DNA of 64,000 nt from Styela clava. Its lineage: Eukaryota; Chordata; Ascidiacea; Stolidobranchia; Styelidae. The notes under the pieces are model-generated. The model was given only the letters and a program-made list of their open reading frames with translations. It had not been told where the DNA came from and did not search any database. The translations under genes were made by a program, and so were the position numbers. Location of the stretch: positions 22,535,135-22,599,134 of the forward strand of contig NC_135255.1 of the NCBI RefSeq assembly GCF_964204865.1, in the 5' to 3' direction. Positions 1 through 64,000 of this stretch are shown here, one piece after another; the stretch's first letter is position 1, and each line of letters begins with the position of its first letter.

Positions 1-89
1 TCGGAAAAAAGTGCTATTTCGCAGTCCCTAAAAAAAGTTGCGAAAGTGCTTCGCAATTTTCGCAAAAAAGTGCGCTAATAGTGAACACT
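1..89. other. Left-edge sequence, nothing recognised
   Basis: This is A/T- and TTCGC-rich sequence with several short degenerate repeats of a GTGC..TTCGCAA type. There is no open frame of note. It lies just left of the duplicated flank block and may be a transposon end, but no inverted partner is in the window. Confidence 0.3.
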
Positions 90-2145
90 GGAGACCACTC
101 ACTGAATATTAGGAGGTTCCATGAACTGCAATTCAGTCTTTCATGTTTGAAAACAACTTTATTCTGTTAATTGGAGAATCATAAAGAATTGTATTTGGCA
201 ATGATTATGCAAATACGGCTGAATCTTCAACAAACCAACATTTTCTATTTTTATAAACTTTGTCAAATTTTCTCTTTTTCCTTGTAATGTTAATCAATTC
301 CAGGGTAATTATGCATGTACATTTAGTATTTGCTTACATACTTTTTATTCTTATCTATTGTATAATATTTCATTTAAATTTCTTCAATCTCTCTATTCAA
401 CCAATTTCATAATGTAATTTTCGTGTGCTATAGCACTTGTTATTTTTTTCTGACACATTCGTCGATGTTACACAAACTATGGAGTCGAAATAAAAACCTA
501 AATTCCATATTTACTGCTTCTTCAGAATTACTTTTCTCAAAGTTCACATATTTTAATTTGCAGTATGTCCAATTTTGTCTTCACTATTTATCCGATCTGT
601 TTTATCTTTCTTTTACAATTATGCAAAGAGAAAATGAAAATTTTAATACTTCTCCAAGTAATATAAGTGAAACAAAAGAGGCTCTTTGCAAGGTACCACA
701 TTGCTATGCAGCAATTATGCAAAGGGAAAAGGGATTTTCCAATACTTTTCCATGTAATTTAAACTAAAGAGGCTCTTTACTCGCTCTTTGCAAGCAGCCA
801 CTCAAGGTACATTTGCTTTTATTTTTAACATATCACCCATTTGTTTTGCGGGTTTAGAGAGTTGCAATAAAAACTTATTGGTACTCAACCAAGATGGCCA
901 ACACCAGAACGTAGTATGTGTACCATATCATATTTTAGTTCTATTAAGAGTTCGGGGACTAGCCAAGTGACTCTCGTAGTATTTGTACCTGAAATTATGG
1001 CTTAATCTGGTACACATACTACGTTCCGGTGTCCGCCATAATGGTTCACATACTTGGAGTGCCACCTTATTTATATAGTGAGCAGTCTATCATCGGCCTG
1101 GTGGCCAATCTAAATATGAAAGAGATTAAATGAGCAAATGTATCATAAACTTGGCGGAGGAAACTATAACTAATCACAGAATATACGACCATATTAGCGT
1201 TCATTAGCTTTTTCTATGTTTTATTCTGTAATAATATATTCTATAATTATTCTGCCAGGATATGCAATTCAAATGTTCCACTGATTATATTTATGTGATA
1301 TTTTCATGCACCTTTTTTGGCCATGATTGGAGTGAGTTTATTGTTTAAGATGTGTATATGACTTTATTTTGCATAGAGAGAGATTCATAATCCTTTTTCC
1401 AATCACTTATTGTTTTAATTTTTTATCATGGTTCAGCAATATACATTGATTTTTACATTTCTTGCTATATTTTACTATCGATTTTATTTCAGTGTTGTTG
1501 ACTATATAATTCAAATATGCAATTTTTCAAAGAAATGCACTTTATATATACCAGCACTCATAATTATTTTATTTATTCCATTCATTTGAATCTTTATGTT
1601 ACGAGTCACTTCTACATAGTACGTGGATAAATCTGTTATGTGTCATAGGTCGATTTATCAACTCTGTCTACCTTTAGTAGATTAAGTAATTCTGGATATT
1701 AGAATTTTTCAAGATTATAATGTTAATTTCCTGTATGTTTTTTTCAATTTTTTTTATAGTAATTCATACAATTCCTATGAGTTTTAATTCTAAAAAGCTA
1801 AAGTTTATTCATAATACTAAACTTAATACTACTTATGCAATCACAGTTCACAGTTTTAAAGCAATTTTATGCATAATGTACCCTTTTCATCAGAAATTTA
1901 CATTACTTATTTTAAGTATTTAATTATTACTACCTAATTGTCCCTAATTTGCCATGTATGGTGTGTATTTTAGTTTGGTAGTTTTTGAAATATTGTTTAT
2001 TTGAGTTCATTTTTTCTGTAGAAATTAATTGTCATTATCAACTGTAATATGGGTGCAAATTTTGTTTTATAAATATCAGTCATTGTGATTCACTAAATCC
2101 TAGTTAGAGCTGTGTTTTCCATCTCCGCTGTAGCATTTTATATAC
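90..2145 (+). repeat. Left copy of a ~2 kb duplicated gene-flank block
   Basis: The block aligns collinearly with 16430-18590. Shared landmarks in the same order are ACCACT(C/T)ACTGAATATTAG, GGTAATTATGCATGTACATT, ACCAATTTCATAATGTAA, CTTATGCAATCACA and CTAAATCCTAGTTAGAGCT. The other copy begins about 110 bp after the stop codon of the BTB-DTC gene, so this copy probably marks the 3' flank of a paralogous gene beyond the left edge. Unlike the right copy it carries a MITE (880-1066) and lacks the hAT-like insertion that ends at 18289. Open frames inside it (for example 423-767) are AT-rich and not conserved between the copies, so they are not called as genes. Confidence 0.75.
880..1066. mobile_element. 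MITE, long-TIR family, copy 1 (left end shortened)
   Basis: The ends are inverted repeats. The left arm holds AACCAAGATGGCCAACACC then GTAGTATGTGTACC; the right arm holds GGTACACATACTACGTTCC then GTCCGCCATAATGGTT. The short core contains GTTCGGGGACTAGCCAAGTG, shared with the copies at 24813, 34442 and 43288. The left terminus is missing a few bases compared with the others. It sits inside the left duplicated flank block and is absent from the right block, so it inserted after the duplication. Confidence 0.8.
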
Positions 2146-2718
2146 ATTTCTGTATCTGTGTCAATAATTTCCTCATGATACTTGATGCCTATTAATAATT
2201 TCTGATATGCAATTGAATTACCTTCAAATGAATCTAATTTGTACTTTGTTTTCGAAAGTATTTGTAAGATAAATTTACATTTCGTCATATATTCCCGTCA
2301 AAAAGGATTCAGTTTCTTTGTAGTGGTGAAAAGTAGGGTTCTTTTTATGAAAAAGATTAAAATACTGCGTATAATTGGATTTATTTGATTTGAAAAGCTT
2401 GGACAGAATTCAAAACCCGAAAAATATACAAAAACTATCCTCATTATCTAATGTTACTGATTTTGAGGTCAATTTTTGTGATTTAATAAAAATAAATTTG
2501 TTTTTTTTAAAAACTTTTTTGAGTCTTGCATTATACATGCACACAATTAATTATTTTTATTTTCTAGCATTTTTCAATATGATTGTCATTTGTCTCCTTG
2601 ATGCATTAATTTTATATATGGTGTTTGGATTTTCTTCCCTAGCAAATCAGATAGAAAGAAACTGGGCCTACAGTTTATGCTTCTTAGTCTATCTTATATT
2701 TATCCATAGTGTGATGGT
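2146..2718. other. AT-rich intergenic sequence, no supported gene
   Basis: An open frame over 2375-2890 begins only at a TTG, is rich in F, L, I and Y, and runs into the MITE at 2719. No domain or splice pattern was recognised. Confidence 0.4.
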
Positions 2719-2933
2719 GGGTGCGAGCTCCAGAAGTGTGTGTACCAATACGGAGGTCACTAATTTTGCTCGCTCACTTTACATCAAGTTGTGTAAAGGG
2801 ACTGAAGCTTATAGGCAGGGGAATATTTACTTGCTAACACAGACAATCCTCGAACTGGTTATAGAACTAAAAAAAGGAAAATCTGAATAAAATTATGGCA
2901 CCCTAACTTGGTGCACATATTAAGGGAGTTACC
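2719..2933. mobile_element. MITE, related short-TIR subfamily, copy 1
   Basis: The left end GAGCTCCAGAAGTGTGTGTACC and the core (GTTGTGTAAAGGGACT, CGAACTGGTTATAGAACTAA, AAAATTATGGCACCC) match the element at 50124-50333 throughout. The right end reads GGTGCACATATTAAGGGAGTTACC. The ends resemble the long-TIR family, but the inverted match is short and the core differs. Confidence 0.7.
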
Positions 2934-3472
2934 GGTTGGTGTGGCATTAGTTATAAATTGAATTGGTCTTTGACGCAAAGTCTCTAACATTATGGATATA
3001 TATAATACTATGCCCATACCAACATGCTTTCCACACTAAGCAAATATCCAGAATTTGATGTGTATATCAAGCATATATGCCTTGCCTACTTGCTATGTAT
3101 AATCTACTAATAGGTTCAAATCACTAATTTTTATGCTGACTGTACTGTAGTGAGTGTTTGACAAAATATAGTTTAGAATTATCACCAAAATGTTTTCTCA
3201 TTATTATGAACGAATGCTGGTTGTTGTAATAGTGCCCTTTGATTTTTCATGAAACACCCAAGAAGGCGAGGTTAATCTGCCTTCCTGAATTTTATCACTA
3301 GACAATCGCCCTATCACTGGCTTTGTAGCATGCTGGTCGTTTTCAGGTCTAACGAAATCGCCTCCGTCGCAAATACGCGCAACTGTGTTAGACGGTCATT
3401 TTAGATATTTATTTTGTTATTTCAATATGATTAGAATTCATTTTGAAGTTACAGTTGAAGCAAATTCTATTG
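2934..3472. other. Intergenic sequence, nothing recognised
   Basis: No open frame, RNA gene or clear repeat end was seen. There is a hAT-type element immediately to the right. Confidence 0.3.
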
Positions 3473-3962
3473 CAGTGTTTCCCAACTTATGGGTTGCTAA
3501 CCAGAACCGGGTCGCCTGAAAAGTTATTTGGGCCTCTTGTTTTTTCAACAAGAGCTCAAAAATTATTAGATTTATTTTAATTAATTTTATTGTTTATTTG
3601 GCGTTGAAGTTTTGCTTAATAGTAATTGAATGTGTGGAAAATATCATAGCGTGAATACTTAGCAGCATCTATTTGCTTAAGAAAAGCCACGCTACGATTT
3701 CAAAAACTCGTTGATGGCAAACACGCGCAGCGCAGTTTTCCCACTTGGACGGTAATTTCTGAGAAAATTGATGTTATAAAAGAATGATCGTTTTATAATA
3801 GTCATTTAATTTTAGGCATAAAAGCACCCCATGCCGTTTAGTATTTGAGCATATCCTGGGTCGCAGGATTTTCCAAATTTTTTTTTAAAAAAAATTGTGT
3901 CGCTTGAAAGACAGAAAGACAAACATATCTGAGTCGCTTGAAAAAAAGATTGGTAAACGCTG
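3473..3962. mobile_element. Non-autonomous hAT-type element
   Basis: The left end CAGTGTTTCCCAACTTATGGG and the right end TTGGTAAACGCTG are imperfect inverted repeats of the common hAT type (CAGNG..CCCAAC). The body has a repeated GGGTCGC / GTCGCTTGAAA theme and no transposase frame. No clear 8-bp target duplication remains, which fits an old copy. Confidence 0.6.
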
Positions 3963-4232
3963 CTTTACATGACTCCCAAAAATATGATAAAAGCAGTACG
4001 ATAATTTTCATTAACCTCCAATTTAGTCTCGATCACCTCGCTCACAAACAAAATACTTTGCTCACCGATGACGATTAGGAGAGATACGTGAATGTGTTTG
4101 GAATTGTTATACTTGAAGAGACGACTGCTTTTACGGCTTAGAAAGGTCTATAAAAATTTTATTTGAGGCGATAAAATATCCTGAACGTTTCAAGGTTGTT
4201 CTCGGCGAACACGGCCACACAAAAACTTAGGT

Positions 4233-6135
4233 CAGGGGTCGGCAACCTACGGCCGATCCGGCCCGTGACGCTTCCCTGAATTATGGTAACAAAACAGCTG
4301 TTTTGACGATTATATTTTTTACGTTACGCAATTCATTGTGAGTCGCGTGTAGACTAAATTATATTATAATCTAAGAAGTATAAAATTCACAATCACTCGT
4401 TTAATGAGCCTATAATTCAATTATAATTAGACAAATGGCAACAAAACGTAGTAAAGTTGATGCTAAGTGCAAAGGGTTCAATGGCGCCAAAAATGCGATG
4501 CAATGAGGAAATAAATCTATATTCTATTAGAGCAGCGTTTCCCAACCTTTTTTGGTCGCGGACTATTTTCTCACCGGCGAAAACCTTTGCGGACTCAAAG
4601 TGCGTTCACTGCAACCGTGCTCTGTGTAAAGAAGCAATAAAACCAAACACAACAGAAATTTAACGAATTTCAAAATCGGAAATTCGCCGCAATTACGCGT
4701 TCGTTAGAAGAGCCGACTTTTCTGGTGTATAATGGAATTTTCTGTCGCACAGTATTCAATCCATGACAATGACGAGAATTTAAAATGTCTTTCTATTATA
4801 ATTTAATTGTGTTCATCATGGTAACTCGCGGTTGCGTCGACTTACGACAAGATGAAAGCACTACTTTTTAAAATCCCATTGCCATCTGCGAACATAATAA
4901 TGAGAGAATATATTGCCTGATTATATTCAGCTTTGATACATATTTTTTGCGTTCTTGTGAATTTGTTATCGCTGTCAGAAAAAAATCATACTGTCTGCTA
5001 TAAATTTCCAGAATGTACAACTTAATTTAGTACTTATTAAAAATATATTTAAAGTATATATATTAGTAAATCGAAAATACATATTCATCGCCTTGAAATT
5101 CTCGCGAACAACTTCTGTAGTAATCGTCGCCTATACGTCACTCGTTAAAAGAGCCGACTTTTCAATGATTTTTTCTGTTGCATAAAATATTTAATCCATC
5201 CACTTGTGTGATTTTTTTAATCTGCGGTTGTGTTGACGAAATAAGAGCAATACTACTCAGAAAATACCATGACAAACCCTGGACGCGAAAATGCGTGGTA
5301 AAGCGCCCGATTATATCTTGTTTTGATTCTTGGTATCTTGGTATTATGTGAATTCGACATTACTACTGTGCGTACTTACTAATGTAGAGGCAGTAAAGCA
5401 GAGAAGCCTAAAGGAAAATGCCCTGGTACGTATACTACGGTAGCACTGAAATTTTGCGATTTGCAATGTCTAAAAAAGCGTTTTTAATCGGTCGCGGACC
5501 GCTTTTCAATTCAGAAAATTTAGGTTGCCTCCATTTACACCTGCCAGAAAAATAATTTATTCCTCGTTGTTCGAACTCGCGAGAAACTCCTATTACGAAT
5601 CTATCGAAGCGTGTACAGACTCTTGTTTTCGTTGGAAATCCACAAGTGAGTTGTGAAATCCAATCGTTTGATTAAGCGACTCGCAAGTGACCTGTCGCGT
5701 CACGTGTTACCAAAGTTCCGATTAGTAAATGTGCTATTCTAATAGTTGAATATTCGAATATATGCCCAGCCCTACTCAGTAACCAGTAATCATTGACGCA
5801 TTAATGTCATAGGAATAAATAGACTTTTTATGTTTTTTTTGTAAATTCTAACGCAAATCTTAACTTGGCTGATAGTAAATTGAGTTTCGCAAAACGTTTG
5901 CGACCCGCAGTGAATTTCTGACTCGCTGCGGACTCATTTAAACGCTCTGCGGACTCATTTGAGACCGCGGACTCGGGTTGGGAAACACTGTATTAGAGAG
6001 ATATATCACTGCTTCATTTTTATTATAAAAAGTATCATCCGTTTGGTTTTCAACTTTCTCTAAAAATGTGTGCGGCCCGCCAATGACTTGCACCATTATT
6101 TTGGCCCGCGAGCGACAAAAGGTTGCCGACCCCTG
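4233..6135 (+). mobile_element. Non-autonomous hAT element (family A), split by a second hAT
   Basis: The ends are CAGGGGTCGGCAACCT and AGGTTGCCGACCCCTG, a near-perfect inverted pair. Subtracting the nested element 4533-5990 leaves about 440 bp, matching the 430-bp copy of the same family at 8778-9207 (opposite strand). Shared internal landmarks include AACAAAACAGCTGTTTTGAC. Flanking octamers (ACTTAGGT / ATTAAGTT) match at only 5 of 8 positions, so the target duplication is decayed. There is no transposase. Confidence 0.85.
4533..5990. mobile_element. hAT-type element (family B) nested in family A
   Basis: The left end is CAGCGTTTCCCAACC and the right end GGTTGGGAAACACTG. A perfect 8-bp target duplication TATTAGAG lies at 4525-4532 and 5991-5998. 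Internally, GAGCCGACTTTTC and the GCGGTTG(C/T)GT(C/T)GAC segments each occur twice (about 4700-4900 and 5130-5340), so the element carries an internal direct duplication. Similar sequence is found at 12630-12720. There is no transposase frame. Confidence 0.88.
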
Positions 6136-7101
6136 ATTAAGTTATCCGTGAAGACGAGGGATTGTTTGTCCAGAACGTACAAAATGAAAGGCCTTATGTT
6201 AAAATCTACCTGCATAGCCTTTTTACAATTTGGTAAAAAGAAACAAACGCCTTAAGCCAAAGCCTTAAGTTACCTAAGTCGGTTGTGATCATTTTGACAA
6301 GTCCTTGAGTCTCGTACCTCGGACTTTATTCAAACGACAGGTAAAAATGGTATATCGTTAACAAAGAGTAGCAATTGTTGAACTGTATGTGTAAGGCTTT
6401 TAACACACATGAGTACGGGGTGCAAGCAGGTCTATCAAGAAACGACAATGATACGTACATGTAAACTCAGATTTCGGGTGGACGTGAATAGGGCATTTCT
6501 CGCCCGGGCTATCTATGTATGGTAGTAGTGTTAATACTTGTAGTTTCTTGAGTTTGCGTTGCTTTTTTATATGTGCTAATATCAATATGTATATATATTT
6601 ACGCAATATATCTGTGATTAAAATGACCTATATAAAATATTACATTATAATGAGGTGATATCCAGGAGATGCTATTTTTTTACAAAAATAATTTATAAAA
6701 TGAACAAAGAACAGGAAAACACTTAATAACAATATATATTTCGCAAAAGTTACCAATACGAATATATTATTAACTAATTAGCATTTTGGGTGTAAAAGCG
6801 GCGAGCGCATGAGTTATCCCATTATATATATATAGTTTTTTTGTTTTCTGTACATTTCGCAGTGAGGAAGAATGAACGCACCGGTTTTCATCGTACGGCA
6901 ATGAGCATAAAGCACTACCTGATCCATACATTAGGTTTACGAGGCGCAAGATCGATTTTTGAGAAAAATTTATTTAAAGTGCGCTTGTCGGTCCGTAAAA
7001 TACAGTATTGCTTCTACTTGTGAAGTGAGCGTTCTATTTTTTGTTTTGAATATCACAATTGCATATTGTCTTACAAATAAAGTTCAGCGAAACTGAAGGA
7101 T
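6136..7101. other. Intergenic sequence, weak match to 19812-19960
   Basis: GGGATTGTTTGTCCAGAACG at about 6159 resembles AGAGATTGTTTGTTCAGAATG near 19823, and both are followed by a similar (A)CAATTTG(G/T)TAAAAA. This hints that the flank duplication once extended this far. The short open frames are not supported as genes. Confidence 0.35.
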
Positions 7102-7315
7102 CTTTCGTACGAAGCCCCCGCCACCACTCAACTATCCATTAATAGTATACAGTAATTATCCAGTTGAGGTGAGTGTTAGGAATACAGATTACGCTGCTAA
7201 TTCAAATCATTCCAAACCCTAACTAGATATTTCCGAATTTGTTACTTTAAAACGTGGCGTTTTTTCTTTTCGATTTCACATTTTTGCATTGATTGCGGGG
7301 GTATAGTACAAAACA
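7102..7315. mobile_element. MITE, CCCCCGCCAC family, copy 1
   Basis: The left end CGTACGAAGCCCCCGCCAC and the right end GCGGGGGTATAGTAC are degenerate inverted repeats. The core has GTAATTATCCAGTTGAGGT, shared with 8194-8328 and 35884-36124. Confidence 0.55.
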
Positions 7316-7843
7316 TACAATTTGAAAATTTATTTAGAATACGTCAGTTATTCCGGAAAAGAGTATTTTCCTCAAGCATAGCTTGCTTTGTTGTTTTTCT
7401 GTGGGCGCAACGGGTGGGGATATGGATTCGTTGCTTGAGGCGATGTCTTTTTCGCTGTACATTGCTTGTTTACGCGGGGTATTGTTTGTCCCGGCGACAC
7501 CCTAAGAATCTACACGCGTGTTATAGTCCACATCGCGTCCTATGAAAGTGGAAAAATAAAGACGAGTATCACTGGACAACAAAAATAATAATTCCCAACA
7601 CAAAATTAATAAGCATTGTGTATTCCCAATTTTACCGCCCCTGTACGCCAAGTATCAGTATACTTTCGAAGAAATTAGGATATTACTTCTATCAAAATTG
7701 ATGCTTCCTTTAAATGCAGATTTAGCTTCACATTAAAATCGAACAAATATTGCTCTATTATTACACTTTAAATGTAAATGTTTGCCAGTAAACTCGAAGG
7801 AACAAAATAAATACCATCCCTGCCACCTCCCGAAATAAGTGGC
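7316..7843. other. Intergenic sequence, nothing recognised
   Basis: No open frame or repeat end could be supported between the MITE and the SINE. Confidence 0.3.
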
Positions 7844-8193
7844 GCGGCGGTGTGGCTCAACGGGCTAAGCGTTAGGAATACGCTCGCCACCGCACCTCTA
7901 GTCACTCTGCATGGGTTCGCAGGTTCGAATCCCATGCAGGGATGGTTATGTGCGAGAGGATTGCTGGACTCCTCGCCGTCGTTGGGTGGTTCACGTAACC
8001 GCTGGTCGGTTACGGCTTCCTCCACCACCAAGTCCATGCTTCCGAAAACAAACAATACAGTAAAAACTAATCCCATACCCGACTTGGAATGGTAACCGGA
8101 CGAGAGGCCGTGGTTCGCCATATAGATAAGCCGTATTATCGGCTTTCCTCTCCCCCGGGATAAATATGTAAATCCTATCCTATCCTATCCTAA
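7844..8193 (+). mobile_element. tRNA-derived SINE, full-length copy
   Basis: The 5' head is tRNA-like: an A-box-like TGGCTCAACGGGCTAAGCG and a perfect B box GGTTCGAATCC, followed by a conserved tRNA-unrelated body and a pentamer tail of ATCCT repeats. It matches 20677-21029 (+), 53291-53585 (-) and 62931-63270 (-), with fragments elsewhere. The B box suggests internal RNA polymerase III promotion. Open frames on both strands here are by-products of the GC-rich body. It is not called as a tRNA gene because the head continues into the SINE body and has no proper acceptor stem. Confidence 0.88.
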
Positions 8194-8328
8194 GTAATTA
8201 TCCAGTTGATGTTTGAGTTAGGAATGCAACTTACGCTGGATAAATACTTATTTGTTATTTCAAAAAACGTGGCGGGGCAGTTTTTCTAAAATCTAAAATT
8301 TTTGTATTAGTGACAGGGGCTTCGTACA
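8194..8328. mobile_element. MITE, CCCCCGCCAC family, right half
   Basis: This starts directly at the SINE tail with GTAATTATCCAGTTGATG and ends in GACAGGGGCTTCGTAC, the inverse of the left end at 7102. The left half is missing, apparently at the SINE junction. Confidence 0.5.
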
Positions 8329-8777
8329 GTGGTAGCCTACTCAGTTTGTTGCCTGTCCGAGAAGTCATTTTATTTCATGTTGCTGGGCCCGACTGATTGA
8401 AAACCACAGATCTGGTGCGGGTAACTGTTGTTCTATACATTGAACTGGGGTGTGATATTCTGGGCGCGGAGACGTTCTTACTGGATATTTCATTGCTTAG
8501 AATTCGAATTTCAGTAAAACAGTCTTATTCATTCTCCCACTTCATGCAAATACGAATAAAAAATTGAAAATCTTACACTCACCTTCTTCTTATCTTCAAC
8601 ATTACGGATATAATTCCTATAGCAATTAAAGTAATACGACATCCATTAAATCCGGCGTATATGACATGTGTTGGACGACGAGCCCGTATAGCGACATCAA
8701 CGTGGAACTAACTACGGTACTCAACTAACGCTCATATATTAAATCTGACTCTCCGAACCACAATTATTATCTTAACT

Positions 8778-9207
8778 CAGAGGTCGGCAACCTTTTGTCG
8801 CTCGCGGGCCCAAATTTAGGGTTGCAACTCTTGCAAGTGATTGGCGGGCCGCATATTTTTTTATAAAGTTAAAAATCGAACGGATGGTTGATGAATCACA
8901 TTTTTTCACACAGATCATTTCTCAAAATATTCCATTTTAATATTTTCTGCGTCATTGAACCTTTTGCACTTAGCATCAACTTTTCTGCATTTGTCTAATT
9001 ATAATAATTAAATTGTAGACTCCTTAAACGAGTAATTGTGAATTATATACTTGATTGGTTATAATATAATCTACATGTGTCTCACAATAAATTCTGTTAC
9101 GTAAAGAATATAATCGTCAAGACAGCTGTTTTGTTACTGTAATTAATTAAGTGAAGCGCCGCGGGCCGGATTATATTACTCCGCGGACCAGAGGTTGCCG
9201 ACCCCTG
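8778..9207 (-). mobile_element. Non-autonomous hAT element (family A), uninterrupted copy
   Basis: The ends are CAGAGGTCGGCAACCT and AGGTTGCCGACCCCTG, with a perfect 8-bp target duplication TCTTAACT at 8770-8777 and 9208-9215. It is the same family as 4233-6135 in reverse orientation. It is 430 bp and non-coding. Confidence 0.92.
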
Positions 9208-9215
9208 TCTTAACT

Positions 9216-10404
9216 GAACTTACCTTTTATACAAAAGCGAGCTAATACTTTAGTACAAATATTTCATCATAAAGATCCCACATTTCCCTATATTTATTGC
9301 CTATGACGTCATAAATACGAATCATTCTCATGGCGGAGTTGCATAAAAAATCGTTGCCAGGTGTAATACCGAAGAATAGTGTGGTGGCGTTACTCATGAC
9401 GCATTCACATTAGTTAAAACTATTAAAAGTTTCACAGTCTCATTAACACTTTTCGAAATTTTTTATAGCTATTCAATGATGTTTTCTAAATATATATTAA
9501 AAACATTAGTGTCTTTTTTTAAATTTTATACTTATTCGATTTGGCAACTTAGTGTGGTCTTGTATTGAATATTTCTGAATGCAACACCGATGCCTGAATA
9601 CTTTCAATAAGATACCGATGACCTTCGTGACTGTGGCGGAGTTGCCGTTGTTGAGTTGCATATCGGTAACCTTGCCTCTTGTTTAAGTAAGAAAATTATC
9701 AAACTCATCCAATCGCAGTTACCATAATCTGAAGTACCGGTAGGTGTTATGTTCGGCATCCGGTACCGACAATCAGCAATCAATCGCGCAATAGAAAAAT
9801 ATACCGGTATGGTACGGTACCGTACTTAAGAAGCTCAGCGATTTAAAAAAAATCAAAGCTACTCAGTGTTCAGGTGTGGCAGTAGTCTAATACGCTGGGG
9901 TCATTCTGTACAATTAATGGTATAAAATGAAATATTGTAGGCAATTGAAGTAAAAAAAAATAAGTTTTATTCTTAATTTCTAAATTAACCCAGAAAATTG
10001 TTAAAAGTATGAACAAATGCCGGAATGCCAAAATTGATAATAAAAAACTCAGGGTTAATTAGGAACATACTACTGTATTAATGCCTGAGAAATGGTGGTA
10101 TGGATAAAATGAAATTTTGTAGCACAATCTTTGTCTATATATGAATTCCAAAGTCTGAAAGTAGCCTCCAGGTCGATAACTTACTCGAATAAAGTGTGGC
10201 TTCCGATATGTACATGAGCACTGACTTAGTCTTGCTTGTTCATCTCTTTTATATAGTATTTGGCATGTCTATCCTTTTATTTAATATATCTTTCATATGT
10301 TTATTGAATATTGGTCAAAAATATAATAGAAATGGTTTATATTCAAACAGGTGTTAAAACTTTATATTTAGTTACTGATTTGAGTAAGGTTGAGCTGACT
10401 GATC
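9216..10404. other. Upstream region of the BTB-DTC gene
   Basis: The region is AT-rich with several short palindromic CCGGTA/TACCGG pieces around 9735-9830. No core promoter element could be assigned. An in-frame TGA nine bases before the start codon at 10405 shows that the reading frame does not continue upstream within this exon. Confidence 0.35.
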
Positions 10405-13400
10405 ATGAATGAAGATTACATTAAACAAACAAATTCAACCCAAGCCGGTTTGCTTATAACATCACTCGATAGCTTGAGAGAACAAAACATTCTCTGCGAT
10501 TTTGATGTCAAAGTTGGTGACAAATCCTTTCGTGCTCATCGCTGTGTCTTGGCAGCCTCATCAGGATACTTTAAAGCCATGTTTACGAGCAAAATGAAGG
10601 AATCTCGTGATGGTTTTATTGATATGAAGGATGTCGATCACAATGGGATTTCCCAATGTATAGAGTTCATGTATAAAGGAGTAGGAAATTTGAAAATGGA
10701 GTACCTTCAACAAATCCTGCAAGCTTCCAACCTGTTACAAATGGTTAGTTTGACAAACTTTTGCTTCCATTACTTGAAAACCAATCTCTCTCAAACCAAT
10801 TGTCTTTCTGTCATCAACTTGGCTCAAGCGTACGATCGTCATGATATAAAAGAACAAGCAGAACAGGTTCTAATCACTAATTTTGAATCAGTAATTTCCT
10901 CTGAGATGTTCCCGTTCATTATCAAGCCAGATCTCCTTCGTTACATAAAAGTTTCAAATGTGAGTTATCAAACATCATGGCAAGCTATGATAACATGGGC
11001 AAGAGCAAAGGATGAAAATGCAGAGAGATGTTTTGCCGATCTTGTTACAGTCATCAATATTTGGACTTATCCTTTTAAATTTCTTCTGGAGACTGTGTTG
11101 GAAGAACCATTGGTGAAAAGTAATGACATTGCAAAGAATTCAGTCATCACTGCATTATTCTCTGATGTCAAGAATCTCGAGACAAATCTTGAGATTGACA
11201 ACTGCTTCATCCTGAAGAATATGGCTGAAACTCGTCAAGTCACAAACTCAAATCCAGTGAAAGATGTCATGAATCGATTTCTGGAAGCAAATTTCGAACT
11301 AATCATTGAGAAAAAAGAGTTCTGTGATATAAGCAAGGATGATATCATAAGGATTTACAAATCCCCAGAAACAAAATATTCTTCTGAGACTGTTAAGTGG
11401 CATGGAGCTCTTAGATGGATAAAGCATGATATTCAAAAAAGGAGAAAATATTTTCAAGAATTGTTCGGCCTTCTCAACCTCAGAAAATTGCCCCTGCAAT
11501 TTCTCAAACAAACCGTTCGCTCAGAAACTTTGGTCAAAGATTCTCGTAAATGTTACGATGTACTTTTTGATGAAATAATTTCTCGAGCCGACGAAAAGTT
11601 TCCAGATCAAGAAACTCAACAAGTGGTTGTCGCTACCCCAAGTGCCAGATCGCTTTCGAAAACTTCCTTGGGCAACACAGCTTCGAGTCGCCAAAGTTTT
11701 AAGAAGGCCCAAGAACCACAGATGGAAGCAGTGGGTGGATACGGGAGTGACACTTCAGGTACAATCTCTTGCATTTATGTTTCATAACTGAGATTACTGA
11801 AGTGAGCAGTGAGACCCAAATCACTATGGGTTATTCATGTCTAGTTACATTTGGCGAGGTGGTTAAAGCATTAGGCTCAACCATTACAATTTCAGATTAC
11901 CTTTCCCTCTCTTTGGTTGGTTGGTCCCCCCACCTCAGACCTCACCCGGGGTGTAATAGATTGAGTAGGCAATGCCGCTTCTACAAATAATAGTACCATG
12001 CATACATATCTGATTTCAGCCTAGAATTGTCACGAGGGCTTATAATAAATGATGGGACTTATATGATATGGGATATATGTAATATTACAATATGCAATAT
12101 ATCTTTTTATTTGACGTATTATTAGAATCCTGTCCGATGGTAACTCTTACAAATCCCATTATCTAAAATAATTCTGCAATTTACAGGATCTCAGTCTTCA
12201 AGTCGAGCTACTTCATCTGGTCTAAGAATCATCAACCAACAACCACCTGGTGGAAGAATGACAGTGGAAAGGTTGGATGAATCACTGCCAGGATATGAAG
12301 GGTGGAACACTTCTGCCATCTCCTACTCATTCCCTGCTGGAAGTCTGAATGTGAGTCATGTAATGAATTAAGTTGGTTGAGTAATAAATTATTTACTGGA
12401 ACCAGGAATTCTTGTTGTATTAATTTACATTGATTTACAAACCTGTGGCCTGCTAAGGAATTTTGTGCGGCCTGCGAATCATCTGAAGTTTTCCTTGAAA
12501 CTGTCGCCACAATTAGGCATGTCACTTTTTCGCCGGATAATGATTTTGCAGTTGCGCAAAGTATTCAATTGACGACCAATTAAAGTTTATATATAATGTC
12601 TTGCTTTATTGATTTAATTGTGTGTTCAATGTGACCTGCGGTTGCGTCGAGAAAATAAGAATATTGCTACAAAATATCACGGCAATCCATGGCCATAAAA
12701 AGTGATTCAACTGCCCGATTTATTTAGTTTTCAATCATAGTTTTGCGAATTATACTAATTAGATGTATTCTTCACTTTATCACCATGCTTCCACCCAAGA
12801 TAATTTTCAAGACGTCAGAAAAATCTCTATATTTGCGATAAAATATCAAAGACTACAATTCATAAGTACAGTGAATTACAAAATTGATTGTACAGTATTA
12901 CTTCGATTACTTGCTGCAGTTTTCAAACGACAGTTCATATCTCCCACACCCGGTCGATTGAGGTGACGTCACACGAAACTGAACTCAATCGATACTATAC
13001 AAGTCAAAACTAACAATCAAATTTTTATATGCGGTTGAGTTTCGTCAGTTCGTCCTGATAAAAAACGCTTAATAAAGAAAAAGATCCCCATTTCACTAAG
13101 CAAAACATGCATTGAATGTTCTATTTTTATTTTATGTTGCAATATAACATCAAATAACTTCGGCAGTATGGATGCAGTTGTTCATATTTGTTGATGAAAA
13201 TTAATTATCAGGTATTATCAGAGTATGACTAAAAAGTTGTTAAATTTACAAATCTTGCTTATGCCACTTGGCTCTCTTGTGGTATTTTTCAATGTATTTC
13301 AAACAAGTTTTAGTCTTCACTAGGCCGTCCAAAATCGAATATTTTTTTCGATTCAAAACGAATCAAATACTTTTCTCGAATCGAACCGAATATTATTGCG

Positions 13401-16317
13401 CAATCCTAAAATTGTCGCTATTGTACAATAAAAACTCCCTCTTTGATATTGTGATAACTTATGTGCAGTTATATCTAAATTATTGCTATTATTTTGCATA
13501 ACTATGTTTCCAGAGTTATAAAAGGAGATCACAAGCCTTCTTGAACTGGTCAGAAAATTAGGGTTTCGAAAACTATCAAGTGTTATTAAGAGTTGGAAAT
13601 TGCACAGAATCTTTTAATGGATTCAGTTTCAATAGGGCATGCAAACCCCGTAGTTGCTATTTTAACCCTATTATCATTAGTATTATTAACTCAGGATTTT
13701 GTGTAATTTTCAGTAAAATGATAAACAACTAATAATATAGTTATAACTAAAATTCAAAATTGCCTTTCGAGAACTCACAAATTCAGAGCTAGTTTGATGA
13801 CATTATTAGTTGATGACCATATTGTTGCTGTACAACAGCCATCAACATGCAAGAGTATTGCCACTATAAGAAATTACAAATTCTATTGGAAAAAGGTATT
13901 AGACCTCCAAAACGTGTTTCAGTCCTGTACCATGTTCCTATGACTGACTCAACAGCTACAAACCGATTCGGCAACCGATGCTAAATTTGCCTTTTTCTCC
14001 TTGTGTTCTCTCAAAAAACCTCATCTTTAAATCTTTGTTACCGATAACTTTTCATATATGATCATGCATGAAATGGATCATTACATGTCATCGGGCAATA
14101 GAAGAGACCTTTTTACAGCAAAGAAAGCGATAGAAATGTGTTTTTGCTTGCCCAGTGAAAAATACAGTGCAAAAGGTGGCCGTGAGGCTTATTATATTCG
14201 TGAATTGGCCGAAAAACGCTTCGAATAATTTGCGATTCGATCGATTTCGAATATTCCGTTTGCTTGGACAGCCCTAGTCTTCACATATGCCTCAGTGTTC
14301 TTGCCAGTTTTAACAACTTATCAGTGATGGAAGTTGAATAACTCATTATGCTTATTTTTGCAGGGTGTTTCATATGAGACGAAAGAATTTACTGAATATT
14401 TGTCTGCATCCTGGTACCTTGAAGAGTTGCTCCAGAAAGCATTCAATGCAGGATTGCTCTTCAAGATTCAGATAACTGAAAGCAATGGAGGAGAAATAAT
14501 ATGGAATAATGAAATTTCTCATAAGACTAACAAACATGGAGGCCCAAATAAGTAAGTTGTTTAGTTGAATAATCTAAAATCTGTAAATTCTTACATGGAT
14601 TGTCTGGAGCCTCAAGTAAATTATCTCAAGTAAGGATGTAATGAAAATTCAGTTCGCACAAATTTGAGATTCAAGATTTTTGGAAAATGTGGATTGCAAA
14701 AATTAAGATCAACCTAAGCAATTTATTTTCCAAACTGACCTCTGATGCAAGGTTAGAAAAATGGACTTTAACATGAAAAGTCCTGATTTGTGTAGAAAAA
14801 TGGACTTTAACATGAAAAGTCCTGATTTGTGTAGAAAAATTGACTTTAACATGAAAAGTCCTGATTTGTGTCAAGGACTGTTTCGCAAACTCTTATATAT
14901 TAATCAAAGAAAGGCATCTTTGGTTTGCAATTTTGATCCCATAACTTTCCAATCAGCTTGTAGAATTGGTAATTACTTGACACAGATATCATGCCCAAGG
15001 TTAAATCAGGTATTACATTCTTATCATTCATTTCTGATTCGATGATCTGGGAGCGTTCTTTCTATTTCTGATAAATATTGTCCAAGATTTGTTATGATGT
15101 TGCCAAAATATTGGGGTGGTATGCCTTCATTTTTTACAACATCAATATCCAATTAGTAACAACTAATTTTTTTGCTTTTTTTGTTAACATTTCATTGAGC
15201 ATCCAACTTCATAAAGAATTATGTTTTCACTGCTTATTCCTAAAATGCATTTTGCTGTGAACAAGGCCCTGTACAAGCTGTCACTGAGATCTACCATGAT
15301 TTAAGGATGTCTAACAAGCAATGTCTAATGTATTAACTAGGCCAGGGCTACTCAACTATTTTCACCGAAGGTCCGACACAAAATTCAAAAATTACCGGGG
15401 TCTGGTCATTCCAAAAAATATATCTTGACTATGCAAACAAAATTTCAAATGCATCGCTTGAGTGAGAGTGGCTATAACATTTTGTAACATCGGGTACGGG
15501 TTAATGATCTTCTAATTTCAAATTTTGAAAATACAACCTGACAAATATCATGCAAAGCCACAAAAACACACTAATGTTTACCACCATGTCCAAAAATATG
15601 TAAAAAATGTATCCAAACACCCGATAAAACTGAGTTTTTATGCCACTATTCACATCTTGCTGATTAGCCAATGTTATATTGGAGCAAACAAGAGAGTAGA
15701 TGATCTGAGAAACGTATGTGGCCATGACAATTTCTACCTCAGCAGTTTAGCGAAAAATGCATTTCGATTATTAATCAAAATTCTAAATAAAACAACGCAT
15801 TCGAAGTCAAGAAGCAGCCGTGGTCCAAATTTAATACTCGAACGGTCTGGATTCAGGCCGCGGTCCACCAGTTTAGTAGCTCTGAACTAGGCTATCAACG
15901 CTCAATCAATTCTTATTCTATATTGTATTCTGGCAAAGATTTCCTCAGCACCTTGGATTGAGTGTTGGGGTTAAGTTAGTATCCTAAAAAAACAATTATT
16001 CGAAAATTTATCTCTACCTACAAGTAAAGCTGACAATTTTTTCACACATAAAAACCTTACATTTACTGGTAAATCTTATTCATACGGACATTGCTAACTT
16101 AAGAATTCATTAGTACTGAGGAGTCAAATATTTGTGACTTTGGGAGTTCAATTATTGAACATCAGATTTTTTACAACTGAATAAAAATCAGACTCATATG
16201 CAACTACCATCATGCATTCTAATCTATTTCAGCAATGGATATCCTGATCAAGTCCATACCAAAAGGCTTCGTAAAGCATTGAAGGCAAAATTAAAGGCAG
16301 AAGGAATCAGATTCTAA
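10405..16317 (+). CDS. BTB-BACK-BACK protein with Deltex C-terminal (DTC) domain, RING-less
   Basis: There are four coding exons: 10405-11758, 12187-12350, 14364-14551 and 16233-16317. All joins keep frame and give 596 residues. Residues ~22-130 form a BTB fold with AMFTSKMKES; M64-K65-E66 is the phi-x-E motif that KLHL-type BTB domains use to bind cullin-3. Residues ~150-255 and ~286-395 are two BACK domains. Residues 400-460 are a polar, Ser-rich linker. Residues ~465-596 are a DTC domain: NQQPPGGRMTVERL, SLPGYEGW, ISYSFPAG, WNNEISHKT, GGPN and GYPD. In Deltex proteins the DTC binds ADP-ribose/NAD and works beside a RING; no RING or Kelch repeats occur here. An in-frame stop lies just before the ATG. 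Intron 2 holds a 956-bp hAT and intron 3 a tandem repeat. The likely role, a CUL3 adaptor recognising ADP-ribosylated targets, is inference. Confidence 0.88.
11850..11993 (+). mobile_element. Second tRNA-like SINE family, copy in BTB-DTC intron 1
   Basis: The head GGCGAGGTGGTTAAAGCATT is tRNA-like. The 3' part, TAGATTGAGTAGGCAATGCCGC, matches TAAATTGGGTAGGCAATGCCGC at 53227-53248. It is short and diverged. It differs from the ATCCT-tailed SINE. Confidence 0.5.
13321..14276. mobile_element. Non-autonomous hAT-type element in BTB-DTC intron 2
   Basis: The termini TAGGCCGTCCAAA and TTTGCTTGGACAGCCCTA are inverted, with a perfect 8-bp target duplication GTCTTCAC at 13313-13320 and 14277-14284. 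Subterminal TCGAATATT / AATATTCCG and repeated TTCGA(A/T)T motifs flank the ends. It is 956 bp with no transposase frame and ends about 87 bp before exon 3. Confidence 0.9.
14754..14870 (+). repeat. Three tandem 39-bp units with internal hairpin, intron 3
   Basis: Three almost identical 39-bp units lie in intron 3 of the BTB-DTC gene. Units 1 and 2 contain GGACTTT..AAAGTCC, a 7-bp inverted repeat around a 7-base loop; unit 3 has a base change in the left arm. Because 39 is divisible by three, the array makes open frames on both strands (for example 14761-15045), which are not considered genes. Confidence 0.95.
15343..15884. mobile_element. Non-autonomous hAT element (family C) in BTB-DTC intron 3
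   Basis: The left end is CAGGGCTACTCAACTATTTTC and the right end CCACCAGTTTAGTAGCTCTG, with a perfect target duplication AACTAGGC at 15335-15342 and 15885-15892. It is the same family as 29055-29348: the shared CGAAGGTCCG, CCGGGGTC and CGGTCTGGATTC..GCGGTCC segments appear there in inverse order. The 121-codon frame inside has no recognisable domain. Confidence 0.9.
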
Positions 16318-16429
16318 CAAGAGCAATGGACATTGTACACTATACGAACAGTATTATATTGAATCTCGTCCATTTAAATTGATACTGTCATTATCATAAA
16401 TTTTAGCAGAGAAGGATAATAGCGACCAC

Positions 16430-18590
16430 TTACTGAATATTAGAAAGTTCTGTGAACTGCAGTATCAGTCAGATTTGACTCTGCCTTTTATGTTTGAAGC
16501 AAACTCTGTTCTGTTAGTTTGAGAATCATCAAGAATTAAATTTGGAAATGATTTATCATTCAAATAAGCCTGAATCTTCAAACAAACATTTTCTATCTTT
16601 CCAGTTTTTGTCCAAGTTTCTCCCATTTCTTGTCATGGCTAATCAATTCCATGGTAATTATGCATGTACATTCAGTATTTGCTTAGGTACATACTTTTTA
16701 TTCTTGCCCATTTATAATTCATTTAGATTCTTTCAATCTTTCCACTCGACCAATTTCATAATGTAACTTTTGTGTGTTATCGCACTTGCAAGTTTGATAC
16801 TTTTACTTATCTAGGATTTTTTCCAACTCTTGTATCACCGCTACGCCAACTATGGAGTCAAATTATAAACCAGTATCGCTCCCAAATTCTATATTTAAGG
16901 CTTCTCCAAAATTACTTTTCCTAAAGTTTGACATATTGCAATCTGCAGTATGACCAATTTTGTTTAACTATTCATCCGATATGTTTTATCTTCCCACTGT
17001 TAATTGATTCCATCTTAATTATGCATTTAGAAGTCATTTTTTCACTTAGGCCCTCCCATATTTTCCTTCTAGGAATTAAGTTTTTTTTATAATATTTATA
17101 AATATTCAAAGGGAAAAACGACATTTTAAAAAGTTAAATTAAGTATTAGTAAAGAGGCTCTATCTAAAGGCAATATCTAAATATGAACTAGATTGAATGG
17201 GTATATATATATATGGGGAAGCTCTGTAACAAACCAGAGGATACTGCTATATAGGTTCATAATTCTATTCTAATCGCTTGTCATTTGAAACTTTTGTCAT
17301 GGTTCAGCAATCTACATTGTAATTTGTAATATAAATTCCAAATTTACTTCTGCTAGCAAAAGATAACAATATTTACCTTTAAATCTTCCTCACATTTCAT
17401 TGGTGCTAATTGTGTAAATCAATATGCGATTTTCTCTTCAACTACACTTTCATAATTATTTAATTTATTCCATTCACTTGAATCTTAATGTTGCGAGTCA
17501 TTGCTACATAATAAATTTATTTTGTGACATTTGTTGATTTATCAACTCTGTACACTGTGTTAGATCAAGTAACTATGGATACCAGAGGGCTTCAATGTAA
17601 TAAAATCATAAGTGATTAAACAAATTGAGTGAGAAATTTGATGCTGGATTATTTTCCCGACAACCTTTATCCAAATTTGCTTTAATGTCAGTGCTAGCGA
17701 TTCTATATCCATTTCCAAGTCTTTTTCTTTTGTAAGGCCCACTTTAGAAAAAAATATGTTGAGCCGAAAATTGTCTTGACTTTTTCAAATATGGAAAGTT
17801 AACTTGGTTGAGATGTTTTTGATGAAAGTCGCTAGGATTCATTTCTAAATAATTTGCTGTCAAATCTTTTTCTAGATTAGATTCAGACAAAATCAACTTA
17901 AGGTTGGAACCAAAACCTATTTAGCTTTTGTATCTCTTAATAGAATTTTTTTTTTAAACTTCTCTCCAATTGCCTAATTCTCAATTGCCCGTTCTTACTA
18001 ATTCATTAGCGTCTGCTCAGCACTTTCCTTAAATTGCATGCTGCACAGCAAGTGACAGCTTTCTGAATCGCATTGTTTGTTTCGCTGTTAGGAGATTATA
18101 ACGCCATACGCATAGATAATAAATTGGACTCGGATATGAGCTTTGTCACGCAAAAGGGAACGAATTAAAATAAATTAAAAACTCATTTCGCTGGCTGGAC
18201 ACCATCCAAAGTTAGCACTTCTCCGCAGGCCGCACAATTTTCCCTTGTGGGCCGCATTTGGCCCGCGGGCCGCACTTTGCACACCCCTGACTTATGCAAT
18301 CACAACTTCTAATCTATTCGATGTATAATGTACCTTTTTCATCAGAAGTTTACTTATTTTCTAGTATTCTGTTATTCCCCCCTAATTGCGCTAATTTGCC
18401 ATGCATGTATTTTAATTTGGTAGTTTTAGAAAAATATTTTTTATTACTTGAGTTCATTTTACTGTAGAAATCAATTGTCATCATTATCAGCTGTAATACA
18501 AATATAATTTTTTTTTTTATATATCAGCCATTGTGCTTTACTAAATCCTAGTTAGAGCTTGGTTAATTTTTCCATTACTATTGTAGCATA
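16430..18590 (+). repeat. Right copy of the duplicated gene-flank block
   Basis: The block is collinear with 90-2145 (landmarks given there) and begins about 110 bp after the BTB-DTC stop codon. It therefore probably includes that gene's 3' UTR and downstream flank. A hAT-type insertion ending at 18289 breaks the match between about 17600 and 18290. A possible poly(A) signal variant ATTAAA is at 16535-16540. Open frames such as 16542-16766 are parts of the block and not supported as genes. Confidence 0.75.
17600..18289. mobile_element. hAT-type insertion in the right flank block, left end unresolved
   Basis: The right end GTGGGCCGCATTTGGCCCGC..TTTGCACACCCCTG is typical of a hAT family. It abuts ACTTATGCAATCACA, which is continuous with the flank sequence in the left block (about 1832). 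The left terminus could not be fixed and no target duplication was found, so the start is approximate. Confidence 0.5.
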
Positions 18591-20676
18591 TTGTTGCATT
18601 GTGCTTTACTTATTGTTCAGAAACATTGGCTAAACAGAAAAGGTGACGGAAACGTAATAATTGAAATATAATCAAACAATATTTCCAAGCATGAACATTG
18701 ATTGACTCGTTTTCGTAATGTCAGTCGTCATTGGTCAGATTCTGCTATATTGTTATATTCTTATGTTTTCAGAATTTAGGTTTTAATCGAGCGGTCATTT
18801 TGGCCTTCCATTAATAGAATAAAATTGCTTAATTAAAGCTGGATTACGTGTAGAAACTTTAGTTTCGAAATGTCGCGATAAAAAAACGATAACAAAACAG
18901 CTTGGATATATTACTGGTCGTATTTTACGTTCGGTATTTTTTAATTGCAGCTACTTAGTCTTTTAAGAACCAGATATTGATTTTGAAATTTTAACACAGT
19001 TTGCGAATGCCAGCACGTAGAATACTCCCAAAATGAGCACTAAAAGTAGTCAAATGGTAGTAGAAGTGCAGGGAGAATTTTTCACTCGTGAAAAAGTTAC
19101 TTTAGTCGTATCTAAATTTTCAGAAACACTAATAAAACTGACAAATAGCACATAAACCGAGTCAATAAGTCTGAGCGACCGCCTATATATTAATTTTAAC
19201 ATATTGCTGATTGGTCATCAATATGTAATAAACGAATCGATGCTCGGGCAACAATAACGTTATCACCAAGCCGACCTCTGAAACGCCAGAATCTTGTTTT
19301 GAGGTTGAATGACACCATAAGAACCAGTTGTCAGCGTTATTTATAATGCATATCGCGAGTTATATCATACTGATAAGAAACCGACAACCGTTTAGGAAGA
19401 ACCGCGTGTTTGCCTACCCTAAGTCCCAGCCAAACTAGAGGATTCGTGCTCGTATTGGTATTGCATTGCTATGAACGTCTACAAACTGCCAGTATTAAAT
19501 AGTTCCAACTGGTATTTCGGCGTACTTTTGTTTTCTGTAATCATGTTACGTCTTCATACAACGTAAATCATAAGCCATTGGTCTTGGTTATTCTGATAGT
19601 TTTCCACGAAATCGAAAATTTTCGTTTGGTGTTTCGAGAAAAAATTCATAATCTAAAAAGTGTTCCGCGGTTCGAAAAAGACTGGAAATCACCTGCATAC
19701 TGTTATTAGAAGAACTTTTTCTTGTTCGTCATCGCTAACTCGAATATCCTACTTCCTACATGGGGCAGTTGATGAATCAAACAGGAGAAAGTTCCTCCTA
19801 ATCTTGATATATCGGTGTAGACCAGAGATTGTTTGTTCAGAATGTACAGAACGAAACGACTTACGAAATTGACACATATACCAAATATGTTGAGGTCTAC
19901 TCTACTTGTGTAGACTTGGTACAATTTGTTAAAAAGGAATGTGCTATTTTCATTTAGTCCCGATAAGCCCGCGGATGGAATTTTAATCAACATATTCCAT
20001 TACTATCCAATAAAACCATTGAGTGAAATGTCGTGACCGACGGTAACAAAAACAACTGTTCACGCATATGTACAGGAGACACAGAAATACGGGGTGGGGT
20101 GCCAGCTGATACGGAAAACGACGATAATATTTATAGGTGAATTGATAGATTTTATTTCTATGGGGGTAAATGGTGCGTTGTTCGTTCTGTATAAGTTATT
20201 TATGCATGGTAATCGTTTGTCTATTTGTGCTTAAATCCACTTTTCATGTTTTTTTTTAGATCTATGGAATTCGAAATATTCCTAATGCGAATACATCCAT
20301 CTTGACTGATTAAAATTTAAGTGTTAAAGCAGGGCATGTAATTTTATAGTATCTTTGTTTTTGTGCAATTCATAAGGATATTTTTTACTTTAAGGGTGGA
20401 GTTGTTCTTATCCTTATGGATTTCATAAAAAGTACTGAGTCTTTCAATGACGCAGCCTGATTTATCGCGTTTGGATCATTACACGTGCAATGAAATATAT
20501 ACATTTGGTGCCTATACTAGTGAAACAAACCTTTCCGGAAAATTGCATTTGCATTTCTAAACGACAATTGAATATTTGATTGAACATGACTGCTTGGTGA
20601 ACATGTAAAAATCAACACTTTTAACAGCGGAGCATCTGTGCGTTCCCTGTTCCCGCCAACGTAGTTATTCGATTCC
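18591..20676. other. Intergenic sequence, no supported gene
   Basis: The frames at 19660-19872 (+) and 19706-19993 (-) overlap each other on opposite strands, lack recognisable domains and show no splice structure. A weak match to 6159-6245 is seen around 19823-19930. Confidence 0.35.
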
Positions 20677-21029
20677 AAGTAGTGTCTAACTAAGCATTAG
20701 GAATACGCTTGCCATCGCTCCTCTGATTACCACGCGCGGGCTCGCATGGAGATGCTTGCTGGACTCCTCGCCGCCGAAGGGTGGTTGACATGACCGCTGG
20801 TCAAAAAAGTTGCAGAATCTAAAATTCCTACTTCGACAAATTTAGAATTTCAACCCTGCCGAAAATATGACTCAGGCTCCGACTCCATCGAAAATTCTGA
20901 ATCCAAATTCCTGATTGCGGACCGTTAGAACTGGTAACCGGACGAGAAGCCGTGGTTCGTCATATGATTGAGCCGTCTTATTGGCTTTCCGATCCGCAGG
21001 GATAAATATGTAAATCCTATCTTATCCTA
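20677..21029 (+). mobile_element. tRNA-derived SINE, diverged, with internal insertion
   Basis: The head TAAGCATTAGGAATACGCTTGCC and the body GAGAAGCCGTGGTTCGTCATA match the SINE at 7844, ending in an ATCCTATCTTATCCT tail. The B box is damaged. About 120 bp of unrelated sequence (20806-20930) replaces part of the body. Confidence 0.8.
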
Positions 21030-21989
21030 GAAACTTGAATTTTTTTTTGCTTTTATTGTATTGTCATTTTTGTTTTTACCTCTTAAAATATGATCTAGTA
21101 CTTTTTGATATTGTATGCTTAACGTGACAAGCTTATTTCGAAGTGACTTTGCCAGTGTTCTATTGCCAATGTTTATTTTGTGTGTCCACCTCATTTCATA
21201 CATTCTGAAGTGAGTTAGTTATTTGTTAAACGAATCCATATCTGTCCATGATTTCATATATACCAGTTATATTGATTAATATTCATTGAATCCTCAAGTC
21301 GGAGAGTTTCCACAAATCAGTATGCATTAAGTTTGATTAAATAAATACTTTCTTTATTTATAATTATTTCCAAAATTTCTGTTCGAATATTGCTGGTATA
21401 TTACATCTTAATCTTTGCGTGAAGCTTTCAACGAAATTTGTCAATCGGTTTGCGTTGATTGATATCTATGGACAACTGCACTATCGCTGATTTCATGATT
21501 AGGTTGGTCCATCAACGGCAGTAATTCGTTTCAGGGTGAACATATTCCTGGCCACCGACGAAAACATTGACGTCCAATGGGCCACAATATTTAGCATGTC
21601 ATACAACTCAATGTTTATGTGCTCGCAACGGAGGTAATTTTACAGAAATAACTTGATTTTTTTATTATCTAAAACTACGATTTCTGTTGCCGTGAACCAA
21701 TGTGAAACGTGTCAGCGAATACCCATGAATTATGCATGCTTCCATAGGAGGGCGCCCGCGAGTGCGTATGATCGCGCTTACAGGGGGTGTTTTTTCATAT
21801 TTTGATGCTTCGAATTTGAAGTTGAACGTAAATTAATTAGTCAAAATAGTGCTCTAAAATGGCTACTTGGCGAATACCACGAAGCCAAACTTGGCATATA
21901 TCAACTTATAAAAGGAAATGTATGGGAATTATTCTGGTAATTCCGTTTTACCGCCGGTTAAATAGAATAATGCGCGAGATCTTTTAGTC
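21030..21989. other. Intergenic sequence, nothing recognised
   Basis: AT-rich sequence without a supported coding region, RNA gene or repeat end. Confidence 0.3.
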
Positions 21990-22930
21990 AATTTTAGCGA
22001 GTATAGTATAATATTTTACGATCGAAGTCATATCCAGTGTTGGGGAAACCGTTCAACATATCTAAACCATTGCGCGGTCTGACGAAAAGGGTTTGCACCA
22101 ATGTTTCACACGATGCTGCTCTAAGAGTCGAAGGGTTGTGTAAAAACATTCAACACATAGACTTGCATGCGACGAAAATAGTTCACTGGAATATGGAAGG
22201 TATTATTTTTGCGAATACATAAACTATCGTGCCTAATGTCTAAAGATTTAAGAATAAATTGACTTAGCAGTATTAATGTGTAGTATTAATATAATAACTG
22301 TATTTAAACAAGACTTCTCCATGGCACTGCTTTGTAGAAAATCTGGATGATGTACCTCAGGTTAGGTGGTTTTTTGTAACCTTTATTTAGATGCGCATTT
22401 CATGAGCAAAGTCAACTTCCTGTTGTCTTGTGCGACCAAATATAATTTTGATAAATTCCAACGCAGGTTTAGTATAACATGCTCAGTTTTACGGGACACG
22501 TGAAGTGACCACGTTGTTGACATATTTCAAAAAAATATTTAACAGCCTATATTCAGAACTGTTAATTAGTGGAATGAATGAGTTTATTGGTCAGGTTTAC
22601 ATTTCTTTCTCGTTTTTTCAAGCTAATTATGGGGTTGTTTGTGAAGCAGAACCGCAATGTCTACTTTGTTCTGTCTATGAGTGAGTCTCAATGAAATTAG
22701 AACGAGAATTCACCTACAACTATATTGGACAGCTGGATTAAATTCGCACTGAAGAAATGAGACTTAACCGAAAACGAAGGTCTTATTTTAAGGACAGAAG
22801 TAATAATAATAATTGGCGAAGTCATATGAGCGGTTAAAAGTTGTGTGTAGGCTACGTCAGTAACAACAGTCTGTTAGATACGAAGGCCGGTGCATTGGTC
22901 GATACCTTGGACAATATTATGCGTTCAAGT
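21990..22930 (+). repeat. Left direct repeat flanking the receptor-like gene
   Basis: The repeat aligns with 29675-30157 followed by 32564-32875. Shared landmarks in order are CGAAAATAGTT, GTGCCTAATGT, TTTACGGGACACG(T/C)GAAGTGACCACG, GGTTTACATTTCTTTCTCG, CAATGTCTACT(T/C)TGTTCTG and CAGTAACAACAGTCTGTT. The copy is about 75-80% similar by eye and provides the uninterrupted (empty) site for the hAT transposon at 30158. No gene is called in it. Confidence 0.75.
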
Positions 22931-23595
22931 CGAAACTGTTCAGTAAGAAATGAGGCGTGTAACATGACGTTTCTGTCAGTAAAATTGTAAACTCTGGTTC
23001 AATTTGCGGGGCACCCGATTGACATTGACAGCCTTGACTATGCCGAAACTGACGCATTCATTATCCATAGCGTAAACAATCTTTCAGAAATAAGCAGAAC
23101 ATGATCGACTAAGATAATTAGACAAAAATTTCTTATTTTCTACCAATCGGAATTTGGTTTCAGGGCGATTTATTTAATTGATGAGTAGCATAAAAACGCC
23201 TGAAAATCAATTTTGGCAAAACTGTTGAAAGTACATTCGCATAATAACACCATAACAAGACTACCACTTCGAGTAACAGTTATCTAGTGACTAGTTGATA
23301 CTCAAGCCAATACATCGGTCGATACTTTGTACAGCATTATGCTGATAAGTCAAAACTGTTCAATAAACCAACAACAAAATACGGAGTATAACGAGACGTT
23401 TCCATCAGTAACAGGGTGAACTTTGCTCCAATTTGCGTTGGACCTGGTTGACGGGTTTGACTACGCCGAAACTGACGCATTCATTATCCATCACGTAAAT
23501 ATTCTTTCGCACAACCTACGCACAACCTAATCGACTAAAAGAATTATAGTAAGATTTCTCATATGATACCAATCGGAATTTGGTTTCTGGGCGAT
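22845..23595 (+). repeat. Imperfect tandem duplication of ~420 bp
   Basis: 22855-23175 and 23270-23595 share, in order, GTCGATAC(C/T)TTG, ACTGTTCA(G/A)TAA, GCCGAAACTGACGCATTCAT (continuing TATCCAT) and ACCAATCGGAATTTGGTTTC. The first unit overlaps the right part of the flank repeat. It is non-coding. Confidence 0.8.
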
Positions 23596-24812
23596 TCAAG
23601 ACCGGGAATTCATTTCGTCGTTAAGCTTCATTAGTGTAGCGATTGCATATGAAACACCAGTATTTGTAGGTTACATATTATTTTATATGTATTAATATAA
23701 TATTTTCCAACCAAGTTACAACAATGTCAGTACCGCAGTTTGTATTCTGTCTAGTTATAGTATGCTTCTATAACCTAGTATTTGACTTGACTGCGCGCTC
23801 AGAACATTTTGATCTCTAAGTGCATTTCGTAGCTTATTTGGTCTAAGAATATATATATAACAAAGCAGAGAAAACTATAATTAGAAAATCGGCGTATTAA
23901 CGTAGTGCTTTCGTGTAAAAATGAGTAAAACGTAGTTTATAGTCACCGCGCAAAAATGTGAGGGCTCGATCACTAAGTGTGATAATTGTGTTATTAGACT
24001 CGCAATTAGGAAGGTTCCGACAATCCTGCTACTAGCGTCAGACCAACTAAGATTTGAATAGCTAATAATATTTGATCAAACAAGTGATCCAGGCTAATGC
24101 TTAACACCCCCCAGGATCAAAGTTACATCACAGTTCCATCGAATTTTTAGACTGTTGGTTTGTTTTATAGCTACAGTAGGTAATACAAGAGAACGTGAAG
24201 TTTAAATGTATGATTTAGAAAAATGATATAGCGCTCAACTAGAAACATTAGTTAACTCAAAACGTTTCAATAAATTACGTAAATTGCAGAAAGTGATATT
24301 AAGGGTTAAATTTAGCAACTGTGTGCTAGCATCGAATATTCTATGTTCTGATGATGAAACTGTCAAAAAACAATTTAGCAAAATTGGCGAATGTACATTC
24401 GCATAAAACTTCAAGCATCCGATTTTTGGGAAGAAGATAAATAATAAATAAAACGTGTACGAAGTGCTTGAGAAAACGGTCATTTTTTAAACCCATGAAA
24501 AATGTGTGAGTCACAATAATAATATTATATATGTCTGTTTTGTTCGTTGACTATCATTGCATTCGTGGACACCGGAAAAAAGAGCTCCAACTCACTACGC
24601 AATCTTGTGACGTATAAGTGACGTATTATTCACCAACACGGTGACCTTTGCTTCTAATCGTGGCGAACCCTATTGGCGGCGTTGACTATATCGAAACTGT
24701 ATGACGTTTTATAAATCGCATACCTAGTATTTATCAATGTCCACAAGATTAAGGATGTTTTCAGTTAGTTTGAACCGACTTGGCAAAAGCATCGCGAGGA
24801 GGTAAAAAATTT
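23596..24812. other. Intergenic sequence, no supported gene
   Basis: A short frame at 23724-23819 starts with a hydrophobic, signal-peptide-like stretch but ends in a stop without a usable donor in the phase needed by the next gene. The minus-strand frame 24235-24483 has no recognisable domain. Confidence 0.35.
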
Positions 24813-25055
24813 GGTAATCCCAAAGTATGTGAACCAAGATGGCGGACACCGGAATGTAGTATGTGTACCAGGATAAGGTTAATTTATCTATAATTTTATT
24901 CCAGTTTTTCTTATTTTAGTTCTATTACGAGTTCATAGACTAGCCAAGCGACTCCCGTATAGTAAATTGTACTTGAAATCATGGCCTAGCCCTAACTTGG
25001 TATACATACCACGTTCCGGTGTCCGCCATCTTGGTTCACATACTTCGGAAGTACC
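24813..25055. mobile_element. MITE, long-TIR family, copy 2 (complete)
   Basis: The ends are inverted over about 60 bp. The left begins GGTAATCCCAAAGTATGTG and contains AACCAAGATGGCGGACACC; the right contains GGTGTCCGCCATCTTGGTT and ends CACATACTTCGGAAGTACC. The whole element is a near-palindrome with a short core holding CTAGCCAAGCGACTCCCGTA. It is non-coding. Confidence 0.9.
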
Positions 25056-26271
25056 GAAAATTTGACCCAATCAAACCAAGATTGGTAATATTATTAGCGA
25101 TCAATCCAAATTTTGTTTGTGGGCCATTCCAAGATAACAGGTGTTGACGGCTTCTTTCAGTATTGACGTATGGTCCAGGAATATATTTAGGGGCATTTCA
25201 GAACAAATCACTCAAGGTCAGCTTTATAATCGAAGGAAAAATTTCGATAACTTTTAAAGGTAAATTTCGTAACTTGTTCACGACATACCAGAGGAAAGAA
25301 CTATGTTTTAATACGTGTTATTGCTTAAATATTTCGTGCTGTGCAATCGTTGTTTTCCTAATATATTCTTAGCATTGAGTCACTGTTGACGCATACTAAG
25401 CTTAGAAAATCGCCTAATGACTTCCTTTTACAAAGTGATAGACGCACGTTATTGCTCCTATAACGCTTCGTAAGAAAATATTCATTGTATTAGATTATAA
25501 CGCTTATTAACGTGTAACGCTTTATTTTTCATGCTGCAGATATATTTACTACATCGTTTTCATTACTATATTTACTGAAATGACAACAAGAAAAAACTCA
25601 GGAATAAAATGTGAGTATTTTAGGGCCATGTAAGCGGACTGCATAGCATGTACATACGAACAAATATATGGATAGGTATATTCGGACCAAGGAACTAGAA
25701 AACGATATTCATGTATAAGTACGAGGCAGGGTATCATGAAATGGGGTCACTTAATACTGCAAACAAAATTATTGAATTATTCCTTAGCAAAGTCAAACTT
25801 TGAGGAGACTCATATCAAATTAGACGTCTCGTACGCGGAACAAACGATTTTGAATAATATTATAACAATAATAGCCCATTTTTATCAACTTCGTCGTAAC
25901 TCCTTAGTCTGGAATTTCGTAAAACATTTTGGTAACTATAAACAAGCGTACTTCTGTTAAATATTTGGTGAAAATTTACAAGTTTGCGATACATCCGACA
26001 GGGCATACGAATGGCCTGACGGTGATTGAAAGAAACATTGAAAATATTTATGTCATTAGTTCCATAGCCTTTTGATAATTCTGTTTTAGCGAAAATACTA
26101 ACTGAGATATGTTTTACTAATAAAACCTTGCTTTTACGTAATAAAAAGATAGCAGAGTTTATTTGCCAAAACTACCTTTGACATTTGAGTTGAAGTTTGT
26201 AATGAACCCCGTTTCAGAACCGAAAAATTCTTTGTAGCGGGCTGGTATTCACTCCGTTTGATTTTCCACAG
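25056..26271. other. Region upstream of the receptor-like exons
   Basis: The missing 5' exons of the receptor-like gene should lie here or further left. One possible exon is 25161-25207, with acceptor TTCTTTCAG and donor CAAG/GTCAGC; read in one frame it ends in the phase required by exon 26272-26415. Its 15-residue peptide is not informative. No convincing signal-peptide exon was found. Confidence 0.3.
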
Positions 26272-28992
26272 ATACGCTGGTCAAACTAGGCTGTTGGAAA
26301 GACACCGGAAATAGAGCAATACCAAGCGTTGATGGAATTCTCAGCAAGATGTATGGGTCCTATCGTAGCAGAAATGACCCAATAATAAAATGTGCTGACT
26401 ATTCTTGGAATCAAGGTAAAATAACTATTCTATAAATTCTACAGAGAAAATTAGTATAGTATGAACGTAATTCTAAACGAAAATTCGAATGAGTTTGGAT
26501 TAAGATAACTAAAACACCTAATTCATTTGATGGAGCTTCAAACATGAAAATTTTGCTCTGTCTACGTATAGTACCAATTGAAAATCGGAGTGATGTTTAA
26601 AATATTGAATATAAAATATTTTCTCTTGCGATACGTCGATGATCGGACGGTGATAAAATACGCTGAATTTCATCTTTTGAGTTACTGGGAACCGAAATTG
26701 GTATACTAACGTTACAACCTGTGAAGGGGGTCTGAGGAGGATACATTTTTGTTTTTCCTAAGGTTTCGAAGTATTTGGTGTTCAAGATGGCGGCTGGTGT
26801 GCATCAAGCAAAACTGCGGAGCAAACGTATCAAAAATATGGTCCATCTAATGCTTGCAAGCCTGATGAAGAAGGAGGACCATGGGCAAATGAAGTATATA
26901 AAATGATAGCAGTTACTACAACCACAGGTATCTTTTTCACAACATCACGCACGGCACACTGTAGAGTCGCATAGTGTGCTATTCAGGATTTCTATAATAC
27001 ATCCGTTTGATAAGATGATCATTGTAATATTCAAAGGAGCGAGGCAAGAAGTGTCGCCGCAATTTTTAATTATGTAGCGCTCAAACAAACTCCAGGAAGT
27101 ACTTTCGTTTTTTGTAATTTGGAACCATCATTCTGAAATCTGAAGCAATTATTGGCATGCCCGGAGCGTATCAGGTTTATGACATGACTCAATAAAACTT
27201 TATTTTGGATAGAGAAAAACAGTGATTTAAATAAGCTTTGTTCAGAATATCAAACGTATAGCATGTATTGCAAATAATACATAGACTTTTGGTAATAAAA
27301 GATATTCGTGGATGATTCTCTTCACCACTGTGGTTTCTGTTTTACCAGTGTCAACAACACCTACATTACCGGAAACGACCTCGTTGAGATACGTGATGAC
27401 CAAACACGGTAAGCAACTACTATGACTGATCAGGCTAGACTTTCAAAAATGATAAAATGAAGTCCATTAACAGCAACCAAAGTCATATAAATTAACATAA
27501 TTAAAGAATATTCCGGAATGTGCAGGATCGGGTTTCTTCTGACTAGTTGAAATAAGGAAAAATGACATTTTGAATTATGGAATAGTATGAATAAAAAGCA
27601 TCGCAAATACAAATAGTTATGGTCAATTGTCTAAAACCTTGAATATTCGCAAATTGGCAAAATACTCGTTAGGCCCGTGTCACATGGATTATTATCAATA
27701 TAATTATTATAATAATTGGGTGATGTGTGTTGCTAAATTTATGGACTGCAAAATATTGTATATTTTGTTAGATAATAACGAAAACGGAACGAAACTGAAC
27801 TCCACTTTGACTGCTCTTACTTCGGAAACGGACATTCTTAAAGACGGTGGCAGGGACGAGCTTGGATCAAACTCACAAACACTGCAGATAGCTTTGCCAA
27901 TCGCTTTGGTTTTAGTAATGTTTTTTGTTGTACTGGCCTTCGTGATATATTGTATAAGGTGGGTATAGCGATAGTCTCAGACTCTCCTACCATAGAAAAT
28001 TAAGTCAAATTCGAATCAAACATATTTGACATGTGTTTTGAAACCTGGAACTTTGAAAACGCTAGTTTGTCAGAATCTCTTACAGTGCTAGAGAGGTGGT
28101 GATTTTTAACAACTGTTCAACTTCGCCAAACTTTTGCCAGAGCAGACATACCGCTACCAATATTCTATATATCTATTTCAGGCGACGAAGGAAGGAAATG
28201 TCGGATAAGAGTCAATCAACAATGAGTGGTGTCACAAACGATACTTATGTTTCATCGCCTTCAGACTTGGAAGTTAATCAAGACCAAAGTTATGAATATG
28301 TAGAGGTATAAGAAAAATATTTAGATACGAAATATTTACATACCCTCTCTGTTTAGTTTTTGTCCTTGCTCTTCTCATATAACAAGCACCCACAATGTTC
28401 TCAATGAAATTGAATGAATAAATAGTTCTATTATGGCAGCAAGTGATTTAACTTCTCCAATAAACTCTTGGGGGTCCATATGACTTTGAATACAAATGTA
28501 GGGGTACACATTTCGGCCTTTACAAAGCCCTTTCAATATAATTTTACTCGGTTTTAGGAGAACGAATATGGCATCCCTGATTTTTACGAAGCAGTTACAG
28601 AGAATTCCAGTCCGAACAGAGATAACAACAAAACTTCAAATTTTGCCGGGGACAGTGAACGACAATTTTACTATTCTTCCGTCGATTCGAAGCCGGAACA
28701 AATTCTGGATGAAAACACTTATGAACCATTCGAACGTGAGAGTCGCGTGTTAAGCAATATTAGACTTGAAAAAGAGAATATTCTATACGGTGTTAGGGAG
28801 AATGAGTCCAATCCGAAGCGATCTCCAAATATAAATCTCGCGTTACCTGGCAATGTAACAAACGTTCGTCTGAGCCAAGACAACATATTATATGAGCCTA
28901 CGGCATCTACAGGCCCATTTTATCAAAACGTAGCCGAAGATGACATAGCGAAAGTTGAAGTCGCAAATGTACTTTACAGCATTGGTACATGA
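26272..28992 (+). CDS. Single-pass receptor-like protein, Cys-rich ectodomain, Tyr-rich tail (5' partial)
   Basis: Six exons keep frame: 26272-26415, 26763-26927, 27349-27408, 27772-27958, 28182-28305 and 28558-28992, about 371 residues. The first exon begins mid-codon, so signal-peptide exons are missing. Exons 1-2 encode one domain with four Cys (KLGCWKD..RAIP, IIKCADY, VFGVQDGGWC, SNACK..GGPWANEVY). I know this pattern from invertebrate extracellular proteins but cannot name it firmly; it resembles WSC/PAN-like modules. Then come a Thr-rich stalk (VTTTTVSTTPTLPETTS) with NGT and NST glycosylation sites, a transmembrane segment IALPIALVLVMFFVVLAFVI, a basic stop (CIRRRRKE) and a ~180-residue acidic tail with about a dozen Tyr. 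N-(I/V)-L-Y recurs three times, twice as N-(I/V)-R-L-x-x-(E/D)-N-I-L-Y. The motifs suggest phosphotyrosine signalling; ligand and role are unknown. Confidence 0.72.
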
Positions 28993-29037
28993 TGAACTTT
29001 TTCCTTTATAATTATTCCCAGAAAATAAGGCACAAGT

Positions 29038-29043
29038 AATAAA
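29038..29043 (+). terminator. Poly(A) signal of the receptor-like gene
   Basis: A canonical AATAAA lies 46 bases after the TGA stop at 28990-28992 and 12 bases before a hAT-type element, which implies a very short 3' UTR. Confidence 0.6.
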
Positions 29044-29054
29044 CACCCTATCAC

Positions 29055-29348
29055 CCGTGCTACTCAACTGGCGGACCGCGGTCCGAATCCAGACTTTCGA
29101 CCATTTAATTTGGACCGTCTGCTTGTTTATTTTGGCATCGTTTTAAAATTTTAGATGATTTTGATACAATTTAAATACACCGCTACAGTTGTGCGACATT
29201 TGTGAGCCATTCATTGCTCTTGTATTTAATTTAATATTGCATTTGAAGTTTCGTCTATTTAATGAAATAAAGTTTATGAAATATCCGGACCCCAGTAATT
29301 TTAAAGTTTTCTAAACGGACCTTTGGTGAAAATAGTTGAGTAGCCCTG
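29055..29348. mobile_element. Non-autonomous hAT element (family C), second copy
   Basis: The left end GTGCTACTCAACTGGCGGACCGCGG and the right end CCTTTGGTGAAAATAGTTGAGTAGCCCTG match the element at 15343-15884 in reverse. It is internally shorter. No clear target duplication remains. Confidence 0.75.
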
Positions 29349-29674
29349 CGCCGTGTCCTACTCATTTATGCTAATTAGTATATTTTTCGGGAAATAATCC
29401 GTAAATAAACGTCGTATGAAAAGAATTCTATTTATGGTCAAAAGTGCATTATTTAGAACTTTGTTTCTGCAAACACGAATAGTTTTGATTGATCTTTAAA
29501 TGGAATTATTGTTTCCCCACCAAAGCACTAAAAGCTGTTAAATATATTAATTGATAAATTGAGTGTAGTCATCTTGCAGTTTGCCTTGTTTAAAACATTT
29601 ACTTGCGTTTAACCTTCGCTGCGACAGAATAATACTCGAGATGTTAATGTTATAATGACCCAGGTTTAGAAAAT
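29349..29674. other. Intergenic sequence, nothing recognised
   Basis: AT-rich sequence between the hAT fragment and the right flank repeat, with no supported features. Confidence 0.3.
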
Positions 29675-30157
29675 TTCAACGCGAGTATAAAATGTATAAG
29701 TGTTACGGAAAACTGTTTAACATAACCTATGCCACTCCGCGACCTCACGAAAGGGGGCTTGACACGTTGCTGCTCTAGACTCTAGACCTAGAGAGTCTAA
29801 ATATCTACACAGAGTTGCGTTGAAAATACTTAAAAACATAGATTTGTATGCTACGAAAATAGTTACTATAATACGAAAAGGATTATTTGTGCAAGTCACA
29901 AACAACTATTGTGCCTAATGTTGATATGCCTGATGATTGAGAAATAACTTGACTTAGAAACTCCTACAAGGCACTGCGCACTTCAGTAGATCGTGCTCAG
30001 GTTTACGGGACACGCGAAGTGACCACGCTGTTGTCAGACATCTTTTAAAAAAATATTCAACAGCTATGATTCAGAATATTTGATGGATCAGGTTTACATT
30101 TCTTTCTCGCTTTTTCAAGCTAATTGTGTTTTTTTTTGGTGATTCTACAATGTCTAC

Positions 30158-32563
30158 CAGGGGTCGGGAACCTTTATTGTCAAGAGAGCCATAAAACGAA
30201 TATATTTTCAATTTTATTTCTGTGCGAGCCATAAAACGAATTTGTACTCAAAAGTCAAAACATACAATGTCCCAATATACAATTAATGTGACTTCTGATG
30301 CTGCATGTTGTCACTGAGGGTCTTGAAGTCTGGTTGATAATTGGTGAGGTTAAGTTTCATACATGCGTTGAGGCTTTCATCTGTTAAAAGAGATCGCTGG
30401 TTTGTCTTAATGTTTTTCAAGTGTGAGAACGACTGCTCACATGCATATGTGGATCCAAACATGGTCAATACAGCAATACACACTCTTTTCAGTGTGCGGT
30501 AAGTGGCAGGAAGCGCGTTCTAAGTTTTGACAATCAACTGGTCTGCGGGTTGAAGTTTTTTCATTTCTGTCCATTTATGGTTGATCGCGAGCTCCGCTTG
30601 TTGTCGTTTAAGTGTTTCCAAATTTTCATTTAGTGATTTGAACTTGTTGACCCATACGTCTGAAACCTTCAGGTCAGCAACTTCTAACTCAAAATTTTTG
30701 ATGCAGACACCAGGAATGCAACTCAAGTCGACGTCGTTTACAGCACACTCATATGGATGAGTGATGAACTTAAAAAGACTAATGCTCTCACGAAATTCTG
30801 CAAATCGCGCTTTGAATGACTGCAGGAGATTACATGTGAAGCCAACTAGCTGCTGGAGATCGAAATCATGAGTGGGATTATTTGCAGTGATTATATCTTT
30901 GAAGTTTTTCAGCCTTTCGAAATGTAACAGACGACCCGTTCCAAGATCCTCAATAAATAAATCCAGCCTTTTTTCAAATGCAAACAAAGTTTGTTGAAGG
31001 GATGGGATTGTATTTCCAATTCCTTGCATTTTCACATTGAGCTGATTAAGATGTTCAGTCATGTCCACGAGATAATAAAACTTCCGGAGCCAGTCAGGAT
31101 TGGTTAACTCAGGATGCGTAACGTTTTTCATCTCAAGAAAAGTTCGGATTTTATTTAAACATTCTGCAAAACGGTTGAGCACCTTCCCTCTTGACAACCA
31201 ACGCACATTGCTGTGCAAAAGCAAGCCGGGATAATTGTTTCCAACTTCAGCCATCAGTGATTTAAACTGGCGATCATTTAAAGCTCGGGCAACAATAAAA
31301 TTACCACCGAAGTGACCACATCCATTACGTCGCTAAACTGCTTGCCACACAATTGAGCACAAAGCGCTTCCTGATGTAGAATGCAGTGGAAACTTGGGAT
31401 GGGTGTTTTTTCATATTTACGAAGAAGCGCTACAAACCCTTTGTTTTTCTCCATCATACAAGGTGCTCCGTCAGTGCACACTGAAACAAGATTATCAATC
31501 GGCAGCTTTTTTTCCGTTGCGAACTCCATGAAAGACCGAAATAAATCTTCTCCTCGTGTTGTTCCTTTCAGTGGCAAAACAGCACGACTTTCTTCACGCA
31601 GTGTGTCACCCACAACATACCTTGCAATTACACTGAACTGTGATAAATGGCTTACGTCCGTAGACTCATCAAAAGCAAGAGAAAATAATTCCGCTGTATT
31701 TATATCCTTTAATTGTATTTCCTCCCCTTCATTTGCCATCATGATAGCGCGATCGTGAACAGTACGTGCTGACAGAGGCACGTCTTTAATTCTTTTTATT
31801 ATTGTATCTTTATTTGACAAGTCCTCAAAAAGTTCATTGGCCACATCAAGCATGAATATTTTGGCATACTCGCCATCTGTAAACGGCTTTCCGTTCTTCA
31901 CTATTGCTAAAGAGGCAGCAAAGCTAGCCGAATTACAGTTACCTTTCTGAGACCATGCTCGAAGTTGCTGCTGACTCGCTTTCACTTGGCATAGTAGTTC
32001 TAAGCATGCCCTCTTCCTGATGTCTCCCTCTGGATATTTAGATGCGAAGGATGTGTGAAAATGTCTCTTTACATTCGACCGTTTCATCGACGCGATTTGA
32101 GCATTGCATATTAGACAAACTAAATGATCTTTTCTCTCCACAAAGGCAAATTTCTCTGTCCATTCAATCTGAAAACCCGATACTCATCATCTTTCTTTCT
32201 GTTGGCCATATCTGTAGTGCTTTAAAAATTAGTTTTGCTAATCCAGTCTCAATATTAAAGTTACAAATGAGGAGTGTACAATAGGACGGAAGGCTTCGTT
32301 GCTCCGCGATTCTATCACTTCGTGATGTCTCAAAGTTCCAGAATCCTCTGTTTTGTCACAATGCTTGTCTGTCAATTCTCTCACAAAACATAGACATGCG
32401 CTGAGCGCGTTGGCGAATTTTCTGCCATACCTGGCCATAAAATAGTCTGAAATCTGGTAACAATACTAAAATTAACCTTTGAATATTGGATTTTCACTGG
32501 GAGCCATATGCGGTCACCAAAAGAGCCATATATGGCTCGCGAGCCATAGGTTCCCGACCCCTG
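30158..32563 (-). mobile_element. Autonomous-type hAT transposon, 2.4 kb, inactivated
   Basis: The termini CAGGGGTCGGGAACCT and AGGTTCCCGACCCCTG are perfect 16-bp inverted repeats. The flanks share GTCTAC (30152-30157 and 32564-32569); comparison with the empty paralogous site at about 22655-22672 shows that 6 bp were duplicated, or 8 bp with later change. Subterminal AGAGCCATA.. repeats lie at both ends. It carries one transposase gene, now broken. Confidence 0.92.
30283..32209 (-). pseudogene. hAT transposase (BED zinc finger, GTF2IRD2/ZBED-like type), disabled
   Basis: The frame starts at an ATG at 32209-32207 (MANRKKDDEY). The N-terminus holds a BED-like finger (VCLICNAQIASMKRSNVKRHF), followed by the RNase-H-like hAT core (AFDESTDVSHLSQFSV, CTDGAPCM, HCILHQEALCAQ) and, near the C-terminus, the dimerisation region (GSTYACEQSFSHLKNIKTNQRS). 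Three lesions are visible: a frameshift around 32170, just after the first ~13 codons; a second frameshift near 31300, where the frame passes into a short out-of-frame end; and a TAG in place of an expected Trp codon at about 30520. The rest aligns well with the family, so it was probably active until fairly recently. No intact copy is in the window, so it may be mobilised, if at all, only in trans. Confidence 0.9.
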
Positions 32564-32875
32564 GTCTACTCTGTTCTGAGTGATGATATTCCTAATGAAA
32601 CTAGAATGAGAGTGGACGTACATACAAACTACATATTGAGCAGCTTCATTAAATTCGCTCTGAAAAAATGAAACGTAACCAAAAACAAAGGGTCGTATAT
32701 TGGGAAGAAAATTACCAATAATTGGCGAATTCCTGAATTTATTTTGTTTGTCGCAAATCATCGTACGGGCGTTTGAAAGTTTTGTGTACGTCATGCAAGT
32801 AGAATATCAGTAACAACAGTCTGTTTGAAACGTAGGTCGGTACATTGTTCGATACCTTGGAAACTATGTTATAGG

Positions 32876-33514
32876 TTCATGTAAGATGATTTTCTTTTAT
32901 CCCACTCTATCTCAACTTTGTGTTTTTAGCATCAAAAAATAGTAAATTTTGACAAATAATACTGATAATGTATAATGACAGACCCGAAGACGATAAAAAA
33001 CCTGTCGACTAATCGCATGTCGCTATGCTTTTCAACATACCACCAGTGGGCGACGTGGAATAAGAAAAATGGCTTTATATGGGTTCCAAAAGCACCATGA
33101 AAAAAAGAAAAAAACGACCTGGCCATATGCGGTCGAACAGAATTATCAAAATTGGCACAATACAAGCAATACAAGCTGCCTTACTTGAAATCAAAAAATA
33201 TATAGCATGATCATTTATTAGCCTATGCTAAAAACACGTATATTTCATTACTTCTCCGCCAATTTTTCTTTTGCATGTGTATACAGCTTTTTTGATTAAA
33301 TAGTCCGGTATGCGTGGATCAACATGTTGGTATAAGGGTAAAAGTAATTTTCGCACTTATAATTAAAGCTACAAGAAAATACCTGAGAAACTAAAAGACA
33401 GCAACGCTCGACCAGTTGGCCACTTTTCCACAAATACCAACATATCAATGTCAACCAATTTTCTCTGCTCGTCAAGTCATACAACTTACAATTATCTGCG
33501 GTAACATTTTAGAC
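32876..33514. other. Intergenic sequence, no supported gene
   Basis: The minus-strand frames at 32932-33174 and 33296-33484 are short and AT-biased and have no recognisable domain. Confidence 0.35.
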
Positions 33515-34182
33515 CGGGGTCGTCCAACCCCATGTGGCCAGCCGAAGGTTTCCGGGTGGCCCGCGCGATATTATTAGAAGCCCGATGTTTTTCACAAATC
33601 TGAGCTACTATAGAATCCTCTAATAAAAATTATTCTTCGTCGTTCAAACGCGCGAGAAGAACCACCCAGCAATGGAAAGCTTTTTTTAAGTCTCTTTGCG
33701 GTCTTTATTGCCGGAGAGATATATTTGAATTTATTTTTATTGCCTTTCATGTATTTCAATCTGTTTTCTGCCCCCCTTTTGTGAGGCTAGGAGAGGCAGT
33801 TTTCATGACATCAATATTTGCACGTAGGCTACTTGTATAAGCAAGTTCAAGCAAGCCATGTCAAATCTCCCGTGAGATCACCAATTTCTGACATTCATAT
33901 GAAAAATTCGCTTCGCATTGCTATATCGTCCATTGCACCAAATATTGTAAAACTTGCTGGATAAAAGCAGTGCCATACTTCACATTGAAATATCTATATG
34001 TGGTAAAAACTTTTGACTTTACTGTATCTTCGTATTTTCAATGTTCTTATAATTTTGGTGTGAGGGTCTTGTTTGTTTTTTCATTAACCAGTAGTCGGTG
34101 TAGTGAAAACCATGTCAATTGGCCCGCGCAAACATTCGTAAACTACATGTGGCCCTTCGGCCATAAAGGTTAGACAACCCTG
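33515..34182. mobile_element. Non-autonomous hAT-type element (GTGGCC family)
   Basis: The left end CGGGGTCGTCCAACCCCATG and the right end AAAGGTTAGACAACCCTG are degenerate inverted repeats. Flanking octamers TTTTAGAC (33507-33514) and CTTTGGAC (34183-34190) agree at 6 of 8 positions. Near both ends GTGGCC..GCCCGCGCG-type sequence occurs. There is no transposase. Confidence 0.8.
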
Positions 34183-34441
34183 CTTTGGACAAAATTGTTA
34201 TCATGACAGTCCTCTCAGGTAATACATTACAATACATTCGCCATTTTGATCGGACAACATACTACAAATGTATCGGTTTATAGGTCAGTTTTTGTAAAAA
34301 AAATATCGACCCTAAAATCAGACAAAGCTTACTAAAGATAGTAAACGGGATGAAAGCGAGTTTCGACTGAAAGCAACTACGAGAGTTAGTAAATTCTGTC
34401 GTGTGGGGGCACTGGAACGTTGTATTTTGCACTTTAATTTC

Positions 34442-34677
34442 GGTACCGCTGTAGTATACGAACCAAGATGGCGGACACCGGAACGTAGTATGTGTACCAG
34501 GTTAGGGTTAGGCCATAATTTCAGGTACAAATACTACGGGTGTCACTTGGCTAGCCCCCGAACTCGTAATAGAACTAAAATTTGGAAAAGTGGAATAATA
34601 TTATTGCCTAACCCTAACCTGGTACACATACTACGTTCCGGTGTCCGCCATCTTGGTTCGCATACTACAGGAGCACC
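34442..34677. mobile_element. MITE, long-TIR family, copy 3 (complete)
   Basis: The left end is GGTACCGCTGTAGTATACG and the right end CGCATACTACAGGAGCACC. The inner arms AACCAAGATGGCGGACACC and GGTGTCCGCCATCTTGGTT are perfect, followed by GTAGTATGTGTACCAGGTTA and its inverse. The core includes CTAGCCCCCGAACTCG. The frames on both strands are palindrome by-products. Confidence 0.92.
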
Positions 34678-35883
34678 TTAATTTTATATGTTTCGTCTCG
34701 TTGTTGCGTCAAGCATATCAGGAGACCCCCAATTAAGAACAAAACGAAAATGAAATTATGATTTGTACAGGTTCCTAGAATTAGGATCCATAATAGAATT
34801 GTTCGATGGCTTGAAATGTTTTATATCAAGTTCATGCAAGCTATTATTATATTTGCGCAAATCCATATATTTAAAGTTTAACCAACATGGACAAATAAAG
34901 GCATGAACTCATGAATATAATATTGATATTATATACTGTAAATAATTTTGTAACGTGGAAATGTGAGGGAATAGTAATGATATCGCATACATGGTATAAA
35001 TACGGTATAAATGAACATAAAAGAGAGAAAGAAAATTTATCATATGTTATTTTCCCTCCACGGAAAAAGGCTGTGGTTATAAATGTTCGTAAGCAAACCT
35101 AACTTCACCCAGAAACGTGGATTCGCAATAAAGAATATATATATATATATATACACTGTGTGAGAGCATCGCAGCTGTTATCAGCAACCAGTAGCTATTA
35201 TCGGGTGTTTACTAAATTACGCAGATGATATCGTATATGGCGTCACAAATTAATCTTAGCTCAAGGAAAAAAACGGTCATTCTCTTGTAAGAATTTATAC
35301 TATATGTAATTAGAATGACTTGAATGAACACCAAGTAAACTTTCGATACTTCCAGGGAATCAAAGTTGTTCTTCTTTATTGTATTCTCTGCGAGAACATT
35401 TGATATCACGGTTCATCATTAACGTAAAATACATGTAACTTTAATGTGAAAAATGTGACCTCGATCAATAGACTTGAGATAAATTGTGTGTCACAAAAGT
35501 CAACGGGTCAACCAACGGGCATTCTCTCACGGGAGACGTGAACCGCAAAACAAGCACAACAAATTCAAAAAGTCACGTTTTAATTCTTCCCTTTATACGT
35601 TATTTGTGGGGGAAACGACTATCCCGAATGGTAAAAAAGACAACTGCCACTAATAATTAATTCGGTTGGGGTTATCCCATGCTATTTCTCGTGATTATTT
35701 GCAGTGTCGGAAATAGGGACGAAGATTGTGTAAACACGTGACGCATTGTGGGCCAAGAAGAATTTGAAAGCTTTCATACCACAACGATATGGCTTTGTAA
35801 CCCACCCACCCTTCCGGATTTGGTGGACGAAACTACGCATCAACACATCTATAGCATGAATTATGAACACCAGAACGCAAGAT
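34678..35883. other. Intergenic sequence, (TA)n run, no supported gene
   Basis: A (AT)n tract lies at about 35135-35152. The short frames at 34911-35102, 35212-35409 and 35682-35906 have no domains or splice signals. Confidence 0.35.
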
Positions 35884-36124
35884 CTTTTGTACAAAACCCC
35901 CGCCACTAATGCAAAAATGTGAGTTTTGAGAAAACACCATCGCTACGTTCTAAAATAAAAAAAATAAGTAATTATCTAGTTAAGGTTAGGGGTAGGAATG
36001 ACTTGAGAATTTGGATTTCCAGCGCAATCTGCTTCATAGCCCTCGCCCTCACTCGATAATCACAAATTCACTTATTTTGAGCGATAGCGAGGGGGTTCGT
36101 TCTGGTGGGGGCTTTGTACAAAAG
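35884..36124. mobile_element. MITE, CCCCCGCCAC family, complete copy
   Basis: The left CTTTTGTACAAAACCCCCGC and the right GGGGGCTTTGTACAAAAG form about 22-bp inverted repeats. The core has GTAATTATCTAGTTAAGGTTA and two inverted CGCTC/GAGCG pieces. It is related to 7102-7315 and 8194-8328. Confidence 0.75.
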
Positions 36125-38345
36125 TTCCGAAGGCACACAAATAAACTTTAAAATGCATGGCTCATAGACATAGATACCGGTATATCGCGCTCTGGTTGTA
36201 AGCTTATCAAAATCCAAATGTTATGCTTCGACATTTTTCAAAGCAGCAGCAGAAATCTGTAAAATTAGTTCAAACCTATACAGAATATTTTTCAATAACC
36301 CAAATTAGCAATAGCCCCGTTTTTAGAAGTTCTGTACAAATAGATATACTCGAAAAGTCATAATTTTTATACAACAATCACGCTTTTAGAAGTACAAAAT
36401 ATTTGCATACTGGGTTCTGACATATCTAGACAGAAGTCGAAAACTGTGATAAGTACGAAATATAATTTACAGTTCGTTGATCTGGCATTTAGATAAGTAG
36501 CTATTAGAAGTACAGTAAGTATTAACCTATATATTATAATTATTCATTAAAACTGAATTAGCGTAGCGGGGTGCGGCAGGGATTACAAAGTTTATTCTAG
36601 TGAGTTATTCGCTTCGGAAATTTAATGCTGTCCTTGATCATAGGATTATGAAATAAAATTGTCGATATGGCGATTATAACATTTGAAATATAATTAAATT
36701 TACTGAGTGACGCTGTTCTTGTTTTTTATTTCAAGCTTGCAGCCGATTGGTCGATAGCAAACGGCGTGTCATTATGATTATTGTGCTCTCATAATGCGAC
36801 GTAAATGGTATGACTAAGTAATATCAGCCTGTGTATAAAAGAAAGAAACGCTTCCTGTATTGTGTGTGCGGGTGTGAATGCGTATATATGACGTAGATGG
36901 TTCCATATCACAACATTAGTCAGTTGACAAGAGGTCGATGACATGAACAGTCAGTGCTGTTTTTAAAAGTTCTTGCAACTACGTTTAAAAATAGTCTGCT
37001 AAGAATTCAGGTTCAACTGTTTAAAACTATAAAATTCAGGGAGAAGAAAGAAACCGTAGAAATAGAAAATATAGAAATGCAGTGTACATTCAATTATACA
37101 GGGGGTGTTTTGGCGGTGTGTCCGCTATCATGTGACTACAAACGATCGATCTAAGTAGTCTCTATCAAACCTGTCTGCTACTATCAAACTTACGAACTAA
37201 AACTACTTTCCAACAAGCTAATATATTAATTTATGGCCCAACTCGAGGGGGAAAAGGCAAGGTTTAGTGAGAGAGACTAAAAAAGTGAGTCTACCTTGCG
37301 TTATACATTCTATATCATCAAAAAAGCCGATCAAATCCAAAAAACAGAATATATTTTTAGTTAATTCACACCATAGATGATGTATAGATTGAAATTTAAT
37401 TAAATGCCCAATGCCGCGGCTAGGATAGAAGCTGAATTATAGTTTCTGTATATACGTAGATAGTGTACCACTGCCAGTTTCAAACATAAAGAATATAGCC
37501 TTTAAATTAAATTTTCATCTTTAAATTCAATTGTACGAATATAAAACTTGACATGCATACTCGAGACATTTTTCATCCGAACAGTAAATTTACGCTGATG
37601 CAACAACGCGCAATGCCATCGAGTGAAACCGTTTAAAATCTGAGGTCATTATTGAGCTTGAGAGGTAATTATAAAAACAAGGATAATCACGATATTAGCA
37701 AAATCGTGTATAAATTGAATTCAAGGTTATTTGTAAACGCCCAAGGTCACCAGAAATTATCTGTAATCGGTTAAACTGGGATGATTATCAATAACTACAA
37801 AAGTTTCGTGATAAACTATTTGAAGCAGAGATATTTAATTATATCCAACGTTTTGGAATAACAAAATGACGTTAAGTTGAAGACTGCGAAAACACAAGTG
37901 ATTTGAAATTGAGTCAGTTCGCTAGATGGTTATAGCTGTAAAAAGTTACATAAAATATTATAAATGGGAGGAATCCGTGGAATCTAGATATCTACACGGC
38001 GAATTACAACGCGCAGTGATCAGATTGGATTTTTTCTATCTGAAATTTTATTTTCTCATTTGCTTTCCCATGTGCTATTTCTCCATTAAATTTATAAAAA
38101 TATGCACATTCAGAGTGTTGTTGATTTTATTGTTTTGTGAATAAAGAAGCAAAAATCTACGAGTTCGCAAGTTTTTGTTCCCAAGTAAAATTAAACTCAG
38201 TTTCGAAAAACAAAAAACAATGCTGTTTTTCAGAAGGTATTGATGCCGCAAAAGTTATTCATCACTCACATCTTGTACTTTTATTTCCAGAAAAATACTA
38301 GATAGACAAATACTTAGTATTAAGTCAGGTGAAAGGTCATCAACT
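36125..38345. other. Upstream region of phenylalanine hydroxylase, no other gene seen
   Basis: AT-rich sequence with only short frames (36954-37154, 37926-38144) that lack domains. Untranslated exons and the PAH promoter may lie here, but no core element stands out. Confidence 0.35.
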
Positions 38346-41300
38346 ATGGACGGAAAATCCAAAAAGGTAATTCCGTTTTCTATAAATCATTTACGCACCG
38401 GAGCTTTCGATTTTTCAATGATTTCAGCCCGTCAATTGGAGACTGCAAATGCAGTCGTCGTACAGTAAAATACAGGTTGTTATTATGACCATGCCTTGTT
38501 TTGAACATCCACCTACAGTAAAGTATATGATTCACTTATTTTTAATGAGGCTGTTAAGACAACCATGAGTAAGGAGAATTTCAGTGTAGTTTGCTAAGAA
38601 CCCTTTGCGATTTGTTTATACGATAAAAAATCTATATATTCAAAATATTCTAGTTTATATGTACTTTTTCATTTTATGAATTACATATATAGTCCAATTA
38701 TTGTTTCACTTAATTTCCTTTTTTTTTGCCTGCGAATTACAAAACGCTATTGTTGATTTTGCATCATAGATTTAGGAGCGCAAATCAATACACGAATGAA
38801 TTCACGATCTTATAAACTGACTTCAAATGTAGCATGCCCCCACTAATCAGTATAAATTACTTAGGTGTCATATCTCGATTGATTTCAAATTGATAAGCAG
38901 TACGCAGTTATGTTAAAAGCGACATGGTTTATCATGCAGGTCGAATGAAAGCTCGTCGCCACCTATGTTCAAAACTTCAAATGGTCAGCTATGTCCTATT
39001 GTGCGTTAACAAAGGTTTATCAATGATTAAAAAAAGGTGTGAAAATTGCTGTGATTTGATGATTAATGAATTTATTCATTCATTTGTAATGGTTTAACCA
39101 GGGCTTGATATTTCATATATTGACTCATAACAATTGTATAAAGATGACTCACAACCTGTATATACGACATTACTATAATCCATATACTCCATGTTTTAAC
39201 ATTATCCTGGTAACCACAAGACAGATAATTGGATGCACTTATTATTATACTTATTATACACATGACCAATAAGCAAAAATATTATGCACATGAGCAGGAA
39301 ACGACAAGGTACAAGTTAACAGTGCCGAGTTTCGTGGGAGGCGTTGAAGACAAAAACAAGCATTTTATAAACAAATTGAATAGTTTGTTGATAAAGAAAT
39401 TTTATTCACCCACTGTCACGCGATGTAAGTGGTGCTACGTCACAAACACGGCTGGGTGATAATAAATTAAAAAGGCCTTCAAAATTGTCGAGGTTGGGTA
39501 GGGACCCTCCCACGTGAGCTCACCAATAAACACTCAGTTTTCGGATACGTGATATTCGGCACGTAGTCGCATGTCATATGTTCGACTCTATTTGTATTGT
39601 CTCGCCACATCACATTAATTCGAAATAATCACAATTAGTAAACGATACTACTAAAGTTTCTGTTTGACAATGACGATGAATTTCAACTTTTAACCTTTTT
39701 TGCGGTTGCGCGAAGGCGTCACCTTTGCATATACTATATCGAATGTATATGGCGCTTCACATTTCACTCTGAACAAGGCTCTAGACAGCGGTTATGAAAA
39801 CGCAGATTTCGGACCGAACCTTTTCCGATGGCGAATGGTAAACATCTAAATTATCACACCCTCGAGTGAAAAGGTCGACATGAAAGGGCGGCACACGACC
39901 AAACGTAGCATGATTTATACAAGCTTTGTCGGTAATACTGGGTTCGATCATGACTCTAGTCACTCTTACCCTGTTTACTCATTGGGGCTATTTGCTACTG
40001 TTAAAAAACATTAAAATATTGTTTTTCGTTGGATCATATTACCTTCAAAAATATCATTGACAATAACTTTTCATTTCAGAAAACTGCTTACAGAGAAGAT
40101 CTTCAAGATACGTCAGGACTGACGGATCTTATATTTTCAGTTGACGAGGAAGTCGGTGCTTTAGCCAGAGCATTGAAGATATTCGAGGTAATTTATTGTT
40201 TTTTAAGTGGCTAAATATTGATATGCGATTATTGGACACGAAATTGGCATGTGGTCGTTTTGTTATTATGTTGTTCTTGTTAGAATTTTTATTCTTCTTA
40301 TAATTATGAAAAAAATTGCTTTTCTTATTTACTAATGAACCAATTGCCTTGAAATTTTCAGTGATTGAAGATTGCATTTTTTGCTGGCTATTGCTTTAAT
40401 GATATTTCATCTAAAATGCTGTTCAAATTTAATTATGGGAACACGCTTCTATGGCATCGTGGCGACTGTCTTCCATGTTCAATGACATCGTGACGACTGG
40501 TACCAGTAGTCTGCTCTGACATATATATACCCGCGTACTGTACCAAGGCGTTCTGGGCTTCGTGTTCATATATTTGAGCACAGCTAAGAATATATATTAA
40601 ACCTATTGTTTATTTTCACAGAGCAAAGGGGTCAATCTGACGCATATCGAATCCCGTCCATCGCATAACAATAAACATAAGTACGAGTTCTTCGTGACAT
40701 GTCAAAACACAAATGGTCACGTGACTGATGTCGCAACGATGTTGAAAGAGGGCATGAACGCTAACGTTCTACAGTTATCACGCGATAAAAAAGTAAAAGA
40801 CGCAAGTAAGTTAAATATTAGTGATATTCTGCGTGTATAAATATTTTTAACGTCAGACTGGCGACGGTGGTAAATACAACAATGCATTACGGGTAATTAA
40901 ATTCGATGTGCGGTGGAGCGCAGGTGGGCATAAGTTGCGCGTTTTCATAATAAATGCACCAAAAATCAACAAATCGAGATAAGTGTGACATAAGTGGAAA
41001 CATGAGTTGCTATAATTCCAGTATGTGTTGAACAACGCGTGGCAAAGGTAACAATTTCGTAATATAATAACACTTCTGTCTGAAAATGTCTATGCAATGA
41101 AAGACATAACACTTCGTAACAAATTGGGTTCTTTTTCTCTGCTAAGCAAAATTAAAATTATCACTTTTGCTCCATGCATGTACGTTGACAGGTTGAAAAT
41201 CGGGGCAAATTTAGTGGTATTTGCAATGTCATGAACAAAATGTGACCAAATCTCAAGAAATTTTCAATTAGAATGATTTCGCCAATTAGTACAGAATAAG

Positions 41301-44300
41301 ATAATTTGGATATTTACATGAACTGTTCCGAAAATTTAGAATAGAAAACTATTCAGATACGGGTTGCCCATAAGTCATCGCACATCATTCAAAAATATGG
41401 GGAAAGCCAGTGCATACCAGCGCGAATTATGAAACAAATACTTTTAGCTCATAAATTAGAAATTACCTACCGGTAATGGCTATTTTTGGTATTCATGGAT
41501 ATTTTTTCAAATATGAATATATTTTCCAAGGTACGGGCAATTCCAAATTCGTTGCTGCAGAAAACTCAAAAAAGGAAGTTTTTAGCGGTAAAATGCATGA
41601 CAATTCAATTCTCATTTTGGTGGCGATCATTCCCGCCATAGCTTAAACATAAGATCTTGCTCGTTTCGCATTATTAACTCACTCGGTGTTCTTCAAATAT
41701 TCTTTTCATACTGCCAATTTTATTTTATAAAGTTGCAAAAATGTTTCTTATCTTTACTTGGGCAGTGAGATTGGAAGTCCTATTAGATAGTAAATAGCCC
41801 AATATTTGACACAATCTTGAGAAACTTGATAGTATACCCTATTTTCCCATTGTAAATATTAATTACATTTTTAAACATTCAGTTTCAGAAAAAAAGTTTG
41901 ATGGTAAATTATCTTTAAAATTGAATAACCAACTAAAGGCTAATTTGCATGTAAAATTTTTTAAGTTTTTCCACATCGGAATCGAACATGTCTAAATTTC
42001 AAGACTCGAATGAGTAAATGACAGCTCGTTGCCAAGTTCATTTGGCCAACCCAATACGATTGATCATCAAAATCACATTATTTTATGATTAATAATTCTA
42101 TGTACATGATATTCCTATGAAAAAAATGATATCAATATTTGTGATAAATGATCTCAAATTCAGTGCATGTAACATTACTTTTACAAAACACCAGAAACTG
42201 ACCTGTTCACACGTTCATATATTTGTAATCCTAGCCAGGCCTACATACCAACCTTTGAGGGGGAATTGAGCGCGACTGAATTTTCAGTAAATAAGTATCT
42301 GCAATAAGTTGGTACCCTAACGATTAGGTTTCTTTTTCTGTTTTATTTATGGTTATTTTTAATATCTGTTTTCAGTCATGTATCGTTACTTATGCATGTC
42401 ACTTTCGGTGATGCTCGTATAACATAATATTAGTACATTCAGTTCAGTTATTTGTTAGGATTTGACAATCCTGTGGCTTACTGAAAATTAGTAGAACATA
42501 ACCCAGAATCAGTTTTCCGAAACAAATTCAATTGCGTTCAAACGCTTATGCAAATACCTATCTGAAAAATAAATACAAAGAGGTTTTGTTGAGTTTATCG
42601 TTATTTATCTTCCGAAAATAAATTCAAATTGTTTGCATAAATGAGCAATAGCTCAAAACAGATGATGCGAGTAACCACGTGGGACGCCAGGGCTAATAAC
42701 TATTATATTCTAAAATAAATACAATCTGCACTGCAAACGCAAAAACGGTAACTAAATAAAATACCTCTAAATGTAATTTTGATTTCAAAAATGCTTTGCC
42801 ACTTTCTAATAGTTGATTATTTTTAGCTCCATGGTTTCCACGCACTATCAAAGATCTTGACCAATTTGCAAATCAGATTTTGAGCTATGGATCAGAATTG
42901 GACTCGGATCATCCTGTGAGTATAATTAGAAAATAATATCGAGCAATTGCCGATGTTTTACTGAACGACAAAACGAGAAATTTACCGGCGGAACAGTTTC
43001 CTAATGCCAGCCTGAGAAGTTATGAAAAACGCAACAACTGCGAGTGAAGTTAAGAGTACAACTGCTTTGTTTAACTCGAATTTCTCCGTTCCACACAGGG
43101 TTTCACGGACGCCGTCTACAGAGCACGAAGGAAAGAATTTGCTGACATTGCCTTCAATTACAAGCAGTAAGTGATCATACACTTCCACCACTACATACTA
43201 TTCCCAAACTTTAGATTGGTTAAACTTTCCCATATCTTCTGTATGCTTTATAAATATGTGTCTATTTGACATAATAACTCAATAAGGGGTGCTCCTGAAG
43301 TATGCGTATCAAGATGGCGGACACCGTGACGTAGTATGTACCTGGCTGGGCCATAATTTGATTTCAATTTCCCTTATTCTAGTTTTATTACGAGTTCGGG
43401 GACTAGTCAAGTTAATCCCGTAGTATTTTTACCTAAAATTATGACCTAACTCTAACCTGGTACACATACTACTTTCTGGTGTCCGCTATCTTGTTACGCT
43501 TAATTCAGCGGTACATAATAGGGATCTGGGTAGGGCGTTACTGAAAGTTCTGTTCCACCATTTTTTCTGATACTCTGTGATAAAAGAACCACGAGTTATG
43601 CTTTTACCTGTTTCTTATTGCATGGGAGAGTATAAACGGGTACTAAGTTAACTATTGCGTGTTACAGTCTGGGCGCAGCATGGGCCCTACAACATCTTAA
43701 ACATCAAATGCTAAAGTTAAATTATTTTATAAATCTTCAATAATGGCGATATTCAAATCATTTTATTTTTTTTTACCAAAATTTTATGCTAAATAATGAC
43801 AAAATACGATTTTTTTTGATAATTCACATTTCTTTTTACAGCGGTCAAGAAATACCAAGAGTTGAATATACTCAACACGAAATCGACACCTGGTGAGTGT
43901 TTGAGTGTGGCGTTGAACGATGACTTATGCTTGCGAAAGTTAAAATTGCAAAATCTCAATTGTTTCAGAGTTCAGTAAGGGGAACACGACTCCCGCATGT
44001 CATTTGCTATGTGCAAGTAATCTGGCATTTGTGCAACCTCTAAATTTTACTATTATTTTCTATTTTCTTTTAAAACCGAAATATCTTGCACGTAGAATTG
44101 TCTAACAAAAGCAGCTATAGCACATATGCTGATATTCCTTTTTGCCCTCAGGTCGACTATCTTCAAGCAGCTAACGGAACTATACCCAACGCATGCATGT
44201 CAAGAGTTCAACCGAATTTTCCCGATCTTACAAGAACAATGTGGATATGGAGTCGACAGCATTCCACAGCTTGAGGACATCTCACGATTTCTACAAAGTT

Positions 44301-46905
44301 CGTCAATGATAATAATCATACTTAATAAATATTCCACTTTTGGTATTTTTGCAAGAGTCTAGGCAGTAGCCAGCAACTCAAAAGAGATAATGTGAATTAT
44401 CGTACTAATAAAGCAGATTAAATATTTTAGATTGGTATCAAAATTTCTGATTTTTACTTTATACCATGCAAGTTTTTTTAAGACGCCCCCCGATTGAGCA
44501 GAAACTCAAAATCAATAGCAAAACAAACTCAAATAGAAACGAATTACTTGAAGAAACCCTTTGCTTTTGGTTGCACAGCAGAACATAACTTGACACAAAA
44601 ATCCAGATCCCCCTATATATAGAACATGTGCACTATCCGAAGAACAATTCTGGTATGCAAATTTCTGTATACATCCCTTGATACAGGTCAAATACATATT
44701 TCTAATTTATTTTTAGAATGCACCGGCTTTCGATTACGTCCCGTCGCTGGACTTCTTTCGTCACGTGACTTTTTGGCGGGATTGGCATTCCGTGTATTTC
44801 ACTCGACGCAATACATAAGGCATTACTCGAAGCCACTCTACACCCCTGAGCCGTAAGTCGCCATTTTCTCAAAATAAAACTTATATGCTTTCGATGTCCT
44901 ACAAATGATCAGTATATTTTAGTTAATTGTTATTATTGAAATGTGCCCCATGTCATTGAAGCCAAATATCATTGCATTTCATTTCTAATGTTTGAATTGA
45001 AGTCGTTTGTTACATTTTCTCGTCTGAAACAAAATCTCCCTAAACTCAAAGCTAGGACCTACAAAAAAAAACAATCGTGCCACAATTTACTCGAATGCTC
45101 ATGTATATATAACCTCATGTCTTTTTATTTAGGGATATTTGTCATGAACTAATCGGACACGTTCCTCTCCTTGCTGATCCATCGTTTGCTCAGTTCTCTC
45201 AAGAAATCGGACTTGCTTCACTTGGTGCACCAGATGATTGGATCGAAAAATTGGCGACGGTAATAAAAAGATTTTCCGAACATACATTCATATCAATTGC
45301 TCATAAAACAGCGACTGCGTTCCAGGACATTACAATTTCTAACTTATATTATCTGCTTTATATTATTTTCCTTGACAAGTCGCTTGGACAGATTTTTCAA
45401 ATATTTTTACTTATTGTAAAAATGCGTTTTTTCTAACAGTGCTACTGGTTTACGGTTGAATTTGGAATATGTCGTCAGCATGGAGAACTTAAAGCATATG
45501 GCGCAGGCTTGCTGTCGTCATTTGGTGAGCTTCAATATTGCCTTTCGGACAAACCGGAGATCAGAGAATTTATTCCGGAGAAAACAGGAGTGCAGGTAGT
45601 TTCTCTAACTATAATAATCCACACTATATGTGCTTATACCAATTTTCATATATGTCGGGGAAAATCAAATTTAATTTAAAAATGAATACAGAATATACAA
45701 TTATGCCTATTCGATTCTCTCGCGTGTTCTAATGTTTGAATTACAATTTACAATGTTTAGAATTATTTCGTTTTGTGGTCCAAGTAAAAATTTAAAATAA
45801 AACTAATTTTAGTAGTTTTAACAAATTTTCGACATAAAAAGAGATACATATGAAAATAAAAGTTATGTGTGCAATCGCAGTTTAGGACAGCTATAACACG
45901 GAAAAAATAATAAAAAAATATTCCAAAAAGTTAACGTGCATTTTAAAATCATATATTTTTCATTTTAGCCGTACCCTATTACCGAATACCAGCCGGTGTA
46001 TTTTGTTGCCGAGAGTTTTGACGACGCAAAAGTTCGACTGCAGAAGTTTTGTGAAAAAATTCCCCGTCCGTTCGTAGTTCGATACGATCCCTACACACAA
46101 CAGGTCGAAGTCCTCGATAACAAAGATAAACTGCTCAACTTGGCATCAAAACTTCAAGGTAATTATTCATAGATTTATTGCCCCTGTCATTCGTGGCTGA
46201 TCTATTGCTCACATCTAATTGAGAATAAAGTAGAAGAAAATGAACAAAAACTAGCGTTACGTACATCCAGATCCATTTGCAAAATATCCTAAAAATTTCA
46301 GTTACATGATGCCTGAGAATTATTCATTTGCAGAATTATCATTTCCCTGAGCATTTGTATTCCATATACAGTACTATGTACCATGGCTCATTTGGGATTC
46401 AATACCGGTTATTCGGTGCGAATTTCTCTATAGTGAGCAAAATTGAAACCTCTTTTGCATACACAGCGGGGGTCGCGAACTGAAAACACATGATCGTACT
46501 TCTTATAGGAAAGTGGTATTTACTGCAAGTAACTTACAAACAGCGAATATAGAATTATATGTGAAATAAAGACTCTTCCTTTGCGATCCTATTCCGCGTC
46601 TTATATCCAACGATTTGTTAGGCACGAATTTATATATAGTGACCACGTTTGAAGCGTGCGATGTTTACCGATATGCACTTTTGCACACTCTGTGACTTAT
46701 GAGGGTTGCGAACTGTTGAACTTATTTTTATAGTTAAGTGCTATTTACAGCATGTGACTTACAAACAACGAATATAGAATTATATGAAAGACTTTTCAAG
46801 GAATATTTGTTTCATCAGTTGTTGATGATATTTAAATTAATATCTCTATTTATTGCAGATGACTTCATGATACTCCGAGATGCCGTTAACCTCGTGTGCA
46901 CGTGA
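38346..46905 (+). CDS. PAH: Phenylalanine hydroxylase (phenylalanine-4-monooxygenase)
   Basis: Hydroxylates phenylalanine to tyrosine using tetrahydrobiopterin, O2 and non-haem iron in the cytosol, the first step of phenylalanine breakdown. Twelve coding exons join in frame: 38346-38366, 40080-40187, 40622-40805, 42827-42915, 43099-43166, 43842-43892, 44152-44297, 44717-44852, 45133-45259, 45440-45595, 45969-46158 and 46859-46905. They give 440 residues (human PAH has 452). Residues ~22-92 are the ACT regulatory domain, with GAL (33-35) and IESR (52-55), the phenylalanine-sensing motifs. The catalytic domain has the iron ligands H272 and H277 (CHELIGH) and E317 (YWFTVEFG). The N-terminus is ~13 residues shorter than human and lacks the basic motif around the phosphorylated Ser16. 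Exon 1 (MDGKSKK) is the least certain. Tyrosine or tryptophan hydroxylase is less likely, because the regulatory region and [26 protein letters not shown] segment match PAH best. Confidence 0.96.
43288..43513. mobile_element. MITE, long-TIR family, copy 4, in PAH intron 5
   Basis: The left end GGTGCTCCTGAAGTATGCG and ATCAAGATGGCGGACACCG pair with GGTGTCCGCTATCTTG and TACGCTTAATTCAGCGGTAC on the right. The core has GTTCGGGGACTAGTCAAGTT. It lies between exons 43099-43166 and 43842-43892, about 120 bp after the donor. Confidence 0.85.
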
Positions 46906-47507
46906 AGAGTGTATTATAAAACATGACTGCTTTTCTTATTTACCCCTTCACTTGTGAAAATTATTTCTGTACAGATTGTTTTGCTCAATTATTCGAAAAC
47001 TGGTGGGTTGTCAAGTTTATCTTAACAGCTCCGATATTTATCCCACATAAAGGTGCCGTTTACTAGAAATTATCGTCACTTTCACACCTAGAATTGGGTT
47101 TAAAAATTCATCTCCATGAAAATGATCTTATGCTTTTGTAATTATTTTCGTGTAATTAACTGAAATGTAAGCCTATTGTTTGATTGTACATATTAAATTC
47201 ATTATCTGTCATAGTGAAAGATATTTTTTTCGAATGCTTTCCTTTTTTTTTAATAACTACTTCAAGGAATTAGTTTTTCAGTGCAATTTCAAGGATTTTT
47301 GTAATAAGAGAGGCTCTTGATATATATACATCTTTCATTCGATATGTAGTATTAAATAATAATTTCAATATTCGATTTTTGAATGGTTCATGAATCAAAC
47401 AGCGCCAACGTGCGGTAGCGAGCGTATTAACCGACGCAAAACTTGGTAATGAGTTACGGCAGTTTTAGCATTCCCTCAAAAGTTTTTTGTTGAATTTAAT
47501 TTTATGC

Positions 47508-47513
47508 AATAAA
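47508..47513 (+). terminator. Possible PAH poly(A) signal
   Basis: AATAAA is the first canonical signal on the plus strand after the PAH stop at 46903-46905, implying a 3' UTR of about 620 bases. Use of an earlier variant signal cannot be excluded. Confidence 0.35.
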
Positions 47514-48676
47514 GTAACGCACTGATAAAGTAGCAGGTGAAATGTTGTGTTTCGCAAGTTGAGGGCATTCCACGACCCAATGATTATCATAGACATGGCT
47601 GGTCAATATTTGACATTAATTTACCTGGCAGATTGTTTTTTCTTTTTTCATATGCATCTGTTTTGGCAATGGTATGGTGATGTATAGTGTGCAATTCTAT
47701 ATTTTACTAAGTAAATAAACAACGAAAATTCTGCATTCTATATTTCTGTGAAAAATACCAGATTTGATAATATGGCGGAAATACCTACCGTAATAGATTC
47801 CTCAGTCCCCTTCAGATACTGCAGCCTACAACTACAAATTTTCTTGAACTAACCCTATTCTCTTTATAAAACTAACCACAGATAAATCGTATCTTTCAAA
47901 CAGAGCCCTAGCCTAATACAAAATATGCAAAAATGAGAATAAAAAATAAGCATTTTACTCATGGGTGCCTAAAACAAATCGAATATTCGAAACTGGTTAT
48001 AATTTATATGCTGAATTCCTGATTTTAGGAATAAGAATAATTTAAAATACTTTCATCTGAAAATTTGTCGCTTTAAGCATCCAAAATCTGAAAAAAACGA
48101 ATGCATATTCTGCATTACCAGTTTCAATTTTATGGAAACAATTTAAAATATACCGGTACTCAATATTTCCAAAATATAATTTTCACAAAAAAGTTTAATG
48201 ACGTGCAGTGGTACAATTGTTCTCCTTGCGAGCCACATAAACAAAAATTTAGTACTCCGAATAAAATGTACATTACATTATATTTTAATTATTAAACTCA
48301 TTTATTTGCCATGGCTTATTTAAAAAAAAATTCACTGTGCCAAAATCAGGAGTTTAGTATTATAATTCAATTTCCAGCAACTGGATGAAATCTGTGCCTC
48401 AATAAGATTGACCAATACAAAATTTTGAAATTAAATCAAAGTGTCAAATATAGCTCTAAATATACCTGAATATCCCATCTGTTTTGGACACCCGTGACAC
48501 CCTATCTAGCATATTTCAAAACAATCTTCAATAAGCACTCATATCTTGAAACAAATTCTAAACTGTGCTTGATATAATAATAATAAACAAGCCAGTCTGC
48601 ATTTACTACAGAATACTAGAGTTTAACGAGCTTATTTACTACAAACCACGAACTACCCTGTTCCTTTCAAAATCTA

Positions 48677-48938
48677 AAAGGAGAATATCGGTCAGAGGCC
48701 GAAGACTTATCGATCGAAAGTTAGGGGATCTCCCAAAACAGCGCTTTTACTCCATAGTGACCCATCACTAATTAATTAATAACTCGCTAATTATATCACA
48801 TAATTCGCCCGAGATATGATAAACGAACATGCATAATCTGGAGCAGATTCAATCTCGCTTTCGTGAGATATCGCGTGCATCTAACAGACAGACAGACATA
48901 CAAGTACCTATCAACATACTTACCGATTAAAATCGATA
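48677..48938. repeat. Dispersed repeat with ACTTATCGATC ends, copy 1
   Basis: This matches 54109-54396, with TATCGGTCAGAGRCCGAAGA, ATCGAAAGTTAGGGGATC, ACAGCGCT..TACTCCATAGTGAC and ATCTGGAGCAGATTCAA in the same order. Near the ends ACTTATCGATC and (GAT)CGATAAGT are inverted. It may be a small MITE, though the limits are soft. Confidence 0.7.
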
Positions 48939-50123
48939 AGTAACAACTTGAAGCCTCCAAACTAAACCATCAACTCACATTTTCCTTTTTGCTAAGAGAT
49001 GGATTCTTGGTAACAGCTGCCTTGAAATATCCAAACTAAATCTTTCTCTCGAAACATAAATCCCATCTTATACTAAGACTGACACTTCCTCGTCGTTCTA
49101 GCTTTACCTCTCACCTTCAATGTAGCTGCATAATGGTCTTGTCCTTTTCAATACACCCTGAAATAACACAAAGGAAAATACTTGCTTTAATTTGTGTCTG
49201 ATGTGCGAAATAGTAGGAACAAAGACAATAGTATTATGGAACACAATATTTGAGGTTGAGAGTCAACAGATATAAAATTGGGCAAATGATTAGAGCATGC
49301 ACTTGATCAATGTAAAAATTAAAAAAGCGTTTTTCTAATAATGCTTTAATAAAATATGTCGCACAATATAAATCAATTCGGATCAAAGGTATATTTGCCA
49401 TGAAGAAGGCCATAGTTCGCCACTTGTTTGTAGAAAAAACGAAACAGGAATATTCACCTTAGCTAATTCAAATTTATATACTCTGTGGAAGTCAGGCACC
49501 AATATCCACATAATTTGAAGTGACACATGGTATAGAGTCATCGACTGGGCCTTGATTTTCAGTTATAATAAAATTTATTTAATCATGATCTGACTTTATA
49601 AAGACCCAAGTGCACTGAGAATAAAGTAACATTTGACAGTACACGAAATATTTTAAGCAAATCCAAAAATTTGGCACATCCACCTATTTTATGCCCAAAC
49701 AAGAAGTTTATAAAAAATATTTCTTTCATCAAAAAAACAAGTCAAATCTACTTGAAGAAAAAAATAGATTTCAGTAATAACTGAAAGCCGATAGGTGCTG
49801 GATATCAAATAGCAACGCTTCAAACACTGGATTAAAATACACCCGAGTGTTTCTCTGCTCAAATAGGAACAGAACAGCAAGTTTGTGTCATTTCTTAAAG
49901 CTTTTACTCAAACAAGAATCAAGGTCTCAAAGTCACGTCCCCTATTTCCAACTCTCAGATCTGAGCTGTGTTCAATAATTACCAAGACAATACAAATGCA
50001 ATATTATTATAACAATCACTACAATACAACAACTAAAAGGACGGAGGAACTAAGAGGATTTTGAGAGTATCATTTGGCTTGGACAAATTGGAGCAAAATT
50101 TAATTCGACTAAACTTAAAAAAA

Positions 50124-50333
50124 GGGCGCTCCAGAAGTATGTGTACCAATGGGGAGGTAACTAATTTTGTTCGCCTACTTTATATCAAGTTGTGTAAAGG
50201 GACTAAAAAGCTCTGGGCAGGAGGTATATTCACTTGACTAACACAAACAGTCCCCGAACTTGTAATAGAACTAAAAGAAACAAATTGGAATAAAATTATG
50301 GCCTAACATGGTACACATACTACGGGGGTACCC
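50124..50333. mobile_element. MITE, related short-TIR subfamily, copy 2
   Basis: The left end is GGGCGCTCCAGAAGTATGTG and the right end GGTACACATACTACGGGGGTACCC. The core (GTTGTGTAAAGGGACTAAAA, GTCCCCGAACTTGTAATAGA) matches 2719-2933. It lies between the convergent PAH and GSTZ1 genes. Confidence 0.8.
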
Positions 50334-50870
50334 AAAAAAGGGAGCATTCAAAGAATTACACAGTTCAATATATGAAGACAACTGTTCGTGAAGAAGCCAG
50401 AATGAAAAATCACTGAGCAAACCACCTGATGGCAATAAAGAGTTTAACAATGCTCTCCCTCATGTCCATCACCAATTGGATTTTATCCCAAACCATGTCC
50501 CTAGTGAGGCAAAAGTCATACCTCACAGAAAACATACTTCAACCAAACAAAATCAAAAAAGGTTTTCAATTTTACGTATTCTTGAACAAGAACCATTTCG
50601 AATATAATGAACTGGGAACTGTCAAATTGCTGGACAAATACTATGGCACTAAGCATGAGACTCTTAGCTTTTTATCCTTATAATTTCCTCATAAAGAGGG
50701 TCACTCAAAACATTGATAATCGTTGATATTAAGATTTTTGGCATTGTTGATTTAGTGATTAAACATTTAAAAAATGGTTCGTAAAAATAAGCATATAAAA
50801 TTACGGTTTATATTTTGCTCAATTCCTGAAGATACCCCCTCGCCCAAATCTTCCCTTGTACTAACATAAT
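50334..50870. other. 3' flank of GSTZ1, no supported gene
   Basis: A plus-strand frame at 50429-50683 is open but has no recognisable domain and lies antisense to the probable GSTZ1 3' UTR. No canonical AATAAA was found on the minus strand here. Confidence 0.3.
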
Positions 50871-53800
50871 CTATCCAGAATTTTCGGGGCAGTCTGGTTG
50901 CTTTGTAGGATGGGCTGCAATGAAAGCTTTGTGAGTCTTTAGTTCTTCATCAATCTTCGCTATTATGGGAAACTTTGACATGTCAACTTTGAACCGAAGG
51001 GCATTGCCAACCTACGGAAAAATGAATAAAAAACATTGAAAATGGTACTTATAATGAAACAAGGAGTATGAAATACTTTACTTGAAAGCTAAAATTAGTC
51101 GGAACAGTGATATAATTTTGTAGATAATGAAGATTTTCTGGTATACAGGTGAGGCTGGAGAGTCAGAACCCGAGCCGTGACGTTCTGATGCAGCTTGAGC
51201 TAGAAGACATTTTGGCGGCCACTGCTCCTGAACATCTGATTATTTATTGCAGATATATTTTTCTAATACTTCATGAAAATGATAAGATTTATCAAGTGGT
51301 TCTCAAACCGTGGGGTGCGCCGTACAGGGAAGGGGGTGTAGACAATTTTTTGAGGGGAGTGAAGCTAACTGAAAATAAAAATATTTGTTAGATTCTCCCT
51401 TGCCCGCCTTATTTTGGATATTTACGTTTCATCCACGTAATTTCGATGTGCTTTTTGAATAAAACATGCTTCCGCCTTACTATCTCTTATTTGTAGCTAA
51501 TTGTTAGCTATTGGGTGGGCTAGGTGAGGCGTGATATTTGACAACGTCTAAAAAGGGGGCACTGCTTAAAAAGTTTGAGAATAACTGATCTATCCTATTT
51601 AAATATTTCATTCTAATGTCAATCATTATATTATTAAAGCATCAAGTTTGATTCTTAAAATTTAAACCTTCATCCCATGGTTTTAAGTCCCGCTTCCACA
51701 AAACTATTTGGGTTCATGATTCGGGGTTATACCAACAAACAATATTGGCTCCATCAGAGCTCCACTATGATCTTAAACAGCTTCACAGTCTGGATACAAT
51801 GAATGACTAAAACACCGAATATTACCATTCCTTGCAGTACCAGTCAGCAAACATGTGGTATCAATTGTAACACCAACCCCTCCAGAAAACAATCCTATCA
51901 GATGCTATAATCTCAAATTACCGTATTTGAATTTAAGAAGAAAATTGCCCAACCAAGGGGGTTGGCTTATACATGCATAACTCTGATCGCACTCAAAATC
52001 TGGCTTATGCACGCAAAACTCTAATCGCACTAATTATCGTACGTTTCCACCGAGCAGGTTTATATGCAATATCGGCTTATATGCCAAGATATACAGTAAT
52101 TATTAATCGTCTCATTAAATTGACAGAATGAATACGAACCTGAGGCACAAGGAAAGCATCTGCAGCTGTCAACACATCCCCGACACAATATTTCCCAGCA
52201 GTTGTCTTCAAGAATGCTTCAAGAGCAACAAAACCTCTGTCTATAAAAAGATGTCCCCACTCCATTCTCTTCTCTTGGTCATCAAATTGTTGGAGGACGG
52301 ACAAGTTTTGAATTGGCTGAATACCTGAATTGATAATCTGAAAATAATCAGAATTCAATTAATATGTAGAATTCATAGAGCTGAGTCAATGTTGAGAAAA
52401 GTAAGCTGGTTGCTTTGTTCATTTTCTTCCAATAAACTGTTTTGCTTCGTAGGTTAGCTGCTCTGGTGTGCAGGTTTGGATAATACACCGAGATAGTTAT
52501 GTGCGAGAGCATTGAAATACTCTTCGCTGCCATATGACGGTTCATGTAAACGCTGGGTGATTATAGATTCTCCACCAAGTATATGTATGCATTTGTAAGA
52601 TGTAACTAAATATATATTACCATATACGGAAAAGAACCCTGTACGCCTACAGCTACACGTATGAAAGGTGGAGAGCAAACAGTCAAGTTATCCATGTTGG
52701 TGTGATTTAAAGTAGCCCGAGATGATCTCCATGTCCCGCCACACTGCCCAGAATACAATTTTATTACAACTATTTTCTCACCTACCAGAAACTGGACCAA
52801 ATTAATGAAAAGTACTCAAATAATTTCCAGCAACTTGAGTCAGTCTAGTCATTACAGCGTGGGTAGCTTTTGTCCAATACACAGTAAATGTTATGAAAAT
52901 GAAATGACGGTAAATTCAGAGAAAAGATATTCTGATTATTTGGAATTTTATGCATCCTCAGATACTTATTGTATCTGTGTTTTTTTCAAGTGGGTACCTA
53001 GTTTTGTGGGCATGATGGCTTAGTGCAGTAATTGCCAACCTTTTTCCGATACATTCTATTCCTCCGTTAACATGCATAAAAACTAAGCTTATTTGCTCAA
53101 TAGTTTTATTAGAGTTAGCCAGTTTTATGCACAACTAAGAAACCCTCCCCAATTCGAAAATGCTGGCCTAGTAGTTGAAGCGATGACTTGTATCTTGGAC
53201 TCCCAGTCCCACAAGGGTCTAATAAATTGGGTAGGCAATGCCGCACTTAGAAAAATTCCTGTCTTTATACAGAAATGTAAAGCTCCTTATTAGGATGGGA
53301 TTTACATATTTATCCCAGGGAAGAGGAAGACCGATGTGACAGCATAATCATATGGCGAACCACAGCCTCTCGTCCGGTTACTAGTCCATGTCGGGTATGG
53401 GATTGGTTAGCCAGTTATTAGCTTCAGATCCATTGACTTGATGATGGAAGAAGCCGTATCCGACCAGCGGTTACATGAACCACCATACGGCAGCGAGGAG
53501 TCCAGAAAGCCTCTCGTACATAACTAACCCAGCATGGGATTCGAACCTGTGAACCCACGCAGTGTGCCGAGCGATTTACTGCGGGTGATGGATATCAGTG
53601 AATGCTTGTACAGAACCTTGCTCAAGAGAAAAAGGCGTGAATGAACGACATATAAAAAAGAACTTACATAGCCCAAATATTCATGAATAATTTTGAAATT
53701 GAAAATAAAGTTGAATTTACCTCACAAACTTCTCTGACTTTTGTTTTGGTTGTTAAATCTTCAGGAAACAACCGAACTCCTTGTTTTGGAAACTTTTCAT

Positions 53801-55407
53801 CCAAAAATTCTACGATCGCCATCGACTGGGTCACAGTTTTTCCTTCGATGATGAGTGATGGAACTTGCTTCATTGGATTTAGTGACCTGTGGAAATATTC
53901 AAGGAGAGATACATTAATATAGAGCAGTGGTTCCCAACCTCTAATGACTCGTGGCCCCTTCCTGAGGTTTTTGGCACTCATGGACCCCGTTTATCATAAC
54001 AGTGGTATTTAGAGTGTTATTATGATTGGTAGATTCTAAATCCCATTAAGTTTGCACAATTCAAGCTCAGAAAGTGAACACCCTGTGAAATAACCTTCTC
54101 AAGCAATGAAACGAGAGTATCGGTCAGAGACCGAAGACTTATCGATCGAAAGTTAGGGGATCCCCCAAAACAGCGCTCGTACTCCATAGTGACACCTTGT
54201 ATCCCATCACTAATTTATTAATAACTTGCTAATTATACGATATAATTCATCCAAAATCAATAGGCTTCTGGTCTGACATATTATGAATGCACATGCAAAA
54301 TCTGGAGCAGATTCAACCTCGCTTTCAAGAGACATCGCTTGCAGCTAACAGACAAATACCTATCAACATACTCACCAATCTCAAGATCGATAAGTAATCA
54401 GTTCTGCGGCTAGAAATGTGGCCCCCCTTCAACCGCTCTGTTGTCCCCTAGTTGGGAACCGCTAATATAGAGGGTGTCCACAAAGCCCCATTACCCTTTC
54501 AATTTTCTTAAGTCAGTTTTTCAATATTGTTCTACCTAGATTAGTGTATTTTATTAACGGTTATTCTCTTCATTCAATATACCTGTAACAGTCAACAAAT
54601 AATGTATGGTATCGACGAATTCCTGCAATTCGAAATTTGAAAACACCCTGTATTGAAGGATTAAATTGTCATATTCATCTCATGATTGAGGAGAGCAAAT
54701 AAGACGGCTCAATGCTATGGTGAACTACAGCCTTACGTCTACTGACCTCTCCATACTGGACATGAAAATATTTAAACAGTCATTTAAATAAATCAAATTA
54801 TAGCCAGCTGGTCATGAACTAAATAAGGCCGTCTAGCTCTGACATGGGCAAACTGTGGCCCGCTCGGTAATGCAATCTGGCCCGTCTGATGCTGACACAA
54901 CCATACTAAGACCAAATTTTGATGATTTAGCTAAAAATTATCTCAAGGATTTTGTTGAGATTGCAATTAAATTTAGTTTCGCCGTGAGGCTTATTGTTCT
55001 TTGATTTTGCTTTTGTAACACTGTGTATATTATTCCTAAAATTCAACTGTTTTCGTCACACTTACATGGCCCGCCAACCTAGGTGGGCAACATTTTTGGC
55101 CCTTTGCCCAAAAACCTTGCCCACACTGGTCTAACCATGATCAGGTGATTTTATCAGCTTTGAATACCTAAATAATAAAATTATAAATGTGAACAAAAAT
55201 CTAATTTGCTTCTATTGTACAACTGTATGTTTAGAGCGGATACAATCCATAAAAATAAACATACCTGTACTCGTCAGTGCGTTGTTCGCCACCATTGGTC
55301 ACAAGATGTACCGGAGAATATTCATAATTCACTTCTTTCAATGCGAGAGCAATTCTCACACGCCATGAGCATGAACTCCTCCAATAAGAATACAGTTTCA
55401 CAGGCAT
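50871..55407 (-). CDS. GSTZ1: Maleylacetoacetate isomerase / glutathione S-transferase zeta
   Basis: Isomerises maleylacetoacetate to fumarylacetoacetate with glutathione, the penultimate step of tyrosine breakdown. Four exons in frame on the minus strand: 55407-55265, 53886-53721, 52337-52140 and 51011-50871, 215 residues (human 216). The N-terminal thioredoxin-like domain carries the zeta-class motif WRSSCSWRVRIAL, with Ser11, Ser12 and Cys13 the active-site positions; then NPMKQVPSL with the cis-Pro, TQSMAIVEFLDE, and the C-terminal helical domain with GIQPIQNLSVL, AGKYCVGDVLTAADAFLVPQV and HPTKQPDCP. The ATG is the first in-frame one and gives the usual N-terminus; the other upstream ATG runs into a stop. 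It is convergent with PAH. Intron 1 holds two hAT elements, one only 38 bp from the exon 2 acceptor; introns 2 and 3 hold SINE and hAT-like copies. Confidence 0.95.
51293..51587. mobile_element. hAT-like element (GTGGTTCTCAAAC family) in GSTZ1 intron 3
   Basis: The left end CAAGTGGTTCTCAAACCGTGGGG and the right end AAGTTTGAGAATAACTG are imperfect inverted repeats of the same type as 58790-58888. No target duplication is evident. The 80-codon frame across the left end has no support. Confidence 0.6.
52462..52590 (+). mobile_element. Degraded tRNA-derived SINE fragment in GSTZ1 intron 2
   Basis: AGTTATGTGCGAGAGCATTG, ACTCTTCGCTGCCATATGACGG, TTCATGTAAACGCTGG and CTCCACCAAGTATATG follow the same order as in the SINE at 7844 (GGTTATGTGCGAGAGGATTG and so on). 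The head is eroded and the 3' part missing. Confidence 0.6.
53158..53262 (+). mobile_element. Second tRNA-like SINE family, copy in GSTZ1 intron 2
   Basis: TAAATTGGGTAGGCAATGCCGC matches the copy at 11850-11993, and the head GGCCTAGTAGTTGAAGCGAT is a diverged form of GGCGAGGTGGTTAAAGCATT. Confidence 0.45.
53291..53585 (-). mobile_element. tRNA-derived SINE in GSTZ1 intron 2
   Basis: In reverse orientation it shows the tail (TAGGATGGGATTTACATATT), the body (GGTTACATGAACCACC, CATATGGCGAACCAC) and the B box GGATTCGAACC. It lacks most of the tRNA-like 5' end. It lies about 135 bp downstream of exon 2 in the direction of transcription, and in the same orientation as the gene. Confidence 0.85.
53925..54464. 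mobile_element. Non-autonomous hAT element (family D) next to GSTZ1 exon 2
   Basis: The ends CAGTGGTTCCCAACCTCTAA and AGTTGGGAACCGCTA are inverted, with a perfect 8-bp target duplication ATATAGAG at 53917-53924 and 54465-54472. It carries a block (54109-54396) that also occurs alone at 48677-48938. On the minus strand it ends 38 bp before the exon 2 acceptor. Confidence 0.92.
54109..54396. repeat. Dispersed repeat with ACTTATCGATC ends, copy 2, inside a hAT
   Basis: Matches 48677-48938 (landmarks there), with an extra ~35-bp segment around 54250-54290. Sequence similarity between the two loci stops at the block borders, so the block appears to be an insertion carried within family D. Confidence 0.7.
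54685..54770 (-). mobile_element. Degraded SINE fragment in GSTZ1 intron 1
   Basis: AAGACGGCTCAATGCTATGGTGAACTACAGCC and CTCCATACTGGACATG follow the reverse-strand body of the SINE at 62931 (AAGACAGCTTGATCATATGG..). It is short and diverged. Confidence 0.45.
54839..55128. mobile_element. Non-autonomous hAT-type element (GGGCAA family) in GSTZ1 intron 1
   Basis: The left CTGACATGGGCAAACTGTGGCC and the right CTTGCCCACACTG are degenerate inverted repeats. Flanking octamers GTCTAGCT (54831-54838) and GTCTAACC (55129-55136) agree at 6 of 8. Repeated TGGCCCG motifs near the ends are typical of this element type. Confidence 0.72.
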
Positions 55408-56145
55408 TTTCTTATCAATTGCATAGATTAGATTAAAATCTGATAAAAAGATAACAAATTAACACAAAGAATTTTCTCAGATGCTGAACTTCACGATTTC
55501 GACTTGTGAAATATATTAAGTTCATACGACGGGTTGAAAATGAACCAAACTGAATGACACATAAAATAATGGTTGTACTCTTGATTTAAGTTTGCTAAAT
55601 CAAGGCAAATGATAGACAAGACGCAAGCAACAGGGGCTCTTAAAATAGGTACTGATATTGACAAAGTTTCTAAGCATACAAAGGTATGTTATCAACCACA
55701 CTTGAAAGCACAGAAAAAACTACATTTGAGAATTTGTCACGTCACGTTCAAGTCACTAAAGCAGAGAGAAAATGTCAATTTCCAAAAAAAAATTTACAAA
55801 TTATCTTGAACACAGATAGTAAGCAAGCAGTATTTGGAAAATTATCAGTTTAATTTTCTACTCTGATAAGTAAATACCTTATCATGAAACTAGATTTGCA
55901 GAAAAATTGTCGATTTCCATGAAATGCATGACTGGGTCAAACATTGATAAGTGAATAATTTATCATAAAAAGAAATTATTAGTTGAAATAGGGTAATAGG
56001 GTCAATTTAATCATGTTATTAAATTTGCTTGGAGCTCAACAAATATGCAGGACTGCTAATCGATCACAAGACAAACAAGCAAAAGCATTGCCTCAGTCCC
56101 GCAAAAGAAACCTGATAAATATGATTGACATTCCATGATTTAGAT
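55408..56145. other. Upstream region of GSTZ1, no supported gene
   Basis: AT-rich sequence. A plus-strand frame at 55609-55809 has no domain. The GSTZ1 promoter should lie here on the minus strand, but no core element stands out. Confidence 0.3.
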
Positions 56146-57024
56146 CAGGGGTATGCAACCTTTAATACAGGAAGGTCAGGATACAAATAACTGTGTGAAA
56201 CCGCGGGCGCAGCTTTATTTAACATTCCGTATATGCTCGTTTTATCGTCCGATCTTGATAGAGGGCCCGTTTGAATAGCCGCCCGTGTGAACAGAACATA
56301 AAAATAAATAAGGGCCGGTGCTTGAATACCCGCCCGATGTAAAAGCTGATTTTTCATTGGTAGAGAACAATAGGAAATAAGAAGCGCTTTTGTCACAACG
56401 CTGTTGAATTTTAAGCGCCGGTAAATAACACTCATGCCTTAGGCGTCCAAGTACATAACAGATAGAATTGATTCCGTAACACCATGGTTCTTGGACTGGG
56501 CGCCGCGACGCCCAAGTGCGTCGTTTCAATATTGCTAGGGCGTCGCAAAACTTTTCTTCTTTTGCGGATTTGCACCTGCAGTGCGTAGGAAAAGTCAAAA
56601 TTTTTGTTATTCTAGTTTAGATCATACTTAAGAACTGGAAATAACAATATATTAATTATTGTAACGATCGAAAATAACACGCGCCCGTGCTTGAATAAGG
56701 GCCGGTTTGAATAAGAGCCCGGTTAGTGAGTTGGTTGAAAAAAATATGAGCCCGGGCTACAAAACGAGCAAATATGGTACGCTTCCAAGCAGTTGCAGGT
56801 ACAAAAATTTTGGTTGTTGATCTCATGATGCGTTGTTTGCTTCGCACGAGCTAGCTGTCAGGGCATTGTTATGTCATAGTCACTGACAAGAAATGAGCCT
56901 CGGGTATAGGCTTTGCAACGATTAAACTAAATGAAAAACCTACTGGGTCGCATATTATTACAAATTAGCTCTTTTCTGCAGGTCGCACATTTTTTTCTTG
57001 TGGGTCGTAAGTTCCACAACCCTG
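56146..57024. mobile_element. Non-autonomous hAT element, 879 bp
   Basis: The left CAGGGGTATGCAACCTTTAA and the right GGGTCGTAAGTTCCACAACCCTG are inverted ends, with a perfect 8-bp target duplication ATTTAGAT at 56138-56145 and 57025-57032. The body holds several GGGCCGGT(G)..TTGAATA(A/C) repeats on both sides (about 56265-56340 and 56683-56725). The 96- and 118-codon minus-strand frames overlap each other and have no domain. Confidence 0.92.
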
Positions 57025-57032
57025 ATTTAGAT

Positions 57033-58393
57033 GGTCCAGATAAAATATCAGAATAATTCTTGAACCAAAATCACTTTTTTTGTGATTTTTGCCGCAAGGA
57101 TTTTGTGAAATAGAGGTAGCCTATTTATAATAAGCACAATAGTACAGTCGGGCTTAAAATAAATGTAACTTCAGTCACGATACAGAATGATAAATATTAG
57201 AAAGTGTAAACGGATGCTGTGATTTATCCCTAGGAACTCATTGCCTAAATAGATGACGAACCACATCTTCTGTCAAGTTAACAATAAATCTAGAGAATTA
57301 ATTGAAAATGTCAAATCAATGAGCGGAGAATTGGCACAATTGTCTGCAAGACCACGATATTTTAACAGTTACCAGTTCAGATTAGGTATATGATAAGTAA
57401 ATCATCTTTCCAGATGCACAGCCTTGGGACTTCATATCCGTTCCGGCAATAAGGTTGGTTATTTTTGATATTGAATCAAGAATCAAGATTGTTAATTTTG
57501 AACGTCAATATCATTCTTTGCATATTCAAATTGAAAATTAAATCTTATGAAGCAGCACTCAAAATGTATTTTAAGCAAATATTATTGAATATGTTTATCA
57601 AGGATATTGCATACAGAACAGTTGCCGGCCAAGTAATAAAATGGAAAAGATTTCAAGGCCCAACAATTTTGTTGGAAATTTTAAATTTAGCCACGTCATA
57701 AACTTGGCATTTAATTTGTTTCGTTGAAATGAACGTAATGTATGATCGTTTGATATATGTACAAAAACCATTTGGCAAAAAATTTCTATGTAATGTTGGA
57801 TTTATAGAACTTTTTTGTGTATCACTGCTATATTTAAAATTTGTTGGTGGCCCAATAGAAAAAGCTCGACGACCCACAATTGGGCTGGATAATTGGATGA
57901 CACACCAATGTACGTGCCAGGCTCATTTGGCTGATCTCAGAGAGTGTATAATGCATTCATGTTTAATAAATGATGCCACTGATAGGTCATGCCCATATTC
58001 GTCAGACGATCTGTATCAGAAAAACTTGCATTTTGAATCTGACCGTTTCGGCAAATTTTGTTATCAGAGGAGGTATTGAGGACTCAGTAACCTTTATGAA
58101 ATCACGGGTGCAGCCAGTATTTTCAAAATTGATGACAGGGTATTCAAAATTGACAGTGTTTCCGTCATTACAAAATTCCAGGGTTTGTTATACCCCCGAC
58201 TGGCAAACCTCCGCTGACTATGCCACTGTAGTCAGATTGCTTATCAAAACACTGAATTGCAAAGCACCTGCTAACAAGCAATCTAATAAATCCAGTAGGT
58301 GAATTTGAATTTAATTCGGTTCAGCATTTCTAACCTGTTAGTTCAACTACAGCCTTAATTATTCGCTTATAAAATTATAAGCTATTTAATTTC
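57033..58393. other. Intergenic sequence, SINE scrap, no supported gene
   Basis: 57219-57275 resembles the SINE 3' body (ATTTATCCCTAGGAA..GACGAACCACATC). The frame at 57729-58079 is 116 codons with several Cys but has no recognisable domain; its neighbour in another frame (57970-58302) is of equal quality, so neither is called. Confidence 0.35.
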
Positions 58394-61300
58394 CTACAGT
58401 CCAACTCTTGCTAGAATGTCTAATTCAGTCTTATTTAACTGCTGACCAAAGTACTGTTTGTGCGCTGAACTGTTACAGAATTGTCTAAAATAGTCCAGTA
58501 GATATTGCCGCAATTCTAAAGAATTTAACGGATCAGCGAGCACGTCGGGGTCATCCTCGTCTCCTTCAAGATCTTCTGCGGTGAATCCATCGTTCACGGA
58601 ATCCAATAATTCTGATAAAGTCACTCTGGAGTTACCAGCATCGCCATTGCCAAGCTCATCGATCTCGAAGGCATCTGAATGAAAAACATAAGTGACAGCA
58701 TAAGTGACATAAAAAATAATTCAAGGTATCATGACTGTATCTTTTAAGGAGATTTCTCAACTCGAAAGTCATGCGCACTCACTTCAAAACAGTGGTTCTC
58801 AAACTTTTTTATTTTATTTTTATTTTTAATTAGCTTGTCTACATCCCACCCCCCTTGTGGGGCGCACCCCACCGTTTGAGAACCACTGCTCTACAAGGAA
58901 CAGTTTGAGGATTGACAATGAGTCTATCACATATTGTAGTCTGACCTAGGCAATTATTCGAAGCCAGTAAACACAGATTTTTTAACAAAGCAAGTCCACG
59001 CACACATATATGAAAAAAGAGAAAAAATTCTTTTATGACTGAAATTACAGTTGGTCACTGGAGTGCCAAGCGCTACTGAAACTATAAAAAATTATGGTGA
59101 TGCATGATGCTCACAAAATACTCAATCCCTAGGTAGCGCTAGACAAAAATTTACTATCAAATACCTTCGTCATCTTCATCCTCCCATCCATCATCATCAT
59201 TCCCGTTTCCAACTCCCGTCTCTGTAGCTTCTCCAAGATCTATTGCATGACCTAACTCGGCAATAAGAATTTTTAATAATTTCAATGGCAGAGGTATAGA
59301 CGTCCATTTTTCTGGTTCTTTTTTAGCTCGAGATCTCGTCCTAACTGTTGGGGTGTCAGTGAATATTTGATCTCCTTTAACCATAATTTCATTCATGCGA
59401 GTGTCATTCGTCGCTACTACGTGTTTGAAAAGTTCTGCTAAAGCTAAAATGCAAACTTTTGTGTCATAATGTCCGTAGAAAAGATTCTGTTTATCGCACC
59501 ATTCAGTCATTACAAACTCAAGAGCTGTATTGCCTTTCGGGCCTGGAACTTTCGATAAAAACTCGAGTGTCGGAACAAGTTCATGCTTGAATAAATACGC
59601 AAAAATTATTAATAATGACTGCGTAACAGTAAGGGTTTTTGCTTGCTGAAGTTTACTGAGAACGGCACGAAGTAGCTGGTCTAGAACTTCTTGTAACTGT
59701 GACCCACATTCTCGTATCATGACTCCGACCAAACGACCAACAAATGCAGCAGAATGTTCAGATAGCTGAGGATCTAAGAGATGAGAAGCGACACGCAAAA
59801 CGTAATGCCAGCCTGAGATGCCTTCTTGGTCTGTCCAGGAGATAACTTGACTCGGTGAGCGAGAAACAAAAGCTCTAATGCAGTCACCGCCATTTTGAAT
59901 CACAGAATTATCATCCGAACTTGTAACAGAATTCACAACTACTGGAAACAAATTTTTAACAAGTAAATCTGAAAATGGGGGATCCGTGTTACGAATGATA
60001 ACAGTTAATAATTCCAGTGATATCCCGACCAAATTTGCTGATATTTTAGCCGGCGGTCCGGTGAAAATATTCGCCAATGCGGGTGCGATGTGATCCACGA
60101 GGCTGCCGTTACATTTCTTATTGGCCGAGAGAACTTCAAGGACATCAGAACACAAAGACACGATAAATGGATCATTATTGTGACGTAAAAATTGATTGAA
60201 AGTTAGTGACGTAATTTGGGGCTCGTATTTAGCCGTAACATCATCATTAACTTTGAGAACAATTCCGATAGCTTCTAAAACTAGAGCTAAAGTTTCAACA
60301 CTCGCTTGCATTGCAAGTTGGACTAATCCTTCCAAGAGGCTTGCACAATAGGGACTGAGTTTCTCTGTTTGGCCAATCTGCTCCAAATGATCGCAATAAT
60401 TGCAAGCGGCTCGGACTGCTGAAATCCTAATAGATGGGGGTTGGTTGTCTTTTAACCCATGGACTGTGTATTCAAGAAATTGAGTTAGCATATCTGGTTG
60501 CAGCATACAAGTAAATCGGCTTGCAACCCATATAGCACGTCCTACAAGGAAAGGGAACTCAGAAGCTTTTATACTGGGCAGCACGATGCTAGTAATAAAT
60601 AAATTGACATCAAAATTTGCATTTCCTGCCTCAATTGTTCGTGACACAAGAGATTCCACAGATCCCAATGCAAGCATTAATGCCTCGTAAGATTTCCACC
60701 AGCAAGGATGACTCGAAATTCGAGCTTCGTTAGCGAGACGTACATGACGATCCACAGCTTTTATCAAATTTATTGCACTCTCGCTTTGAAACTCTCTACA
60801 GCAGGTAAGAAACAAATCTTGAGCAGAAATACGGACGCTGTATGAAAACGTTTCATCATCTTCGTCTTGAACAAATTGGTCAGGGTTTTCAGACCAAATA
60901 GAAATCTGTTCTTCTGTAACTTGCATGTATAATATTAAATGATAGATTAAATCTTCGAGAGATTGCTTTACAATTCCACGACAAGACTTCAATTCTAACA
61001 TACATTCGATGAATTCAAACGTACAGTATACTAAGCTTTCAAAACCTGTTCCTTCACCGTCCGAGTCCACAGCATCGTCATGGCCTTCTACAGACATTAC
61101 TTCCTTTTTCACATACATTTCAGCACAATTTGTGAATGTCCCCCACACAGCAGGCAATATTTCTGCTATCACATGTTTTATCTCCTTTTCAAAGCCACGA
61201 AGCAAAATCGTGAGAGTTTTCATCACTTCTTTCTTTAATCCTGGATCAGAAACCTCACTGTTAGAGATCTTGAGGACTTTTACATAAGCTTGTAAAAAGT

Positions 61301-61985
61301 TTGGCAGAAATTGACTAACGTTAACACGTAGTGGGTCCTTAGCATTTCCAATTTCACTTGCAAACGAGGCGCATGTGTTAAAAATTGAAACCGCACGACT
61401 TCGTACTCTTATGTTGTATAAATCAGTCTCTGTAAATATTTTATAAATTTGTGGCAATAAAACTGGGACAACTGAATTCATATGAGTGTCTGTTACGTCT
61501 CGGATAAATTCAGTCAGAACCCGCATCGCACCATGCACTGCATTAGGGTCTTGTGAGGTTAAAGCTTGCATTAATGATTCGAATAATCCAGGCCAGTTCT
61601 CAGGCCAATCCCAACCAGCAATAGCAGAAATAGCATATGCAATTGACGTCCTGATTTTCCTCTGCGGATCAGCAAGTCCAATTGGCAACATCTGTCGAAT
61701 TGCAATCTTTGCGTTTTCACTTGCTTCCGGCGGAGAAAATTTCTCAGAAATAGAACTCCAATGAGTGTCGACATATTGTTTCAATATAAGCGACGCTAAC
61801 TGTCGTAATGACAAATCAAAGCTTTGATCGACTGTTATTTTCGCAAGATGAACGCAAAAATCTTCTGTTACTTCTAATATTTTGATTTCCTGTTCCGCGG
61901 CTCGACGAATATTAGGATCAGGGTTCATTGTTGCTGACAACGTCGATAAGATTTGTTCCGCCATGTTTTTATCGGACTGTGCCAT
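58394..61985 (-). CDS. IPO9: Importin-9
   Basis: A nuclear import receptor of the importin-beta family; known cargoes include H2A-H2B dimers, ribosomal proteins and actin, and Ran-GTP binding regulates release. Two exons on the minus strand, 61985-59165 and 58674-58394, join in frame to 1033 residues (human 1041). Residues ~25-105 are the importin-beta N-terminal Ran-binding domain (AAEQEIKILEVTEDF, LRQLASLILKQYVDTHW), followed by a HEAT-repeat solenoid with the characteristic AISAIAGWDWPENWPGLF. An acidic loop (GHDDAVDSDGEGTGFE) lies mid-protein, and an acidic stretch (DDDGWEDEDDEG..FEIDE) near the C-terminus spans the splice junction. The C-terminus DPLNSLELRQYLLDYFRQF matches the family. 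The ATG at 61985 fits the known N-terminus. A 2.8-kb uninterrupted exon is unusual for this gene. The single intron contains a miniature hAT. Confidence 0.96.
58790..58888. mobile_element. Miniature hAT-like element in the IPO9 intron
   Basis: CAGTGGTTCTCAAACTTTTT and CCGTTTGAGAACCACTG are 15-bp near-perfect inverted ends around a 65-bp core. Flanks CTTCAAAA and CTCTACAA match at only 5 of 8. It is related to 51293-51587. Confidence 0.8.
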
Positions 61986-62930
61986 GATGAAGATATATCG
62001 AATTCAGAAGAATTGAGACACATATATACAGTGTTATACTAATATATATAAATTGATTTTCATTTAGCACCTATAACATTGCTTTCTAAAAAATAATTGT
62101 AAGAATTATATTCTAGTAATTAGTAACCAAGCTCTGAAGTTCCAAAGTCATCAAGCTAATACTGGTACCGGTAGCAGGGTGGCATCAAAATATTTTTTCA
62201 TCTCCGAGGGGTGTTTAGAGGGTGGTTATAGCGCTTTTATTCTGGACCACACTCTTATTACGGTACTTGGTATTATACACAAATGCCTATCGTATAACTG
62301 TATAATAAATACTGAAATGCTGAAGTTTCATCATTTGGAAATATTACAAAGAAAATGCTGATAATTTCTAATCATAGTTTAAAGCAATATCTGGCTTTTA
62401 CAAATTTGGCTTTCTGGCTTTTACAAATTTGGTGTTTTTGGTTTAACCGGGAAGTTGGACTGAGTGAATGCAAGTGCTGAGGTGACATCTGAACTCATTA
62501 ATTAGACTCAAGATTTATACGAACTCTGACTCGAAATGGCGACTGGAGTGTTTATGAACTTGTAGTCTACTGTCTGACTGTCATTACAAACCATTAACAA
62601 CTGCTATTACCGGTACCGAATGTACAGAATGTAAGGCTGTAAGGGGCGCAAGCCCGCAGTGCTACCGGCAGACCGGCTGGACCGGTATAAGTAATGCAGT
62701 TACAGAGTTAAGCTTAAGATAACGAACGTCCCATCCTGTCACATATTGTTTAAGATGCTAACTAATTGCTCGAGTCACAGGATAAAAACGCACTCGAAGG
62801 CAACTGTTATGCTGAAAATCAATTCATAAATCCATATCAAACTCCCTAAAATCAGCGTTAACGACGACCGCGAGAATGGCGCGAATATGTAGTGGTGTTT
62901 CATTTACCATTCCTGAGGTCAGAGGTTAAA
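61986..62930. other. Upstream region of IPO9, no other gene seen
   Basis: Immediately upstream of the IPO9 ATG the sequence is A/T-rich with TATATA runs (about 62020-62050), which cannot be separated from background. Several ACCGG(T)A pieces occur at about 62163, 62610 and 62670-62700. Confidence 0.35.
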
Positions 62931-63270
62931 AGGATAGGATAGGATTTACATATTTATCCCGGGGGAGAGGAAAGCCGATAAGACAGCTTGATCATATGGC
63001 GAACCACGGCCTCTCGCCCGGTTACCAGTCCAGGTCGGGTATGGGATTCGTTAGCCAGTTATTTTTGTTTTCGGAAGCATGGACTTGATGGTGGAGGAAC
63101 CGACCAGCGGTTACGTGAACCACCCTACGGCGGCGAGTAGTTCAGCAATCTTCTCGCACATGATCATCCCCGCATGGGATTCGAACCTGCGAAGCCACGA
63201 AGGGTAATCAGAGATGCGGTGGCGAGCGTATTTCTAAGGCTTAGCACGATGCGCCACACCACCGAGCCAC
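62931..63270 (-). mobile_element. tRNA-derived SINE, near full-length copy
   Basis: On the minus strand it starts with GTGGCTCGGTGGTGTGGCGC, has the B box GGTTCGAATCC, the conserved body and a tail of ATCCT repeats (seen here as AGGATAGGATAGGAT). It is the reverse complement of the 7844 copy over its length. Confidence 0.88.
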
Positions 63271-63520
63271 AACAATTTGTACGAGCCTTCATTGATATTA
63301 TTTTAAAAAGACCAAAATTTTTTTGGGTCGACATTACCTACCTAATATCACAGCCTATAGATAAAATTTGAATCAAGGATCATCGATGTTCTATGGAAGC
63401 ATGGTCACGTCAAACGCTCAAATAACCGGTCGCCATGTTATTTATCGTCAAGTTCGACGCATTACGGCATCGTCCAATGGACCTTTCCCCGAGCATCGAC
63501 TTCCTTGTTTACTTCGTGAC

Positions 63521-63560
63521 ATTGGCCAATCAGCAAGATGCAAAACGTGACGTAACAATG
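63521..63560 (+). promoter_or_regulatory. Promoter-like CCAAT and CRE-type motifs
   Basis: ATTGGCCAAT (63521-63530) is a two-way CCAAT box, and TGACGTAA (63548-63555) is a CRE/ATF-type site, in a locally less AT-rich stretch. They are directly observed as motifs. That they form a promoter for a gene to the right is inference. Confidence 0.35.
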
Positions 63561-64000
63561 CCACCTTTCGCATCTGCTTAGACACTTTTCTCACTCAGAC
63601 AGATTTTCAAGCGTGGTTGTAAACATTACCTCGTTTTTGCGTTTTTGAACTCTATTCGTTAGTTTTCAGTTGTGTTTCGGAAACTTAAATATAAATCAGA
63701 TAATTCAATGATCACTCTTTCTTCCTAGGAGTTTTAATTTAGATGCAGTAACAAAATTTAGTGTAGAAATAGCTGTGATAGATTAGCCTGAAATTCTTTA
63801 CCGGTAGTTTTAAAAAAGAGATTGTTGTATGCAATGAATCATAATGATCATTTGAAACATATACCCCATTTTACAGGCGCCAACTCGGAAAAGCACTTTA
63901 AAATAGCCCCGAAAATTTTGCAATGGTGAAGTATAGGAAGAATTTTTCGGGGGTCAAAGGTCGGGGAAAGGCCCATCGAATACACTTTTAGAATATTTAC
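63561..64000. other. Right edge, possible start of a further plus-strand gene
   Basis: A TTTTACAG acceptor-like site at about 63870-63877 precedes an ATG at 63923 (MVKYRKNFSGVKGRGK) whose frame stops at 63991 unless spliced, for example at AAAG/GTCGGG. The window ends too soon to decide. Confidence 0.2.

Follow-up and report, generated by a model that had tools for sequence, protein, structure and literature searches.

Adaptors of BTB-BACK architecture include the KLHL proteins, of which KLHL3 binds CUL3 through a phi-x-E motif in its BTB domain together with the 3-box, and both KLHL3 and KLHL11 are known in CUL3 complexes (PMC3616122, in the excerpts available). The DTC domain is described from the Deltex E3 ligases. 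In DTX2, His582 and Glu608 are the catalytic pair for ubiquitylation of ADP-ribose and His594 contacts ADP-ribose (PMC7615817, PMC11460948), a ligand also contacted by His582 (PMC7615817), while the DTX3L equivalents are His707, Tyr719 and Glu733, placing a tyrosine where DTX2 has His594 (PMC11460948). On nucleic acids neither the RING nor the DTC of DTX3L is sufficient alone, both being needed (PMC11460948), and the available parts of the published work describe this reaction as proceeding only in cis. A third point of comparison is provided by expanded families of nematode ligase adaptors. In C. elegans, genes for adaptors of the F-box and MATH types carry positively selected sites in the substrate-binding domain, and infection by virus and microsporidia induces them (excerpts of PMC5392922 and PMC4063957); PMC5392922 cites Thomas 2006 for positive selection in the substrate-binding domains of expanded adaptor families, and its available text states that induction by the virus of C. 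briggsae was absent for the orthologs in that species.

The gene described here joins a BTB-BACK-BACK part to a C-terminal DTC domain. No description of a BTB-BACK-DTC architecture was found in searches confined to open-licence literature.

Architecture of the window gene

The gene lies on the forward strand of the window (the whole 64-kb stretch of Styela clava DNA that was analysed) and was spliced in silico from exons at 10405-11758, 12187-12350, 14364-14551 and 16233-16317, whose GT..AG joins agree in phase and give a coding sequence of 1791 bases, i.e. 596 residues and a stop, bearing out the four-exon gene with consistent phases proposed in the first-pass annotation. The open frame of exon 1 starts at 10399, with an in-frame stop just 5' of the ATG at 10405, and the exon 1 donor is weak (cag/gtacaa). 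Exon 1 encodes the BTB domain, two BACK stretches and the start of a linker, ending in phase 1; exon 2 the end of the linker and the N-terminal part of the DTC, ending in phase 0; exon 3 the middle part of the DTC, ending in phase 2; and exon 4 the end of the DTC and the stop. These boundaries were set by splicing, with the open frame for exon 1, Pfam for exons 1 and 2, and paralogues for exons 2 and 3. By eye, intron 3 shows a repeat unit of about 40 bases that occurs three times head to tail (window ~14760-14875).

Profile searches gave the domain order that had been read from the translation, with all three families over their curated cut-offs: a BTB domain (PF00651, residues 21-127, 10465-10785, 4.7e-26), two BACK stretches (PF07707), of which the second is the better (residues 280-371, 11242-11517, 4.9e-23) and the first lies between it and the BTB, and a DTC (PF18102, residues 470-588, 9.9e-18, 65 bits against a cut-off of 25). 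The BTB-BACK-BACK-DTC architecture is confirmed as real. The candidate phi-x-E motif, annotated as MKE at residues 64-66, is present as M64-K65-E66 (10594-10602), a motif of the kind set out in the excerpts of PMC3616122. Among PDB sequences the BTB-BACK parts of KLHL3 and KLHL11 rank first against exon 1, and DTX3L (6.6e-15), followed by DTX2 and DTX1, against the DTC. Residues 11-164 of the query align with 31-184 of the KLHL3 chain, thus covering the 3-box, which the available text of PMC3616122 places at 150-176. No Kelch family was found in the window protein up to an E value of 1, and Rfam and tRNA scans gave no matches and no genes, respectively. An AlphaFold model of exon 1 alone had a mean pLDDT of 40.1 and was set aside.

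The DTC had been described as RING-less, and this held. The Pfam scan found no RING in the window protein, and a full RING pattern had no match in six frames of the 64-kb window. A half-RING pattern, run because a Deltex RING can be intron-split, found nothing near the gene; its one match in the window is on the minus strand, at 40985. Applied to three Deltex loci of this genome, the half pattern picks up the RING exon of L022 and L023 and misses that of L024. The possibility that the DTC exons form a transcript of their own, complete with a RING exon, was rejected, neither pattern having found such an exon; it is also disfavoured by the lack of a methionine in exon 2 before the first strand of the domain, and by the many recurrences of the same exon order.

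A large family arranged partly in tandem

In the genome from which the window comes (G000, 376.6 Mb in 379 contigs), BTB-BACK-BACK-DTC proteins form a large family, encoded partly in tandem, of which this gene is one member. With window exon 1 as query the best 93 of 399 candidates were listed. Long BTB-BACK-BACK copies, judged by identity and length, number at least about 54, with lower bounds of 16 on contig C6 at 21.8-22.5 Mb, 31 on C5, 3 on C19 and one on C1. More distant long copies lie on C9, on C6 at 18.7 Mb and on C8, and the remaining exon 1 matches are, from their open frames, fragments or Kelch-like genes with longer frames. The window gene is the last of the C6 tandem array. Window exon 3 gave at least 89 matches, among them 27 full ones in the C6 array and 49 on C5; the DTC profile gave at least 52, the window's own exon 3 being absent among the matches listed. 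A scan of the genome contig collection with the whole protein (19 pattern matches) and one of viral contigs with the DTC alignment (42 pattern matches) found no relatives.

Within the C5 and C6 arrays, a DTC exon comes next after 48 of the 51 BTB exons, and 48 of 78 DTC exons stand directly after a BTB exon of the same strand at a median distance of 4.3 kb. In this count one C6 exon 3 represented by two halves is taken once, four partial C5 BTB exons are included, and one pair, 77 kb apart, is too widely spaced for a likely gene. The other 30 DTC exons lack a BTB exon immediately before them. Translated searches of 20 loci found a BTB exon upstream of the DTC exons in L009, L014, L016, L019, L020, L021, L025 and L027; when eight loci were extended upstream by 3.5 kb one appeared in L010, L015 and L017, and none in L011, L012, L013, L018 or L028, that of L018 lying just beyond. 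Six spliced C5 genes have phases 1, 0 and 2 as in the window gene (two with a partial exon 1), and the two C5 proteins scanned with Pfam, L009 and L016, contain a BTB, two BACK stretches and a DTC. Among 15 C6 copies, in which exons were sought at guessed positions, exon 2 was seen in five, in one of them incompletely, and a fragment of exon 3 in two. It is this comparison that best supports the fusion, since paralogous BTB-BACK-BACK exons are often found 5' of paralogous DTC exons with splice phases alike where checked, and the conserved exon order, phases and Pfam domains of the paralogues are strong evidence that it is real.

Several further observations were made along these loci. L013 holds, at 3601 and 6498 of its joined stretch, two exon-2-like stretches with different variable segments, in a DTC unit with no nearby BTB exon. 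At L021 (G000:C6:18.69 Mb) the BTB-BACK-BACK frame seems by eye to continue, uninterrupted by an intron, into a degenerate N-terminal part of a DTC. On the minus strand of the window a single open frame of 948 codons (59160-62003) matches the importin-beta N-terminal and importin-9 central HEAT families of Pfam, indicating an importin-9-like gene with one long coding exon, and two overlapping open frames at 30523-32183 look like a broken transposase-derived gene, one of them matching the Spin-doc zinc finger below cut-off and the other nothing in Pfam. The translated stretch DLVVEEAVTDQRLREPPNDGEESSNPLAHNHPCMGFEPA occurs nearly unchanged at window 7771-8184 (minus strand) and in L026 at 6291-6518, and is probably a dispersed repeat. 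The GH6 family, known among animals from tunicates, has one match in the genome (C9:16.18 Mb, 1.5e-6).

Replaced residues in the DTC domain and its diversifying selection in the C5 array

In an alignment that reproduces the published DTX2 and DTX3L numbering, the window DTC retains the framework motifs SLPGYE, HKT and GYPD, but the places of His582, His594 and Glu608 of DTX2 are held by Ser558 (14517-14519), Asn570 (16234-16236) and Ala584 (16276-16278), respectively. The His582 equivalent is absent from all 37 C5 exons, which have proline or serine instead; from 29 further copies (27 of the C6 array including the window gene, one from C1 and one from C10), which have proline, leucine or serine, one row missed by the pattern reading PHKT; and from six more distant copies (L019, L020, L021, L025, L026 and L027). 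Asparagine and alanine occupy the other two places in six spliced C5 proteins and likewise in exon 4 of five C5 loci (L011, L012, L013, L018 and L028). The second histidine of HHKT is retained in most copies read.

The Deltex loci of the same genome read HHKT in L022 and L024 and PHKT in L023; their RING exons are supported by Pfam in L022 and L023 and were recognised by eye in L024. The catalytic histidine is thus gone also from a RING-bearing Deltex gene, L023 (G000:C1:11.08 Mb), which may stand near the source of the BTB-BACK-BACK-DTC family.

In the C5 array, exons 2 and 3 consist of a constant framework broken by variable segments. Three of these can be placed on the window protein: RMTVERLD (residues 475-482, 12255-12278, exon 2 columns 11-18), GWNTS (residues 490-494, 12300-12314, exon 2 columns 26-31) and ASWYLEE (residues 521-527, 14406-14426, exon 3), each varying among the C5 copies and the last, in the C6 array, also by length. 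Pooled pairwise dN/dS among 29 C5 genes is 3.23 for exon 2, with dN above dS in 401 of 406 pairs, and 1.52 for exon 3 (302 of 406); this set omits the window gene, L019, L026 and L027 as lying outside C5 or divergent, and copies lacking a usable exon 2. A set of 37 genes, from which L020, L021 and L025 are additionally omitted, gave 1.26 for exon 3 (448 of 666 pairs). For exon 1 the value is 0.29, with dN above dS in none of six pairs, from the four C5 copies for which all of exon 1 was retrieved; the same four genes have 1.92 for exon 2 (6/6) and 1.25 for exon 3 (5/6).

As pairs are not independent, intron divergence, site models and sister pairs were used as three further tests. Among 11 C5 genes the mean divergence of intron 2 is 0.070, which is exceeded by the dN of whole exon 2 (0.197, larger in 53 of 55 pairs) and of whole exon 3 (0.099, 51 of 55); whole-exon values are relied on here because the variable columns had been picked after viewing the variability. 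Model M2a is preferred over M1a with 2dlnL of 127.3 for exon 2 (taken with the better M1a optimum, a poorer one giving 143.3) and 119.5 for exon 3, both from 11 genes, and of 0.6 for exon 1 from four genes, in our own implementation run on the intron tree without null simulation. Sites with a posterior above 0.95 are columns 11-18, 26, 27, 29 and 31 of exon 2 and columns 14, 17, 20, 21, 23 and 27 of exon 3. In four independent sister pairs pN exceeds the intron value of 0.051 both in exon 2 (0.162, P 4e-15) and in exon 3 (0.091, P 4e-5); measured against synonymous sites the excess is significant in exon 2 (P 0.002) and not in exon 3 (P 0.10). Copies that the intron tree does not pair as sisters, e.g. 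L014 and L015, share some of their variable motifs, which suggests that segments are exchanged between C5 copies. Such exchange violates the single-tree assumption of the site models and leaves the intron comparison unaffected. The DTC exons of the C5 array are under strong diversifying selection, and the BTB-BACK part is conserved.

The window gene's own C6 array varies at the same places, by length and by replacement, and selection for difference was found only in C5. In 29 copies of C6 exon 3, a set that counts the two copies from C1 and C10 with 27 of C6, a variable segment of 6 to 18 residues lies between fixed flanks. No excess of dN over dS was found in exon 3 of this set: dN/dS is 0.42 for the framework and 0.45 for the whole exon, with dN above dS in 4 of 114 pairs, and in the variable segment itself pN (0.316) is below pS (0.441) over 114 same-length pairs, dN exceeding dS in 30. 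For exon 2, five C6 genes give a pN of 0.107 and a pS of 0.098. In one pair, L094 and L095, the intron flanks are identical over 202 bases and exon 2 differs by 7.7 nonsynonymous and 1.3 synonymous changes. A reader under positive selection joined to a docking part under purifying selection is found in the C5 array, the C6 reader exons being without dN above dS.

Mechanism, alternatives and related systems

Taken as a whole, these data are best explained, and with reasonable probability, by CUL3 adaptors in which an inactivated DTC has turned into a surface for recognition that, in C5, varies between copies. Docking on CUL3-RBX1 would be by the BTB and first BACK, as in the KLHL proteins, and the C-terminal DTC, having neither a RING partner nor the ADP-ribose-contacting and catalytic residues, would recognise proteins in place of Kelch. 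In C5, the driving apart of three DTC segments between copies would yield a set of adaptors with differing targets, plausibly foreign or fast-changing, and the window gene's C6 array may serve the same purpose. Binding of CUL3 by the window protein is plausible by analogy, from the phi-x-E motif and the region aligned to the KLHL3 3-box, and a role in recognition or defence is likely, judging by the nematode parallel. The first-pass view that the DTC replaces Kelch is supported as regards position, a RING-less DTC being found where a BTB-BACK protein would usually carry Kelch, and is not supported as regards the reading of ADP-ribose, the key residues for which are replaced.

That annotation had gone further, proposing a DTC that binds ADP-ribose and works with an E2 brought in trans by CUL3-RBX1, with ubiquitin going to ADP-ribosylated targets or to ADP-ribose as such. 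The domain is indeed recognisable as a DTC, with SLPGYE, HKT and GYPD in place, but the equivalents of all three DTX2 residues are replaced and that of His582 is missing from every copy read; moreover, in the published DTX3L work as far as it is available, nucleic acids are modified only with RING and DTC together, in cis, which also disfavours an E2 given in trans. On these grounds we reject this proposal as highly improbable. A milder form, in which the DTC merely binds ADP-ribosylated proteins or nucleic-acid ends through other residues and delivers them to CUL3 without catalysis, gains from the tyrosine that DTX3L has at the place of DTX2 His594, indicating that one contact may vary (excerpts of PMC11460948), and from the retention of the second histidine of HHKT in most copies. 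We nevertheless hold it to be decidedly unlikely, given that the ligand-contacting His582 described in the available text on DTX2 is proline, serine or leucine in the copies read, and that fast-changing segments would fit protein targets better than a single invariant ligand. Many BTB proteins are not known to bind CUL3, and the BTB might accordingly serve here for oligomerisation only, making the proteins scaffolds or multimeric binders independent of CUL3. L009, in which lysine replaces the glutamate of phi-x-E, would suit such a role, but that glutamate is retained in nine of the ten members read, and the best solved matches, KLHL3 and KLHL11, are known with CUL3 in the excerpts of the structural literature, leaving this an unlikely reading.

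Decay of a repeat family, in which most copies would be pseudogenes and their variability a relaxation of constraint, would account for stops in 3 of 54 long exon-1 copies, for the frame break in the BTB exon of L019 and the stop in exon 3 of L021, for the stops included in 12 of the 52 DTC profile matches listed, and for the many DTC exons without a BTB exon. It is very improbable as a general account: exon 1 is under purifying selection in the four C5 genes compared, a dN above intron divergence, as seen in C5, is impossible under relaxed constraint, none of the 89 exon-3 matches listed contains a stop, and in the six of the 12 stop-bearing matches that were read (L019, L026, L027, L043, L085 and L087) exon 3 is open. 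The orphan units argue the same way. Of the 37 C5 units retrieved, 24 stand immediately behind a BTB exon; the other 13 lack one there and contain no stop in exon 3 (13 read) or exon 2 (eight found) against 6.0 expected if neutral at the intron rate, an outcome reached in 0 of 400 neutral simulations, in a test that is weaker if loss of the BTB exon was recent and in which finding exon 2 by similarity favours intact copies. Where read, exon 2 of the orphans does not differ from the others in acceptor or phase. It is conceivable, though rather unlikely, that the arrays are reader-cassette loci, in which a constant BTB-BACK-BACK exon would be spliced alternatively to several downstream hypervariable DTC cassettes, so that a Deltex domain devoid of catalysis would underlie a repertoire of ubiquitin-ligase adaptors for recognition inside the cell, perhaps in immunity or in telling self from non-self. 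In Drosophila lola and mod(mdg4), one shared BTB-coding part precedes several 3' exons that are used alternatively, and the exon order of the C5 and C6 arrays would allow a similar use, the readers being zinc fingers there and DTC domains here.

If the preferred reading, of CUL3 adaptors bearing a disarmed DTC, is correct, a Deltex domain would have been recruited as the reader of an expanded cullin-ligase adaptor family, to stand beside MATH-BTB and F-box. The DTC would then be usable without ADP-ribose chemistry, which bears on the annotation of RING-less DTC proteins elsewhere. The arrays offer a ready test system, with dozens of copies and defined variable segments, in which targets are predicted to differ and CUL3 binding to be constant.

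With the Deltex E3 ligases DTX3L, DTX2 and DTX1 the window protein has the DTC in common, identical to that of DTX3L at 52 of 125 aligned residues and lacking a six-residue segment (EEHPNP of DTX3L), and it differs from them in that no RING was found and the His582, His594 and Glu608 equivalents are replaced. Adaptors of the KLHL/KBTBD type, such as KLHL3 and KLHL11, share its BTB with phi-x-E, the adjoining BACK and the C-terminal position of the reader, whereas the window protein has a second BACK stretch and a DTC instead of the Kelch propeller. The nematode MATH-BTB and F-box families are, in the excerpts of the work describing them, likewise expanded adaptors with positive selection in the substrate-binding domain; here, in another animal group, the reader is a DTC, docking would be by BTB-BACK-BACK, and the selection is found in the C5 array only.
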